Part shown: piece by piece, positions 1 to 64,000 of the stretch | How positions within the stretch are numbered: the stretch's first letter is position 1 | Layout: the number at the start of each line of letters is the position of its first letter | From: Nostoc carneum NIES-2107 | GTDB lineage: Bacteria > Cyanobacteriota > Cyanobacteriia > Cyanobacteriales > Nostocaceae | Assembly: GCA_002368155.1 (NCBI GenBank) | Contig: AP018180.1 | Location: 744,001 to 808,000, forward strand | DNA: 64,000 nucleotides | Reading direction: 5' to 3' | Notes under the pieces: generated by a model | What the model was told of the DNA's origin: nothing | The model's database searches: none | Seen by the model: the letters and a program-made list of their open reading frames with translations, nothing else | Position numbers and translations under genes: made by a program

Positions 1-1
1 T

Positions 2-505
2 GGTATTCATCAAACGTTGTTTGGCAAAGCTCTGATCGCCACGAGCGATCGCGGTATTTGCAATCTGTATTTTTTAAATGGCACAGATGAGCAAAATGTC
101 CAACAAACACTTCAGCAAGAATGGCCAAAAGCTGAGATTATCCGCGATCAACAAGTAACTCAACCATTACATGACTTGATTTTTGAGTCAGTGAGCTTCA
201 CAGAACAAAAACCTTTAACGCTTTTGCTTAAAGGCACTAATTTTCAGATTCAAGTTTGGCGCGCACTTTTGAGAATCCCGTTTGGGGGTATGACAACTTA
301 CCAAAGTATTGCGGAAATGATTGGTCTTCCAACTGCTGCGCGAGCCGTTGGCAATGCTGTAGGCAAAAATCCCATCTCCTACCTCATCCCTTGCCATCGT
401 GTGATTCGCGAGTCTGGAGAACTTGGTGGCTATCGTTGGGGTTTGGAGCGAAAGACTATTCTGTTAGCTTGGGAAGCTAGCCGTACAGTTGTTGAAAATT
501 TCTAG
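2..505 (+). CDS. Methylated-DNA-[protein]-cysteine S-methyltransferase, C-terminal part (partial, possibly Ada)
   Basis: Suicide DNA-repair enzyme that transfers the alkyl group from O6-alkylguanine to its own cysteine. The acceptor motif PCHRV is present, with the Cys codon at 392-394, followed by the usual tail GYRWGLERKTILL. The reading frame stays open to the window edge (residues G-I-H-Q-T before the TTG at 17), and no ATG with a ribosome site lies inside the window. The gene therefore most likely begins upstream. An Ada-type protein with an N-terminal regulatory domain would fit, but only the methyltransferase half can be seen. The catalytic domain looks intact. Whether it is Ada or a free-standing Ogt cannot be decided here. 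Confidence 0.9.
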   Translation, partial: GIHQTLFGKALIATSDRGICNLYFLNGTDEQNVQQTLQQEWPKAEIIRDQQVTQPLHDLIFESVSFTEQKPLTLLLKGTNFQIQVWRALLRIPFGGMTTYQSIAEMIGLPTAARAVGNAVGKNPISYLIPCHRVIRESGELGGYRWGLERKTILLAWEASRTVVENF

Positions 506-578
506 GACAAAGAGAACAAGATTTTGAAAAAATCCTGTTTTTAATACCAATTTTAAAAAATCATGCGAAAGATTGTAG

Positions 579-599
579 GGGCAAGGCACTGCCTTGCCC
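579..599. repeat. Small perfect inverted repeat in intergenic DNA
   Basis: GGGCAAGGC (579-587) and GCCTTGCCC (591-599) form a 9-bp perfect stem with a 3-nt loop. It lies between two convergent genes. Palindromes with this GGGCAAGGC/GCCTTGCCC core are, from memory, common interspersed elements in Nostocales genomes. No T-run follows on the + strand, so it is not an obvious terminator. Confidence 0.6.
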
Positions 600-742
600 T
601 CTAGAATATATTGATATGTTGCAAATATTATTTGATTTGGTGTTAATTCCTATAAAAACAAAAAATAGGGCACAACATTGTTAGTTATACCCATACATCA
701 AATCCCTACTCAATGCCCTGAAACAGAGCTATAAAATATTAG

Positions 743-781
743 AAAAACAGGGGTAATGAGTGAGAATTAAAATTACCCCTG
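743..781 (-). terminator. Rho-independent terminator of the RTX gene
   Basis: A perfect 10-bp stem, CAGGGGTAAT (748-757) and ATTACCCCTG (772-781), with a 14-nt loop starts 8 nt after the RTX stop codon. Read on the minus strand it is followed by TTTTT (747-743). Confidence 0.8.
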
Positions 782-788
782 AGATAAT

Positions 789-3700
789 TTATGAGACGTA
801 AACAAAAGAAGAGCTTGTGAGGCTCACGTTGGTAGTAGTTCCCTGCACAACTGCAATCAACTCATCACTAGAGTTAAACAGTTTATCGCTATTGGTATCT
901 AAGTAAATGCCAACACCTGCAAGTTTATCAACAGTGGTACCTAGCACATAAGAATTGGCATTACCGCTTAACTGAATGATGTCTTCTGCACTATTGAAAT
1001 CTGTAATCAAGGCATAATCTTGCAATCCAGCAGTGTTATTATCACCGTCATTGTAGAAGGCTTGTTTTTCGCCTAAAACAAATTTATCCTTGCCCAGACC
1101 GCCTGTGAAGACATCAATAGTACCTACACCAAACTCAGTAACGTTATCTACACCAAGTAAGTAATCATTACCAGCGCCACCATCGAGTTGGTCATTGCCG
1201 ATGCCACCATAAAGGTTGTCATCGCCGACTTCCCCAAATATTGTGTCATTTCCTGCACTACCATACAGCAAGTCATTACCAATGTCGCCAAATAGGCTGT
1301 CATCGCCGACTTCCGCGTATAAGATATCATTACCTGCACCGCCATACAGGGAGTCGTTGCCATTACCGCCAAACAGTTGGTTACTGCCATCGCTACCCAT
1401 GAGTGCGTCATCGCCATTGCCACCAAACAAGGTGTCATCACCAACTTCCGCATATACTGTGTCGTTACCGTCACCACCATACAGCTTGTCATTGCCATTG
1501 CCACCAAATAAGGTGTCATCGCCAGCTTCACCATATAGGATGTCGTTGCCATCACCACCGTATAGCTTATCGTAGCCGTCGCCAGCAGTTAAGGTGTCAT
1601 CACCAGCACCACCGTACAACAGATCGTCGCCAAGACCACCTTCTAGGTAGTCGTTACCGCTACCGCTATTGAGTATATCGTTGCCAGCGCCACCTTTGAG
1701 GGTATCATTACTGTCGCTACTTTCTAAGTAGTCATTGCCATCACCACCGTCAAAAATACTGATGCCAACGCCACCAAAGATAGTATCGTTACCAGCACCA
1801 CCTAATAGAGTATCGTTACCAACACCACCATCTAAGTAGTCATCACCCAGACCGCCATCTAAACTGTCATTACCCAGACCCCCATCTAGGCTGTCATTAA
1901 AGGCACCACCGACTAAGGTATCATCGCCAGCTTCACCGTATAGTTTGTTGTTGCCGTCAGCACCATAGAGTTTGTCATTGCCAGTACCACCATATAAGGT
2001 GTCATCGCCAGCTTCACCATATAGTGTGTCGTTGCCGTCGCCACCTTTGAGGATGTCATTACCGTAACCTCCAAACATCAGGTTAATGCCAATGCCACCA
2101 ACTAATTCGTCATTACCATTGCCGCCAAACAAGCTGTCATCGCCAGCTTCTGCATATATGGTATCGTTGCCTTCACCACCATCGAGCTTATCAGTACCAT
2201 TGCCACCAAATAAGGTATCATTACCTGCTTCGCCATATACTGTATCGTTGCCGTCACCACCATATACTGCGTCGTTGCCGTCACCGCCATATAAAGTGTC
2301 ATTTCCGACTACGCCGTACATGAGATCGTCGCCAGTGCCACCTTCTAAGTAGTCGTTACCGCTACCACTATCGAGAGTATCGTTACCAGTACCGCCTTTG
2401 AGAGTGTCGTTGCTGTCGCTAGTTTCTAAGTAGTCATTGCCATCGCCACCGTCAAGAATACCGATACCAGCACCACCGAATAGACTATCATTACCAGCAC
2501 CGCCTGTGAGGCTGTCATCTCCGAGATCGCCATCTAAGTAGTCATTACCTAGACCACCAAGTAAGGTGTCGTTACCAGCACCGCCATCAAGCCTATCATC
2601 ATCGGCACCGCCATCAAGGATGTCATTGCCCATGTCGCCATAAAGGGTATCATTGCCATCACTACCCTTGAGCAGATCATTCCCAATACCACCATCAAGG
2701 ATGTCATTACCCAGGCCGCCATCTAAGGTGTCATTTCCAGCTTCGCCATAAATCACGTCATTGCCATCGCTACCAGACAAGGATTTATCGTCGCCGTCGC
2801 CACCATAAATTAAGTCATTACCAGCGCCGCCATCAATAACATCGACATCAGCGTTACCATAAAGGCTATCATCGCCTAGGCCGCCATCAAGATAGTCATT
2901 ACCTAAACCACCTTCGATTACGTCATTGCCAGCATCGCCAAACAAGGCATCTGCACCGGCTTCACCCCAAATTAGGTCATTGTCAGCGCCACCGTGGATG
3001 TTATCGTTGCCTTCACCACCGAAGAGGCTGTCATTACTAATGCCACCATCTAAGCTGTCATTGCCACTGTCTCCATATAGGAAATCGTTGCCATCACTGC
3101 CTTTGAGGAGATCATCACCGATGCCACCATCTAAGATGTCATCGCCTGTACCACCATCAAGGGTATCATTGCCGGCTCCACCATAGATATTGTCATTGCC
3201 ATCGCCACCGAATAAGGATTTATCGTCGCCATCGCCACCATAAAGCAAGTCGTTGCCAGCGCCACCATCGAGGATGTCATTGCCAATGTCCCCGTAAAGG
3301 GTGTCATTGCCATCGCTGCCTTTGAGGATGTCATCACCAATGCCACCATCTAAGATATCGTCACCAGCACCGCCATCAATGGTGTCATTGCCAGCTTCGC
3401 CATAAATGGTGTCTAAACCATCACCACCAGACAAGGATTTATCGTCGCCTTCACCACCATAAATCAAGTCGTTGCCCAGACCGCCATCGATGATATCGGC
3501 ATCAGCGTTACCATACAGGCTGTCATTACCTTCGCCGCCATCGAGATAATCATTACCTAAACCACCTTCGATTACGTCATTGCCAGCATCACCAAACAAG
3601 GCATCTGCACCGGCTTCACCCCAAATTAAGTCATTGTCAGCGCCACCGCGGATGTTATCGCTGCCTTCGCCACCGAATAGGCTGTCATTACCAATGCCAC

Positions 3701-6700
3701 CATCTAGGCTGTCATTGCCCATATCCCCATAAAGGGTATCATTGCCATCACTGCCTTTGAGGAGGTCATCACCATAACCACCATCTAAAATGTCATGATC
3801 AGCGCCGCCATCAAGGGTGTCATTGCCAACTTCACCGTAAATTGTGTCTAAACCATCGCCACCGAATAAGGCTTTGTCGTTGCCGTCACTACCATAAATC
3901 AGGTCGTTACCAGCACCACCATCCATGACATCGGCTTCACCATAGCCGTAAAGGGTATCATTACCTAGACCACCATCAAGATAATCGGTACCAGCACCAC
4001 CATCTAAGATGTCATCACCAGCGCCGCCAATGAGGGTGTCATTGCCAGCTTCACCATAGATTTTGTCATTGCCATCGCCACCGGATAAGGCTTTATCGTC
4101 GCCTTCACCACCATAAATTAGGTCGTTACCAGCGCCACCATCGAGGATGTCATTGCCAAGTCCACCCACTAGGATATCGTTGCCATCGCTGCCTTTGAGG
4201 ATGTCATCGCCAATGCCGCCATCTAAGATGTCATCACCAGTGCCGCCATCAATGGTGTCATTGCCAGCTTCGCCATAAATGGTGTCTAAACCATCACCAC
4301 CAGACAAGGATTTATCGTCGCCTTCACCACCATAAATCAAGTCGTTGCCCAGACCGCCATCGATGATATCGGCATCAGCGTTACCATACAGGCTGTCATT
4401 ACCTTCGCCGCCATCGAGATAATCATTACCTAAACCACCTTCGATTACGTCATTGCCAGCATCACCAAACAAGGCATCTGCACCGGCTTCACCCCAAATT
4501 AAGTCATTGTCAGCGCCACCGCGGATGTTATCGCTGCCTTCGCCACCGAATAGGCTGTCATTACCAATGCCACCATCTAGGCTGTCATTGCCCATATCCC
4601 CATAAAGGGTATCATTGCCATCACTGCCTTTGAGGAGGTCATCACCATAACCACCATCTAAAATGTCATGATCAGCGCCGCCATCAAGGGTGTCATTGCC
4701 AACTTCACCGTAAATTGTGTCTAAACCATCGCCACCGAATAAGGCTTTGTCGTTGCCGTCACTACCATAAATCAGGTCGTTACCAGCACCACCATCCATG
4801 ACATCGGCTTCACCATAGCCGTAAAGGGTATCATTACCTAGACCACCATCAAGATAATCGGTACCAGCACCACCATCTAAGATGTCATCACCAGCGCCGC
4901 CAATGAGGGTGTCATTGCCAGCTTCACCATAGATTTTGTCATTGCCATCGCCACCGGATAAGGCTTTATCGTCGCCTTCACCACCATAAATTAGGTCGTT
5001 ACCAGCGCCACCATCGAGGATGTCATTGCCAAGTCCACCCACTAGGATATCGTTGCCATCGCTGCCTTTGAGGATGTCATCGCCAATGCCGCCATCTAAG
5101 ATGTCATCACCAGTGCCGCCATCGATGGTGTCATTGCCAGCTTCGCCATAAATGGTGTCTAAACCATCACCACCAGACAAGGATTTATCGTCGCCTTCAC
5201 CACCATAAATCAAGTCGTTGCCCAGACCGCCATCGATGATATCCGCATCAGCGTTACCATACAGGCTGTCATTACCTTCGCCGCCATCAAGATAATCATT
5301 ACCTAGACCACCTTCGATTACGTCATTGCCAGCATCACCAAACAAGGCATCTGCACCAGCTTCACCCCAAATTAGGTCATCATCAGCACCACCAGAGATG
5401 TTATCGTTGCCTTCACCACCGAATAGGCTGTCATTACCAATGCCACCATCTAGGGTGTCATTGCCCAGATCTCCGTAAAGGGTATCGTTGCCATCAAAGC
5501 CTTTGAGGAGGTCATTACCAAAACCACCATCTAAGATGTCATTACCAATGCCACCATCAAGGATGTCATTCCCGACTTCACCGTAAAGGATATCGTTGCC
5601 TTCACTACCTTTGAGGATGTCATCGCCAAGACCACCGAGTACGCTATCATCGCCAGTGCCGCCATCGAGGATATCATTACCAGCAGCACCATAAAGGGTA
5701 TCGTTGCCTTCACTACCTTTGAGGATGTCGTTACCGTCGCCACCATCTAATAAGTCATTGTCAGCACCGCCATCAATGGTGTCATTGCCAGCTTCGCCGT
5801 AAATGGTGTCTAAACCATCGCCACCAAATAAGAATTTATCGTCGCCTTCACCACCATAAATTAAGTCGTTGCCAACACCGCCATCGATGACATCAACATC
5901 GGCGTTGCCATAGAGACTATCATTACCTTCGCCACCACTGAGGTAATCATTGCCGTCGCCACCTTCGATGAAGTCATTACCAGCATCACCATATAATGCA
6001 TCTTGGCCAGCTTCACCCCAAATTAGGTCATTACCAGTGCCACCATAGATGTTATCGTTGCCGTCGCCACCAGCAAGGGTGTCATTATCAGCACCACCAT
6101 CTAAAGTATCATTACCTAGCCCACCATAAAGGCGATCGCTTCCTTCACTACCTTTAAGAATGTCATCACCAGTACCGCCATCGAGGATGTCATTACCAAC
6201 TCCACCATCGAGGATATCATTGCCAGCAGCACCATCTAGGATGTCATTGCCATCGCTGCCTTTGAGGATATCATTGCCATCACCGCCATCTAAGAGGTCA
6301 TCGCCAGCGCCACCATCCATAGTGTCATTGCCAGCTTCACCATAGATTTTGTCTGCACCTTCGTTACCAAATAAGAATTTATCGTCACCTTCACCACCAT
6401 AAATTAAGTCGTTGCCCAGACCGCCATCGATGACATCGACATCGCCATTGCCATACAGGACATCATTGCCTGCGCCACCATCAAGATAATCGTTACCAGT
6501 ACCACCACCCATAGTGTCATTACCGGCATCACCAAATAAGGCATCTGCACCGGCTTCACCCCAAATGACATCGTTATCTGCACCACCGTGGATATTATCG
6601 TTGCCTTCACCACCTGTAATCAGGTCACTGCCGGTGCCGCCATCGAGAGTATCATTACCTAAACCACCATCGAGGCGATCACTACCATCACTGCCTTTGA

Positions 6701-7874
6701 GGATGTCATCATCATCACCACCAGCCAATAGGTCATCACCTGCACCGCCATCAAGGATATCGTTGCCGCTATATCCAGTCAGGGTATCGTTGCCATCACT
6801 GCCTTTGAGAATATCGTTACCGAGACCACCTGCTAAAACATCATTTCCGGCACCGCCATCGAGGATATCGGCTCCGGCTCCACCCATCAGGGTATCGTTA
6901 CCGACATTACCCAATAAGGTATCGTTGTCATCGCCACCGTAGAGGAGGTCATCACCAACGCCACCATCGAGGATATCATTACCGCTTTCCCCAGCCAGAG
7001 TATCGTTACCGCTACCGCCACTGATCCAGGAATCGTTACCAAATCCACCAATGAGTAGATCGTTTCCGTCTTCACCTTCTAGAACATCGTTACCGTAACC
7101 ACCCAGTAACTTGTCATCGCCTTTGCCTCCTTTGAGATAGTCGTCACCAGCACCACCATCTACAAGGTCATTGTCGTCACCACCATCAAGGTAGTCATTA
7201 CCAGAACCGCCACGGAGAGTATCAAGGCCAGCACCACCCATTAGCTGATCGTTACCAGTACCGCCATTGATGACATCATTGCCAGCATTGCCATATAGGT
7301 TGTCGTTGCCATCATCTCCATTGAGGGTGTCATTACCATAACCGTCTTTACCAGGAACAGGATTACCATCCTTACCTGGCCAATAGTCGCCCTGGATGAT
7401 ATCATCACCAGCACCGCCGTTGAGGATGTCATTACCACCACCACCCTCAAGAACATCCTTGCCTAACTGTCCCAACAGAACATCATTACCTTCGCCACCA
7501 GTGACGAAATCATTATTGGTATTAGTATCAACAGTTGATGGATTGGCAAAGCCTGCTCCAGTTTCATCAATTAACCCTGTATATTTATAGTTGCCATTTT
7601 CATCAACTGTCCAAAGGCGATCGGCACTATCGCCATACATCAAATCATTGCCGTTACTACCAGAAAGTGTGTCATTGCCACTTTCACCAGCCATAGTATC
7701 GTTACCATTACCGCCATCTAGCCAGTAGTCATTACCACCACCGCCACTAATCACATCATTTCCAGCACCACCAATGACCATATCTTTGCCTTCTAAGGCA
7801 ATGATCACATCATTGCCAGAAGTGCCATAAATAGCGTCGTTACCAGATGTGCCAAAGATTTGAGTATCAGCCAT
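789..7874 (-). CDS. Giant RTX (hemolysin-type) calcium-binding repeat protein, 2361 aa
   Basis: Almost the whole protein is made of glycine- and aspartate-rich nonapeptide repeats of the GGxGxDxLx type, which fold into calcium-loaded beta-rolls in secreted RTX proteins. The last ~120 residues differ and carry the motif DYALITDFN, a C-terminal cap often seen in cyanobacterial RTX proteins. There is no N-terminal signal peptide, consistent with type I secretion through a C-terminal signal (family knowledge). No ABC/HlyD secretion genes lie in the window. The ATG at 7874 is preceded by AAGGAAA at good spacing. A non-repeat insert (about residues 85-115) interrupts the N-terminal repeats. The segment IWGEAGxDAL recurs six times, so there is a super-repeat above the nonapeptide. 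No enzymatic domain is visible. A structural or extracellular-matrix role is inference. Confidence 0.92.
3421..5166. repeat. 873-bp direct tandem duplication inside the RTX gene
   Basis: Two adjacent units (3421-4293 and 4294-5166) appear nearly base-for-base identical, while other parts of the gene differ at many third positions. The unit is 291 codons, so the frame is kept. Similarity continues into a third, progressively diverging copy from 5167. This points to recent unequal exchange or slippage within the gene. Alternatively, an assembly could mis-collapse or mis-expand here. Confidence 0.9.
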
Positions 7875-8527
7875 AACATTATTTCCTTAAGTTGTGTATC
7901 TACTTTAAGGAATAAATTCTGTAGCGGTAATAGCTAATATGCGGAATATTGAATAAAAAAGAAAATACTGACAAAAACAAAAACAATACTTGCTAATTTT
8001 AAGTTTTTATGATTGCTATTGATTTTTTATGAAATAAGGTTGTTGATTACTATTTAGTAATATAAAGCCTTTTGAAGAGATGGAGCGGGTTTCAGCTTCT
8101 TTGCGATTTGTTACAACTAAATAATTACTACTACGGGACTGCACTAGTTAAATATTATTTTTAAACTTTATTTATGGCTTAATTCTCTCACAATTTAGCA
8201 AAAATAAATACTATCTAATATAACCTAATTTCTTTATTAAATCCTCAGTATTAACCGTGAGCTTTAGCAATAAATATATCTCTTCAGAAAACACACTTAC
8301 TTACCAAGGTACTGTATTTAGAATGATATAAGCTCTAGGCATTATATTTTTTGGCGTATACAATATTACAGTAAATTGCAGAAGTAGACTGGCATTGGCT
8401 GTAAATAAATTTCTGACTCGGTTATTTAGCCAGAGTTTATTCATTGTGCAATTAGGCGTTTTGAGACTATTGCACAATATCAATGTGAGTTCATGAAATA
8501 GTAAAAACTAATTTAAGTTTAGTGCCT
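7875..8527. other. Divergent intergenic region, AT-rich
   Basis: About 650 bp between the divergently transcribed RTX gene and the OpgC-like gene. It should hold both promoters, but I see no convincing -35/-10 pair. A small palindrome TTACTA-TT-TAGTAA lies near 8048-8061. No coding sequence is supported. Confidence 0.5.
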
Positions 8528-9676
8528 ATGGACATCAGTAAAATTGCAACAAATTATCCTATTCTCAACTGGCGTTATGACCCTAGCGTCCAAGGAAAAC
8601 GGGATTTAAGAATTGACTTTCTTAGAGGTATAGCTATTGTTTCGATGGTATTTAACCATTTAGAAAGTCCATCCTATTTCAGCGCTATCAACAGAGGGCA
8701 TATCTATGCCAGTGCCGCCGAAGGATTCCTGTTTATTTCTGGTTTAGTCCTAGGAATGGTTACTTTGGGGCGGATCGACAAGGTAGGCTTTGCAGAATCC
8801 ATGAAGAAGCTGCTGGAACGTTCTTGGAAGCTATACTTAACCAGTTTTACGCTCATGGCGGTGCTGGGTTTATTAAGTATAGTTGCTCCTGGTTGGACTC
8901 GTCCGGCTTTTGATGAAGCTCCTGGTGCTTGGTGGCAAATCTTATTAGCGGCCGCGACATTTCATCTAGCTCCCCCAGTAATTGATATTTTGCAACTATA
9001 TGTACTGTTGTTACTGTTATCACCTGGGATATTTTGGATGCTACGCAAAGGTTTGTGGCTACCGATTTTAGTGATTTCCTGGTCACTTTGGAGTTTCCAG
9101 CAATTACATCCTTATGCTTTAAGTTTCCATCCCCTAGACCGAGAGCATCCGTATTTTACATTTGCTAGCTGGCAAATTTTGTATGTGCATGGTGTATTGG
9201 CAGGTTATTACCGCACAAGATTGCAACAAATTTGGGCAAGAATTCCCAAAATTCCTTTAGTAGCAACTTTAGCAGTAATTGTGATTGCGTCGATGTTTGC
9301 TGCTCATTACGATATGCAGATGGGTATTTGGCCAACAAAAGTCTCTGATAGAATTGCGTGGCTAGCATGGACAGACCGTAGCCGTAATGGATTTATCCGT
9401 TTTATTAATTTGATCGGTCTATTTCCTCTGCTCTACATCATTGTTGATACTTTTTGGCAACCACTTTATAAAACCCTGGGGAAACTATTAATTACTTTGG
9501 GACAAAACTCTTTGTATGTATATGTGATGCATGTTCCCATGACAGTAATTTGGTTTATGATTCCCGGTTTAGTTAACGGTAATCCCTTAGTCGCAACTTT
9601 AGTTCAAGCAGTTGCTATTGCCGTTTTCTGGTTGTTGGTGAAAAAAGAAGTGTTGTTTAATATTGTCCCACGCTAA
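8528..9676 (+). CDS. OpgC-family membrane acyltransferase-like protein
   Basis: Integral membrane protein with about ten hydrophobic segments. The N-terminal signature LRIDFLRGIAIVSMVFNHLE is typical of the OpgC branch of acyltransferase-3-like proteins. OpgC succinylates osmoregulated periplasmic glucans in proteobacteria; the cyanobacterial substrate is unknown to me. ATG 8528 is chosen over the in-frame GTG two codons upstream (8522); neither has a clear ribosome site. The stop lies 2 nt before the next start, so it is almost certainly co-transcribed with the DUF3131 gene. A polysaccharide-modification role is inference from family and partner. Confidence 0.85.
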   Translation: MDISKIATNYPILNWRYDPSVQGKRDLRIDFLRGIAIVSMVFNHLESPSYFSAINRGHIYASAAEGFLFISGLVLGMVTLGRIDKVGFAESMKKLLERSWKLYLTSFTLMAVLGLLSIVAPGWTRPAFDEAPGAWWQILLAAATFHLAPPVIDILQLYVLLLLLSPGIFWMLRKGLWLPILVISWSLWSFQQLHPYALSFHPLDREHPYFTFASWQILYVHGVLAGYYRTRLQQIWARIPKIPLVATLAVIVIASMFAAHYDMQMGIWPTKVSDRIAWLAWTDRSRNGFIRFINLIGLFPLLYIIVDTFWQPLYKTLGKLLITLGQNSLYVYVMHVPMTVIWFMIPGLVNGNPLVATLVQAVAIAVFWLLVKKEVLFNIVPR

Positions 9677-9678
9677 CT

Positions 9679-10980
9679 ATGACCAAATTTATTAACCTTG
9701 AACCTGCTCCTGAGCAACCTAGCCTGGTAAAACAAGCAATTATTGGCGCTGCGATCGCACTTTTTGGTGTGGGAATTAATTTAGCTTTACAATGGCGTGA
9801 AACTAATACCCTTGCTACTCCCGTTGCATCTGAGTATCGTTATCGTTTGACTCCAGAAGATTTACAGTTAGGTCGTACTGCTTGGCGCTATTTCCTGAAA
9901 AATCGTCTCTATACAGGTTTAGTCTCTTCTGGTGCTAACTTCCATGCGACAACTATGTGGGACGTGGGTAGCCAATTTGCTGGTATGGTAGCAGCGCGAG
10001 AACTCGGTTTCCTTTCTCCAGAAGAGTTTGACAAATGGATGCAGGAAGCTTTGACTTCCTTAACTAAATTGCATCTTTACCGCAATGAATTGCCCAACAA
10101 AGCATATAATGCTAAAGGCTTATACCCCGTTAACTACGGACAACTAAAAAAATTTGAACAAATTGGCTTTTCGGCAATTGATGTTGCTCGATTGGTGCAA
10201 TGGCTAGACATTATTTCCGCGAAATATCCCCAACACGCTGCTGCTGCTAAGGCTGTAACAGCACGTTGGAAGTTAGATCGTTTAGTACAGAACGGTCAAT
10301 TGATGGGGACGGAATTAAAAAACGGACAAGAAACTTGGAACCAAGAGGGACGCTTAGGTTATGAACAATATGCAGCCTATGCCTTAAAAAAATTAGGTAT
10401 ATCAGCGCCTAAAGCGCTTGATACCAAAGCTGAGACTGTGTTTGTCAATGTCATGGGTGTAGATTTACCGGCTGATAAGCGCACCACTTATCACAACTAT
10501 GTCACCAGCGAACCTTATATTCTCGATGGTTTAGAAACTGGTTTTAAAGGCTTACCTGCTGACTACGCAGCCAAGTTGTTACAAGCTCAACAACGTCGCT
10601 ACTATGCCACAAACCAACTAACAGCTTGGTCTGAAGACAATATGGATAAAGCTCCTTGGTTTGTCTATAACTGTATTTACGTCAATGGTGAAGCGTGGAA
10701 ATCACTCGACTCATCAGGTAAAGATGCTACTGCTTTCCGGGGTAACAGTAATAAAGCTGCTATTGGCTGGCATATGCTTTTCCGCACAAGCTACACAGAA
10801 AAGCTGTATAAAGGTATGCGCTGGCTGAGAGATCCTGGTCGTGGGGTATTTGCTGGTTTTTATGAAGAGACTCAACTCCCAAACCGCTCGCTAACTGTAA
10901 ATACTAACGGTATTATTTTGGAAGCACTCCTTTATAACAAGGTGGGCAAACCTTTGGAAGAATGGGCGCGCGAAAAGTAG
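9679..10980 (+). CDS. DUF3131 domain-containing protein
   Basis: 433-residue protein with one N-terminal hydrophobic segment (about residues 18-38), which probably anchors a periplasmic domain. The rest matches the cyanobacterial DUF3131 type: an early LTPEDLQLGRTAWRYF segment, a TMWDVGSQ motif, and many aromatic and acidic residues typical of alpha-toroid glycoside-active enzymes. The reaction is not established, and I infer a glycan-processing role only from fold-like composition and from the OpgC-like gene 2 nt upstream. Start ATG 9679 is fixed by the tight coupling to the upstream stop. Confidence 0.8.
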   Translation: MTKFINLEPAPEQPSLVKQAIIGAAIALFGVGINLALQWRETNTLATPVASEYRYRLTPEDLQLGRTAWRYFLKNRLYTGLVSSGANFHATTMWDVGSQFAGMVAARELGFLSPEEFDKWMQEALTSLTKLHLYRNELPNKAYNAKGLYPVNYGQLKKFEQIGFSAIDVARLVQWLDIISAKYPQHAAAAKAVTARWKLDRLVQNGQLMGTELKNGQETWNQEGRLGYEQYAAYALKKLGISAPKALDTKAETVFVNVMGVDLPADKRTTYHNYVTSEPYILDGLETGFKGLPADYAAKLLQAQQRRYYATNQLTAWSEDNMDKAPWFVYNCIYVNGEAWKSLDSSGKDATAFRGNSNKAAIGWHMLFRTSYTEKLYKGMRWLRDPGRGVFAGFYEETQLPNRSLTVNTNGIILEALLYNKVGKPLEEWAREK

Positions 10981-11544
10981 CATCTTACACAAGCTGACTG
11001 TTGAATTGTAGCTTTTTCTTTTTTGAGAGAATTGGTCTGACCCCTAATACCGCGATCGCTGACTACCGATACAATGACTTTAGTTGTTTTTTATCCTGAA
11101 ACTAGTTCACTGAAGCTGCTAAATTTCCATTGGCGATCGCTAGTTAGATTTCACCAATAAAATTTCCATAATCATCGAAGCTTCTGGTTTTAGTCCTATT
11201 TTTACTAATTCTTATCACCGAGCCAGAAGTGCGATCGCCTAATTAACTATTTATGATGTTAATAAATTTAGCAGTAGTATCTTTTGCTGACCATAAATAG
11301 TTGATGACAGAGGCTATATAGTGAGTTTTAAAAGATGCAATTATCCTTTCTCCGAAAAAGTCAAAACCTCAACAATTATTTTCTCTGCTCAAAATTTTCC
11401 CTTGGTATTTGCGAATAAGATTTTTAAGTCTTCCAAGTTTTGTTTTGAGACTTTACATAGATTCATTTAAATTTACCTAAGTACAGAATACCCCCATTAA
11501 ACTTATGGGAGTGCCACAATTGAAGAAGCGAGAATTTAAAGACT
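10981..11544. other. Intergenic region with HIP1 sites and a long-loop inverted repeat
   Basis: No ORF is supported. It contains three GCGATCGC octamers (HIP1) and an 11-bp inverted repeat, AACTATTTATG (11245-11255) with CATAAATAGTT (11292-11302), separated by 36 nt. I see no clear terminator for the upstream gene. Confidence 0.5.
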
Positions 11545-12612
11545 ATGTCATCTTCAGTTACATATACGCGTCTGCCTTGGGCTGAAACTTACAGTGAAAT
11601 TATTGATGTTCGTTCGCCTAGTGAATTTATAGAAGACCATATTCCTGGCGCGATTAATTTACCAGTCTTGAATGATGCTGAACGCGCTGAAGTGGGAACA
11701 ATTTACAAACAAGTTTGTTCTTTCACAGCGCGAAAAATTGGTGCGGCTTTAGTAACGAGAAATATTTACCAACATCTCAGCCAGCACTTTGCTGCCAAAG
11801 ACCCAGACTATCATCCTTTAGTGTACTGTGGACGAGGTGGGCAGCGTTCCATTAGCATGGCTGCGGTACTGACACAAATTGGTTGGCAAGTGACTGTAAT
11901 TGATGGCGGCTACAAGACTTATCGTAACTATGTCCGCCAGCAAATAGAACATTTACCAGCGCAATTTAACTATCAGATGTTATGTGGTTTAACTGGTACT
12001 GGTAAAACCCATATTTTAGAAAAAATCCGGCAGCGTGGCGCACAAGTTTTAGACTTAGAAAGTTTAGCTAATCATCGCGGTTCTCTTTTAGGTGGACAAT
12101 GGCCAGGTAAGCCGATATCCCAACCTTCACAAAAATACTTTGAATCTCTCCTAGTAAAACATCTGCAACAGTTTAATCTGCAACAAGTAGTTTGGATTGA
12201 ATCAGAAAGTATCAAAATTGGTCAAATCTATTTACCTCAATCTTTGTGGCAGAAAATGAGACAAGCTAATTGTGTAGAAATTCAACTACCAATAGCTGCT
12301 AGAGTCCAGTTCTTGTTACAAGAATATCCCCACTTAATTACCCATCCCGATGTTTTAAAACGCAAGCTAGAGAAACTCAAAAATCGCTGTGGTTGGGAGA
12401 AATTAAGTCAGTGGTATCAATTAATTGATGCTGGTAATTGGGAATCTTTAGTGCAAGATATATTGGATTGCTATTACGACCCCATTTATAACCACTCAAC
12501 AAAGAGTTATTTTAATAAAGCTTACAGATTTTTATCGATTCCCGATTTATCGGATTGTAGCATTGAGAATGTGCTAGATTCTTTGTTGCCCAATTATGTG
12601 GCAATACAATGA
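11545..12612 (+). CDS. mnmH: tRNA 2-selenouridine synthase (MnmH/SelU)
   Basis: Replaces sulfur by selenium in the 2-thiouridine at the wobble position of certain tRNAs, using selenophosphate, via a geranylated intermediate in characterised enzymes. An N-terminal rhodanese domain (residues ~10-130) carries the active Cys95 in the loop VYCGRGGQRS. A P-loop GLTGTGKTH (148-156) begins the C-terminal nucleotide-binding domain. Length 355 fits the family. ATG 11545 is the first in-frame start. It appears monocistronic. The presence of selenophosphate synthetase (SelD) elsewhere in the genome would be expected. Confidence 0.92.
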   Translation: MSSSVTYTRLPWAETYSEIIDVRSPSEFIEDHIPGAINLPVLNDAERAEVGTIYKQVCSFTARKIGAALVTRNIYQHLSQHFAAKDPDYHPLVYCGRGGQRSISMAAVLTQIGWQVTVIDGGYKTYRNYVRQQIEHLPAQFNYQMLCGLTGTGKTHILEKIRQRGAQVLDLESLANHRGSLLGGQWPGKPISQPSQKYFESLLVKHLQQFNLQQVVWIESESIKIGQIYLPQSLWQKMRQANCVEIQLPIAARVQFLLQEYPHLITHPDVLKRKLEKLKNRCGWEKLSQWYQLIDAGNWESLVQDILDCYYDPIYNHSTKSYFNKAYRFLSIPDLSDCSIENVLDSLLPNYVAIQ

Positions 12613-12784
12613 AAATATGTTAATGGATGGTGTAATGGATGTAATGAATAATATGAATCACTATTGTTTGTTACATCCTCTACAAAATCTAATGAATTTG
12701 ATTGGATTCCTTGAAATTATTTGCTGAGAAATGAAACAGGAAACAGAAAGGAAGAAATAATATTTTGTTCGGTTAAATATTAAA

Positions 12785-12821
12785 TGTAGGATGCGTTACG
12801 CTATCGCTAACGCATCCTACA
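12785..12821. repeat. Interspersed palindromic repeat, 14-bp arms
   Basis: TGTAGGATGCGTTA (12785-12798) and TAACGCATCCTACA (12808-12821) are perfect inverted arms around a 9-nt loop. A related GTGCGTTAG/CTAACGCAC palindrome occurs at 23143-23172. Likely a mobile or REP-like intergenic palindrome. Confidence 0.75.
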
Positions 12822-12843
12822 ATCAAAAAGAAACAATTTTTGT

Positions 12844-12900
12844 AGGGTGAGCACTATCCGATATTTCACTTGGACATTGATGAAAACTAGTGTTCACCCT
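12844..12900. repeat. Imperfect inverted repeat
   Basis: AGGGTGAGCACT (12844-12855) pairs with AGTGTTCACCCT (12889-12900) with one mismatch. It directly follows the previous palindrome. Confidence 0.55.
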
Positions 12901-12911
12901 TGTATTTTGAC

Positions 12912-12959
12912 TGTAGAGACGCGATTAATCGCGTCTCTGTTATTAATCGCGTCTCTACA
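12912..12959. repeat. Interspersed GAGACGCGATTAATCGCGTCTC palindrome
   Basis: A perfect 24-bp palindrome occupies 12915-12938, and its right arm is repeated once more so that 12912-12928 pairs with 12943-12959. The same AGACGCGAT/ATCGCGTCT core recurs at 17954-17973. A degenerate form is seen near 45370. Confidence 0.8.
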
Positions 12960-12973
12960 ATTCGTGAACAAAA

Positions 12974-13813
12974 CTATCTATTTGGTGTGCTAGAGAGATT
13001 ATTAGGATTAATATTAATTAATGGCACTGAACCATTACCACCCATCACCGTAGGAAAACGCCCATCCCACTTTTCAATTGCTTGTTTCTGCAATAATTCT
13101 GCGGTTAAGGTTTGTCGCTGTAATCTTTGTGCTTCTGCTTGACCTTTAGCGCGGTTAATTTCGGCTTGTGCTTCTTGAGTCGCTTTTTTAGCAATAAATT
13201 CCGCTTGTTTAGCCTCTTGTTCAGCTATTTGTTTAGATTCAATAGCTTTACTAAACTCTGGCGAAAAGGAAAAATTGACTAGAGAAACATCATCAACAAT
13301 TAAACCATAAGCCGATAGTCTATTTTTGAGATTGCTATCAATCTCTTCTTTGAGTTCCGTTCTTTTAGTAATGATTTCTTCTGCTGTTTTTTTGGCTGTG
13401 GCCGCTTTTAAAACTTCAGATACAGCAGGGGTAATAATCCCAGTAATAATTTGTTGTTGGTCTCCGACTTGTTGAAAAACTTTATTGACTTTTGTTGGCT
13501 CAACGTGCCAGTTAACAGCTAGTTCAGTAGTAATTTTTTGTAGGTCTTTAGAAGCTGCGTCTGATTCAAAAGTATTTTGCTGTACCCGCACACTAAGCTT
13601 TTTGATTGAGGTGACTAATGGCATCATAGGATGCAGTCCCTCATCTAAAACCTGCTCCTGGACTTTACCAAACTTCATGACAACGCCCCGTTCCCCAGCA
13701 TTTACAATCGTGAAAGGACGAAAAATAAATGCCAAAATAAATAAGAATATGCCACCGACAATATAGGAACTGAACTGGAACGCATTTGCCGGATTTGGGA
13801 TGTGGTTACGCAT
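12974..13813 (-). CDS. Prohibitin-like SPFH/Band 7 membrane protein
   Basis: 279 residues. One N-terminal membrane segment (about 15-35) is followed by an SPFH domain starting VNAGERGVVMKFG, then a long Ala/Glu/Lys/Gln-rich coiled-coil (about 185-250). This is the layout of bacterial prohibitin homologues, which form large membrane-bound rings and help membrane-protein quality control (family knowledge). The last ~25 residues are Gly/Asn/Pro-rich. ATG at 13813 is the clear start. The gene's 3' end abuts the palindromic repeats on its downstream side. Confidence 0.9.
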   Translation of the reverse strand: MRNHIPNPANAFQFSSYIVGGIFLFILAFIFRPFTIVNAGERGVVMKFGKVQEQVLDEGLHPMMPLVTSIKKLSVRVQQNTFESDAASKDLQKITTELAVNWHVEPTKVNKVFQQVGDQQQIITGIITPAVSEVLKAATAKKTAEEIITKRTELKEEIDSNLKNRLSAYGLIVDDVSLVNFSFSPEFSKAIESKQIAEQEAKQAEFIAKKATQEAQAEINRAKGQAEAQRLQRQTLTAELLQKQAIEKWDGRFPTVMGGNGSVPLININPNNLSSTPNR

Positions 13814-14051
13814 GGCTATTTTTTAATAGTAATTTTTGACTAATTACTAACCTCAGTAAGCTAACATTGTCCAACCTAAACTAGTTAATAGTTTGCCGAT
13901 TCTCACAGTGAGACAAATAGATAATGCTGACATTTTAACTTTAGCCAAAAGATACAAATAATTCTAAGTTGATGACAACAGTAGCTACACTGTGGCTAGG
14001 GGATATTTCGGGAAACGAGCCTTTAATTTTTGTTAAGAAAAACTTTTAATT

Positions 14052-14717
14052 ATGAAGATTGATCAACAGCACGATTGGCCCCAGACTTTAGAAGAAGCGA
14101 TCGCAATTCAAGAAAAGTTGCGAAACCAAACAATTACCGAAGATAAACTGCCAGCAACCATCAAATATGTTGCAGGGGTAGACATGGGTTTTGAAGCGGA
14201 CGGTACAATTAGCCATGCTGCTGTAGCAGTGCTGAGTTTCCCCGATTTGCAAATAGTGGAGACAACCGTAGCGCGCCGTCCTACCTCCTTTCCTTATATT
14301 CCCGGGTTTCTCTCATTCCGCGAAATCCCAGCTGTACTTGATGCTTTAGAAAAGGTAAAAATTCTACCAGATATAATTTTGTGTGATGGTCAGGGAATCG
14401 CTCATCCTCGCAGACTGGGTATAGCTAGCCATTTAGGATTGTTAATAGATATGCCAACAATCGGCGTGGCAAAATCCTTATTGATTGGCAAATATGACGA
14501 AGTCCCAGAAACCAAAGGCAGCTGGCAACCTTTAATACACCAAGGTGAAACAATTGGCGCAGTTTTACGCACGCGCACAGGCGTAAAACCTTTATATATT
14601 TCTAGTGGTCATCGAATTAGCTTGCCTACAGCAATCGACTATGTACTACGCTGCACCACTAAATATCGACTGCCAGAAACTACACGTATTGCTGACAAGT
14701 TAGCATCTTCAAGATAA
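14052..14717 (+). CDS. nfi: Endonuclease V (deoxyinosine 3' endonuclease)
   Basis: Nicks DNA at the second phosphodiester bond 3' of deoxyinosine in repair of deaminated adenine. Conserved positions are all present: Asp44 in AGVDMGF, the PYIPG wedge (81-85) with Tyr82, Glu91 in SFRE, Asp112 in CDGQG and Lys141 in IGVAK, closely matching the E. coli spacing. Length 221 is normal. The ATG at 14052 follows an AT-rich leader. It stands alone; the pentapeptide gene starts 38 bp later and may be co-transcribed. Confidence 0.95.
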   Translation: MKIDQQHDWPQTLEEAIAIQEKLRNQTITEDKLPATIKYVAGVDMGFEADGTISHAAVAVLSFPDLQIVETTVARRPTSFPYIPGFLSFREIPAVLDALEKVKILPDIILCDGQGIAHPRRLGIASHLGLLIDMPTIGVAKSLLIGKYDEVPETKGSWQPLIHQGETIGAVLRTRTGVKPLYISSGHRISLPTAIDYVLRCTTKYRLPETTRIADKLASSR

Positions 14718-14755
14718 AGCGATGACAACCACTTGTGAAAAGGTCAATACAATTC

Positions 14756-15124
14756 ATGGATGCTGAGAAGATTAAACAGCTTTATGCAGCTGGTGAGAGA
14801 TATTTTCCTGCTGCCAACCTAATTAAAGCTAAACTGATTGGAGCTTCTTTACCTGGGATAAATTTATGGGGAGCAGACTTGAGTGGTGCGAACCTAGCTA
14901 GAGCTAAACTTTGGGGAGCAGACTTGAGTAGAGCCAACTTGGCCAATGCTAATTTGACTAGAGCTAATTTGTGTGGTGTAAAGCTAAATGAAGCAAATCT
15001 GCGCGGAGCTAAACTCAACTTTACCAAGTTGTATGGAGCAGATTTAACAGGTGCTTATTATGACGAAACTACCCGATTCTCTAAAGATTTTGACCCCATC
15101 AGTAGAAATATGCAGAAATTTTGA
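14756..15124 (+). CDS. Pentapeptide-repeat protein
   Basis: About 122 residues from ATG 14756 (MDAEKIKQLYAAGER); an in-frame GTG at 14735 would add 7 residues. The middle (residues ~20-105) is a run of A(D/N)Lxx pentapeptides such as GADLS, GANLA, RANLC, predicted to form a right-handed quadrilateral beta-helix. The N-terminal lead sequence with a short helix is common in small cyanobacterial pentapeptide proteins. Function is unknown. Confidence 0.85.
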   Translation: MDAEKIKQLYAAGERYFPAANLIKAKLIGASLPGINLWGADLSGANLARAKLWGADLSRANLANANLTRANLCGVKLNEANLRGAKLNFTKLYGADLTGAYYDETTRFSKDFDPISRNMQKF

Positions 15125-15256
15125 CGCTCAGCGTTAGAAGTAAACACAAATCTGATTTAAAGTTTTTTCTAAACACTTGCTTGCTTGTGCCCAATCGTGT
15201 TAGGAATCGCACAGAAAGGAGTTGAAGTAACTAAATAAAAGTTACTAGTTATAACG

Positions 15257-15847
15257 ATGAATGCACTAACTTTACAGTGGCATGATGCAGGTCAAGATAA
15301 AACCCAGAATATTTACGAACAACAGCCTAGCAAGAATCCTGGCACTGTCCGCATCGGTCGAGATCCACTCCGGTGCGACATTGTTGTCAGTAACCCTACC
15401 GTATCAGGTTTACACGTAGAAATATTTTTTAATACCCAACAGCAAAAGTTTTACATTAGAAACTTGCGATCGCAAAATCCGCCCCTAGTAGATAGACAGC
15501 AACTAACCCAAGGTGAACTGCCTTTAAGAGAAGGCAGCATGATCCAATTGGGGCAAATGGAACTTAGAGTCACTAATATTTTAATTAACAGCATTCCCCC
15601 CACAATTTTGACACCACCAACCCCGCCAGTAGTCAGTAACCAGCCTACATGGCCACCAATCAACCAGCAGCCACAGGTGCAACCAAGATATCACCAGCAC
15701 CCACCCGCACCCCCACCAGGAATTTATGGCTTAGAATGTCCCAAATGCCACAAAGTCTCCCCACCTGAAAATTTGCAAGTCGGCTGTCCCTGGTGTGGAA
15801 CATCCTTAGCAGCAGCAGTTAGTGTGCTGGTTGCACCGAATCATTAG
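15257..15847 (+). CDS. FHA-domain protein with C-terminal zinc-ribbon
   Basis: 196 residues. The FHA domain (about 20-105) shows the phosphothreonine-binding signature GRDPLRCDIVVSNP..VSGLH. A Pro-rich linker follows (115-155), then a four-cysteine ribbon CPKCH-x(12)-CPWCG. The next gene also starts with an FHA domain, so the two may act together in phospho-dependent signalling. That link is inference from position and shared domain. Confidence 0.85.
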   Translation: MNALTLQWHDAGQDKTQNIYEQQPSKNPGTVRIGRDPLRCDIVVSNPTVSGLHVEIFFNTQQQKFYIRNLRSQNPPLVDRQQLTQGELPLREGSMIQLGQMELRVTNILINSIPPTILTPPTPPVVSNQPTWPPINQQPQVQPRYHQHPPAPPPGIYGLECPKCHKVSPPENLQVGCPWCGTSLAAAVSVLVAPNH

Positions 15848-15905
15848 GATGAGGAGAAGAGGCAAGGGGGCAGGGAGCAGGGAGCAGAGGAGAAAACTTC
15901 TTCAA

Positions 15906-15956
15906 TTCCCAATGCCCCATGCCCAATGCCCCATGCCCCATTACCCAATGACAAAT
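15906..15956. repeat. STRR-type tandem heptamers
   Basis: Alternating CCCAATG/CCCCATG units fill the gap between the two FHA genes, preceded by short GGGAGCA repeats. Tandem heptamers of this kind are characteristic of heterocystous cyanobacteria. Confidence 0.75.
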
Positions 15957-15975
15957 ACTAAATGCCAAAGACCAA

Positions 15976-17940
15976 ATGCCAAATTTACAAATTCTATTAA
16001 GTTGGGATGATCCAGCTACGGGTGAACGGCGAGAACCCAGGTTGAGTGTACCAATCGCTTTTGGGCGAGAATTCGCTAGGTTACCAGATCAACTCAGGGG
16101 AGAGCGTGTCTCGCGAATGCTGCTGAATAGTAATGAAGTTTCGCGCTATCATGCCTTGATTGATTGGGAACAAAATCAACTGGTGGTGATTGATCAAGGT
16201 AGTGTCAATGGTTTATCTGTCAACGGTCAACGACAAACACGCTCTGTTTTGAATAACGGTGATACGCTACAAATTGGGCCATACATGATCACCGTGAACT
16301 TTAGTATCAATGCACCAGCACCCGCACCAGTTACTAGCCCACCTTCAACTATTCACTTTAATCCCAAGACCAATATTCCAGATCCTAGTTTGCCGTCTTT
16401 GCGGCCTGTAACACCGCTAGGTAGCAATTTTCCGCCCCCAGCATTTCAGGCGCAACAAGTTGACGTGCAAGCGCTTCATGCTACAGGCTTACCTGTGGAT
16501 GAATGTGATTATCTCGCGGTTGGCGCGGGGTTGGGCAGTTTTATTTGGACGGATTTACTGCGAATTAGCGGTGTGCGTGCTGACAAAATTGTCGCTTTGG
16601 GATTAGAAGCAGAACCTTATGCACGTTACAAGCGCCTCTGCTTAAATTCGCAAATTCCTTTATATGAAAGATTAAGGTCTAATTCTGACTCCTGTCCTGA
16701 TAATATTTGGGGCTGGCCTAGTTATGCTTTAAGGGAAGCTTGGCATGATATTGCTCAAGGCAAACCTAATTCAGCATTCAGGTATTTATGGCAAGTATTT
16801 GCAGAACCAACATTTGTAGAAACTTATACCCCACGTGCTGGTAATGTTTTTGATTCTATAGATAGGGAATGCCGACGCATTGGTTGGCAACAAATTTATC
16901 GTTATGGGCGAGTTAGGGCAATTCGCAAAACATCTGATGGTAGATATTGCGTAGCCTATTCTCGCGGGACGAGAGATTATGCTTTTTTTGTATCGCGTTA
17001 TTTACACTTAGCAACAGGTTATCCCGCAATTCAGTTTTTACCAGATTTACAAGCTTATAGAGAAAAATATCAAGATTTTAAAGCTGTTGTGAATGCTTAT
17101 GAGGAACATGATCATGTTTATCAACAGCTAGAACAACAGGGAGGAATTGTATTATTACGTGGGCGGGGAATTGTGGCTTCGCGGATTGTGCAGCGAATTT
17201 ATGAGGCACGCAAGAAAAATCGCAATATTACAGTTTTGCATTTAATGCGATCGCCTAAACCCCAAGGCAACAAATTCCAAAAAGCCCAACGTCTTGTCAA
17301 AAATCACTACGAATTTCAACCCTTTAATTGGCCTAAAGCCTGTTGGAGTGGGGAACTACGGGTAATGCTAGAAAAAGCCACTCCTGATGAACGCAAAAGT
17401 CTACTCGCAGACTGGGGTGGAACTACTACCGCCGATAGGCACGATTGGCAGCAGATTACTGAACAAGGTTTAAGGGAAGGTTGGTATCAAATTACCTTTG
17501 GGGATGTGCTGGATGTAGAACGGGGAAGCCAAAACCGAACTATTAGCCACATCCGTGAAAAAGGTTTGGGAGAAATGAAGCTGGAAGCTGATTTTATTGT
17601 TGATGCTACAGGTTTAGATGCTAAAGTCCAAACCAATCCCCTATTAGATGACTTAGTGAAGAATTACAATTTACCACTCAATCACTTGGGGAGATTAGTT
17701 GTTGCCAACAATTTTGAGCTAGCAGAAATGCGTAACACCAAAGGTCAAATGTATGCGGCTGGGGCAATTACCCTGGGTGGCCCCTATGCAGCAGTTGATA
17801 GTTTCTTGGGTTTGCAGTACGCCGCCTTAGTTGCTGTGGAAGCACTCGCTAATTCCCGTGCGCCAGGAGTCAAGCATCTGAACGCCTTCAGTTCTTTTAG
17901 CCAGTGGTTGAAATGGGTGTTTAATCAGTCGCCAATTTAG
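15976..17940 (+). CDS. FHA domain fused to a probable FAD/NAD(P)-binding oxidoreductase
   Basis: 654 residues. An N-terminal FHA domain (about 25-105; GRE..SRYHA, GSVNGLSVNG) is followed by a Pro-rich linker (110-160). The large C-terminal part begins with a dinucleotide-binding strand-turn-helix, DYLAVGAGLGSFIW (~178-191). It later has a hydrophobic-strand-plus-ATG element near DFIVDATGL and an AGAITLGG(P)YA segment resembling the final FAD-contact region of flavoprotein oxygenases and reductases. A redox flavoprotein controlled through phospho-peptide recognition is inference. I do not recognise a named enzyme. The first ATG at 15976 overlaps the edge of the upstream repeats. Confidence 0.75.
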   Translation: MPNLQILLSWDDPATGERREPRLSVPIAFGREFARLPDQLRGERVSRMLLNSNEVSRYHALIDWEQNQLVVIDQGSVNGLSVNGQRQTRSVLNNGDTLQIGPYMITVNFSINAPAPAPVTSPPSTIHFNPKTNIPDPSLPSLRPVTPLGSNFPPPAFQAQQVDVQALHATGLPVDECDYLAVGAGLGSFIWTDLLRISGVRADKIVALGLEAEPYARYKRLCLNSQIPLYERLRSNSDSCPDNIWGWPSYALREAWHDIAQGKPNSAFRYLWQVFAEPTFVETYTPRAGNVFDSIDRECRRIGWQQIYRYGRVRAIRKTSDGRYCVAYSRGTRDYAFFVSRYLHLATGYPAIQFLPDLQAYREKYQDFKAVVNAYEEHDHVYQQLEQQGGIVLLRGRGIVASRIVQRIYEARKKNRNITVLHLMRSPKPQGNKFQKAQRLVKNHYEFQPFNWPKACWSGELRVMLEKATPDERKSLLADWGGTTTADRHDWQQITEQGLREGWYQITFGDVLDVERGSQNRTISHIREKGLGEMKLEADFIVDATGLDAKVQTNPLLDDLVKNYNLPLNHLGRLVVANNFELAEMRNTKGQMYAAGAITLGGPYAAVDSFLGLQYAALVAVEALANSRAPGVKHLNAFSSFSQWLKWVFNQSPI

Positions 17941-17953
17941 TGCTGGGTTGGAG

Positions 17954-17973
17954 AGACGCGATTCATCGCGTCT
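17954..17973. repeat. Palindromic repeat, AGACGCGAT core
   Basis: AGACGCGAT (17954-17962) and ATCGCGTCT (17965-17973) form a perfect 9-bp stem with a 2-nt centre. It is the same family as the element at 12912-12959. Confidence 0.7.
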
Positions 17974-18099
17974 GTACAAGAATCAAGAGTTAGTCCTCTA
18001 CTTCATCAACTCTTTCCAGAGTAGAGAGTAGAAATATACTTTGTAATGGTGTAGAAATGTATAGAATCTTGTAAAGATATAAAATAAAGTCTTTTTAAG

Positions 18100-18810
18100 A
18101 TGCAAACATTCGAGCGACCTTCCTCAATGCAGCTGTCCATAGCACCAACCCATTGTCAGCCTTTGAAGATCATCGCACTAGGAGATAGCATAGTTTATGG
18201 CTTTGGCGATCCGGAAAGAGGAGGCTGGGTAGAACAACTAAGGCGATACTGGATGTTACCCAATAGTTCCGGCCATATTCTTTATAACTTGGGAGTCAGA
18301 GGCGATCGCACTCAACAAGTCGCCCAAAGGCTAGAAGTTGAATTTCGCCATCGGGGTGAACTGCGAAATCGTGTCCCTGACTTAATTATTTTGTCTGTAG
18401 GGGTAAATGATTCAGCGCGGTTATCTCGCCCTAATGGACGTAATTATACAGATTTTGCTTTATTTGAATCTCAAATCGCTGAATTACTAGAACAAGCACA
18501 ACAACTCTGCCCTGTAGTATTTGTGGGTATGGTTCCAGTTGATGAAGCCAAAATGCCATTTCTCGATTGTTTCTACTACAATCACGCCGATCAGTATCGC
18601 TACAAAGAAGCTACGAAAATAGCTTGTGATCAACGCCAAATTCCTTATCTTGATATTTTCGACCAATGGATAGAACGCGGTGAGACTTGGTGGCGCAAAC
18701 GCATCAGTGACGACGGACTCCACCCCAATACCTTGGGTTATCAAGCTTTGCTAGACGATGTCATCACTTGGGAAGCCCTTAGCACCTATCATTCCCCTAT
18801 AGCAGTTTAA
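18100..18810 (+). CDS. SGNH/GDSL-family hydrolase
   Basis: Esterase or lipase-type fold with all four SGNH blocks: Ser30 in ALGDSIVYG, Gly in NLGVRGDRT, Asn in SVGVNDS, and Asp-x-x-His in DDGLHPN near the C-terminus. There is no signal peptide, so a cytoplasmic esterase or acylhydrolase is likely; the substrate is unknown. An internal ATG at 18127 is an alternative start. A terminator follows 26 bp downstream. Confidence 0.9.
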   Translation: MQTFERPSSMQLSIAPTHCQPLKIIALGDSIVYGFGDPERGGWVEQLRRYWMLPNSSGHILYNLGVRGDRTQQVAQRLEVEFRHRGELRNRVPDLIILSVGVNDSARLSRPNGRNYTDFALFESQIAELLEQAQQLCPVVFVGMVPVDEAKMPFLDCFYYNHADQYRYKEATKIACDQRQIPYLDIFDQWIERGETWWRKRISDDGLHPNTLGYQALLDDVITWEALSTYHSPIAV

Positions 18811-18835
18811 ACAATATTTCCCACTTATTTTTGCG

Positions 18836-18864
18836 AAAAGCTCCACAATAACGTGGAGTTTTTT
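18836..18864 (+). terminator. Rho-independent terminator after the SGNH gene
   Basis: CTCCAC (18841-18846) and GTGGAG (18853-18858) form a stem extended by A-T pairs, with a 6-nt loop and a T-run (18859-18864). Confidence 0.8.
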
Positions 18865-18913
18865 AATATTGAGTATTACACTCAGGACTCAGCACTTAGA
18901 ACTCAGTACTTTT

Positions 18914-19348
18914 ATGACTCCCACATTATTTGGTCGATGGCAAACTCGATTATTACTATTAGCAACTGTAGGCGTATTAGTATCATTACCCTTTGCAATG
19001 GGTTTAATAGGCCCAGGGCCTAGCTCAGTTTATTTCTTGATACTTACCTATGTTGCCATTTTCGGTTTAGGTTGGGATGTACTTTATAACTATCTGCAAA
19101 AATTCCGTTGGGATAGAGACTGGCCCGCAGCTTATCAACTCTTTGCAGGAATTTGGGAATTTCTCTTCGTTTATTGTGGTGTAAAACTGTTTGGCTTTTT
19201 ACCAATCCCCATACCCAAAGAAGAACTTCCACCACAAATTTTTTTCCTGCATTACAGTATCGTATGGCTAGCAGTGTTTATTTCCTCCCAAAGCCTCATA
19301 CGGATCATTTTCCCTCGTTGGCGTTTCCGGGGTGGAGAGTGGCTGTAG
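18914..19348 (+). CDS. Conserved four-helix membrane protein of unknown function
   Basis: 144 residues from ATG 18914; an in-frame TTG at 18869 lies in repeat-like DNA (CTCAGGACTCAGCACTTAG...) and is unlikely. There are four hydrophobic segments at about 12-32, 37-57, 75-95 and 110-130, with no recognisable catalytic motif. It resembles small cyanobacterial inner-membrane proteins, but I cannot name the family. Confidence 0.7.
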   Translation: MTPTLFGRWQTRLLLLATVGVLVSLPFAMGLIGPGPSSVYFLILTYVAIFGLGWDVLYNYLQKFRWDRDWPAAYQLFAGIWEFLFVYCGVKLFGFLPIPIPKEELPPQIFFLHYSIVWLAVFISSQSLIRIIFPRWRFRGGEWL

Positions 19349-19705
19349 ATGTGATTGGGGACTGGGGACTGGGGACTAGGGATTGGGAGATGTAGACGCT
19401 TTGCGGCTTCCCGCAGGGTGGGAGAAACACCCATTACCCATTACCCATTACCCATTACCCATTACCCATACCCAATACACAAGTACTCCCACAGACAAAA
19501 TTGTATTTTAAATTACACAAGTACCCAAAATCCTTACACAGCAGGAATATTTGTAGTTTTCTAAAGTATAATTAAGAAAAAGATAACAAAACCGCAACAA
19601 TAAAGTAGGCAAAATATAGCCGGAAAAACTACTCAGAAATGGGTAAGCCTTTATTGTGCATTATTAAAAATATCGGTATCCTATACCTGCATTTAGTATG
19701 TAGTC
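19349..19705. repeat. Intergenic region dominated by STRR heptamers
   Basis: GGGGACT units occupy 19360-19380. Five exact CCCATTA copies run from 19430 to 19464, followed by degenerate units to 19476. Between them lies a GTAGACGCTTTGCGGCTTCCCGC stretch, of a kind I recall as an interspersed cyanobacterial repeat. The rest (19480-19705) is AT-rich leader of the ABC1 kinase gene with no clear promoter. Confidence 0.7.
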
Positions 19706-21481
19706 TTGGAAACCAAAAAAAGTGTAAATTTCCCAGTTGAAGAGGCAAATAAAAGCGTGGGTCAGTATCAATCTGCTCAGCTAAGGCGCTACAATCCAGA
19801 CGCGATCGCTAGTTATTATCGTTACCGTCCCTGGCTAGCCTGGGGCCGAATACTGACAATTATCTGGTCTTTTGCTGGATTTATTATTAGTTTGAAGTGG
19901 GATGAATGGCAAAATCTAGAAGAGCAGAACAAGAGTAAACGCGCCACTCAATTACGAGAACTGCTCACTCGCCTTGGCCCCACTTTCATTAAAGTTGGTC
20001 AAGCCCTATCGACTAGGCCTGACCTAATACGTAAGGATTTCTTAGAAGAATTAGTCAAGCTGCAAGACCAGTTGCCGCCATTCGATAATGATTTAGCCTA
20101 CCGAATTATCGAAGCGGAACTAAATCGCCCAGTTCAAGAAGCATTTAGTGAACTGTCACCTCAACCTGTAGCAGCGGCTAGCTTGGGTCAAGTTTATCGT
20201 GGACGTTTGGTAAGTGGCGAAGAAGTCGCAGTGAAGGTGCAACGCCCTAACTTACGGCCAATTTTGACCAAGGACTTGTATCTCATGCGCTGGGCAGCCG
20301 CTTGGCTAGCACCTTGGTTACCCCTCAATCTCGGTCACGACCTCACCTTAATTGTGGACGAGTTTGGCACCAAGTTATTTGAGGAAATCGATTACATCAA
20401 TGAAGGTCGCAACGCGGAAAAATTTGCTCATAACTTCCGCGATGACCCCAGCGTCAAAGTTCCCAGCATTTATTGGCGTTATACTAATAGCCGTGTTTTA
20501 ACCCTGGAATGGATTAACGGCTACAAGCTAACCGATACTCAAAGCATTCGCGCCGCAGGTTTAGATCCAGAAGACATCATCAAAATTGGTGTGACCTCCG
20601 GTTTACAACAGCTATTAGAACATGGATTCTTCCATGCAGACCCCCATCCAGGTAATTTGTTTGCTATGCCTGATGGTCGGATGGCTTACATAGATTTCGG
20701 GATGATGGATCAGCTAGAGGAAACCACTAAAGAAACTCTAGTGGATGCCTTAGTGCATTTGGTGAACAAAGACTACTCTGACTTAGCAGCAGATTTCGTA
20801 AAGTTAGGTTTTCTGACACCAAACACAAATATTTGCCCGATTGTCCCAGCATTAGAATCAGTCTTAGGCAACGCTATCGGTAAAAATGTTGGAGATTTTA
20901 ACTTCAAAACCATTACCGATGAATTTTCGGAATTGATGTACGAATATCCTTTCCGAGTACCAGCAAAGTTTGCTTTAATTATTCGTTCTCTAGTTACCCA
21001 AGAAGGTATTGCTCTGAGTCTCAATCCCAATTTCAAAATTGTGGAAGTAGGCTATCCCTATATTGCCCGCCGCTTACTAACAGGCGAATCTCCCGAATTA
21101 CGCCGACGGTTACTGAATGTGCTGTTTAAAGATGGTAAATTCCAGTGGCAGCGCTTAGAAAACCTAATTGCGATCGCACGTACCGACGGCAGTTTTGATG
21201 TGCTACCTACAGCCCAGATGGGATTGCAATTTCTGCTGTCTGAAGAAGGTAAATTTCTGCGTCAGCAATTAGTGCTAGCACTCACCGAAGATGACCGTCT
21301 GCATACAGAAGAAGTTCAACGTCTGTGGAACCTAGTCAAAGATGACCTACAGCCAAATCGCTTATTGAATGTTGCGATCGGCTTTTTAACAGAGTTATCG
21401 AGAGAAGGTGCAGCCGCAATTCTACCAAGAGCAACATCATTTATGACTTTTGGTGGTAATTCGGCACCAAGCCAAAACTAA
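19706..21481 (+). CDS. ABC1/UbiB-family atypical kinase
   Basis: 591 residues. It has the hallmark motifs of the AarF/UbiB/ABC1 family: KVGQ (96-99) in the family-specific N-terminal extension, the Ala-rich nucleotide loop AAASLGQVYRG, VAVKVQRP with the conserved Lys, HADPHPGNLF (310-319) and the metal-binding DFG at 330. These proteins act on membrane quinone or prenyl-lipid metabolism; in cyanobacteria and plastids they are tied to plastoquinone and tocopherol pathways. The TTG at 19706 is the only upstream start in frame before the conserved region, and a GTG 17 codons in is an alternative. The short membrane-proximal hydrophobic stretch at about 47-63 is notable. Confidence 0.92.
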   Translation: METKKSVNFPVEEANKSVGQYQSAQLRRYNPDAIASYYRYRPWLAWGRILTIIWSFAGFIISLKWDEWQNLEEQNKSKRATQLRELLTRLGPTFIKVGQALSTRPDLIRKDFLEELVKLQDQLPPFDNDLAYRIIEAELNRPVQEAFSELSPQPVAAASLGQVYRGRLVSGEEVAVKVQRPNLRPILTKDLYLMRWAAAWLAPWLPLNLGHDLTLIVDEFGTKLFEEIDYINEGRNAEKFAHNFRDDPSVKVPSIYWRYTNSRVLTLEWINGYKLTDTQSIRAAGLDPEDIIKIGVTSGLQQLLEHGFFHADPHPGNLFAMPDGRMAYIDFGMMDQLEETTKETLVDALVHLVNKDYSDLAADFVKLGFLTPNTNICPIVPALESVLGNAIGKNVGDFNFKTITDEFSELMYEYPFRVPAKFALIIRSLVTQEGIALSLNPNFKIVEVGYPYIARRLLTGESPELRRRLLNVLFKDGKFQWQRLENLIAIARTDGSFDVLPTAQMGLQFLLSEEGKFLRQQLVLALTEDDRLHTEEVQRLWNLVKDDLQPNRLLNVAIGFLTELSREGAAAILPRATSFMTFGGNSAPSQN

Positions 21482-21531
21482 CAACTCAAATCACAATTAC
21501 TTTTAAATTTCTCTGCCAATAAGGAGTTTTC

Positions 21532-21906
21532 ATGTACTATTACCCTCTGCATCCACCGTATTTCCTACTAGTTGTTGGTTTATTAATCGCTATAACTTCT
21601 GGAATCGCCTTATCTGGTACTTTAAAAGTAATTGTTCAGAAATGGCCAAGCAAGAGCGCAGAAAATATCAAACCTCATTCCGCCTGGAAGCAAATTATTG
21701 TGCCATTTCTGGGAATAACAGGTGGTGTTTGCCTGTTTCTTTGTTCCGGTTTCGAGATATTTGGCTTTCCCCCAATCCTAGCTTTAGGTGTTGGCTTGCC
21801 AATGAGTTTGTTAACTTGTTTGTTAGTTTGGTGGCAATTGGGAAGTATGCTGGAGTTTGTAGAACGCCGAGGTATGCAATCTCTAGATTTAGATTCTTTA
21901 TCTTAG
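21532..21906 (+). CDS. Small membrane protein of unknown function
   Basis: 124 residues with three hydrophobic helices (about 9-30, 53-73, 77-100) and an acidic tail. The start is well supported by AAGGAG 7 nt before ATG 21532. It lies 50 bp after the ABC1 kinase gene in the same direction and is closed by a strong terminator, so the two probably form one transcription unit. No family is recognised. Confidence 0.75.
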   Translation: MYYYPLHPPYFLLVVGLLIAITSGIALSGTLKVIVQKWPSKSAENIKPHSAWKQIIVPFLGITGGVCLFLCSGFEIFGFPPILALGVGLPMSLLTCLLVWWQLGSMLEFVERRGMQSLDLDSLS

Positions 21907-21935
21907 AGACCGCAAAATTTACTCCTACTATTAAT

Positions 21936-21975
21936 AAAAATAGCTGCTAGACATCAGTATCTAGCAGCTATTTTT
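21936..21975 (+). terminator. Strong terminator with 16-bp perfect stem
   Basis: AAAAATAGCTGCTAGA (21936-21951) pairs perfectly with TCTAGCAGCTATTTTT (21960-21975) around an 8-nt loop. The A/T ends make it potentially functional on both strands. Confidence 0.9.
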
Positions 21976-22203
21976 GTTATAAATAAATTCCCATCATCTA
22001 ATACCATTTTGAAAAAAGGATTTGATAAATACCACTTACTAACTTAAAAAATTACTATTTTGATATTTATTATTGCTGATAAATGAAAATCTAAATTTTA
22101 GAATAATTGCACAATACGTAATATCACTATAGCATGAATGTATTGTTTATGTAAATATAATACTTAGTTAGACGCTCAGACAATAAAAATTCATACTTTT
22201 AGT

Positions 22204-23112
22204 ATGTTAGATAGCAATTTAAAGCCAATGCAGCAAGAGCAACAAGAAGTTTGTTTTTGTAGTTTAGCCTTAGGTGAAAGATACCGCTCTCATGCTCTCC
22301 TATTGGCTCAAGATATTGAGAAAAATTTACCAGGGATATATTTACTTCTTTTAACAGATAAGCCCCAAGAATTTAGTAAATATTCTCATGTTCTAGCCCT
22401 TAAACATCAACAACAGAGTATTGGATGTTACCATGATAAAAGATTTGTAATTGCTAAAGCTCTATCACTATTTAATACTTGTATATTTGTAGATGCAGAT
22501 ATCAGAATATTAGATAGATTTTTATCAGAAATTAAATGGCTACCTGGAATAACTGCTATCAGTTGTACTAGTATTGCTAAACATAATCAAGTTTATATTG
22601 ATTCAGTAAATGATAAATATAAACTAAAGCGAAGTAAAGATATAGAAATTCTGAGAAAGTTAGCGAAAAAGCTAGATTTAGATTTAGAAGATACTAACAT
22701 CCAGTTTGTGATGGAAATGCTATTTGTGATTACGAGGCAAGATGGCAAAGAAATAGAATTTCTCAACCACTGGAACAATATCGCACTTTACTGTGAGCTA
22801 AATGGATTTTATGGTGCGGAAGGCTATGCAATAGGAATGGCTGCGGCTAAGGCGGGGTTACAAGTTCAATGGGATGCGATGCAGGAGATTGTTTACTTTA
22901 AAGATTGGGTGCAAATGCAGAAAATCAAAAAGGGTCAAGCAAATGCAGATGATACTTTAATTTATTTTCAGCAACATGAAGCAATTGAATATCGCCAAAG
23001 TTCTCTCTTACAAAAAATAAAGCGTAGACTTGAGAAATTTATCGGTTATTATTATCGCTATTTCTATTTAAGAATAGTAAGTCTGAATAATTTTAATTTT
23101 TATTACCGCTAG
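22204..23112 (+). CDS. Putative glycosyltransferase (GT-A-like fold)
   Basis: 302 residues with no signal peptide. The central segment NTCIFVDADIRIL contains the DxD-type metal/nucleotide-sugar motif of GT-A enzymes, preceded by a region that could bind the nucleotide (HDKRFVIAKALSLF). Size and layout resemble cyanobacterial nucleotide-diphospho-sugar transferases. The C-terminus is basic and aromatic (KRRLEKFIGYYYRYFYLR), probably for membrane association. It converges on the glycosyltransferase operon, so a shared role in surface glycan synthesis is likely. The acceptor is unknown. Confidence 0.7.
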   Translation: MLDSNLKPMQQEQQEVCFCSLALGERYRSHALLLAQDIEKNLPGIYLLLLTDKPQEFSKYSHVLALKHQQQSIGCYHDKRFVIAKALSLFNTCIFVDADIRILDRFLSEIKWLPGITAISCTSIAKHNQVYIDSVNDKYKLKRSKDIEILRKLAKKLDLDLEDTNIQFVMEMLFVITRQDGKEIEFLNHWNNIALYCELNGFYGAEGYAIGMAAAKAGLQVQWDAMQEIVYFKDWVQMQKIKKGQANADDTLIYFQQHEAIEYRQSSLLQKIKRRLEKFIGYYYRYFYLRIVSLNNFNFYYR

Positions 23113-23142
23113 TTACCATACTAATAATAGTCTAAAATTTTT

Positions 23143-23172
23143 CAGGTGCGTTAGTGTTGGCTAACGCACCTG
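23143..23172. repeat. 12-bp-arm palindrome between convergent genes
   Basis: CAGGTGCGTTAG (23143-23154) and CTAACGCACCTG (23161-23172) form a perfect stem with a 6-nt loop. It shares the GCGTTAG core with the repeat at 12785-12821. It may also end transcription from both sides, although no clean T-run follows. Confidence 0.7.
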
Positions 23173-23210
23173 ATTGAGGGCTCATTTTACAATCTATTAC
23201 AGCCTATCTA

Positions 23211-24242
23211 TCAAGTGAGATTATCTCTAAAATTGCGATAATTGAGCTTAATATTAGCGATTTTTTGCTTGAAGAAATCTGTAGTATTTTGTTGCAACTT
23301 TAAAATCAAGCTGGGACGCTTAAAGCTTTGTGGTCTAGTTTCTGGTGATTTTAAATAACGATAATGTAAAAACACTTCTCGATAGGGAATATTGATATCT
23401 TCACTAGCACAAAGTTTAGTAAAAGCTGATGAACCTATACTCATATAGTGCAAGTATGTCAACCTTCTTCCTTGATCGTATAAAACATGATCGACTACAT
23501 CAAATTTAGAACTCCAGTGATTACCAGTAACTTGATCGGGATGATGATAAGCAAAGTTATAGTAAGAAATACCACTTCTCAATACAATATAATTAAATAA
23601 AGATTGATCGGGGGCGATAAAAGCCATAACATCAGCTTCACCAGATTGTAATTTTTCCTGTAGACTAGCTAATATTTCTGGTGATAAAATATTTTTTTTA
23701 GCAGCAAACCAACCCGCACAGAATATATGAGATTGCAAGTTATCTACAGGAAAAACTTGCTGCATTAAATTTTCTGGGCCATCAAAAATATAATCTAAAT
23801 TAGACTTATATTGAAAATCATTAGTTACCCAATCATAGCCATCTAACTTGTCATATATATAATCTAAAGGCCCCATTAACAGAGTATCTGCATCAAAATA
23901 AATAAATTTTTCAAATGGCCCATCTAAAACACAAAATTTGCGGTGCATTGGTAGCTCATAGAGTTCAGAGAACCCCCACTGTCGCCAAGTTTTTTGTGCT
24001 CTAGGATAATTTTTCCACACCTGAGTTGCAAAGTTATCCCAGTAATTTATAGAAGCATAGTCTTCAAATAAAGTAACATTATCTCTGGTAGCAACTTCTG
24101 CTTTTACCTTATCTAATTTCTCGTTATAGGGAATTATACAAACAGGAATTTTTCTCCCAGCATTAGCTTCTATACTGTTGAGTAAAGCAACTAGTTGGTC
24201 ATAGACTACATCATTAGCGAGCGTGTAAATACCATCAATCAT
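23211..24242 (-). CDS. Glycosyltransferase-like protein, paralogue A
   Basis: Starts MIDGIYTLANDVVYDQLVAL, matching the paralogue two genes upstream (MNGICTLANDYVFDQ). The DxD motif lies in FIYFDADTLLMGPLD, with later conserved segments FCAGWFAAKK and RRLTYLHYM. ATG 24242 is chosen because AGGAG lies 7 nt upstream. The longer TTG start at 24278 would overlap the preceding gene and lacks a ribosome site. It is the last gene of the minus-strand glycan operon. I recall this family being named in databases after Nostoc punctiforme Npun_R2821/R2823, a recollection not verified here. A GT8-like nucleotide-sugar transferase is likely. Confidence 0.8.
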   Translation of the reverse strand: MIDGIYTLANDVVYDQLVALLNSIEANAGRKIPVCIIPYNEKLDKVKAEVATRDNVTLFEDYASINYWDNFATQVWKNYPRAQKTWRQWGFSELYELPMHRKFCVLDGPFEKFIYFDADTLLMGPLDYIYDKLDGYDWVTNDFQYKSNLDYIFDGPENLMQQVFPVDNLQSHIFCAGWFAAKKNILSPEILASLQEKLQSGEADVMAFIAPDQSLFNYIVLRSGISYYNFAYHHPDQVTGNHWSSKFDVVDHVLYDQGRRLTYLHYMSIGSSAFTKLCASEDINIPYREVFLHYRYLKSPETRPQSFKRPSLILKLQQNTTDFFKQKIANIKLNYRNFRDNLT

Positions 24243-24258
24243 CGGCGTACTCCTATTA

Positions 24259-25149
24259 TTAATTGTGGGCTCCAACAAAGGGAAAGAAACGGCGAGTTAA
24301 TTTTGGAATAAAAGCAAATTTCCCCTCATGAAGGTAGCGATAATGTTCCCACAATTCCCAATAAGGGCTACCAGCTTTTATCTTAGTTCCTGCCCAATGC
24401 AGATATTTCAGTCGTTGTCCTCTGTCATAGAGAGCATATCCTTGCTGTTGAAAATTCCGTGAACCAGCCCAACTACCAGGCCCCCCGCCAGGAATTTTCA
24501 CAAGATTACCGCGTCTGGCAATGAGTTTGAGAACCAAGTAATTTAAAATTGGTTGGTCTGTAACTCCTTCAGAAAAATCGAAATATTCCCGATGAGTAGC
24601 ACATTCAGACAAAGTTTCATCCATCTGTTGCTCAGTAATAGCTCCTTTGCGTGAAGCCCAAAAGCCACTGTTAAAAACATCTTCCAATTGCGTATCAGAA
24701 AAAATTTGCTGTTCTATTACTAATGGCGAAAAAATGTTGCGTAACTTGTCATTAGCATGATGATAATCGCAGCAGAAGAAATCAACTTCTACAAGTTTGT
24801 CTAAATTGTCAGCAATTTTTTCAAAAACGACAATATCTGTATCAATATAAATAAATTCATCTAAAGGGCCAAACCATGCTACCAGCTTACGCATTTTGTT
24901 TGGTAAAGCTAGGAAATCTCGATCAAATATTTCACCTATGCGGTTGGTGAATTGCTCAATCAATTCTAAGTTTGGGAACAGTTGGACATTATGTAAAGTG
25001 CTAAGTTTCTCTGCAACGTTGTGATAATTTTCATTAAAAGGTATGAGATAAACTAGAACTTCTGGGTCGTAAAAGCGGATGCTATTGAGTAAAGCGATCG
25101 CATTATCCATTACTCGGTCGTTAGCAACGATATAAATTCCCCTACTCAT
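24259..25149 (-). CDS. Glycosyltransferase-like protein, paralogue B
   Basis: 296 residues. It shares the N-terminal pattern xGIYxxANDxVxDNAIALLNSI with its two neighbours but is more diverged. The metal motif is DTD in FIYIDTDIVVFE, followed by FNSGFWASRKG and RLKYLHWAGTK. AAGGA 6 nt before ATG 25149 supports the start. It sits between paralogues A and C with gaps of 3 and 16 bp, and the three clearly arose by duplication. The sugar and acceptor cannot be told. Confidence 0.8.
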   Translation of the reverse strand: MSRGIYIVANDRVMDNAIALLNSIRFYDPEVLVYLIPFNENYHNVAEKLSTLHNVQLFPNLELIEQFTNRIGEIFDRDFLALPNKMRKLVAWFGPLDEFIYIDTDIVVFEKIADNLDKLVEVDFFCCDYHHANDKLRNIFSPLVIEQQIFSDTQLEDVFNSGFWASRKGAITEQQMDETLSECATHREYFDFSEGVTDQPILNYLVLKLIARRGNLVKIPGGGPGSWAGSRNFQQQGYALYDRGQRLKYLHWAGTKIKAGSPYWELWEHYRYLHEGKFAFIPKLTRRFFPFVGAHN

Positions 25150-25152
25150 AAA

Positions 25153-26130
25153 TTATCCTTGGTTAATTAATTTTAATTTTCTCAAAGCTCTAGTGAATAA
25201 ATTTGGTGGCGGAGCGTCATAAGGTTTAGGGTGATCATGAAATACTGGACGTTTTTCTGGCTCATGTAAGTAGCGATAGTAGAGAAATAAATCTCTATAA
25301 GGAAAATCAATATTCTCACCAGTACATACAGCTTGATGGATGTTAGGAGGTATACCAATATAATGAAGATAAGTTAGTCGATTACCTTTGTCATAAAGGA
25401 TATGCTCTCTTTCTTCAAAATGCTTAGAGCCGACAGAACATCCTGTAACTTCATGAGATGGTAATTTTTGAGCAAAATTATAACTAGAAAGGTGAGATTT
25501 CATCACCATGTAGTTAATTAGAGGCTGTTCGCCAGCGCCTTGATATAAGATGTCCCTTTCACCATTCTGGAGAGATAGTATTAGAGATTCTATCTGCTTC
25601 TCTGAAAAAATATCTTTTTTAGAAGCATAAAATCCAGAACAAAATATCTCTAAATCTATCCGGTCTTTGGCAAAAACTTTTAGTAATTGTGGAGAATCAG
25701 TATTATATACTTTACTAACATCTTTAAATTGAAAGTCATAGACAACAAAGTCATAACTATCTAATTTTTGAAATACTGTTGCTAGTGAATTCATCACTAA
25801 AGTATCAGCATCTAAATAGATAAATTTATCAAAGGGGCCATCAAAGGCGCAAAACCGACGATGAGCACCATAAAGTCGGGATTGACTGCGATTCAATCTT
25901 TCTGGTGCGGCTGACACCATAAATTGATCCCAGTAATTTATAGATTCTTGGTTATTGTAAATAAATACATTAGGTCGCTTAGTAATTTCATCAGCAATTC
26001 GTTGTGTCTGATCATCAAAAGGATAAATACAGACAGGAGTTTGAGAACCCAATATTGCATCAATACTGTTGAGTAAAGCTACCAATTGATCAAAAACATA
26101 ATCATTCGCCAGAGTACAAATACCATTCAT
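25153..26130 (-). CDS. Glycosyltransferase-like protein, paralogue C
   Basis: 325 residues, closest to paralogue A: MNGICTLANDYVFDQLVALL, FIYLDADTLVMNSL, FCSGFYASKKD, NRLTYLHYIG and a shared ending FLYYRYLHEPEKRP (A: FLHYRYLKSPETRP). The DAD motif suggests a metal-dependent GT-A enzyme. Gaps of 3 bp on both sides indicate tight translational linkage in the operon. Confidence 0.8.
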   Translation of the reverse strand: MNGICTLANDYVFDQLVALLNSIDAILGSQTPVCIYPFDDQTQRIADEITKRPNVFIYNNQESINYWDQFMVSAAPERLNRSQSRLYGAHRRFCAFDGPFDKFIYLDADTLVMNSLATVFQKLDSYDFVVYDFQFKDVSKVYNTDSPQLLKVFAKDRIDLEIFCSGFYASKKDIFSEKQIESLILSLQNGERDILYQGAGEQPLINYMVMKSHLSSYNFAQKLPSHEVTGCSVGSKHFEEREHILYDKGNRLTYLHYIGIPPNIHQAVCTGENIDFPYRDLFLYYRYLHEPEKRPVFHDHPKPYDAPPPNLFTRALRKLKLINQG

Positions 26131-26133
26131 ATT

Positions 26134-27096
26134 TTATGAGTGTTGAGCTACAAAATTTGATAACCAATTCAGCAGATTGAGTTTATGTAAAATGATTTGA
26201 CGTGCTTCTGCGATCGCATCTTTAGCTGCATACCATGCATCGGGAGTAGCAGTGACTTCTTGAATGTAAGCAAGACCTTTTTTATCTAAGCTAGGTAATC
26301 TTAAAAAACTACCTGGTGGTAATAATTTATCAGCAGCAGGGCCACCATAATAAATTGGTAAGCACCAAGCCAGTAAACTATCCCAAAGTTTCTCACTCAC
26401 ATACCAATTATTGTCAGCATAATTTTCAATAGCTAAATTGTAAAAATATGGTGCCATGCCATACCATTTATTACTTAGCTCTCCGGCAATATTTGCCCAT
26501 GCAGGTAAATTTCTACCGTACAAATCAAACTTAAATCCATTTGATTGTAGAGAACGTAAAAATTCTAAACGTTGGCGATGATTGGCTGTGCGGCTAATTC
26601 CAGAAGTAATCCAACTACAAGTAGAAACTTTAGGGGGGCATGGCATTTCATCTAATTCCTGAAAGGAATTAGAATGGTACCAAATTGCAGGCATATAATC
26701 GGGAATAGGAGCAAAATCATCGGGGCCAGAAACATAACCACAATAATTTTGAGCTTGCTGATAATTACGATTAGTAATCTCGACAATTTCCTCTAATGGT
26801 GGTTCCCTCAATAAATAGATAATTCTTTCTTTACTCACACCACGAAGTAAAGAATTAATATCTACTGTTGTTGACTCTGGCTGACGTTTACGGAACTTAC
26901 CTAACCAAGATTTTTGGGGAGATGGTTGGATAAAATCAAACTGATACATGAGTAGAAAATCTGGTTTAACTGCTGGCGCACGCAATTGGATATTTCCCCA
27001 TATTCCAAAGGGCTTAGGAGTTTGTTGCCATAGCCAATCGGCTCTATTTTCTAGACCTCGATAGCTGCTAATCATCCCGATAGTTTTAATATTCAT
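26134..27096 (-). CDS. Glycosyltransferase family 10 (fucosyltransferase-like)
   Basis: 320 residues. The C-terminal half has the GT10 donor-binding signature: FYNLAIENYADNNWYVSEKL followed by WDSLLAWCLPIYYGGP, equivalent to the alpha-1,3-fucosyltransferase motif (LAFENS...TEKLWDAL..GCVPVYYG). GT10 enzymes transfer fucose or related sugars from GDP-sugars. There is no membrane anchor or signal. The donor is inferred from the family. It lies 3 bp before paralogue C and 17 bp after the GT4 gene. Confidence 0.88.
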   Translation of the reverse strand: MNIKTIGMISSYRGLENRADWLWQQTPKPFGIWGNIQLRAPAVKPDFLLMYQFDFIQPSPQKSWLGKFRKRQPESTTVDINSLLRGVSKERIIYLLREPPLEEIVEITNRNYQQAQNYCGYVSGPDDFAPIPDYMPAIWYHSNSFQELDEMPCPPKVSTCSWITSGISRTANHRQRLEFLRSLQSNGFKFDLYGRNLPAWANIAGELSNKWYGMAPYFYNLAIENYADNNWYVSEKLWDSLLAWCLPIYYGGPAADKLLPPGSFLRLPSLDKKGLAYIQEVTATPDAWYAAKDAIAEARQIILHKLNLLNWLSNFVAQHS

Positions 27097-27113
27097 AATT
27101 AATTAAAAGTAAC

Positions 27114-28322
27114 TTAAGCAATTAAGGGCGGAAGCAAAGATTTATCGACGTAACTTAAAATTTTGGTGGCTCGATTTTCCCAAGAAAACTGCTGAACGAA
27201 ATTTATACTATCGGCATAACCCTCTAATTTTCTAGGATGAGTTTTTAAAAGATGCTGGAGAGATTCAGCAAATTTTTTCGGATTATCAGGCTCACACCAA
27301 GCAGCAATAGCTGAGGTATTTTTAAATTCCATTAATGAAGGAATTTCTGTAGCGATAATGGGAGTTCCAGAAGCAAAATAATCAAATAATTTTAATGGAG
27401 ATGTGAAAGTTGCAGCTGCTCCTAAACAATGAGGATGAGCTAAAATATCTGCGGCTTGGAGTAAAGATGCTAATTCATGGTGCAAGACATAGCCCAAAAA
27501 TTTAATGTTGTGAACCTGTTTTTCTTGGGCTAATTTTTGATAATGTTCGACTTCATCTGTATTGCCACCTGCACAAACAAATTGTACATTTGGCATTTCA
27601 CTAGCCACCTCAATTAAGACATCAATACCTTTAAATTGCCGTAACCCTCCGGCATAGACTACTAAATGTGAATGTTGTTGTAATAATTTATTGCGCCATT
27701 CTTCTGCCTTTTCTGGCTGTCTCTGCATAAATAAGCGATTAAAGCCATTGTGCAACTTAATCACTTTTTCAGGTGGCATACCATGTTGAATCATGGATTC
27801 GCGAATGGTATCGGCAACGGTAACTGCAATTTGAAACAGTGGATGATTGATAATTTCTGGTTCAAATTGCTTATCTTCGTGATGGTGATGTTCGTAAATT
27901 GCTGGCACACCATTTTTAATAGCAGCTTTGACAAAATTCCAGTTGCGACTATGGACAAGTTTGGTAGTTGGTAGGATATGAAACGGAAAATAATATTTAC
28001 AGGCAATAGTGTTGGAATTAGTAAATTTATAGTGTAATGTGTCAATCGGCCACGGCATAGCTAAAGGAGCAACCTTTAACTTGTCATGCAGGTTGTAATA
28101 TTTAATCAGTTCTATAGGTGTTGGTCGAGGTTGAAAAGGCAGCAGTAAATTAACTGGATTTAAAGTCTTGATTTGTGTTTCTGGATAAACTAAAACAGTT
28201 GAGTAACCGAGATTTGCTGCTCCGTTAGCTGCATTTGTAGACTGCACTAAATGAGCTTCAGGCTTTGGTAGCGTTTCGCCAACAAAAAATATATAGTGCT
28301 TCTTTAAAGCAGTTTTATTCAT
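27114..28322 (-). CDS. Glycosyltransferase family 4
   Basis: 402 residues with a GT-B layout. The N-terminal domain holds EAHLVQSTNAANGAANLGY. The C-terminal GT4 domain shows LVVYAGGLRQFKGIDVLIE, FLGYVLHHELASLLQAADI and the nucleotide-sugar element SPLKLFDYFASGTPIIATE. It starts inside the end of the ABC exporter gene (8-bp overlap), so the two are translationally coupled. Specificity is unknown. Confidence 0.9.
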   Translation of the reverse strand: MNKTALKKHYIFFVGETLPKPEAHLVQSTNAANGAANLGYSTVLVYPETQIKTLNPVNLLLPFQPRPTPIELIKYYNLHDKLKVAPLAMPWPIDTLHYKFTNSNTIACKYYFPFHILPTTKLVHSRNWNFVKAAIKNGVPAIYEHHHHEDKQFEPEIINHPLFQIAVTVADTIRESMIQHGMPPEKVIKLHNGFNRLFMQRQPEKAEEWRNKLLQQHSHLVVYAGGLRQFKGIDVLIEVASEMPNVQFVCAGGNTDEVEHYQKLAQEKQVHNIKFLGYVLHHELASLLQAADILAHPHCLGAAATFTSPLKLFDYFASGTPIIATEIPSLMEFKNTSAIAAWCEPDNPKKFAESLQHLLKTHPRKLEGYADSINFVQQFSWENRATKILSYVDKSLLPPLIA

Positions 28323-30645
28323 AATTATAGTTAGTAATAATATCTTCGAGGTTTTCTAATTTATCTAATAAATAAATGGAAGAATGATAAGATTCTTCTA
28401 TTAATTGATTTTGTTCTTCTGGGGTGGCTGATGTGTTATCTGCAAGGGAACGGATAGAACTGCGGATAAGATTGAGCGAAGTCCGAAAATCATAAGACAT
28501 CTGAATCAAACTTGGTGGTTGGATGATTAAGCTGTTCGGATTTTGCTCAACAACTGGAAGTAAACTTTTATTCGTTTTCAAGTTAACAATATCGTCAAAA
28601 ATATCAATAATATTCAGAATTCTCCAGGCCGATTTGTAGGTCTCTTCAATAATTTCGTGCCGCTCTTCGACATTATCTATCAGATTCTCAAGTAATAAGT
28701 TGAGGAATCCAATCATTGAGTTCAGTTGTGTCCGAATTTCGTGCGAAATGCGGACTAAGCTTGGATTGTATTGAGTAACAACCTCAGGATAGGCAACCTG
28801 CGCTGAGTATTTACGCATTGCATTGAGGATTTTTAATCTTGGTGAGTTCTTATCAGGACGATCAGCAAATTGCATTGAATAGAGGCGTGAGTAAAAACCA
28901 CCTTTTTCTAACAATTCTTCGTGGGTACCTGTCTCTACTACTTTTCCATGATCTAAGACTGCTATTTGATCGGCTTTTTGGACTGTAGAAAGACGGTGAG
29001 CAATTACCACAGTTGTGCGATCGCGGCTGAGATCATCTAGCGCACTTTGAACTAGGCGTTCGGAAACGGTATCTAAGGCGCTGGTGGCTTCATCGAGAAT
29101 TAAAATTTCCGGATTTTGGACTAAGGCGCGAGCGATCGCTAATCTTTGCCTTTGTCCTCCAGATAACATGACACCGCGATCGCCAATTAAGGTATCAAAT
29201 CCTTGAGGCAATTTTATAATAAACTCGTATGCATTCGCCTGTTTGGCAGCCGCAATAATTTCCTCTTCGCTGGCTTCCGGTCTGCCATAGGAAATGTTAT
29301 TTCGTACTGAGTCATTAAACAGAAAGGTATCTTGGCTAACAATCCCCATCCGTTTTCTTAAGGATATAACATCAAATTCCCGCAAGTCTTTACCATCGAT
29401 AGTAATGGAGCCAGCTACTGGGTCATAAAATCTGGGTAACAGGTCTGCTAAAGTTGATTTCCCAGCTCCAGAACCTCCTACTAATGCCAGAGTTTGACCA
29501 CGGGGTAAATCTAATGTCACATCTTGCAGCACCAACTTTTCATGGCCAGGGTATTTAAAGGACAATGAATTAAAACTTACTCCCTTTTCTAATTTTGTAT
29601 ATGTCAGCTCACCATTGCCCATGAATGGCTTGTTAGTTAAGCTTAAAAATTCACTTACCATGTCCACACTAGTAGCTGTGCTGGCAAAACTACTGCGAAT
29701 GGAATTGAGTTGCGAAATTAATGGCAGTACCCGCAATAAAACCAATAAATAGGTTAAAAGTACGGCAGAAAGAGATACTATCTGATCGGCAAAGAAAATT
29801 TTACTTAATAAGACAATCAGCATTAAAGCTGAAACTCCCATGACTTCACTCAAAGGCCCGATCGCTTCTGAGTTAACTTGAGATTGGAAATCTGCCTTTT
29901 CACGCGCCCGAATTAGCTTTTTAATATGTTGAAATTCTCTGGACTCGTTGCCTGTTGACTTAACTAAGCGAATACCATTGAGGACTTCTAATAAAGAAAT
30001 TGAATATGCACTAGACATCTCACTCAGCTGCTTGCCAAATTTTCGAGAACGAGCAATAGCAGACTGGTTGATTAAAGTTACTAAGGACAGCAACAGTGTA
30101 GAAATAATTGTCAATTGCCAAGATATTGACAGTAATAAACCAATAAAAACAAAGATGGTAATTGAGAGTATTATTAATCTAATAGTACTGCCTAAAGTAC
30201 TGGCTGTACGTCCAATTTCCCCGCCTAGTTTATTAATTAAATCGCCAACTTTTGTTTTGGCATAATAATCTATATCAACGTCCAATAATAACTTTAATCC
30301 AGCTTCTCGCATATCTGATGTCAGCATTCTGCTTAAAGAACTAGATGCTAAACTGCCAGTATAATTTGCCAAGTTTTTTAAAAATATTGTGAAGATAATT
30401 GCTCCAGCCATCACCCCAATACGGTAATTTTCTGGAACTTTATCAAAAGGAGACATAATAGCTGTTAAAAGCTTTGGTGCATTGGTTAAATCTACCTCTT
30501 GCCCGACAATTCTTAAAATTACTGGCACAATTAAAGTTGTACTTATACCATTAAATAATGCTCCGGAAAAGCCTAAAATTATTGTCAAAATAATCAAACC
30601 AGGATAAGGCTTGGCAAATCTGAGTAGCAATTTTTTGGTAGACAT
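28315..30645 (-). CDS. MsbA-type ABC exporter with C-terminal tandem HisKA-like tail
   Basis: 776 residues. A six-helix exporter membrane domain (about 15-325) is followed by an ATPase domain with Walker A VGGSGAGKST, signature LSGGQRQRLAIARAL and Walker B ILILDEATSALD. A normal MsbA/HepA-type exporter would end near residue 600. Here about 150 more residues follow. Residues ~633-690 match a histidine-kinase dimerisation box, SHEIRTQLNSMIGFLNLLL, with His635 encoded at 28741-28743. A second related unit at ~715-770 reads SYDFRTSLNLIRSSI, with Asp719 in place of His. No HATPase domain follows. The gene opens a six-gene glycan operon. Export of a lipid-linked or envelope polysaccharide is inference from family and context. 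Confidence 0.9.
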   Translation of the reverse strand: MSTKKLLLRFAKPYPGLIILTIILGFSGALFNGISTTLIVPVILRIVGQEVDLTNAPKLLTAIMSPFDKVPENYRIGVMAGAIIFTIFLKNLANYTGSLASSSLSRMLTSDMREAGLKLLLDVDIDYYAKTKVGDLINKLGGEIGRTASTLGSTIRLIILSITIFVFIGLLLSISWQLTIISTLLLSLVTLINQSAIARSRKFGKQLSEMSSAYSISLLEVLNGIRLVKSTGNESREFQHIKKLIRAREKADFQSQVNSEAIGPLSEVMGVSALMLIVLLSKIFFADQIVSLSAVLLTYLLVLLRVLPLISQLNSIRSSFASTATSVDMVSEFLSLTNKPFMGNGELTYTKLEKGVSFNSLSFKYPGHEKLVLQDVTLDLPRGQTLALVGGSGAGKSTLADLLPRFYDPVAGSITIDGKDLREFDVISLRKRMGIVSQDTFLFNDSVRNNISYGRPEASEEEIIAAAKQANAYEFIIKLPQGFDTLIGDRGVMLSGGQRQRLAIARALVQNPEILILDEATSALDTVSERLVQSALDDLSRDRTTVVIAHRLSTVQKADQIAVLDHGKVVETGTHEELLEKGGFYSRLYSMQFADRPDKNSPRLKILNAMRKYSAQVAYPEVVTQYNPSLVRISHEIRTQLNSMIGFLNLLLENLIDNVEERHEIIEETYKSAWRILNIIDIFDDIVNLKTNKSLLPVVEQNPNSLIIQPPSLIQMSYDFRTSLNLIRSSIRSLADNTSATPEEQNQLIEESYHSSIYLLDKLENLEDIITNYNYE

Positions 30646-30824
30646 CAGTTCTGCGTATCATAATTTATTTATTATTAACACGAATATTACCGATGTCACT
30701 ACATTAGCTAATCTTCATATTTATTATCAGTTTTTTCAGGGTAAATACGTATTTTCTTTAAAAGAGAAATTTCAACAAATATCAGTTTTTTGAAAAACCT
30801 AATATTTTTCTTATAAAGATATAT

Positions 30825-31988
30825 TCACAACCGAAAAATTACTGATTTTAAATGAGAAGCCATAGATTCCACACTATATTTTTCTACACATCTCTCGCGA
30901 GACTTTCTACCACGGACATTTGCTAAATCTAAATCGTCAAATATTAATTGAATTGTTGTTGCAATTTGCTCTGGGTTAGCAGGTTCAACTAAATAACCAG
31001 TTTCACCCAAAATTTCGGGAATATCACCGACTTTTGTTGATAATACAGGTTTAGCCATTGACATTCCATCTGTAAGTTTCAGAGGAAATTGTGCGCGAGT
31101 TTCGGGTGTATCTCTTTGGGGAACAACAACAATGTGAGCAGCAGCCACTACATCAGGCATTATTTCAGCAGGATAATTGGGTAATTTAATAATCCAATGT
31201 CCCCACTTTTGTTGAATTTGCTGATCGTAATCATCATAAGGACTACCACCAACAATTACTAACCTAAAGTCAGGCTGATTAATTTGATCCAGTGCTATGA
31301 GAACATCTTCTAAGCCTTTATAAGGTCGAGGAGCACCCGGAAACATTAAAATTTTATATGCAGATAAACCGTAGCGAATTCTGCTAGTTTCAGACTCATA
31401 TTTAGCTGGATCGAATAAAGATGTATCTTTGCCATTGGGAATTAAAGTACCGCCAAAACGCTGTTGGAGAAATTGAGTATGTACTGTCACAGCATCGGCA
31501 TAATTTATCAAATTCTCCATCCATTTTACATATAATGGATGATTAGGATTTTTCAGCGCCCCATCTGGTTTTAATAAATCTCTGGCTAACTGTTTAACTG
31601 TAGGTTGATATCGCCATTTATCACCACCATGCCAACTGAGTTCCCAGTCATCTATATCTAAGATTATTGGTTTTTTGCTAAATATTTTTTTTAGTAAAGC
31701 TACGCCATAACTTCCTAATTTTGGCTTAATTGCATAAACTATATCTCCTTTAATCTTGGGTATAATTTTGCGAATTTCTTGAGCAAAGCTTGGGAAATTA
31801 CTACCAGGTAGATGGTAGACTTTAAATTCTGCTGGTAAATAGCTATATAATTTATTGCCAAATAAAAAACCAATAATTTCCACCTCAATATCTAAAGCTT
31901 TAATAGCTTTACCTAACAAGTAGGCACGCATAATAGCAGCACTTGATAAATCAGAGACTATTATTGATACTAGGAAAATGTTTTTCAC
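30825..31988 (-). CDS. Glycosyltransferase family 4
   Basis: 387 residues with a GT-B fold. Motifs are LDIDDWELSWHGG in the acceptor domain, then KILMFPGAPRPYKGLEDVL, FRLVIVGGSPYDDY and PLKLTDGMSMAKPVLSTKVG in the donor domain. It follows the next upstream gene by 13 bp and stops 179 bp before the exporter gene starts. The two upstream glycosyltransferase genes may therefore form their own unit or be read through into the exporter operon. Confidence 0.9.
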   Translation of the reverse strand: MKNIFLVSIIVSDLSSAAIMRAYLLGKAIKALDIEVEIIGFLFGNKLYSYLPAEFKVYHLPGSNFPSFAQEIRKIIPKIKGDIVYAIKPKLGSYGVALLKKIFSKKPIILDIDDWELSWHGGDKWRYQPTVKQLARDLLKPDGALKNPNHPLYVKWMENLINYADAVTVHTQFLQQRFGGTLIPNGKDTSLFDPAKYESETSRIRYGLSAYKILMFPGAPRPYKGLEDVLIALDQINQPDFRLVIVGGSPYDDYDQQIQQKWGHWIIKLPNYPAEIMPDVVAAAHIVVVPQRDTPETRAQFPLKLTDGMSMAKPVLSTKVGDIPEILGETGYLVEPANPEQIATTIQLIFDDLDLANVRGRKSRERCVEKYSVESMASHLKSVIFRL

Positions 31989-32001
31989 TTATTTATTAAA
32001 A

Positions 32002-32841
32002 TTATTTAGTACGCCAAGGGTTAGTAATTTGATTGGGCAGAAATAGTGGAGCTAATTTATCGAATATCCTCGTGTAAACAGAGCGAGTCACATCTTTTGC
32101 ATATTGAGGTCGGTAAGGATAAGTACAGTGAAGTACTTTAATTCCCTCATGAATGTTGTAACATTCTTTCCATTTGCTGAGGTAATTATAGGTAGGAGGT
32201 AAGACTTTTAGCTTTGGTTTAACAGTGGCGATCGCAGCTGCAAAAGCACCTTGGTCTTTTAATAGCAATTTATCTTGATTATTCTTGATAATTTCAAAAT
32301 AACGCTTAAATTCATCAAAAAATTTGGCAGTTATCTCTGTTTTCCTAAAGGCGATAAAGCCACCATTGTATTGAATACTATCTTCCTGAAGCGGTAAACC
32401 TATAGCTTGTAAAGTTGGCAGAACATCTGCTAATATATCTTGCTGCTTACCTCTCAATAAATTCGTGGCTTTAATAATACTCGGCTGTACATCTTCAGTT
32501 AATAATAAATCTTCCGTGCTTAAAGCTTCAAAGACATCATTAATTGGAGCAAGTAAGCAAATATCTGAATCTAAGTAGATGGTTTTCTGAAATTGCGAAG
32601 TCGCATACAAAGCTAGTTTGGCTTCTCGTGATGCTAAAACCGTATTTTCATTTGCGGGTGCAGGTTTTAAGATGACATTTTTGAAAGCTTTGAGGAAAGG
32701 ATAGAATATTGGCGGAATGCGGTCGATTAAAATAATGATTGGCTCTTGATGAAATTTTCTCACAGATGCCAAAAAATGAATGCAGTCTTGAAAAGAGTAC
32801 ATTCCTGTTAAAATAGTAATAAATCCTTTTTCAGAATTCAT
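32002..32841 (-). CDS. GT-A-like glycosyltransferase
   Basis: 279 residues. FQKTIYLDSDICLLAPI carries a DSD metal motif. DSIQYNGGFIAFRKTE and KDQGAFAAAIA correspond to acceptor-site segments of GT8/DUF616-like enzymes. It is the most upstream gene of the minus-strand glycan cluster, and a promoter is expected in 32842-32965. It is distantly similar in layout to paralogues A-C but lacks their GIYTLAND start. Confidence 0.78.
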   Translation of the reverse strand: MNSEKGFITILTGMYSFQDCIHFLASVRKFHQEPIIILIDRIPPIFYPFLKAFKNVILKPAPANENTVLASREAKLALYATSQFQKTIYLDSDICLLAPINDVFEALSTEDLLLTEDVQPSIIKATNLLRGKQQDILADVLPTLQAIGLPLQEDSIQYNGGFIAFRKTEITAKFFDEFKRYFEIIKNNQDKLLLKDQGAFAAAIATVKPKLKVLPPTYNYLSKWKECYNIHEGIKVLHCTYPYRPQYAKDVTRSVYTRIFDKLAPLFLPNQITNPWRTK

Positions 32842-32965
32842 GATTTTTATTATATTTTATTATTTAACAGCCAATGCTGCTTAAACAACCAGCATTGGCT
32901 AAATATTAAACCTTGTTTTTTAGTTCCATTATTTTCTATGAAAATAATGAATTATTCATTGTTTA

Positions 32966-33193
32966 TTACCAATCCGATAATTTCAGTTGTCCTGTTTGAA
33001 TATGGTCGAAGACACGATTAATCAGGCGGCGTTCTCCCTCAGTGATATCACCATTAGCCAAAATAGTAGATGTCAGTAAAGTATGGTCTTGACGGCTCAT
33101 TGTGCCTGATGAAATAATTTTATCGACAATTTTCTTCACAGCAGTTTCTGCTGGGGTACTGATGCTTGGATAAAGCAAGGCTGGGGAATTCAT
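32966..33193 (-). CDS. Small conserved hypothetical protein
   Basis: 75 residues from ATG 33193, supported by AGGAG 5 nt upstream; the longer frame to 33220 lacks this. The sequence contains ETAVKKIVDKIISSGTMSRQ and NGDITEGERRLINRVFD, which look like two short helix pairs. The composition resembles small regulatory or TerB-like proteins, but I do not recognise a family. It lies upstream of the glycan cluster on the same strand, 124 bp away. Confidence 0.7.
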   Translation of the reverse strand: MNSPALLYPSISTPAETAVKKIVDKIISSGTMSRQDHTLLTSTILANGDITEGERRLINRVFDHIQTGQLKLSDW

Positions 33194-33566
33194 AAATCTC
33201 CTATAGATGCAATTGAGCATGACAATATTTGCTAGACCTCTGTATTACAAAAGGTTTGCAGGAAAATTTTGGAATATTAAATTTTCTTGAATTAAACAAA
33301 TATTGTTGATGCCTGATGACCGAAATTCTGATTGTCTTGCTGACAAAAAGAACAACATTAATCTAGCGTCGCATTTATGCTTCTTTCCAGAGAAATTGTA
33401 CTGATTAATCTCATTGCTTAATAATTACTATCACCCTCACCACCGGGAAAATACGGTTATTCATGCTGATGTCTCATGATTTTTCCCGCTAAAATGAACA
33501 ACATATAAATAATTTATATAGCTATTACAGATAGCTTTGATGTTCTGCGCTGAGGAAATTGAGTTT
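33194..33566. other. Divergent intergenic region
   Basis: Between the small hypothetical gene and gloB. An inverted repeat CGGGAAAA (33444-33451) with TTTTCCCG (33481-33488) is visible. Otherwise I see only AT-rich DNA and no convincing gene or promoter. Confidence 0.4.
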
Positions 33567-34340
33567 ATGCAGGTCATTCGTCTTGAAGCACTCTCGGATA
33601 ACTATATATTCTTGCTGTACGATCGCACGCAAAATATCGCAGCTGCTGTTGACCCTGCAGAGGCTCAACCTGTATTCAGGAAACTGACAGAACTTAACGC
33701 TAAATTAGTAGCGATTTTTAACACCCACCATCATCACGATCATGTGGGTGGTAATCAGCAGTTGATGCAAAAATTTCCTGAAGCGATAGTCTATGCTGGA
33801 GTTGAGGATCGGGGAAGAATCCCAGGACAAACTGTGTTTCTTGAAGATGGCGCTCATGTGCAGTTTGGCGATCGCATGGCTGAAGTCATCTTCGTTCCCG
33901 GACATACCCGCGCGCACATTGCTTACTATTTTCCCCCAGAAGTAGCCGGGGAACCAGGGGACTTATTCTGTGGCGATACTCTATTTGCAGGGGGTTGCGG
34001 TCGTATATTTGAAGGCACACCTGCACAAATGGTGAACTCGTTAAATAAACTTCGTTCTCTACCTGATAATACACAGGTCTGGTGCGCCCATGAATATACG
34101 TTAAAAAATTTACAATTTGCCCTGACTGTTGATGGTGAAAACGCTGACTTACAAAAACGCTTTGATGAAGTCAAGGCTTACCGTAATCAGGGAAAAGCTA
34201 CCATTCCTTCAACGATAGGGGTGGAGAAACGTACCAATCCTTTTTTACGCTGGGAGCAACCAACACTACAATCGGCGGCTAAGAGTAACGATCCAGTGCA
34301 GACTTTTGCACGGATTAGGGGGATGAAAGATAAATTTTAG
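33567..34340 (+). CDS. gloB: Hydroxyacylglutathione hydrolase (glyoxalase II)
   Basis: Hydrolyses S-lactoylglutathione in methylglyoxal detoxification. It is a metallo-beta-lactamase fold with the dinuclear metal motif [10 protein letters not shown] (residues 53-62 from ATG 33567), followed by [24 protein letters not shown] and CAHEYT. The C-terminal helical domain keeps the glutathione-site pattern (EKRTNPFLR). ATG 33567 gives 257 residues, the usual size; the longer frame from 33537 adds ten unlikely residues. Confidence 0.95.
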
Positions 34341-34390
34341 TTATTTGTCATTGGTCATTAGTCATTTGGCATTTGTGATGAGTTGTTTGT

Positions 34391-35470
34391 ATGTCTGATG
34401 ATGCTGGTTTTTGTCCTAATTACAGCGCAGCGCGGAAGCGGTTTCGGGGTGCGGCGTTGGCTTTGGGATCTAGCTTAGAAGCATACTCCATTGAGCAAAT
34501 TGGGCCAGATGGGGAAGACTTGACTATTGATGTGGCTTTTTTAGGAAACCCCAATCCTCAAAAGATTGTGGTTGTCTCTAGTGGATTGCATGGCGTGGAG
34601 GGATTTTTTGGTTCTGCTGTGCAATGTACTTTGCTAGAGAAGCGTCTTGTAAATTGGAATCAAAGCCAAGGGATTGCTGTATTACTTTTACACGCTTTGA
34701 ATCCTTACGGCTTTGCTTGGCGCAGAAGGTGGAATGAGGAGAATATCGACCTCAATCGTAATTTCCTGCTCCCTGGCGAAGCATATAGCGGGAGTCCAGC
34801 AAAGTATGGTGAGTTAAATGCTTTTTTCAACCCAAATTCACCACCATCCCAGTTTGAGCCATTTCTGTTAAAAGCGATCGCAATTATTCTTCGCTATGGC
34901 ATCAATTCTTTAACCAGCACGCTACCAGTAGGACAATATGATTTTCCCCAAGGTTTATTTTTTGGCGGACATCAACCCTCAAAGACTTATCAGATTCTTG
35001 ATGCCCATTTTGCTCGGTGGGTGGGGAATGCCACAGATGTTGTACATATTGACTTACATACAGGGTTAGGTAAGAAGGCAACCTATAAACTTTTCATTGA
35101 TTATCCGCCGGAGTCTGAGTCTACCCAATGGCTAATTGCGAATTTTGGCGCGAATTATGTGGAACCTTATCTAGCCAGAAAAGTTGCTTACAAGTTTCGT
35201 GGAGGATTGGGAAATTGGTGTCAGGCAAAAGTTCCCCAATCTAATTACAGGTATCTTACCGCAGAATTTGGTACTTATTCAGTCATTCAAGTAGTGGAGG
35301 CATTACGAGCAGAAAACCGCGCTCATTTCTTTTCGCCAGCAAATCACCCATCTAAAGAATCGACAAGTCAGCGGTTAATGGAAGTTTTTGTGCCTGCGGA
35401 TCAGGGTTGGCGGAATGTGGTAGTCTCTCAAGGACTGGATTTGGTAGATCGCGCGATCGCGGCGCTATAA
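34391..35470 (+). CDS. DUF2817 zinc-carboxypeptidase-like protein
   Basis: 359 residues. The elements of an M14-like metallo-hydrolase are present: VSSGLHGVEGFFGS (His and Glu zinc ligands), NEENIDLNRNFL, HIDLHTGLG (third ligand) and TAEFGTYS with the probable catalytic Glu. The family is annotated as DUF2817, and its substrate is unknown. It starts 50 bp after gloB in the same direction. There is no signal peptide, so it is cytoplasmic. Confidence 0.87.
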   Translation: MSDDAGFCPNYSAARKRFRGAALALGSSLEAYSIEQIGPDGEDLTIDVAFLGNPNPQKIVVVSSGLHGVEGFFGSAVQCTLLEKRLVNWNQSQGIAVLLLHALNPYGFAWRRRWNEENIDLNRNFLLPGEAYSGSPAKYGELNAFFNPNSPPSQFEPFLLKAIAIILRYGINSLTSTLPVGQYDFPQGLFFGGHQPSKTYQILDAHFARWVGNATDVVHIDLHTGLGKKATYKLFIDYPPESESTQWLIANFGANYVEPYLARKVAYKFRGGLGNWCQAKVPQSNYRYLTAEFGTYSVIQVVEALRAENRAHFFSPANHPSKESTSQRLMEVFVPADQGWRNVVVSQGLDLVDRAIAAL

Positions 35471-35571
35471 GCAATACAATAGACTTCTTGCAGAAGTTGG
35501 GAAAAGGATAAGGGAAAAGAGAGAAAGGTTTTGTATTTTTCCCTTTCCCTTTAACCTTTCCCCTTTTTCCA

Positions 35572-35612
35572 CCTCTTGCAAAAGTGCTTTGTGCAAGAGG
35601 TCTAATTTTTTT
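35572..35612 (+). terminator. Probable Rho-independent terminator
   Basis: CCTCTTGCA (35572-35580) pairs with TGCAAGAGG (35592-35600) around an 11-nt loop, followed within 5 nt by a run of seven T (35606-35612). It separates the DUF2817 gene from rplI. Confidence 0.7.
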
Positions 35613-35761
35613 GCACCCTAATAGTTGCGATCGCCCCCTGCGATTCGCTAGGATCTGTAAGCTTTAGGGTATTGACCAAGCCGCTTGGGATACAGCTACA
35701 CATCTGTGAGCTATCCGGCTGCAACCCAAGTTAATGAGATTCTACAGGAAAACGAAAAACA

Positions 35762-36220
35762 ATGGCGAAACGCGTACAGTTAGTTTTAACTCAAGATGTG
35801 AGTAAGCTGGGAAAATTAGGCGATTTAGTAGATGTAGCTCCTGGCTATGCTCGTAATTATCTAATTCCGCAAAAATTGGCAACTCATGCTACTCCTGGTA
35901 TTCTCAAGCAAGTAGAACGCCGTCGTGAACAAGAACGTCAACGGCAATTAGAGCTTAGACAACAAGCTTTAGAACAACAAGCAGCTTTAGAAAAAATTGG
36001 CAACTTGAAAATTGCCAAGCAAGTTGGTGAAAATGAAGCTATTTTCGGTACTGTTACCGCTCAAGACGTTGCAGATGCAATTCAAGCAGCTACCAATCAA
36101 GAAATTGATCGTCGCGGTATTACACTCCCCGATATTAACCACCTGGGCACCTACAAAGCTGAAATTAAGCTACATTCAGAAGTAACCGCACAAGTAACCA
36201 TTGAAGTTGTTGCTAGCTAA
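35762..36220 (+). CDS. rplI: 50S ribosomal protein L9
   Basis: 152 residues with the classical bL9 layout: an N-terminal domain [34 protein letters not shown], a long connecting helix rich in Glu/Gln/Arg (about 40-75), and a C-terminal rRNA-binding domain. Its placement directly before dnaB is the conserved bacterial rplI-dnaB order. Confidence 0.97.
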
Positions 36221-36509
36221 CTGAATTAATTACTAATTCGTAATTCGTAATTCGTAGTTTGTGAGGCAGTACAGTCTTGGGGTCTCCCCAAGTTAAGTAA
36301 CTGCCGAACCCGAAGGGTAATTCGTAATTTATTTAGGATGCAGAATAAGTTCATTTGTTGAGGTAACAAGACAAATATTTTTGCTGATTTCTAGTTACTA
36401 AATTCATCTACGGACTAATTAGGAATTACGAATTCACAATTACGAATTATTGGCAATTTTTCATGATAAAGGTAACAAAGCAATCTGGCTCGCCAGTTGA
36501 ACATCGCTT
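36221..36509. repeat. rplI-dnaB spacer with TAATTCG tandem repeats
   Basis: Repeats of TAATTCG(TA) flank a stretch resembling known cyanobacterial interspersed elements (GGGTCTCCCCAAGTTAAGTAACTGCCG). The repeat unit recurs in inverted form near 36430 (ACGAATT) and again downstream of argJ at 47170-47210. Confidence 0.6.
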
Positions 36510-39152
36510 ATGGCTGAAGAACTAAGTTTTCAAGGCAATGGTAGCGATCGCCTTCCACCCCAAAATATTGAGGCAGAAGAAGCGATTTTGGGGGGGATTT
36601 TGCTAGATCCAGAAGCGATTGGAAGAGTCAGCGATCGCTTAGTTGCCGAAGCTTTTTACATTAGCGCCCATAAAGATATTTATCAAGCAGCATTGCGACT
36701 GCACGCACAGGGTAAACCTACAGATTTGCTGGCGGTGACAAGTTGGCTAGCCGATCACGATTTGCTCCATCGGATTGGCGGGAGAAATAAATTAGCCACC
36801 CTTGTAGATCGCACAGTGTCAGCAGTCAACATTGACGCTTTAGCAAGCTTAGTCATGGATAAATACCAGCGGCGACAGTTAATTAAAGCTGGTAATGAAA
36901 TTGTTCATCTGGGTTATGAAACTGAGAAAGAATTACCAATTGTTTTAGATCAAGCAGAACAAAAAGTATTTGGCATTACTCAAGAACGTGCCCAATCAGG
37001 ATTAGTTCATATTTCAGATACATTAATTAGTAATTTTCAGGATATTGAAGAGCGAAATCAAGGTATTGCTTTACCTGGAATTACTTGTAGTTTTTACGAT
37101 TTAGATGCTCTAACTAGTGGCTTTCAGCGCTCTGATTTGATAATTGTTGCTGCAAGGCCTGCAATGGGAAAAACAGCATTTTGCCTGAACCTTGCTTATA
37201 ATATTGCTGCTTCTCATAGAATGCCAGTTGCTGTTTTCAGTTTAGAAATGTCTAAAGAACAACTGGTACAGCGTCTATTAGCAAGTGAAGCGGGAATTGA
37301 AAGTGGTTATTTAAGAAGTGGCAGGCTTAGTCAAGCACAATGGGAACCTTTAAGCCGTGCTATTGGTATGCTTTCAGAGATGCCAATTTTTATTGATGAT
37401 ACGCCAAATATTACAGTAACCCAAATGCGAAGTCAGGCACGAAGACTGCAAGCAGAACAAGGCATGGATTTGGGTTTAATTGTGATAGATTACTTGCAAT
37501 TAATGGAAGGAGCAGGTGATAACCGTGTACAAGAATTATCTAAAATTACGCGTTCTTTAAAAGGTTTAGCGCGGGAATTATCGGTTCCAGTTATTGCTTT
37601 ATCTCAGCTAAGTCGAGGGGTGGAAGCACGTACTAATAAACGCCCAATGTTGTCAGATTTAAGAGAATCTGGATGCTTAACTGGCGATAGTTTAGTAACC
37701 TTAGCAGATACTGGCGTACAAGTACCAATTCGTAATTTAGTAGGCAAATCTGGCTTTTCAGTTTTGGCATTAAATGAAGCGACAATGCAGTTAGAAAAGG
37801 CAATCGTTAGTAATGCCTTTTCTACAGGAGTGAAGCCTGTATTTACTTTAAAAACTCGATTGGGGCGAAAAATTCGAGCTACAGCTAATCACAAATTTTT
37901 AACTATTAATGGTTGGTGTAGGCTAGATAAACTAAGCCCTAAACAACATCTATGTTTACCCAGGTCTGTACCCATTCCAGGGCAACTAACCATGACTTAT
38001 GCTGAGGTTGCATTATTAGGGCATTTAATTGGTGACGGTTGTACATTGCCACGTCATGCCATACAGTACACAACTAGAGAGATAGATTTAGCCGAGAATG
38101 TTGCTTTCTTAGCAAAAGAAGTTTTTGGAGATGCAATTGTTCCTAGAATTTCACCTGAACGTAGCTGGTATCAAGTTTACTTGTCGGCAGCAGAGCACCT
38201 AACTCATAATGTGAGAAATCCAGTAGCGAAATGGTTAGAATCGCTCGGTGTTTTTGGTTTAAGATCTTACGAAAAATTCCTACCTCAAGAATTGTTTTCA
38301 CAACCTCAAGAGTTAATAGCTTGTTTTCTAAGGCATCTTTGGAGTACAGATGGTTCTATACAGTTAGTGGCTGGTAAAAAACCAAGACCTATTGCATATT
38401 ATGCAAGTAGCAGCGAAATACTAGCTTTTGATGTTCAGACACTTTTATTAAGATTAGGCATTAATGCAAAACTCAAAATTATTCCTCAACCTGGTAAGGG
38501 TAGAAATCAGTATCATGTCATAATTACTGGCAAAATTGATCTTGAATTATTTATTAAAAAAATTGGAGCGGTAGGTCAATACAAACTAGGGTCATTACAA
38601 AAAATATCTGAACACCTTGACAATTGCATTCATAACCCTAACAGAGATGTAATACCCAAAGAGGTTTGGAAAACACAAGTTGTACCTGCCATGCAAAGTA
38701 TTGGTATGACAACAAGAGAAATACAATCTTGCCTGGGACAATCCTATTGTGGTTCTACACTTTACAAAGCAAATTTAAGTAGAGAAAGAGCGTTAAAAGT
38801 TGGCAAGATTGTTCAATCAAATGAAATGCTTACCCTTGCCAACAGTGATGTTTATTGGGATGAAATAGTTTTAATTGAATTTAGTGGAGAAGAAGAAGTT
38901 TTTGACCTAACAGTTCCTCGTTTACACAACTTTGTTGCTAACAATATTATTGTTCACAATTCAATTGAGCAAGATGCGGATTTAGTAATTATGTTATATA
39001 GAGACGATTACTACAATAATGATAGTCCCGATCGCGGTATTGCAGAAGTGATAGTAGCTAAACACCGCAACGGCCCAACTGGTACAGTTAAACTTTTATT
39101 CGATCCGCAGTTTACAAAGTTTAAAAACCTAGCAAGACCTAATAATTATTAA
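36510..39152 (+). CDS. dnaB: Replicative DNA helicase DnaB containing an intein
   Basis: Hexameric replication-fork helicase. The 880-residue precursor has the primase-interacting N-terminal domain (about 15-115: PQNIEAEEAILGGILLD), a RecA-like ATPase core with Walker A AARPAMGKTAF, and SLEMSKEQL. The core is interrupted after RPMLSDLRESG by a 429-residue intein (residues 389-817) and resumes at Ser818 with SIEQDADLVIMLYRD. Removing the intein leaves 451 residues, the normal cyanobacterial DnaB size. ATG 36510 is the first in-frame start before the conserved region. Confidence 0.97.
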   Translation: MAEELSFQGNGSDRLPPQNIEAEEAILGGILLDPEAIGRVSDRLVAEAFYISAHKDIYQAALRLHAQGKPTDLLAVTSWLADHDLLHRIGGRNKLATLVDRTVSAVNIDALASLVMDKYQRRQLIKAGNEIVHLGYETEKELPIVLDQAEQKVFGITQERAQSGLVHISDTLISNFQDIEERNQGIALPGITCSFYDLDALTSGFQRSDLIIVAARPAMGKTAFCLNLAYNIAASHRMPVAVFSLEMSKEQLVQRLLASEAGIESGYLRSGRLSQAQWEPLSRAIGMLSEMPIFIDDTPNITVTQMRSQARRLQAEQGMDLGLIVIDYLQLMEGAGDNRVQELSKITRSLKGLARELSVPVIALSQLSRGVEARTNKRPMLSDLRESGCLTGDSLVTLADTGVQVPIRNLVGKSGFSVLALNEATMQLEKAIVSNAFSTGVKPVFTLKTRLGRKIRATANHKFLTINGWCRLDKLSPKQHLCLPRSVPIPGQLTMTYAEVALLGHLIGDGCTLPRHAIQYTTREIDLAENVAFLAKEVFGDAIVPRISPERSWYQVYLSAAEHLTHNVRNPVAKWLESLGVFGLRSYEKFLPQELFSQPQELIACFLRHLWSTDGSIQLVAGKKPRPIAYYASSSEILAFDVQTLLLRLGINAKLKIIPQPGKGRNQYHVIITGKIDLELFIKKIGAVGQYKLGSLQKISEHLDNCIHNPNRDVIPKEVWKTQVVPAMQSIGMTTREIQSCLGQSYCGSTLYKANLSRERALKVGKIVQSNEMLTLANSDVYWDEIVLIEFSGEEEVFDLTVPRLHNFVANNIIVHNSIEQDADLVIMLYRDDYYNNDSPDRGIAEVIVAKHRNGPTGTVKLLFDPQFTKFKNLARPNNY
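37674..38960 (+). other. DnaB intein with LAGLIDADG homing endonuclease
   Basis: Codes for 429 residues from Cys (C1, codon 37674-37676) to the C-terminal His-Asn, followed by the +1 Ser. Splicing blocks are present: A (CLTGDSLVTLADTG), B (ATANHKFLTING) and F/G (VFDLTVPRLHNFVANNIIVHN). Between them are two LAGLIDADG-type motifs (ALLGHLIGDG and LRHLWSTDGS), so the endonuclease looks intact. The insertion site RESG/SIEQD is the one used by the known Synechocystis DnaB intein, also 429 residues long. Confidence 0.95.
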
Positions 39153-39250
39153 TCGGTAATTATTACAATACTAATTGTTGTAATTAAGTACTGGGGCTAG
39201 AACAGAATTCAATCCCCAGTCCCTAATCCCCAGTCCCTAATCCCTAGCCT

Positions 39251-39775
39251 CTATTTCACATCTAGTAATTCCACGTCAAAAATTAGGGTAGCGTTGGGTG
39301 GAATTACACCACCAGCACCACGAGCGCCATAACCTAACTCTGGTGGGATAATTAACTTACGACTACCGCCGACTTTCATTGTACTGAGTCCTTCGTCCCA
39401 GCCTTTGATCACTTGTCCGCGTCCGATATTAAACTCGAAAGGACGATTGCGATCGCGTGAACTATCAAACTTTGTACCATCTTCTAGAGTGCCGGTGTAG
39501 TGAACTACAACCTTTTGTCCGGTTTGAGGAGTTGCACCAGTCCCCTCTTTTACTTCAATGTACTTCAATCCAGAAGGGGTAGTGACAGCATTGGCATCAG
39601 ACATAGTATTGCTCGCAATCAAGGTATTGTTTTCGGGGACAGCTATGGCTGCTGGTGTTGGTTGGCTGAGATTAGCAGCAATGGCAGAGTCTTGTTTACT
39701 GCCACCAATTTGCGCTAATACTAAAACCACAACACACGCCAGCATTAATCCAACGCTGAGTATAATTGCTTTCAA
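39251..39775 (-). CDS. FKBP-type peptidyl-prolyl cis-trans isomerase, membrane-anchored
   Basis: 174 residues. An N-terminal hydrophobic segment (about 4-23) targets the protein to the membrane, periplasm or thylakoid lumen. A low-complexity Ala/Pro/Asn linker follows, then a complete FKBP domain from about residue 65: [48 protein letters not shown] and [18 protein letters not shown] start at 39775 is accepted because a strong GGGAGGG lies about 7 nt upstream. The enzyme accelerates proline isomerisation during folding. Confidence 0.93.
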
Positions 39776-39853
39776 AATTAACCCTCCCTACTTAGGTAGT
39801 TTGGAAAAAATGACCAATAGGACACAAATTAGTTTAAAGCACAAAGTGATATC

Positions 39854-40177
39854 CTAACGCCAAAGCTTATTTTCTAAATCCCGCACTTGACGTTCTAAAC
39901 GGTCAATTCTACCCCGGAGTTCGTCTACCTCTGACTGACGAGCTACTCCTAAATCTTGCATCATATTACGCATTTGCCGTTGCATCTGAGTTTCCCAAGT
40001 GCCTTGCTCCGATCGCAACTGCTGTACAATATCATCCATTACAGCTTTTGCCTGCTCAGGATTCAGCTTGCCATCTTTGACTAATTCATCGCTGACTTGT
40101 CGCAGTTTGTCAGCTACTAAAGACGTTGTGCCAATACCAAGCATTACTAACTGCTGCATCCAATTGTTGTTATCCAT
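39854..40177 (-). CDS. Phasin-like coiled-coil protein
   Basis: 107 residues and almost entirely helical. A hydrophobic N-terminal helix (WMQQLVMLGIGTTSLVADKL) is followed by a long heptad-rich helix ending RIDRLERQVRDLENKL. This is the pattern of cyanobacterial phasin-family proteins, which coat polyhydroxyalkanoate granules in PHA producers. AAGGGAG precedes ATG 40177. No PHA synthesis gene is nearby, so that role is inference. Confidence 0.78.
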   Translation of the reverse strand: MDNNNWMQQLVMLGIGTTSLVADKLRQVSDELVKDGKLNPEQAKAVMDDIVQQLRSEQGTWETQMQRQMRNMMQDLGVARQSEVDELRGRIDRLERQVRDLENKLWR

Positions 40178-40377
40178 ACTCCCTTCCTCTTAATTATTTA
40201 AAACTAGCTAATCACGGGAAAATCCCACAACCAAACATGATAATCACTCTTCTCTAGTCCCTAGCCCCTAATTTTAAGACAGCCAGCCCTTGCTTAACTT
40301 CTACGCAAATCAGCTATGCTAAAAGCGTAGTTACTCTAGCCTACAACTCTATTTTGGCAAATTGGCAAATACAAGGA

Positions 40378-40701
40378 ATGCAGGGTGTAGTTATAGAATT
40401 CCTTAAGTTTAAAATTACTTCCCAGATGCTGGAAATTTTTCTCCAGAAGGATGCGGAAATCTGGACAACAGCCCTTGCTCAATATCCTGGGTTTTTAGGT
40501 AAAGAAGTTTGGCTGAATCCCCAAGACCCCACAGAAATTATATTTGTGATTCGTTGGGCAACAAAAGAGCAATGGCAAGCTATACCGCTTGAAGAATTGG
40601 CGGCTATTGAACAAAAGTTTGCTGCAGCCTTGGGAGATACTTATGAGTTGGTGGAGTCAGCAGAGTATCAACAATGGTTGGGGGAAAAGGTTAAGGGGTA
40701 A
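40378..40701 (+). CDS. TIGR03792-family cyanobacterial protein
   Basis: About 107 residues from ATG 40378; a TTG at 40354 would add 8. The order VIEFLKFKI, FLQKDAEIWT, PGFLGKEVWLNPQDP and VIRWATKEQWQAIP matches the small cyanobacterial TIGR03792 family, a dimeric alpha/beta-barrel (antibiotic-monooxygenase-like) type fold of unknown role. It stands alone. Confidence 0.82.
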   Translation: MQGVVIEFLKFKITSQMLEIFLQKDAEIWTTALAQYPGFLGKEVWLNPQDPTEIIFVIRWATKEQWQAIPLEELAAIEQKFAAALGDTYELVESAEYQQWLGEKVKG

Positions 40702-40841
40702 GGGTTAAAGGTTCTTGTTTTGCCTTTTATCCTTATGTTCTTCACCCACAAGTATTTAATCATATCCAAGTAAGTCATTAGCCATCAGAAACCCTGACAA
40801 ATGACAGCCCTGAGCAGTTCTGTTTAATTTCGCCATGCGAC

Positions 40842-41345
40842 TTAAGTCTGCAATGCTTTAAAGCACCGATTCAAAACTGAATTGATAGTTTGTTTAATTT
40901 GGTGTTTGCGATTCCAGCGTTGGAAAGCTTTTTCGTAGTCTTCACCTTGGGTTTGGAAGGTATTCCAGATATCAAGCCCCACCAAGAAACTACAGAATAG
41001 CAAAATATACAGCGCCCAAGAGACACCGCCACCACTAATTAAATCAACTAGGATAAAAAAAGCATTGACGATCGCATAATTGCCCAAACGCTTTTTAAAT
41101 CTGCCTCGGCGGTAAAGGTTAAACACTTGCCGACGTTGCACTTCGCTCTGTTGCGTTTGCCAGTCGCGTTCTGCTAGTTGTAAGGTATCTGGAGAAATTT
41201 CTAACTCAGCGGCGATTTCTATTAACTCCTGATAGGAAAATTCTCTATCTATATTTTCAGCATGACTTGCGATCGCCAACTGGAGAATCTGCTGTACCTC
41301 TTCTTGGCTATAAGAACGGATGCTTTTTGGTTCAAATGCCGTCAT
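40842..41345 (-). CDS. 2TM-domain protein
   Basis: 167 residues. The N-terminal half (about 12-65, YSQEEVQQILQLA...ELEISPDTLQLAERDW) resembles a short helical SHOCT or sporulation-type segment. The C-terminal 2TM domain has helices at about 92-108 and 110-128, followed by a basic tail. Small 2TM proteins are widespread in cyanobacteria without a defined role. Confidence 0.8.
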   Translation of the reverse strand: MTAFEPKSIRSYSQEEVQQILQLAIASHAENIDREFSYQELIEIAAELEISPDTLQLAERDWQTQQSEVQRRQVFNLYRRGRFKKRLGNYAIVNAFFILVDLISGGGVSWALYILLFCSFLVGLDIWNTFQTQGEDYEKAFQRWNRKHQIKQTINSVLNRCFKALQT

Positions 41346-41678
41346 AATTCTTTCTCTAAGTATTAATTTTAATAACGATTTACCGCTCGACTGAAGTTGC
41401 CCAACTACGCCAGCACCACTAGCACTATTTTCATTATGTCTACACTAACAAATCTAGATAGTGTCGTAGGTAGGAATTTCTAGAAAAATCTCCCAGTGAG
41501 GTTTTTTTCTTTGGAACGAAAGCAGGGAGTTTTCTGACGCACCACAACATATCAGACAGTACGTTAGGCTAACACTATAACTTTAGTTAGTAGATTTCTT
41601 CGTCAGAATTACATAGACTGCAATTTTGATATTAGGGGTGCATAAACACAAGATTAACTGCTGTTACTTAATCGAGCT
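41346..41678. other. Intergenic region without recognised feature
   Basis: 333 bp between divergent genes. A weak CTC/GAG hairpin followed by a T-run (about 41491-41511) is seen, but the stem is only 3-4 bp. I see no gene. Confidence 0.35.
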
Positions 41679-42599
41679 ATGCATCATCGCTACAAAGTTT
41701 ACATCAGAAGATTCTTGCTGGCAGGTTTTTCTAGCTTGCTTTTAGCACCCGCACTGTTCTATGGATGGTTGTGTATTTTACGTCCGTCCCGAAGCGATCA
41801 GCAGCAAGTATTGTTTCAGGGAATTGTGTATCAACGTCGCGCTGTTTCCCAGACGCGTCCAGTGATGCTTCATATCGTCACTATTGACTTAAAAGCGCCG
41901 GGAGTCAAACCTTTGGTAACTCCGGGCTTACCTGAGAAAGGCAAAAAAACTAACGCCCGAACTACCTCAGAATTTCTAGGCGAATTTAAACTGCAATTGG
42001 CGGTAAATGGCAGCTATTTCCATCATTTTTATGAAAAAACACCTTGGGACTATTATCCCCATAGCGGCGATCCTTCCTATCCTTTAGGAGAGGTAATCTC
42101 TAATGGGCATCGTTATTCTAAACCAGAAGAAAATAAGGCTGTGCTGTGCTTTGCTAAAAATAATCTGGCGCAAATCTTCGCTAGTGGTAAATGCCCAAAA
42201 GGTACATTTCAAGCTATTGCAGGGCAAGAAATTTTAGTTGCTGATGGTAAGCCTGTGATTTCTCATCTGCAAGAAAATAAACCTTACCCACGTTTAGCAG
42301 CAGCAATCAACCAGGAGGGTAATAAACTTTGGCTAATTGCTGTAGATGGTAAACAACCTTTTTATAGTGAAGGATTTACTCTCACTGAATTAACCAAGAC
42401 TGCTATAGATTTAGGTGCTGATGCTGCAATCAATATGGATGGTGGTGGTTCTGTCACCTTAGTTATGGGAAAAGCTGATGGCGCAAAGGTATTAAATGCT
42501 CCCGTTCATACCAAACTACCTATGCGGGAACGTCCGGTTGGCAATCATTTAGGTTTTTACGCCTTGCCAGAGGTAGTAAAAACATCTACAGCCAAATAA
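41679..42599 (+). CDS. NAGPA-type phosphodiester glycosidase family protein
   Basis: 306 residues. One N-terminal transmembrane or signal segment (about 12-32) suggests a periplasmic enzyme. The core carries the NAGPA signature near the end, DAAINMDGGGSVTLV, with earlier LQLAVNGSYF and AAINQEG.KLWLIAVDG. The family cleaves or transfers phosphodiester-linked sugars; some members act on exopolysaccharide. The substrate here is unknown. Confidence 0.88.
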   Translation: MHHRYKVYIRRFLLAGFSSLLLAPALFYGWLCILRPSRSDQQQVLFQGIVYQRRAVSQTRPVMLHIVTIDLKAPGVKPLVTPGLPEKGKKTNARTTSEFLGEFKLQLAVNGSYFHHFYEKTPWDYYPHSGDPSYPLGEVISNGHRYSKPEENKAVLCFAKNNLAQIFASGKCPKGTFQAIAGQEILVADGKPVISHLQENKPYPRLAAAINQEGNKLWLIAVDGKQPFYSEGFTLTELTKTAIDLGADAAINMDGGGSVTLVMGKADGAKVLNAPVHTKLPMRERPVGNHLGFYALPEVVKTSTAK

Positions 42600-42725
42600 C
42601 CACACCTCTAGGGGACGGACACCCCTACCAACAGAAAGATTAATATTCGTTTACATTTCGTTACACTGAAAACATCAAGAGGAATGAAAGCAAACCTCTA
42701 GAAACAAAAATCAAAGGTGAACGAC

Positions 42726-43850
42726 ATGAATGGCACAATACGCGTTGGTAATCTCTTCGGGATTCCCTTCTATATCCATCCGTCGTGGTTTTTAGTTCTG
42801 GGTTTAGTAACTTGGACTTATAGCAGCGGACTGATGGGGCAATTCCCACAATTATCTGGGGGGCTAGCTTTAATACTAGGATTGATGACAGCGCTGTTGT
42901 TATTTGCCTCTGTCGTCGCCCATGAATTAGGACATAGCTTTGTAGCTATTCGCCAGGGCATTGATGTTAAATCAATCACGCTGTTTATATTTGGTGGTTT
43001 AGCTAGCTTAGAGAAAGAATCAAAAACTCCAGGTGAAGCTTTTTGGGTAGCGATCGCCGGGCCGTTAGTTAGTCTATTAATCTGCGGTTTAACTACAGGT
43101 ATTGGTTACGCCACAGCCGCCACTGGGCCACTCGCAGCAATACTGGGTGTGTTGGCTGCTGTTAACCTGGCATTAGCGCTATTTAACCTCATTCCTGGCT
43201 TACCCTTAGATGGGGGCAATATACTGAAAGCCTTAGTTTGGAAGATTACAGGCAATCCTTATAAAGGCGTGACCTTTGCCAGTCGAGTTGGACAGATATT
43301 TGGTTGGGTTGCGATCGCTTCTGGTTTACTTCCCATACTATTCTTTGGCAGCTTTGCTAACATCTGGAACTTGTTAATCGGTTTCTTCTTGCTGCAAAAC
43401 GCAGGTAACGCGGCTCAATTTGCTAGAGTCCAAGAAAAACTCACAGGTTTAACGGCTGCAGATGTTGTCACCCCGAATAGCCCGATTGTTTCTGCTAATC
43501 TGACTCTCAGAGAATTTGCTGATGAACGCATCTTAAGTGGAGAACAATGGCATCGCTTCTTAGTAACTGACGATGAAGGACAATTAGTAGGTGCGATCGC
43601 AGCTCATGATTTGCGAACCATCCCCACAACCGAGTGGTCAGAAACTCAAGTTGAACAAGTAATGCGACCAATTGCAGAATCTACCACAGTCCAATCAGAC
43701 AAGCCATTAGTAGAAGTAGTGCAGCTACTCGAACAACAACAAATCTCTGCACTTCCTGTAATTCGTGAAAATGGTGTACTCGTGGGAATTTTAGAGAAAG
43801 CTGCGATTATCCAACTACTGCAACGCAGATCTCAATTTAACCCTGCATAG
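42726..43850 (+). CDS. Site-2 protease family (M50) with C-terminal CBS pair
   Basis: Intramembrane metalloprotease of the SpoIVFB-like type. HELGH (residues 66-70 from ATG 42726) supplies two zinc ligands and the catalytic Glu; LIPGLPLDGGNIL gives the third, Asp-type, ligand. Six or so membrane helices cover residues 15-215. Two CBS motifs (about 235-295 and 310-370) form a cytoplasmic nucleotide-sensing module. Such proteases release membrane-tethered regulators. An in-frame GTG at 42717 is a possible start. A terminator follows. Confidence 0.92.
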   Translation: MNGTIRVGNLFGIPFYIHPSWFLVLGLVTWTYSSGLMGQFPQLSGGLALILGLMTALLLFASVVAHELGHSFVAIRQGIDVKSITLFIFGGLASLEKESKTPGEAFWVAIAGPLVSLLICGLTTGIGYATAATGPLAAILGVLAAVNLALALFNLIPGLPLDGGNILKALVWKITGNPYKGVTFASRVGQIFGWVAIASGLLPILFFGSFANIWNLLIGFFLLQNAGNAAQFARVQEKLTGLTAADVVTPNSPIVSANLTLREFADERILSGEQWHRFLVTDDEGQLVGAIAAHDLRTIPTTEWSETQVEQVMRPIAESTTVQSDKPLVEVVQLLEQQQISALPVIRENGVLVGILEKAAIIQLLQRRSQFNPA

Positions 43851-43881
43851 TTTTCCCATCACATAGACTCCTTCTCGCACC

Positions 43882-43909
43882 TCCCTCAGAATTTCTGAGG
43901 GAATTTTTT
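43882..43909 (+). terminator. Rho-independent terminator after the M50 protease gene
   Basis: TCCCTCAGAA (43882-43891) and TTCTGAGGGA (43893-43902) form a near-perfect stem with a minimal loop, followed by a T-run (43904-43909). It lies between this gene and the convergent toxin gene. Confidence 0.85.
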
Positions 43910-43948
43910 ATAAGAAATTTTTACTAAGTTTGCTTTTATCGCCATATT

Positions 43949-44368
43949 TCAAATAACAAACCAGTTCTCTATTTTCAAGTTTTGAAAATCTGCATAGTCT
44001 GAAACATTATTGGTTACCAGAGTGAGATTATTCACTTGAGCGATCGCAGCAATTTGTCCATCTGCATAAGCTGGAGGTTTACCAATTAATGTTAACCTTG
44101 CTCGTTCTATGGCAAACCATTCAGCTGCGGCAACATTGTAGGGAAGAATAGGAATATTTGGTTCGACTATATCTTGCAAATACTGCTCAATTCTCTCTCG
44201 CTTTCTAGAAGCTGGCAGACGATAGCAACCGAATAATAATTCATGCCATGTAACTGAGGCAATAGTAACTTCTCCCTGATACCGTTGCAACATAGAGATA
44301 ATTGTCGGATTCGGTTGCAACTTCAATGGTTCAGAGATGATGTTAGTATCCAATAAGAAAAGACTCAA
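43949..44368 (-). CDS. VapC-family PIN-domain toxin
   Basis: 139 residues. PIN-domain acidic residues are present: Asp7 (LLDTN), Glu43 (WHELLFG), Asp103 (YADGQIAAIA) and the Asn120/Asp124 region (TNNVSDY). PIN toxins are Mg-dependent RNases that cut tRNA or rRNA when freed from the antitoxin. The gene overlaps the antitoxin gene by 4 bp, the usual type II arrangement. Confidence 0.92.
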   Translation of the reverse strand: MSLFLLDTNIISEPLKLQPNPTIISMLQRYQGEVTIASVTWHELLFGCYRLPASRKRERIEQYLQDIVEPNIPILPYNVAAAEWFAIERARLTLIGKPPAYADGQIAAIAQVNNLTLVTNNVSDYADFQNLKIENWFVI

Positions 44369-44646
44369 AGATTCACCTCACGCCCAGGAGATTTATCGCG
44401 TACATCCTGCCATACTTCATCGGGATTAATATCGATGCCTTCTTCTATGATTTCTTTGCGAAATTTTGTCAGAGATTCCCAAAAACGAGGGCTTTTATTC
44501 AGCAATTTCTCGTATTCTGCAGATGAAAGAATAACTGCTACTTGCTGACCTTGCCGTGTAATTTGTATCGGTTCCCCTTGTTCAACTTCTTCAATAATTC
44601 TGTTAAAGTTAACCGGAATTTCTTCAATTGAATATTGCTGAGACAT
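44365..44646 (-). CDS. Phd/YefM-type antitoxin
   Basis: 93 residues. The N-terminal DNA-binding half contains QGEPIQITRQGQQVAVILS, the classic Phd/YefM strand pattern, and the C-terminal half (FWESLTKFRKE...) should wrap the PIN toxin. It lies upstream of the toxin gene with a 4-bp overlap, and the operon is probably autorepressed at a promoter upstream of 44646. Confidence 0.92.
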   Translation of the reverse strand: MSQQYSIEEIPVNFNRIIEEVEQGEPIQITRQGQQVAVILSSAEYEKLLNKSPRFWESLTKFRKEIIEEGIDINPDEVWQDVRDKSPGREVNL

Positions 44647-44689
44647 AAATATTCACCTCAATTCGTTTTAAAAGTTATAGCTGGCGAAA

Positions 44690-44812
44690 TTAGCTTTTCA
44701 AGTCACGCAACATTTTACTGGTTCCTCGATCAATGGCTTTTTGCACCATACTGACACACCACTTGGCAGTATGGAGTCGTTGCAGTATTCTCTCTTCCTG
44801 TATCTTCGGCAC
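44690..44812 (-). CDS. Possible 40-aa small ORF or gene remnant
   Basis: Starts GTG 44812 directly after an in-frame stop and encodes VPKIQEERILQRLHTAKWCV... ending KMLRDLKS. The amphipathic, Lys/Arg-rich composition looks protein-like, but there is no clear ribosome site. It ends 44 bp before the antitoxin start on the same strand. It may be the C-terminal remnant of a lost gene, or chance. Confidence 0.25.
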   Translation of the reverse strand: MPKIQEERILQRLHTAKWCVSMVQKAIDRGTSKMLRDLKS

Positions 44813-45133
44813 TTAAATACTACCAATTCTGCATTCGGGTTCAGGTTTAAATTTTGGTTTATGGTCAGCTGTCAATTATCATTGAAGAGTTAAGGCGATC
44901 GCACTACACGCTTGTACCCTCTGATATCGCTAGTGTTCGGTAGTTGCTTAACAAAATTTGATAACAAGAGATTATAAAGATGGGTTATACCCCTCACACC
45001 CAAAATGTTATACTCTGTTAATAATATACGCTGGTGCTCTCAAAAGCTATCTAAGTAGCGCTTCTTGTGATTGAGCCAACCCAGCCTCAAAAAATTTGTC
45101 AAAAATTTATACAAAAAACTTTCATTAGGGGGT

Positions 45134-45162
45134 CTTGCCCATCATCACAAAGATGCTATAAT
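45134..45162 (+). promoter_or_regulatory. Promoter of candidate small RNA, copy 2
   Basis: -35-like CTTGCC (45134-45139), a 17-nt spacer and -10 TATAAT (45157-45162). The same layout occurs in copy 4. Confidence 0.65.
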
Positions 45163-45168
45163 CATGTT

Positions 45169-45223
45169 ATATAGATGCACCCTGATGACCTGGAGAGCTG
45201 CCCAAGTAGCTCTCTTTTTTTTT
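45169..45223 (+). ncRNA. Candidate small RNA, copy 2 (about 50-55 nt)
   Basis: Begins about 7 nt after a consensus -10 box and ends in a terminator: GAGAGCT (45193-45199) pairs with AGCTCTC (45208-45214) around loop GCCCAAGT, followed by nine T (45215-45223). The 5' part GATGCACCCTGATGACCTG is unpaired and conserved in copy 4. The start is inferred from the promoter. No known RNA family is assigned. Confidence 0.55.
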
Positions 45224-45608
45224 ACTTGGGGCATGGGGCATGGGGCATTGGGCATTGGTAGCTTTTCCTCTGCCCGCGAACTTTTAGGTGTGAGATGAGC
45301 TTTATTAGTAGTCTCTTAGCTGCAAAAACTACTCAAGCATCATCTTTGAGAATTTCTGCTAGGCATAACATTAGACGCAATCGCGTCTGTACTAGCTGAT
45401 ATGTAGCTGATTATGAGGAGTCTTCATGAGAATTTTGAATCAAGCCATTAAATAACAAGTGGTATTACTCATGTTAAAAATCTACTCCTCTGCTAAGTAA
45501 AAGCACCCTGATAATTGGAAAATTTGCCCAAGTAGTTGCCTTTTGTATTTTTTGTGTTAACCTGAAAGCCAACTTCACCATATTTTCATAAAAACCTGAT
45601 TAAGGGGT

Positions 45609-45637
45609 ATTGCCCCTCAGCGAAAATATGCTATGAT
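45609..45637 (+). promoter_or_regulatory. Promoter of candidate small RNA, copy 4
   Basis: ATTGCC (45609-45614), a 17-nt spacer and TATGAT (45632-45637), with the same geometry as copy 2. Confidence 0.6.
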
Positions 45638-45643
45638 GTGGTA

Positions 45644-45694
45644 TATAGATGCACCCTGATGATCTGGAGAGCTGCCCAAGTGGCTCTCCTTTTT
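45644..45694 (+). ncRNA. Candidate small RNA, copy 4 (about 50 nt)
   Basis: Same core as copy 2. The hairpin GGAGAGCT (45666-45673) with GGCTCTCC (45682-45689) around GCCCAAGT keeps pairing: T-A becomes T-G at the loop end and a G-C pair is gained at the base. A run of five T (45690-45694) follows. Base changes that preserve the stem support a real RNA. Confidence 0.55.
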
Positions 45695-45729
45695 CAATTT
45701 TTGATGTTGTTAAGAGTCAAGGGTCATTT

Positions 45730-45840
45730 GGTAATAGGTAATAGGTAATGGGTAATTGGTAATTGGTGTTTGTTATTTCCCTTCATCTTCCTCATCTCTC
45801 AGACCCTAATCCCTAATCCCTAATCCCCAGTCCCCAATCC
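45730..45840. repeat. STRR-type tandem heptamers upstream of argJ
   Basis: GGTAATA/GGTAATT units (45730-45768) and CCTAATC units (45803-45840). Confidence 0.7.
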
Positions 45841-45893
45841 TATGGAATTTTGAAGTTTGAATTTTGAATTACATAAGACTTGGTATAATCGCC

Positions 45894-45899
45894 AGTCGA
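45894..45899 (+). promoter_or_regulatory. Probable -10 box of argJ
   Basis: TATAAT 28 bp before the start codon. No good -35 hexamer is seen at 17 nt. Confidence 0.45.
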
Positions 45900-45927
45900 G
45901 CCACTAGATAGTTGTGGGAGAATAATC

Positions 45928-47169
45928 ATGGCAGACTGGCAGGAGATTACAGGTGGTATCACAGCACCAAGGGGATATCGAGCAGCAGGGATTACCGCAG
46001 GTTTAAAGCCTTCGGGATTACCTGATTTAGCTTTGATATTGTCAGATGTGGAAGCGATCGCAGCAGGTGTGTTTACCACTAGTCAAGTTAGAGCCGCTTG
46101 CGTAGATTATTGCCGCCAACGCTTACAAGCCAAGCATAATGCACGGGCAATTCTGTGTAATGCTGGACAAGCAAACGCGGCTACAGGTACTCAAGGCTGG
46201 TTTGATGCTTTAGAATCAGCGATGACAGTAGCCCAAGCTTTGAATATCCCTAGTGAATCGGTATTATTGGCTTCAACTGGGGTGATTGGACAGCGCATCA
46301 AGATGGATAAACTCAAAGCTGGGATTCCGCAACTGATAGCAGCACTTTCAGAAACAGGTTCAGATGCGGCGGCGGGAGCCATTATCACCACAGACTTAGT
46401 AACTAAATCTATTGCCCTAGAGACAAATATAGGCGATCGCCCGGTGCGAATTGGTGGAATTGCCAAAGGTTCAGGGATGATTCACCCCAACATGGCAACT
46501 ATGCTGGCATTTGTTACCTGTGATGCAGTTGTATCGCCAGCACTTTGGCAACAAATGTTGAGTCGCGCTGCTGACAGAAGCTTTAATTCCATTACTGTTG
46601 ATGGTGATACCAGCACCAATGACAGCTTAATTGCCTTAGCTAATGGACAATCCCGCACCCCAGCCATTATTGAAATGGGGCCAGAGGCGGAAAAATTAGA
46701 AGCGATGTTAACAGCAGTATGCCAGCATTTAGCAAAAGCGATCGCGCGTGATGGTGAAGGTGCAACTTGTCTAATTGAAGTGCAAGTTACGGGGGCCCAT
46801 GATGAAACTTCAGCACGTCAAATCGCTAAAACTATTGCAGGTTCATCCTTAGTAAAATCTGCAATTTTTGGACGCGATCCCAACTGGGGACGTATCGCCG
46901 CCGCCGCTGGACGTGCAGGTGTACCCTTTGAGCAAGAAAATTTGCAAATCAAGCTAGGGGATTTCTTACTTTTAGAAAATGGTCAACCACTATCATTTGA
47001 TCGTGCAGCAGCGAGTGCTTATTTAAAACAAGCAGCAGCAGGTGCGTATCTCAAAGAAGATACAGTATTAATCTCTGTGAGCGTTGGTAATGGTCATGGT
47101 ACTGGTAAAGCTTGGGGTTGTGACTTGAGTTACGACTACGTGAAAATTAACGCCGAATACACCACATAA
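45928..47169 (+). CDS. argJ: Bifunctional ornithine acetyltransferase / N-acetylglutamate synthase
   Basis: Arginine biosynthesis: moves the acetyl group from N-acetylornithine to glutamate (the cyclic pathway) and can use acetyl-CoA. It is synthesised as a precursor cut between Ala190 and Thr191 in the motif MIHPNMATML; Thr191 becomes the nucleophile. GGITAPRGYRAAGI and DGDTSTNDS are further family blocks. Length 413 is normal. A GGGAG ribosome site precedes ATG 45928. Confidence 0.96.
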   Translation: MADWQEITGGITAPRGYRAAGITAGLKPSGLPDLALILSDVEAIAAGVFTTSQVRAACVDYCRQRLQAKHNARAILCNAGQANAATGTQGWFDALESAMTVAQALNIPSESVLLASTGVIGQRIKMDKLKAGIPQLIAALSETGSDAAAGAIITTDLVTKSIALETNIGDRPVRIGGIAKGSGMIHPNMATMLAFVTCDAVVSPALWQQMLSRAADRSFNSITVDGDTSTNDSLIALANGQSRTPAIIEMGPEAEKLEAMLTAVCQHLAKAIARDGEGATCLIEVQVTGAHDETSARQIAKTIAGSSLVKSAIFGRDPNWGRIAAAAGRAGVPFEQENLQIKLGDFLLLENGQPLSFDRAAASAYLKQAAAGAYLKEDTVLISVSVGNGHGTGKAWGCDLSYDYVKINAEYTT

Positions 47170-47407
47170 AAAATTTGTAATTCGTAATTCGTAATTCGTA
47201 ATTCGTAATTAAAGAGATTTCTGCGGGAGGATTTTGATGCTAACTCAAACCTCAACCTCGATAGAAATGCTGGCAGACTCTTTCAGTAGTCTGTTCACTA
47301 TGAAACAGCTAAAATAGGAACTAACTCATCAAGCAACGTGGAGATGAGAAGAAATTATGAATTACAAATTACGAAATACAAATTAAATAATCCCCAATTA
47401 TTCAATT
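47170..47407. repeat. TAATTCG tandem repeats and spacer after argJ
   Basis: Five TAATTCG/TTCGTAA units (47178-47211) follow the argJ stop. The remainder is AT-rich with a further ATTACGAAAT stretch near 47370, the inverted orientation of the same unit. Confidence 0.65.
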
Positions 47408-48175
47408 ATGGCTGTTGCTTCTTTCAACTTTCATGCAGAATTAAACGATTTTTTACCACGCAATAAAAGGCGAGTCAAAATCATACATAATTTTGGGGAA
47501 AGAGCCTCAATCAAAGACATGATTGAGTCTCTAGGGGTTCCCCATCCAGAAGTTGATGCTATTGAAGTAAATAATAATTACGTGGATTTTTCTTATATTG
47601 TTCAGGATGGAGATATTATTAATGTTTATCCCATCTCTGTGACTAATACACCCAGCATTTCTGTACATCCACAACCGCTGAGTATTATTCGCTTTGTTTT
47701 AGATATTCATTTAGGTAAATTAGCCACATCTTTAAGGCTGTTAGGCTTTGATACTTTATATCGTAATGATTATGGTGATGAAGAATTAGCTGAGGTTTCT
47801 CACAGCCAAGAACGGATTCTTTTGACCCGTGATAAGGGTTTATTAATGCGTAGTCTTGTAACCCACGGTTATTATGTCAGAAGTACAAATCCTCAGCAGC
47901 AAATAACAGAAGTATTACAGCGCTTTGATTTGTTTAAGTCAGTATCACCCTTTCAACGATGTTTGCGTTGTAATGGCTTACTAGAATCGATAGCGAAGGA
48001 AACTATCATGCATCTACTTCCTGAAAGTGTGCAATTACAAAATCAGGACTTTCATCGCTGTCAAAGCTGCGCTCAAATTTATTGGAAAGGAACCCATTAT
48101 GAACGGTTGCAACAGTTTATTGATGGAGTCTTAGATTCCAAAAAAACTGAGCAATTCAATCATGAGCATCATTGA
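47408..48175 (+). CDS. Mut7-C RNase domain protein with N-terminal ubiquitin-like domain
   Basis: 255 residues. The N-terminal ~80 residues form a ubiquitin/MoaD-like beta-grasp (VQDGDIINVYP near its end). The Mut7-C domain follows: FVLDIHLGKLATSLRLLGFDT, ILLTRDKGLL and a C-terminal zinc-ribbon CLRCNG...CQSCAQIYWKGTHYERL. Mut7-C is a PIN-like RNase fold. The fusion with a ubiquitin-like domain is a known prokaryotic architecture. Targets are unknown. Confidence 0.9.
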   Translation: MAVASFNFHAELNDFLPRNKRRVKIIHNFGERASIKDMIESLGVPHPEVDAIEVNNNYVDFSYIVQDGDIINVYPISVTNTPSISVHPQPLSIIRFVLDIHLGKLATSLRLLGFDTLYRNDYGDEELAEVSHSQERILLTRDKGLLMRSLVTHGYYVRSTNPQQQITEVLQRFDLFKSVSPFQRCLRCNGLLESIAKETIMHLLPESVQLQNQDFHRCQSCAQIYWKGTHYERLQQFIDGVLDSKKTEQFNHEHH

Positions 48176-48404
48176 GACTCGTTGCTGCTACTCCCGGAAT
48201 ATTGGCAACAATTATTTGGCGTTCTCCCACATTCTCTGTATCATCTTCTGAGTGAATTAAATCATCAGTCAGAGGTTGTTTTTTAGTTTCTCCCCTCAGT
48301 TCTTGTGATTTCCGTTGATTTTTTTCCTGCTCAAGATTGGACGAGACAGCAGGTTATTTAGCATGAGAAAAATCAATTTGTGGTTGAGACTGCTCGGAAG
48401 TCAT
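48156..48404 (-). pseudogene. Small broken reading frame with one in-frame stop
   Basis: Read on the minus strand from ATG 48404, a continuous 82-codon frame runs to a stop at 48156, interrupted only by TAA at 48354-48356 (codon 17). Pieces are MTSEQSQPQIDFSHAK, then SSNLEQEKNQRKSQELRGET and ERQIIVANIPGVAATSL. The acidic and polar composition is protein-like and the frame is otherwise open. Its 3' end overlaps the Mut7-C gene by 20 bp. It may be a recent pseudogene or chance; no homologue is recognised. Confidence 0.35.
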
Positions 48405-48624
48405 GAGTACGCTAAATCATATAATTTTCTCTAGTGTTGAATTTATCTTGGTCGCCAACATCTTTCTTAAGAAGGAAACCAAGCATTTTTATTCACAGCA
48501 GTGAAAATTCAAGATTATGACATCAAAGTAAAAGATGAGAGCGATAAATGGATTTGCACAAGCCAAATCCAAAAAGCAATTCTAAATCCCAATCCCCAAT
48601 CCAAAATCTAAAATCCCAAATTGT
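48405..48624. other. Spacer with AATCCC repeats before the ROK gene
   Basis: AT-rich DNA. Just upstream of the ROK gene, short AATCCC/AATCTAAA repeats lie at 48580-48620. No other feature is seen. Confidence 0.4.
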
Positions 48625-49584
48625 ATGACATCAATATTAGCTCTCGACTTTGGCGGAACTAAGTTAGCTGCAGCAACGGTAAATATCGGTTCTCGACAAT
48701 GGCTGCGTTATGAACGTCGCCTATCACCAGCGATCGCCAATGCTAATACTGATTTAGAGATTATGCGATCGCTGATTCACTCTTTGCTGCAAGATACTCA
48801 ACCCGCCGCTATTGGTGTTAGCTTTGGCGGCCCAGTAGACGCTACCACAGGTACAGTGCGGCTGTCTCACCATGTTCCTGGTTGGGAAAATATTCCTCTC
48901 CAAGAGATGTTAGAACAAGAGTTTGGAGTTCCTGCTGCAGTGGATAATGATGCTAATGTCGCTGCTTTAGGCGAATATCGTTTTGGTGCAGGTCAAGGTT
49001 ACGATAGCCTGTTTTACATCACCGTTAGTACTGGTGTGGGTGGTGGTTGGATACTCAATGGTCAGCCTTGGCGAGGTACAGGGGGTATGGCTGGAGAAAT
49101 TGGACATATTGTAGTAGACCCAGCTGGCCCGGTATGTTTGTGTGGTAAACGTGGATGTGTAGAACGTTTGGCTTCCGGCCCCTATATGGCGCAAAATGCG
49201 CGGGAAGCTTTAACAGCACAGCCGAAACTCTGGGAAGGGAAGATATTGCGGAGTTTGGTGGAGGGTAATTTAGAGCTATTAACAGGACAATTAATCAGTC
49301 AAGCAGCAGCAGCTGGGGATGATTTAGCTGTGGAGGTTTTACGCAAATCTGCTTGGGCTTTAGGTACGGGTATTGGTAATATAGCAAACTTAGTGAACCC
49401 GCAATTATTTATCCTAGGTGGGAGTGTAACTAAAGCTGGTACTCAATGGTGGGAAATTTTACGTCAGGTAGCAAGAGAAACAGCACTACCAGAAATTGAT
49501 TTTGAAATTGTTTCAGCTGCTTTAGCTGATGATGCACCTTTATGGGGTGCTGTTGCTTTAGCAGAATTAAGATTAGCTAACTAA
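48625..49584 (+). CDS. ROK-family sugar kinase (probable glucokinase)
   Basis: 319 residues. The phosphate-binding DFGGTKLAAA opens the protein. GVSFGGPVD, DNDANVAALGE and the zinc motif CLCGKRGCVE with preceding GHIVVDP are the ROK signatures. There is no N-terminal DNA-binding domain, so it is a kinase rather than a repressor. Glucose as substrate is likely but not certain. Confidence 0.9.
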   Translation: MTSILALDFGGTKLAAATVNIGSRQWLRYERRLSPAIANANTDLEIMRSLIHSLLQDTQPAAIGVSFGGPVDATTGTVRLSHHVPGWENIPLQEMLEQEFGVPAAVDNDANVAALGEYRFGAGQGYDSLFYITVSTGVGGGWILNGQPWRGTGGMAGEIGHIVVDPAGPVCLCGKRGCVERLASGPYMAQNAREALTAQPKLWEGKILRSLVEGNLELLTGQLISQAAAAGDDLAVEVLRKSAWALGTGIGNIANLVNPQLFILGGSVTKAGTQWWEILRQVARETALPEIDFEIVSAALADDAPLWGAVALAELRLAN

Positions 49585-49843
49585 AAGAGATTGGTCGCAA
49601 CAATCAGAGATTTATTCTTGTCTGTATAGATATAGAAATCCAGTTGATTTTTTGCATAAATTACGCACCCTAAAAGTTTAAGTGTCGAATAGGCAAATGT
49701 GCAACTGAGTCTATTGCAAAAATGGCATAGTAATCCTTTAACAGCAAAACTATAAGAATTATTAGTAAAAGAGAGGTCAGCCCCAGAGTACAAGAGAATT
49801 TAAGATATATTTTAGTTGTTAATAAAATGACAGCGATAGCTAT

Positions 49844-51223
49844 ATGATCTGCTGCCTAAACCCCGATTGCCCAAATCCTCAAAATCCTGATGGTTCCCAC
49901 TTTTGTTTAAGCTGTGGAACAGGATTAGTGTATCTACTAAGAAATCGTTATCGTATTATCCAACCAATTGGCAGAGGAGGGTTTGCACGTACTTATCTAG
50001 CAGAAGATATAGACAAGCTCAACGAGAAATGTGTTGTTAAACAGCTAGTTCGCGGTCAATTTTACAGTGGTGGCGGTAGCGATGCTCAAAAAAAAGCAAC
50101 TGAGTTGTTTGAGAGAGAAGCTAAACGCTTACAAGAGTTAGGAAAACATGACCAAATCCCCACACTTTTAGCCTACTTTAAAGAAAATGACTACCTGTAT
50201 GTAGTGCAAGAGTTGATTGAGGGACAAAATCTGTTGCAGGAGTTAAAGCAGCAGGGAGTATTTGATGAAACAAAAATTCGTCAACTACTAAATGACTTGT
50301 TACCTGTTCTGAATACCATCCACGAACAACAAGTTATCCACCGCGATATTAAAGCCGAAAATATTATTCGCCGTCAACATGATGGTAAGTTAGTGTTGAT
50401 TGATTTTGGTGTATCCAAGCAAAAAACGGAAGCAGCAAACACAGCACCAGGAACAATTATCGGTTCTTTGGGTTATGCACCAATAGAACAACTGCAGTTA
50501 GGTACTGCTTACCCGTCTAGTGATTTATATAGTTTGGGAATTACCTGTTTTCATCTGCTGACTAACGTTACTCCATCCCAACTATGGATGAAGCAAGGTT
50601 TTAGCTGGACTAATAATTGGCGCAGTCAATTGTCGCAACCAATCAGTCAGGAATTAGCGCTGATTCTCGATAGGTTAATGCCAGAAAATCACGAGCAACG
50701 TTATCAATCGGCTCAGGCAGTATTATTAGATTTAAATGTTCAGCCAGGTTTAAATCCCAAAGTACCACACACTATATTTTCACCAGAACAGTTATTTCAA
50801 TCACGAGGACGGATTCCCCAACAAACTAACCAAAGTGTTTCACACATATCGCTGCAAGAACTATTACCCGGGGCTGTGATTGTAGGTACAGGCAGTTCTT
50901 TTTTAGCTATTGTATTACTGAGTTTTTTAGGAACTACGTTGATTAGTTCGGGGTTATGGTTGATAATTTTAGGATTTGTAATTTTTATTCAATCTCGCCC
51001 TTTATTTGAAAAGAGTTATTTATTTTTAATTGCTCTACTAACCAATTTATTTATTGTGTTTATCTTCCAGCGCTGGCAAATTATTAATCCTTTACGGTCA
51101 GGTATCAATGGTTTGATAGTAGCGGTTTTATTAATTATTTTATCTGGATTGTTGGCATTTATTTTGTTGGGTACATCACAGTTAATGAATAAACTAATGT
51201 CTAAATATAGCAATCCTAAATGA
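49844..51223 (+). CDS. Ser/Thr protein kinase with zinc-ribbon and membrane tail; 3' end altered by IS insertion
   Basis: 459 residues. An N-terminal four-Cys ribbon (Cys4, Cys9, Cys21, Cys24) precedes a Hanks-type kinase (about 36-290): GRGGFARTY, VVKQL, HRDIKAENII and LIDFGVSKQ, with the APE equivalent in YAPIEQ. Three or four membrane helices fill about 350-450. The last residues S-N-P-K and the stop codon are supplied by an IS630 element inserted at 51207/51208. The pre-insertion reading would have been ...MSKYF-stop. The kinase should be functional. The next gene (periplasmic-binding-type) was probably adjacent before insertion. Confidence 0.92.
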   Translation: MICCLNPDCPNPQNPDGSHFCLSCGTGLVYLLRNRYRIIQPIGRGGFARTYLAEDIDKLNEKCVVKQLVRGQFYSGGGSDAQKKATELFEREAKRLQELGKHDQIPTLLAYFKENDYLYVVQELIEGQNLLQELKQQGVFDETKIRQLLNDLLPVLNTIHEQQVIHRDIKAENIIRRQHDGKLVLIDFGVSKQKTEAANTAPGTIIGSLGYAPIEQLQLGTAYPSSDLYSLGITCFHLLTNVTPSQLWMKQGFSWTNNWRSQLSQPISQELALILDRLMPENHEQRYQSAQAVLLDLNVQPGLNPKVPHTIFSPEQLFQSRGRIPQQTNQSVSHISLQELLPGAVIVGTGSSFLAIVLLSFLGTTLISSGLWLIILGFVIFIQSRPLFEKSYLFLIALLTNLFIVFIFQRWQIINPLRSGINGLIVAVLLIILSGLLAFILLGTSQLMNKLMSKYSNPK

Positions 51224-52332
51224 GTTGTGAAAAAAATGAACCATACATAAATATTTTGGGAAAATTAAAAACTTGATGATTAGTAACGAGTTCAAATAAT
51301 CTCTTGACCTGAGAAAAGGATTTACATAAGTGGTAAAACTCTCGAATAAATTTTTTAGCGTACAACCAGATGTCTTCTACAGGATTTTGCGTTGGGTCAT
51401 TGGGTGCAAATCTCATACAAGTAACTTTCCATTCATCTTCACTTAATCCTTGATTCAGATTATCTAAGTAAGCTTTAAATTCAGCAGAACGATGATAACT
51501 AGCTCCATCCCAAATTAAAGCAATACGGCTTTTTGGATACTGGGAAATTAAATATTGTACAAAAGCAATCGCGTTGCTAGAATCACCTTTTTTACAAGGC
51601 TTAATTAGAAACTCTTGTGTGTAATAATTTAGAGCGCCAAAATAGGTTTGTCTTTGTCGTTCATTGATCACTGGAACTTCAATCCGTTCTTTCGTATTTC
51701 CCCAAATATAACCACAAATATCTCCCCATAATAGGTGACATTCATCTTCAAAAAAAACTATGAGTTCCCCAGATACTATCTCACGCTCATGTGCCGTCAG
51801 CCATGCGGTTATTTCTAGTTTTTTTTTAGCTACTAGTTCTGCGTCTTTTTTAGGATTCTTTTTTTGTGTTTTTTTCCAACTTATATTAGCGTCTTTAAAG
51901 AGATCGTAATAGCTTTGATTTGACTCAAATACAACATCAAAATTATCTTCTACGTACTCCTTTAATTCTGATAAATGCCAATAGTTTTTCTGTTGAAGCC
52001 AGTTTAATACTACTTGTCTTTGTGCAGAGTCAAGATAACTTTTTGACCCTTTGTATTTTAGCCTCAATCCGGTTATACCCTGTTCTATAAATATATATTT
52101 CCATTTGTTTACAAAACCAACAGACACTCCGAGAATATTTCCAATCTTTGAATGTTTATAGTTTTGCATCACCATTTGTACTGCCAGTGCCCGTTTTAGT
52201 TCTCTGGAGTCTGAGGTAGCCTGAATGAACTCTATCAACTCTTCCATTTGTGCTGCCATGCACCCTATCAATGACTTCTAATGTTCACCATATCAACAAC
52301 TGTGATTTTTCACAAATGATTTAGGATTGCTA
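51208..52332. mobile_element. IS630-family insertion sequence, 1125 bp, complete
   Basis: Terminal inverted repeats TAGCAATCCTAAAT(GAG)TTGTGA... at 51208-51234 and its inverse at 52306-52332 match at 25 of 27 positions. The target TA is duplicated on both sides (51206-51207 and 52333-52334), as expected for IS630. It contains one transposase gene on the minus strand. Confidence 0.92.
51216..52259 (-). CDS. IS630-family transposase
   Basis: 347 residues from ATG 52259; a TTG at 52271 is an alternative. An N-terminal helix-turn-helix (HSKIGNILGVSVGFVNKWKY) binds the ends. The DDE catalytic triad is in FFEDECHL, LIWDGASYHRS and NPVEDIW. No frameshift or internal stop is present, so the element may be active. 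Its stop codon TAG (51216-51218) lies inside the terminal repeat, 5 bp from the stop of the convergent kinase gene. Confidence 0.95.
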   Translation of the reverse strand: MAAQMEELIEFIQATSDSRELKRALAVQMVMQNYKHSKIGNILGVSVGFVNKWKYIFIEQGITGLRLKYKGSKSYLDSAQRQVVLNWLQQKNYWHLSELKEYVEDNFDVVFESNQSYYDLFKDANISWKKTQKKNPKKDAELVAKKKLEITAWLTAHEREIVSGELIVFFEDECHLLWGDICGYIWGNTKERIEVPVINERQRQTYFGALNYYTQEFLIKPCKKGDSSNAIAFVQYLISQYPKSRIALIWDGASYHRSAEFKAYLDNLNQGLSEDEWKVTCMRFAPNDPTQNPVEDIWLYAKKFIREFYHLCKSFSQVKRLFELVTNHQVFNFPKIFMYGSFFSQLI

Positions 52333-52414
52333 TATTTCTGATTATTTTTGAATATTGGTTTATTGTAAAAGCAATTTTCAGATAAATTTAACTTAATTAA
52401 TTGAGGAATTATTG

Positions 52415-53893
52415 ATGACAACTAAACAAGAGAATATTCGGTTGCTAGCCTCTCTGGGAATTGCTGGAGTGCTGGTAGCGGTAATTTTAGGCTTAGTCAG
52501 TAAGTTTTCGCCGGAGATTCAATCTACACCAAATTCTATGGTTACTCCCAGGGGAACATCACGCCCACCAACTCCGGAGTGGATGAGTTTGGGTGAAAAA
52601 CTTTTAGTAACCGCCGATAAAACAGATAATAAAGAAGCTGGGGTGAATGCAGTCAAATCTGGTGATTTTGGCACGGCTGTCATCAAATTTCAAGCATCGC
52701 TGCAAACTATGCGGAACGATCCAGAGACATTAATTTATTTGAATAATGCCAAAATTGCTAACTCTAAAGCATTAAAAGTTGCTGTAATTGCACCCATTGG
52801 TAATAGCTTAAATGAGGCGAAAGAAACTTTACGCGGTGTGGCGCAAGCGCAAGATGAAATTAATAGCAGTGGCGGAATTAATGGCATACCATTGCAACTG
52901 GAAATTTCTAATTTAAATAGCTTTGACCAGCTTGATAAAATAGATAATGAATTAGTCAAAGACGCTAATGTGTTAGCAGTAGTAGGTTTTGGACGGAATG
53001 AAGAACTCTATAAAAAGAATGGTTTGGTGAGAGTTTCTCCGGGAAGTTCCAGAAATCAAATGGGGCAAAATCAGGCACAGGCCTATGGCGATAGTAAATA
53101 TGTATTTAATATCAGCCCTAATCGGGAGATTTTCAATCAAGCCTTAGCTGAATATATTGTTAAAAAAGAACGCCGGACTAATATAGCTATTTGTCGCGAT
53201 ACATCATTTAGAACTAGCCAAGACACATCTAATCAGGACAGGTCAAATCAAGAAAGATTAAATCAAGATATTGTCAAAGAGTACACTGAGTTCATCACTA
53301 AAGCAGGTGGAAAAGTTACTGCTACAGATTGCGATTTAGGGGCTGCGAATTTTAGAGCTAATGATGTCATTCCCAAAGCTATTAGCGATGGTGCAGAAGC
53401 CTTACTATTAATTCCCCGTACAAGTAGCCTCAACGTAGCAGTAGATGTGGCAAAAGCAAATCGAAATAGGCTGACACTTTTTGGTTCTCAACAACTCTAC
53501 AGTGAAAGAATTTTAAAGTTTGGACAAGGCGATATTAAAGGCATGGTAGTGCCTGTACCTTGGCATCGTGATGCTAACCGGAGTATGGATAAAGGCAATT
53601 CCTTTGCTGATAGAGCCTTAAAACTTTGGGGTGGAGATGTCAGTCCGCGAACTGCTACAGCCTATGATGCAATGCAAGTAATTATTGCTGGTTTAAAAGA
53701 AAATAGCACTCGTCAAGGCTTACAAAAGGTACTATCAAATCCTAATTTTTCTGCAATGGGAGCCACAGGTAAAATTCAGTTTTCAGCATCAGGTCAGCGC
53801 CAAGGTGGAGTATTTTTAGCCAGGATTGAGCCTTGTGAGTCAGGTAAGCCTTGCGCTTCAAGCACTGGTTATAATTTCGTGCTAGTGCAATAA
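52415..53893 (+). CDS. Membrane-anchored type 1 periplasmic-binding-fold protein
   Basis: 492 residues from ATG 52415, supported by GAGGA upstream. One N-terminal membrane helix (about 10-30), a short helical repeat region (about 55-105; TPR-like FGTAVIKFQASLQTM), then a Leu/Ile/Val-binding-type receptor domain: ALKVAVIAPIG, AQDEINSSGGINGIPLQLEI and TATAYDAMQVIIAGL. There are no ABC transporter genes beside it. Linked to the kinase upstream it could be a signal receptor rather than a nutrient binder; that is inference. Confidence 0.85.
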   Translation: MTTKQENIRLLASLGIAGVLVAVILGLVSKFSPEIQSTPNSMVTPRGTSRPPTPEWMSLGEKLLVTADKTDNKEAGVNAVKSGDFGTAVIKFQASLQTMRNDPETLIYLNNAKIANSKALKVAVIAPIGNSLNEAKETLRGVAQAQDEINSSGGINGIPLQLEISNLNSFDQLDKIDNELVKDANVLAVVGFGRNEELYKKNGLVRVSPGSSRNQMGQNQAQAYGDSKYVFNISPNREIFNQALAEYIVKKERRTNIAICRDTSFRTSQDTSNQDRSNQERLNQDIVKEYTEFITKAGGKVTATDCDLGAANFRANDVIPKAISDGAEALLLIPRTSSLNVAVDVAKANRNRLTLFGSQQLYSERILKFGQGDIKGMVVPVPWHRDANRSMDKGNSFADRALKLWGGDVSPRTATAYDAMQVIIAGLKENSTRQGLQKVLSNPNFSAMGATGKIQFSASGQRQGGVFLARIEPCESGKPCASSTGYNFVLVQ

Positions 53894-54812
53894 GGGAGTT
53901 TTCAAGAACAAATATCTGATTGCTGTGTTAGCAGAGGAAGCAGAAATCTAATTGGTATATTCAATGCCGGAATTGAGTAATTGATTCCTTAAAAGTTTCT
54001 CAGACAGAGGACATTTTTCCTTTGTCTCTAATGCTGTGTTAAAACTTAACCGTTAATCAGCGCGCTTAATAGTCTTACGTAGCAGCAAAGATGATGCTGT
54101 GCTATTGCTTTCACGCACACTACAATACTATCAATATATAAGGTTGTTTTTTATACTCAGCAATGTTAGTAAATAATAATGTTAAACTGAGATTAGCTTT
54201 AAATTGATCATCGTTGAGATATAGATAAATATATATCTTTTAGTAGGTGAACAATATTTATTTTAAATCTTTATCAAGCTACTTGCTGTATTTTAAATAA
54301 TTAAAAAATTTTTTTAATATAATTCTGGTAAATTAAACACTAATATAGTCAATACTAAAAAGTATAAATTGGTGCATCTAACTGTCTAAAAGAGGTAGAA
54401 AGTTCAGAAAGTAAAAATCAAATAGATGAAAAGTCATAGAGCTATTTGGAACCTAATTACAAAATTCAAATCAGCTCTTATTTGCAGTCTCTATACTTCT
54501 GGATAAAAGCCTCCTATGTCATCAGGGAAAAGTTGCGCTTTTTTGACCTATCTCTGACGAAGCAGCAATCGCAACAAGTGCATTACCCTAAGCTGTTACG
54601 CATTTAAATTGTATATTTCGCACTCAGGTTGTCAAAAGTCAAGAGTCCAAAGTCCAAGCTAGCCCTTGACCCTGGACTCTTGACCCTTGACAGTCCTAAC
54701 GCCAGAATATTTGATTTAGGCGCGTATCAGCTTACCAACTATGTTGATGAAATGAATCTGGTAACAGATGTTTTTTGTTGTATAAAGTTCGCCGCACAAT
54801 CAGATTGTATTT
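53894..54812. other. Long AT-rich intergenic region
   Basis: 919 bp without a supported gene. An inverted repeat, TGTCAAAAGTCAAGAGTCCA (54630-54649) with TGGACTCTTGACCCTTGACA (54673-54692), has two mismatches and forms a 20-bp stem. The 54170-54370 part is very AT-rich. It probably carries the promoter of the photoreceptor gene, not pinpointed. Confidence 0.5.
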
Positions 54813-57794
54813 ATGTCTAATTATTCTCCAAAGAAGCAAGTAGGTAATCAAAAAATTCATCATTTAGAGGGTAATCAAAAAGATGTAGCGAACTCGAATT
54901 TAGATAGTGCAAAACGGCCAACAATAATTCAAATCCCTAGTTCTCAGCGTTTGGCACAGAAAGATTGGAGTTTGAAAGCCAAGGCAACATTTTGGTCTTG
55001 TGCTATTAGTATGCTGCCCGTGCTAGCAGTTGGGTCTGCAACTTATTACATTGGCAGCAAGCAAATTAGCGAGCAGATTTCCTATACAAAACCATTAAGT
55101 ATTAAACAGTTAACAGCAACTAAACTGGCGCTACAAAACCAGTTATCGCTATTGTTAATGGGAACAGGGGTAACAACTTTGTTGGTGGGTGCGATCGCAG
55201 TCCTGTTGACTAATCGCGCTTTGCGTCCCCTGCTGAATGCGGCGGCCCTTTCTAATAATATTGTGCGGCGGCTACTACCAGATCAAGCGGGAATTCGGGG
55301 TGCGATCGCTTCTAAAGATGAACTGGTGGTGTTAGAGAAAAATATCAGCTTAATCAAAAAACAGCTGCCAGATTTGCTCTGGAAACAAGAACAAGAAGCT
55401 GAACGCGTCCAAGTGTTAATGAACATCACCCGGCGCATTCAAGAATGTCTCAATGAAGAAGATGTTCTCAAAACCACCGTTGAAGAAGTTCGCACAGCCT
55501 TAAATAGCGATCGCGTGACCATCTTTCGCTTTCATCCCCATAGAGAAGGCACCTTTGTTGCAGAATCAGTGGGATTCGGTTTACCAAAAACCTTGCGGAC
55601 TACAGTCTCAGTTACCTCCATTGGTGGCGAAGATATAGAAGAATACCAAAATGGCCACATCGTTGCTATTGATGACATTTATCAAGTCGATTTCAGTGCT
55701 GCTCAACTTGACTTTTTAGAGCGATTTGCTGTCAAAGCTAATTTGGTGGCACCAATTTTGCAGAAAAATCAACTATTTGGCTTATTAATTGCCCATGAGT
55801 GTACTAAACCCCGCTTTTGGCAGCAGTCAGAAATTGATTTGTTTGCTCAAATTGCCACACAATTAGGATTTGTCCTCAACTACACTAACCTCCTAGAACA
55901 GGTAGAGAGCAAAGCTGATCAAACTCAGGTATTTGTAGATATTACCCGCCGCATTCGTGAGTCACTCAACGAAGAGGATGTTCTGAAAACCACAGTGGAA
56001 GAAGTCCGCAAGGCTCTGAGCGCTGATCGAGTCATTGTATATGGTTTTGATTCCGATTGGTATGGTACTGTCATTGCAGAATCAGTGCTGCCGAGTTTTG
56101 CTAAAACCTTGCGAGCCAAAATCAAAGACCCTTGCTTTGCCCAAGGCTATATAGAAAAGTATCAAGCTGGCCGAGTGCAAGCGATCGGCAATATTTATGA
56201 AGCTGGTTTAACTGAGTGTCACCTGAAGCAACTTGAACCCTTTGGTGTTAAAGCTAATTTAGTTGCACCAATTCTTAAAGATGACCAGTTATTTGGTTTA
56301 TTAATTGCTCATCAATGTTCTGCTCCTCGTGATTGGCGAAAATTTGAGATTGATTTGTTCACTCAAATTGCCATGCAAGTAGGATTTGCTCTTGACCATG
56401 CGCGGCTACTCCAGCGAATTGATGCTGAAGCTGTACGAACTCATTTGCTAGTAGATATTACTCGCCGTATTCAAGAATCCTTCAATGAAGAGGATGTTCT
56501 GAAAACCACGGTGGAAGAAGTCCGCAAGGCTCTGAGCGTTGATCGCGTCATAGTTTATGGTTTTGATCCCGATTGGTATGGCACTGTAATTGCCGAATCA
56601 GTACTTCCCGGCTTTCCTAAAGCCTTGTGGGCGATTATCAGAGACCCTTGTTTTGCAGAAGGCTATATCGAAAAGTACCAAGCTGGTCGAGTCCAAGCTG
56701 TCAACAATGTTTATGAAGCTGGTTTAACTGATTGTCACCTGAGCCAACTCGAACCTTTTGCCGTCACAGCCAATTTAGTGGCACCGATTCTCAAAGATGG
56801 TCAGCTATATGGCTTATTAATTGCTCATGAATGTTCCGGCCCCCGTGATTGGCAACAATCTGAGATTGATTTGTTCGCTCAAGTCGCCATGCAAGTTGGA
56901 TTTGCACTGGAACACGCGAGGCTATTGAACCAAGTAGATCAAGCATACCAAGCTGCCACCGCGACATCTTTTGAGCAGTCTCAAAAACACGAAGAACTCA
57001 AGCTACAGGTTTCCGAACTGCTGAGAAATGGGAACGCAGTTGTGCAAAATCTTTCTACAAATGTGGCGCTGACTCAATTGCAATCTATTGAATTTATCTA
57101 CAATCAAACTCAAATGTTGGGTGATTTTACTCAAAGAATGGTCAATTCTGCCCAACAACTAGAACTTCAAGAACAGCAGATCAGCCAGACAGTACAGGAC
57201 GAAAATCAGTCCATGAGCGAAATTTTAGAGAGCATCTATGCTATTCAACAAACTATTTTCCAAGCTGCTCAAAGAGTTAACCGTCTTGAAGAACCTTGGC
57301 AACAGCTATCTGAGAAGATAAATCTGATCAGCAATGTCATCTCTCAGATTAAGCTGCAAGCTATGCATACAGCACTGGAAGCATCGCGGAGTGGAGAAGC
57401 AGGTCAAAAATTTGCCGCGATCGCTCAAAAAGCACTTTCCTTAGTACAACAGTTAGAATTAGAAATTACAGACATTCAACCATTGGTTGCGGATATTCAC
57501 ATAGAAAGTGATCACGTGATCATGGCTATGCAATCCAGCACAGAACAAGCACAAAGCAGCAGTGAATTGATTGCACAAACTCAACAGAAATTTCAACAGG
57601 CGATCGCACTGAGTATCGAAATGCAAACCCTGGTGGCAGAAATTTCCCAAGCTGCTGCTGTCCAAATTGAAACTTCTAGCTCTGTAAATCAATCTATTTT
57701 AGAAGTAGCTAGTATTGCCAATCAAACTTCTGAGCAAGCCATAGCCTTGGCAGATTCTTTAGCCCAGCTAACGTTATTTGCACAGGAAACGTAG
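54813..57794 (+). CDS. Cyanobacteriochrome-type methyl-accepting photoreceptor (PixJ-like), two DXCF GAF domains
   Basis: 993 residues. Two membrane helices (about 58-80 and 111-133) and a HAMP-like linker precede three GAF domains spaced 172 residues apart (about 205-365, 377-540, 550-712). GAF2 has D-P-C441-F and C469-H470. GAF3 has D-P-C613-F and C641-H642. These are the two bilin-linking cysteines of DXCF cyanobacteriochromes, usually blue/green or teal sensing. GAF1 has neither cysteine and should not bind bilin. The C-terminal part (about 720-993) is a diverged MCP signalling domain with a hairpin tip (AMHTALEASRSGEAGQKFA). A phototaxis role is inferred from this architecture. Confidence 0.9.
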   Translation: MSNYSPKKQVGNQKIHHLEGNQKDVANSNLDSAKRPTIIQIPSSQRLAQKDWSLKAKATFWSCAISMLPVLAVGSATYYIGSKQISEQISYTKPLSIKQLTATKLALQNQLSLLLMGTGVTTLLVGAIAVLLTNRALRPLLNAAALSNNIVRRLLPDQAGIRGAIASKDELVVLEKNISLIKKQLPDLLWKQEQEAERVQVLMNITRRIQECLNEEDVLKTTVEEVRTALNSDRVTIFRFHPHREGTFVAESVGFGLPKTLRTTVSVTSIGGEDIEEYQNGHIVAIDDIYQVDFSAAQLDFLERFAVKANLVAPILQKNQLFGLLIAHECTKPRFWQQSEIDLFAQIATQLGFVLNYTNLLEQVESKADQTQVFVDITRRIRESLNEEDVLKTTVEEVRKALSADRVIVYGFDSDWYGTVIAESVLPSFAKTLRAKIKDPCFAQGYIEKYQAGRVQAIGNIYEAGLTECHLKQLEPFGVKANLVAPILKDDQLFGLLIAHQCSAPRDWRKFEIDLFTQIAMQVGFALDHARLLQRIDAEAVRTHLLVDITRRIQESFNEEDVLKTTVEEVRKALSVDRVIVYGFDPDWYGTVIAESVLPGFPKALWAIIRDPCFAEGYIEKYQAGRVQAVNNVYEAGLTDCHLSQLEPFAVTANLVAPILKDGQLYGLLIAHECSGPRDWQQSEIDLFAQVAMQVGFALEHARLLNQVDQAYQAATATSFEQSQKHEELKLQVSELLRNGNAVVQNLSTNVALTQLQSIEFIYNQTQMLGDFTQRMVNSAQQLELQEQQISQTVQDENQSMSEILESIYAIQQTIFQAAQRVNRLEEPWQQLSEKINLISNVISQIKLQAMHTALEASRSGEAGQKFAAIAQKALSLVQQLELEITDIQPLVADIHIESDHVIMAMQSSTEQAQSSSELIAQTQQKFQQAIALSIEMQTLVAEISQAAAVQIETSSSVNQSILEVASIANQTSEQAIALADSLAQLTLFAQET

Positions 57795-58004
57795 GAGGTA
57801 TCGTATTTAGGGACTTCCAAAAAAATAATCAATCGCTTTGGCAAGCAGAGGAGGCAGAGGAGGAAGAATACAATCATGGTCTTCCCTCTGAAAATTGGAT
57901 AATTTATTTTCTAGAAGTTCCCAACTAAGTTGATCGAGTGCATCTACTGAAATAAATAGTATAAATTCTTTACACCATCATAGTTAAAAACACCAGCATA
58001 AGCT

Positions 58005-59669
58005 ATGGGTCTTGACTTTGGTATACAAAATAACGTTTTTCAAAATTTTGTGCAAGAAGCATCAGGGCTTCTACAGCTAATTCACGAAGGATTGCTAGAG
58101 CTTTCACATAACTATAGCGCTCCCCAGATACGTAGTCTGGTGCGAGCTGCTAAGTTAGTTAAAACTACAGCAGACCAGGTGAATTTCACTGATATACATA
58201 CCTTAGCTCATCGTTTGGAAAAGATTTTTCGGTTGATATCGCTGGGAAATGCGGTAATTGACGACTATTTAACAAATTTGCTTTTGCAAGCTAATGATTG
58301 TTTGCGTTTACTGCTAATAGCACAAGTTCAAGAAAATTTTGATGATTTAGCAAGTGTTTTAGCCAAAGCAGAACCAATTTTTGCTTATCTAGAAGCTAGG
58401 TTAAGCCATAAGGTAGAAATAGTGCCTGATGTGCTAGAAACTTCTTATCTAGAGGCAAGTGTATCTCAGTTAATGCCAACAACAGAGATGGCTCAGGCTT
58501 TAGACAACCTAGAAAGAATTCTGGCAGAATCTGACATTGATAAATTACCAGAGCAACTGATCCCACAGGCAAATTTATTTTTGGGCTTTGGCGAATTCTA
58601 CAATATTTCGGAATTCATTGCGATCGCCCAAATTACAAGTACGACTTTACAAACAACCCCGCAAGCGGCTCAAACAATTGGGAAGGTAGCTTTGGCTGGT
58701 TGGCGTGCGGCTTATGAGTCGATTGTGAACAAAAATCATCCCCAAGCAGCTAATGAAACTGCTAATTCGAGTGGGGTTGTCATCCAAAACAGTCAAAACC
58801 CTGCATTACCACACAAACTGAAAACCGCTAATTTATTTGTTTGGGTAGCGGATGGTAATGTTTTTACAGTCAATTCCGACAGCGTGGAAGAACTTTTAGT
58901 TGCGGAAGCTGACCAAATTATCTATTCTCAACGACAACGGTTTTTACATTGGCGCGGACAAGTAATTCCTAACTATCAACTATCAGAACTACTCAGTTAC
59001 GGTAGTTCCAAACCCTTAGGAAATCGTCAGCCAGAACCAATGTTAGTACTAAACTTAGGTCAGCAAATTTTGGCTTTAGAACCAGAAATTCAATACCTCA
59101 TTGCAGAACCAGAGTTAATCATCAATCCTTTACCAACAGACCAAGAATTTTCCAGTTGCGTTTATGGTTGTACGATTTGGAAAGATAATTTACTGCCAGT
59201 AATTGATGTAGTAGCACTGTTGCAGCAGACAATTAATCACAATCAACAGGTTTACTCAAATACTAAATTATTAAATCCAGCAGATACAGCAATTATTCAC
59301 CGAGAACCAACAATTCTGGTGGTAGATGATTCCCATAGCGTGCGCCATATCGTATCTTTGACATTGCAAAGAGAGGGTTATCAAGTATTGCAAGCCGAAG
59401 ATGGGCAAGAAGCGATCGCCCAGTTGCAGCAAAATCCCCATGTGCAAATGGTGATTTGTGATATTGAAATGCCTAATCTCAATGGCTTTGAGTTTCTCAG
59501 CTATCGTCTTAAAGACTCACAATTAGCCAAAATACCAGTTATCATGCTCAGTTCATGCAGCACTAATCAGCATCGTCAGTTGGCTATGCAATTAGGAGCG
59601 ACTACCTACTTTACAAAACCTTATGTTGAAGAAGATTTTTTAACAGCCCTCAGGATGAGTGTTAATTAA
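58005..59669 (+). CDS. CheA-like protein without kinase core: HPt-like + CheW + receiver
   Basis: 554 residues. An N-terminal four-helix P1/HPt-like region (about 5-120) has Lys50 where CheA keeps its phospho-His (RAAKLVKTT versus RAAHTLKG). There is no P3 dimerisation helix pair and no HATPase domain. A CheW-like domain (about 275-420) and a complete receiver domain with VVDDS, Asp486 (CDIEMP) and Lys538 (FTKP) complete the protein. It lies 210 bp after the photoreceptor gene and likely acts with it as a scaffold or phosphate sink. The start ATG 58005 is the only good one. Confidence 0.85.
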   Translation: MGLDFGIQNNVFQNFVQEASGLLQLIHEGLLELSHNYSAPQIRSLVRAAKLVKTTADQVNFTDIHTLAHRLEKIFRLISLGNAVIDDYLTNLLLQANDCLRLLLIAQVQENFDDLASVLAKAEPIFAYLEARLSHKVEIVPDVLETSYLEASVSQLMPTTEMAQALDNLERILAESDIDKLPEQLIPQANLFLGFGEFYNISEFIAIAQITSTTLQTTPQAAQTIGKVALAGWRAAYESIVNKNHPQAANETANSSGVVIQNSQNPALPHKLKTANLFVWVADGNVFTVNSDSVEELLVAEADQIIYSQRQRFLHWRGQVIPNYQLSELLSYGSSKPLGNRQPEPMLVLNLGQQILALEPEIQYLIAEPELIINPLPTDQEFSSCVYGCTIWKDNLLPVIDVVALLQQTINHNQQVYSNTKLLNPADTAIIHREPTILVVDDSHSVRHIVSLTLQREGYQVLQAEDGQEAIAQLQQNPHVQMVICDIEMPNLNGFEFLSYRLKDSQLAKIPVIMLSSCSTNQHRQLAMQLGATTYFTKPYVEEDFLTALRMSVN

Positions 59670-59715
59670 ATTACCAATTACCAATTACCAATTACCAATT
59701 ACCAATTACCAATAC
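59667..59715. repeat. ATTACCA tandem heptamers overlapping a gene end
   Basis: Six ATTACCA units. The last ones form the stop codon and final residues (I-G-N-W) of the convergent histidine kinase gene. Confidence 0.8.
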
Positions 59716-61669
59716 TTGCTTTAACAGGAATTTCAATTACAAACTTCGTCCCTTGCCCTGGTATGGAGTCACACCAAAGATTACCGCCATGCTTTTGGCT
59801 GATAATTTGATAACTCATAAATAAGCCCAAGCCAGTGCCTTTGCCAACAGGTTTGGTAGTGAAGAAAGGGTCAAATATTTTAGATAAAATCTCTTTGGGA
59901 ATGCCTATGCCATTATCAGAAATTATAATCATCACTTGATTTGTATCCATTTGACGAGTCTGAATTCTGATAGCATTGAGGTTAGCTGAAATATCTGGGA
60001 ATGAACGCCCTTGATTAGATTCTTCTAATGCATCAACAGCATTACTCACAAGACTCATAAATACTTGATTAAGAGAGCCAGCATCACATTCAATTAGTGG
60101 TAAATCTCCATAATCTTTAATCAGCTGAATCTCTGGGCGATGGGTTGTGGCTTGCAATCGATGTTGTAAAAGTACCAAAGTACTATCAATACCTTGATGA
60201 ATGTCTACCGCTTTCAATTCGGCTTCATCCAAGCGCGAGAAGTTCCGCAGCGATAACACAATAGTACTGATGCGTTCAGTACCACTTTTCATAGACTGAA
60301 GAACCTTGGCCATATCTTCCTGTAAAAAGTCTAATTCCAATTGAGCTAATTCTGCTTGCAAAGCTTGAGGTGGATGAGGATAGTGCTGCTGGTAAACTTG
60401 CAATGCTCTCCACAAGTTTTGGATATAGTCAGAAAGATAAATTAAGTTGCCATGAATGAAATTAACGGGGTTATTGATTTCATGGGCAACCCCTGCCACC
60501 ATCTGTCCCAATGCAGACATTTTCTCACTCTGAAGCATCTGTAATTGAGTTTGTTTCAGCGTTTCTAGGGTTTGGTTTAGTGCCGTATTCTTAACATTTA
60601 ATTCTTCAGTTCTCTGCTGAACTCTAAATTCCAAAGTTTCATTAGTGCTGGCTAATTCAGCAAAAGCTAAACGCAACTTTGTTTCTGCTTGTGTGCGTTC
60701 GGCAATTGTTGCTGTCAGTACAAGAATGGTGAGTGTAATTACGCCAATAAACAATTGTAGTTGCATCAAAGATTGGTTGAGATCCCGATCTACAAAACCA
60801 CCTTTGCCATTAACCGTAGCAATGACTGCGATCGCAGCCACAATGAAAGTTAATAGTGTTGCACCTGGTTGTCCCAGCCGAAAGGCAGACCAAATCAACA
60901 TCGGAATTAACATATACTCCAGGTGATATCCTTCACTAAAAGCTACTTTGCTGATGAGAATCACCAAACCCATCAGAATAATTGGATCTACTAAAATTAA
61001 CCAAAATCTGAAACGGTGTTTTAGGGGTTGTCTCATCTCTGAGGTGGAAATGGAGGCTAACCATTGCCGCATGGAACCTTGGTGTTGTTGAATGAATTGA
61101 CCCCAACTAAGTAGCATCGGGGTAACAATCAAAATTCCCGAAACATTAGAAATCCACCAGGTTAACCAAACTGTCCCATACATCGCCCAAGGAACTTTAC
61201 TACTCAACGCCAAGCAAGTTACCCCAACCGTGGCATTAATACTCGGCCCTACCATACCCGTTAATATCAAAAATTTGAACACGCCGGGAATCTGGTCTAA
61301 GGGATAGCGAAGGTTGGTAGTTCTCCGCAGTAGAAAAGCACCTAATATAGTTCCCAAGGTTGTGCCGATCGCAATCAAGAAAACCGGCAGTGTTGAAATC
61401 GCCAGAGATAAAAAATTTGTGGGATCTCGAAACGCCCAGAAGTTAGCGAAAAATGAACCCAGCAACACACCGTACCCAATCCAATTACCAAACAACAGAA
61501 CAGCCCCACTAGCAATTCCATCCGGGGGCCAGACTGGAGTCACATCTTGCGGTGTGGAGGCCAGATGACGTGAAATTTCCGCCATGCCATAGTAGGCGAT
61601 CGCCAACACAATAATGCATCCGATTTGCTTGAATGCATGAGGAACTATATAAGATTTTTTTTGAGTCAT
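59699..61669 (-). CDS. MASE1-domain sensor histidine kinase
   Basis: 656 residues. The N-terminal MASE1 sensor (about 15-320) has eight or more membrane helices and the typical [11 protein letters not shown] motif. A coiled-coil linker (about 325-390) follows, then HisKA ([19 protein letters not shown]) and an HATPase domain with N-box NAVDALEE, G1 [27 protein letters not shown]. There is no receiver domain, so the partner regulator is elsewhere. The C-terminus runs into the ATTACCA repeat. It is convergent with the CheA-like gene. Confidence 0.93.
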
Positions 61670-61808
61670 CCGTTTAGGGACTGCTTGATATACACGTTGT
61701 TTGTAAACCTAGAATTCCCTTTTCCTCTCTGGTGGGAACATCAAGCAGCCAAGAAAGTAGCCTTCATCAAAAGGGGTTGGGTAATGGGTAATGGGAATAT
61801 CTCCTTGT

Positions 61809-61842
61809 CCCCAATGCCCAATGCCCAATGCCCAATGCCCAA
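61809..61842. repeat. CCAATGC tandem heptamers
   Basis: Four to five CCCAATG units immediately after the proB stop; the same unit, inverted, lies before proB. Confidence 0.8.
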
Positions 61843-61845
61843 CCT

Positions 61846-62955
61846 CTAAGTCAACACTAAATTATCCCGGTGAACAACAGTTTCCGCGCCAGCGTAGCCC
61901 AATATTGTGGGTATTTCTCGTGAATGACAACCGCGAATTTTTTGCAGATCCTCACTGTTGTAGTTAACCAGGCCTCTGGCGATTTCGTTACCAGTGATAT
62001 CACATAATTGCACGGCTTCTTGTGTATCAAATTCTCCCTCAACTGTTTTGATACCAGCCGCTAATAAGGATTTTCCTGATTCCGAAATGGCTGCGATCGC
62101 ACCTGCATCTAAATACAATTTTCCCGCTGGCACAAGGCCGTAAGCTATCCAACGTTTTCTGGCTGAGGTGGGTTCTGGCTGTGGTTCAAAGTGAGTACCT
62201 ATCGGTTCCCCTTGTAATATTTTTTCGATGTTGCGGGGAAATCTTCCTTGGGTAATTACTGTCCGCACACCAGCTGCGATCGCAATTCTCGCCGCCGAAA
62301 TTTTGGTGATCATCCCGCCAGTACCCCATTGCGAACCTTGAGAACCTGTCTGAATCTGTAATTTGGCTAATTCTTTAATACTACTTACCAAAGATATTGG
62401 TTGAGCATCAGGTACAGAACGGGGATCTGCTGAGTACAATCTATCAACATCAGTCAGCAAAAATAGCCAATCTGCTTCTACTAAACTGGCAACTAATGCT
62501 GAAAGGGTGTCATTATCGCCAAATTTTAGCTCATCGACCGCTACCGTATCGTTTTCATTAACTACCGGAATTACCCCTAGTCCCAGCAGTTCGCGAAAGG
62601 TGTTGTAGATATTGAGATAGCGGCTGCGCTGCACCAAATCACTACGAGTCAGCAAAACTTGGGCAATTGGCTGTTGCAGGGTAGTAAATAAATCATCGTA
62701 AACCCGCATTAACCGTCCTTGTCCCACAGCTGCTACTGCTTGTTTGAGTGCGATCGCTTTGGGACGTTCCGTTAAACCCAACCGCGCACAACCTACCCCT
62801 ACTGCACCAGAAGACACCAAAATCACGCGATGACCTTGGCGCTGCAAATCAGAGAGTGTCTCCGCTAAAGTCGCAATAGTGGAAAGTGCCAGCTGTCCGG
62901 TTTCTGGCTGAGTCAGGCTAGATGTGCCAATTTTAACGACGATTGTTTTAGACAT
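61846..62955 (-). CDS. proB: Glutamate 5-kinase
   Basis: First step of proline synthesis: phosphorylates glutamate. The amino-acid kinase domain ([35 protein letters not shown]) covers about residues 1-260, and a PUA domain (about 275-360, [11 protein letters not shown]) follows. ATG 62955 ([10 protein letters not shown]) is chosen. The longer frame to 62997 would add Pro/Cys-rich residues encoded purely by ATGCCCA repeats and is not believable. The repeat ends at the start codon, so the ribosome-binding context is unusual. Confidence 0.95.
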
Positions 62956-63000
62956 GGGGCATTGGGCATGGGGCATGGGGCATTGGGCATTGGGCATGGG
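62953..63000. repeat. GGGCATT/GGGCATG tandem heptamers abutting the proB start
   Basis: Seven units of TGGGGCA/TGGGCAT; the proB ATG is formed at the edge of the array. Confidence 0.8.
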
Positions 63001-63045
63001 TCATTTGTTATCAGACAAAGGACAAGTAACAAATAACAAATGACT

Positions 63046-63097
63046 AAAAAAAATTGTAAAGCGCCAGCACCTCTATTAGTGAGGGCCGACGCTTTAC
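63046..63097 (-). terminator. Terminator of the YqeG-type gene
   Basis: CGCTTTAC (63097-63090) pairs with GTAAAGCG (63063-63056), with an inner CTC/GAG helix. Read on the minus strand it is followed by eight T (63053-63046). Confidence 0.75.
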
Positions 63098-63232
63098 GGT
63101 TTTATATGTATTTATTAAACTTTAGGGTCTTTTTTGGGCTGACCCCATGTTATTAACACTTATAATCCCAGATTTTTTTCATTGCGAAAGATTCCTTAAT
63201 GTTTTTTTTAGATTTAGTTTTTTAACTAAAAA

Positions 63233-63772
63233 TCAATCTTTGTGAATTTTTGTGTACTTGGGGCTGATGCTAGCGCCCAAGGCTTCAGAAACCCAAACTT
63301 CAAAGTTTCTGATGGGGTGAGAGCGTAGAGCCACTTCGGGATGGATAATTGGTTCCACTAAGATGGTAAACATTCCCAAGCGGTTACCAGCTAAGACATC
63401 GGTAAACAAGCGATCGCCTACCATCCCCACTTGGTGAACGGGTAAATTCATCGCCTTGAGTGCGGCTCTAATTTTGCGTCGTGATGGTTTGGCAGCGCCT
63501 AGATAATAAGGTAGGTTTAGAGAACGGGCAATACTCCCAATCCGCGCCTCACTCAGGTTATTGCTGACTAGCCAAAGTACAGCACAGGCACGCATTTCCT
63601 CTACCCATTGTTGTAATTCTGCTGAAGCCGCCCCTATTTTCATCGGTACTAAAGTCTCATCGACATCCAGCACTAATCCCTTTAATCCATATTGCTGGAT
63701 AATTTCTGGTGTCAGTTTTAAAATGGAACCTTCTAAAATCAAGTCCGGTTGTAAGAGGTTGTTCCAAGCCAT
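63233..63772 (-). CDS. YqeG-family HAD-IIIA phosphatase
   Basis: 179 residues. The HAD motifs are LVLDVDETLVP (nucleophile Asp), LVSNN, KPSRRK and GDRLFTDVLAG. This is the YqeG/PGPase branch related to mitochondrial Gep4, which dephosphorylates phosphatidylglycerol phosphate. A membrane-lipid role is inferred from family. ATG 63772 is the start; the downstream terminator closes the unit. Confidence 0.9.
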   Translation of the reverse strand: MAWNNLLQPDLILEGSILKLTPEIIQQYGLKGLVLDVDETLVPMKIGAASAELQQWVEEMRACAVLWLVSNNLSEARIGSIARSLNLPYYLGAAKPSRRKIRAALKAMNLPVHQVGMVGDRLFTDVLAGNRLGMFTILVEPIIHPEVALRSHPIRNFEVWVSEALGASISPKYTKIHKD

Positions 63773-64000
63773 ATTTTAAGCATCAAGGGTGTCTTGACAG
63801 CAGTCACAATTAACTTATGAATTAATGACTGTTGTTTTCTGTGAAGTTTTACATCAGTTATTTAGTATTTTGTTAGGTATGAAATAGCACAAATATGCTA
63901 TGATAAATCTCCTAAAAATACAAATACTTAGTTTTTTTAGGATAAAGCTTGGATGGTAACCTTGCCAACCTAAGAAAGTTATATATCTGATAGAGTGCGA
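63773..64000. other. Upstream region at the window edge
   Basis: AT-rich DNA with a TATGAT at 63899-63904 but no matching -35. No gene is visible before the window ends. Confidence 0.3.

Follow-up and report, generated by a model that had tools for sequence, protein, structure and literature searches.

A tandem small-RNA family upstream of argJ in Nostoc carneum NIES-2107 shares its 5' module with NsiR1 and carries a candidate HetR operator

The 64,000-nt window of the Nostoc carneum NIES-2107 genome analyzed here (contig AP018180.1, positions 744,001 to 808,000) contains, upstream of the arginine-synthesis gene argJ, a tandem array of small-RNA-like units related to NsiR1, a small RNA known from heterocysts. 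Genome comparison establishes the conserved unit, its link to NsiR1, an operator-form palindrome (GGGN5CCC) in its promoter and the tie of this palindrome to the presence of HetR, the master regulator of cell differentiation in filamentous cyanobacteria. From these data we consider it probable that the units encode an NsiR1-like trans-acting small RNA, about 50 nt long, which is directly controlled by HetR and shares its seed with NsiR1. The argJ-type RNA was not found in print in a literature and sequence search of open-licence papers.

Results

Four units upstream of argJ

Four units lie on the plus strand upstream of argJ; copies 2 and 4 are intact, and copies 1 and 3 are decayed. Repeat comparison gave copies at 45165-45220, 45491-45546 (70 %) and 45639-45694 (93 %). 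In copy 2, the HetR-type site GGGTCTTGCCC occupies the -35 place (45130-45140; sequence and unit comparison), and the -10 box TATAAT with TG in front is at 45157-45162 (promoter scan and sequence). The predicted RNA of about 50 nt (45170-45223; repeat comparison, folding and terminator scan) would start at about 45170, judging from the position of the -10 box, and comprises the common 5' module TAGATGCACCCTGAT at 45172-45186 and a terminator stem at 45192-45215, followed by a T-run. Copy 4 has the same design and was delineated in the same way: the HetR-type site GGGTATTGCCC (45605-45615), inside AGGGGTATTGCCCCTCA; the -10 box TATGAT with TG in front (45632-45637); and a predicted RNA of about 50 nt (45644-45694) with TAGATGCACCCTGAT at 45646-45660, a terminator stem at 45666-45689 and a T-run. 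In both copies, TTGCCC is separated by 16 nt from TATAAT or TATGAT, the 5' part is mostly unpaired, and the terminator stem has 10 pairs. The initial annotation had given the spacing as 17 nt, which is right when counted from the 5-mer TTGCC, and had read TTGCC as a plain -35 box; it is at the -35 place but sits within a conserved palindrome of the GGGN5CCC form.

Copy 1, near 45023, is strongly decayed (15 of 41 positions mismatched). It retains the HetR-type site GGGTTATACCC (44982-44992, with the register set by comparison of argJ-type units), and its -10-like TATACT (45009-45014) begins a decayed RNA unit (45009-45066). Copy 3 (45500-45550; 13 of 41 mismatched) has lost the palindrome, leaving at 45460-45470 a degenerate remnant, TGGTATTACTC, that does not contain GGGN5CCC. 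Folding against shuffled sequences gave z-scores of -2.87 and -2.94 for the intact units, and 1.20 and 0.67 for copies 3 and 1, neither of which forms a stable hairpin; their earlier description as decayed relatives is borne out. The promoter and terminator scan gave 4 promoter-like sites (2.9 expected) and 2 terminator-like sites (0.9 expected), so that single sites are weak evidence when taken one by one.

The downstream gene, outside the RNA, is argJ as initially annotated (45928-47169, plus strand; TIGR00120, 550.8 bits; PF01960, 499.5 bits). Short tandem repeats of the GGGGCAT, GGTAAT and CCCTAAT types lie between the units and argJ (45229-45258, 45733-45770 and 45804-45831). Just upstream of the array, on the minus strand (43949-44646), is a type II toxin-antitoxin pair consisting of a Phd/YefM-type antitoxin (93 aa, PF02604) and a PIN-domain VapC-like toxin (139 aa, PF01850). 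The hairpin of the argJ-type unit seems to resemble the 5' half of a tRNA.

Conservation of the unit

A 111-nt stretch around copy 2 had matches in 43 of 58 relatives. A covariance-model search, which had been proposed as a check, was made with model R1, built from 55 copies (set A1, 55 distinct copies out of 86 rows with decayed ones omitted); a second set, A2, comprised 55 of 63 references. R1 matched 211 of 217 genomes and all 56 genera of the family Nostocaceae. Because of this conservation, the repeat is not a product of chance, and comparison gives good support to the claim of a family of tandem small RNAs whose units have promoters and terminators of their own. A broader model, R2, matched 171 of 243 genomes of the order and 171 of 338 of the class; it also catches some NsiR1 units, and these counts refer to the wider kind. 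In the genome of N. carneum itself, R2 gave nine matches in the order search and three at the stricter limit of the class search. Scanning named genomes with a DNA pattern gave at least 117 stretches. Beyond Nostocales, the matches listed include Symplocastrum, Microcoleus, Coleofasciculus, Microseira, Argonema, Gloeocapsopsis and a Chroococcidiopsidaceae genome. At the named loci among the matches listed, units were single or in runs of up to six with a median spacing of 166.5 nt; one genome has eight units.

The 5' module is nearly invariant across copies, which partly reflects selection, the copies having been gathered by this module. In the stem, 95.7 % of cells pair, in line with the earlier statement that pairing survives changes in the arms. 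However, the arms are nearly invariant, and two-sided changes occur in 6 cells versus 3.5 in shuffles (38 of 500 shuffles reach 6), so that covariation gives little support.

Kinship with NsiR1

Fifteen nucleotides of the 5' module, UAGAUGCACCCUGAU, are identical letter for letter and in the same place in NsiR1 (Rfam RF02399). An Rfam search of the window at the gathering score gave no match; at a permissive threshold, RF02399 matched copies 2, 4 and 3 with 21.2, 19.4 and 18.4 bits against a cut-off of 39, with a clear match in the 5' half. The cut-off was missed because the hairpin and promoter differ from those of NsiR1. The initial annotation had found no match to a named RNA, which proved wrong for the 5' half. 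Its comparison with NsiR1 was apt but was drawn from the layout only, whereas the kinship extends to the sequence.

Elsewhere in its genome, N. carneum has a canonical NsiR1 array of 13 units divergent to hetF (NF045509), all 13 with TCCGGA; the Rfam model gives 14 matches. By sequence, the argJ-type array shares with NsiR1 the tandem arrangement of units with individual promoters and terminators. It is not located upstream of and divergent to hetF, having argJ downstream instead, and the DIF1 box TCCGGA at -35, carried by 200 of 246 NsiR1-type units, is present in none of 267 argJ-type units. Since the score, the DIF1 box and the hetF location all fail, we filed the argJ type as a distinct sister type of NsiR1. 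The two types are alike in the 5' module, in length (about 50-60 nt) and in the self-contained tandem units. They differ in the terminator hairpin, in GGGN5CCC replacing TCCGGA and in the neighboring gene, and the argJ type occurs also in genomes without HetR. The near-invariant 5' module is likely the seed, and the argJ-type RNA probably works like NsiR1 and probably uses the same seed. NsiR1 may thus be one member of a larger RNA set with one seed and two promoter kinds, of which the Rfam NsiR1 model would miss the argJ-type array.

Outside the family, NsiR1-type units with TCCGGA adjoin hetF, one or two per stretch, at loci L216, L220, L221, L223-L225, L228, L230, L231 and L233. The hetF-NsiR1-DIF1 arrangement is thus not confined to the heterocystous family.

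Two further RNAs were compared by their published descriptions. The sRNA 4547237r of Nostoc 7120, considered as a possible counterpart, is similar in being 51 nt long, verified by northern blotting and found in heterocystous strains; unlike the argJ-type RNA, which is near-universal in the family and found also elsewhere, it is described in the part of the report consulted as restricted to heterocystous genomes, 12 of 27 of which have it (PMC4734099). RNA162 of Limnospira indica, a species without heterocysts, is described in the portion seen as 57 nt long and NsiR1-like (PMC8400943).

A candidate HetR operator in the promoter

At the -35 place, argJ-type units carry a palindrome of the form GGGGNNNNNCCCC, which is exact in 118 of 267 distinct units. 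Its core, GGGN5CCC, is exact in 144 of the 267 and has one mismatch in 101 (0.8 and 3.2, respectively, in shuffles), and 125 of the 144 exact matches begin at one common position. The core occurs in 1 of 246 NsiR1-type units. In the window, copies 1, 2 and 4 have it in the promoter. In the unit consensus, T and G before the -10 box are each conserved at 84 %.

According to the parts of these reports consulted, GGGN5CCC is indispensable for HetR binding and HetR binds GAGGGGTCTAACCCCTC in the hetP promoter (PMC4649674, PMC4192349). The argJ-type promoters resemble those of the HetR regulon (hetP, hetZ) in this palindrome, with flanks close to GAGGGGTCTAACCCCTC; they differ in that the site would govern a small RNA and is conserved also in lineages without heterocysts.

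The site and the presence of HetR

HetR (PF03574) was found in 138 of 243 genomes of the order and in all 18 family genomes searched. The relation between HetR and the site was examined in genomes outside the family with a positioned best R2 match, counting the best unit per stretch; the family itself, genomes of family f32 with weak matches (E-values of 7e-5 to 0.003) and HetR-positive genomes without a listed match were omitted. In the first 70 genomes, the exact site was present in 47 of 50 HetR-positive versus 1 of 20 HetR-negative genomes (Fisher p 4.6e-13, with kinship between genomes ignored). The remaining three HetR-positive genomes have one mismatch each. The other 19 HetR-negative genomes have at least two mismatches in the site, yet they retain the RNA and its hairpin, and 10 of the 19 retain the argJ neighbor. 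Among seven further genomes, five of six HetR-positive ones have the exact site (the sixth, G274, has one mismatch), and the HetR-negative G404 has the site as well. The totals outside the family are 52 of 56 HetR-positive and 2 of 21 HetR-negative genomes. As the 19 site-less genomes come from two families (f18, 12; f8, 7), they represent few independent losses or contrasts. The HetR-negative genomes G433, G437 and G404 are 84, 73 and 82 % complete, respectively.

The two genomes with an exact GGGN5CCC and no HetR match are G041 (locus L304, 99 % complete) and G404 (L479). The other listed genomes of family f9 are mostly HetR-positive; with the incompleteness of G404, this makes an assembly gap or a recent loss of HetR possible.

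The site is less strictly kept within the family, where it is exact in only 68 of the 108 distinct units at loci L001-L061 and differs at one position in many units of Nostoc, Calothrix and the 7120-like genus. In other orders of the class, which were outside the HetR comparison, all 13 units at nine loci have the exact site. Three related loci (L273, L274 and L275, in G391, G257 and G368) have arrays of three to seven units with the palindrome GAGGGGTTGCACCCC; argJ is absent from the stretch, and the first unit has AGATACACCC where others have AGATGCACCC.

An alternative is that the units are NsiR1-type RNAs whose palindrome is bound by some other regulator or is just part of the core promoter, with HetR not directly involved. 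In its favor, the matching core is short and rich in G and C, an exact site is missing from 123 of the 267 units, and the site overlaps the -35 element, which is conserved in promoters anyway; the site is also kept in the two genomes without a HetR match. We take alr2073 to be the locus tag of argJ in strain 7120. The main text of a HetR ChIP-seq study of this strain, as far as consulted, names neither argJ nor alr2073 among 26 listed peaks at 6 h; its list omits 12 of 38 peaks by several criteria, including the lack of a misregulated annotated gene, and the known HetR targets hetZ and patS are also absent from it (PMC4192349). Against this alternative stand the distribution of the exact site with HetR while the RNA itself is retained, and the match of the flanks with the hetP operator. 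We regard it as unlikely, though as the foremost rival to direct control by HetR.

Linkage to argJ

Among the matches listed, 101 named loci have 900 nt or more of downstream sequence, and at 70 of them the following gene on that strand is argJ (median distance 223 nt); 16 loci with less than 900 nt were excluded. This linkage, which extends to HetR-negative genomes of f18 (the family that includes the Chroococcidiopsidaceae genome), would fit units that act in cis as terminated leaders or attenuators controlling argJ. However, the intact units each come with a promoter and a terminator, as many as eight units in tandem are hard to read as a single leader, and a separate TATAAT stands just before argJ (45884-45889). 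At 31 of the 101 named loci among the matches listed, argJ is missing within 900 nt; it was seen in the short stretch read for just 15 of 50 HetR-positive genomes outside the family, and different neighbors occur in other orders, outside the argJ-linked clades. A cis-acting leader is therefore improbable, and the loci without argJ and the different neighbors favor a trans-acting RNA.

That the units encode a short peptide beginning MHPDD is very improbable: an ATG in the invariant module does open MHPDDLESCPSG in the commonest units, but 217 of 253 distinct units run for 16 codons with no stop, the lengths of read-through are scattered, single-base indels occur in the loop, and the consensus has no ribosome-binding site before the ATG. 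Mobile or selfish repeats spread by transposition, which the several copies and several locations in some genomes might recall, are hardly credible given the often conserved syntenic place, the maintained promoter-terminator layout, the finding of no inverted repeats in the window region, and searches that gave no match to the unit in viral contigs, none in phages and one half-length match in plasmids (NC_019741.1, 26295-26344, Allocoleopsis franciscana PCC 7113, overlapping no annotated feature).

Discussion

Each intact unit would be a free-standing small-RNA gene of about 50 nt, transcribed alone from an extended -10 promoter (TGnTATAAT) and ending at its own hairpin. HetR would bind the GGGN5CCC operator, whose center is on the -35 element about 34 nt upstream of the predicted start, and would thereby set the level of the argJ-type RNA directly. 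The sibling NsiR1, with the same seed, would be driven via the DIF1 box; DIF1 promoters are reported, in the portion of the source seen, to depend on hetZ, which has its own HetR site (PMC7377430). With the operator lying over the -35 region and the -10 box preceded by a conserved TG, HetR would be slightly more likely to repress than to activate the unit.

The unpaired 5' module UAGAUGCACCCUGAUGAU, with the intrinsic-terminator hairpin behind it, would pair with mRNAs, the seed CCCUGAU(GAU) covering the ribosome-binding region of its targets, for example a hetP-like commitment gene. According to the part of the report consulted, NsiR1.1 of strain 7120 lies antisense to the leader of hetF, and the hetP-like alr3234 is repressed by NsiR1.4 (PMC9045159). 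We searched the starts of HetP-family genes in 16 genomes (38 loci, one without a readable core) and found one good target case, in one genus. In all four genomes searched of the 7120-like genus (g79), a hetP-like gene starting ATG TAT CAA, which we infer to be the alr3234 orthologue, has ATCATCAGGG 16 nt before the ATG; being closely related, these four genomes amount to a single case. ATCATCAGGG could form 10 pairs with CCCUGAUGAU of the argJ-type RNA and 7 with NsiR1. Matches of 8-9 nt that fit both RNAs precede HetP-family starts in two other genera. Most other HetP-family starts examined had no pairing site, and neither had the one HetP-family gene that a family search found in N. carneum. 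A search for the exact 10-mer ATCATCAGGG in three genomes of the same genus as N. carneum listed 83 sites, of which 80 were examined, four of these being the small-RNA genes. No examined site was marked as preceding a start codon and falling outside any longer frame, with L394 borderline.

The role of HetR in species without heterocysts has been called a mystery in a passage of a published paper (PMC11298460). The argJ-type RNA is a candidate direct HetR target with a defined operator, also in such species, and this operator makes the question testable with one probe. As a tentative proposal, somewhat more doubtful than not, the ancestral job of HetR before heterocysts may have been the control of a small RNA with the NsiR1 seed that has been kept across orders of the class. 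The hetF-linked NsiR1 would then be its sibling in differentiating cells, so that one seed would serve two branches of one switch.
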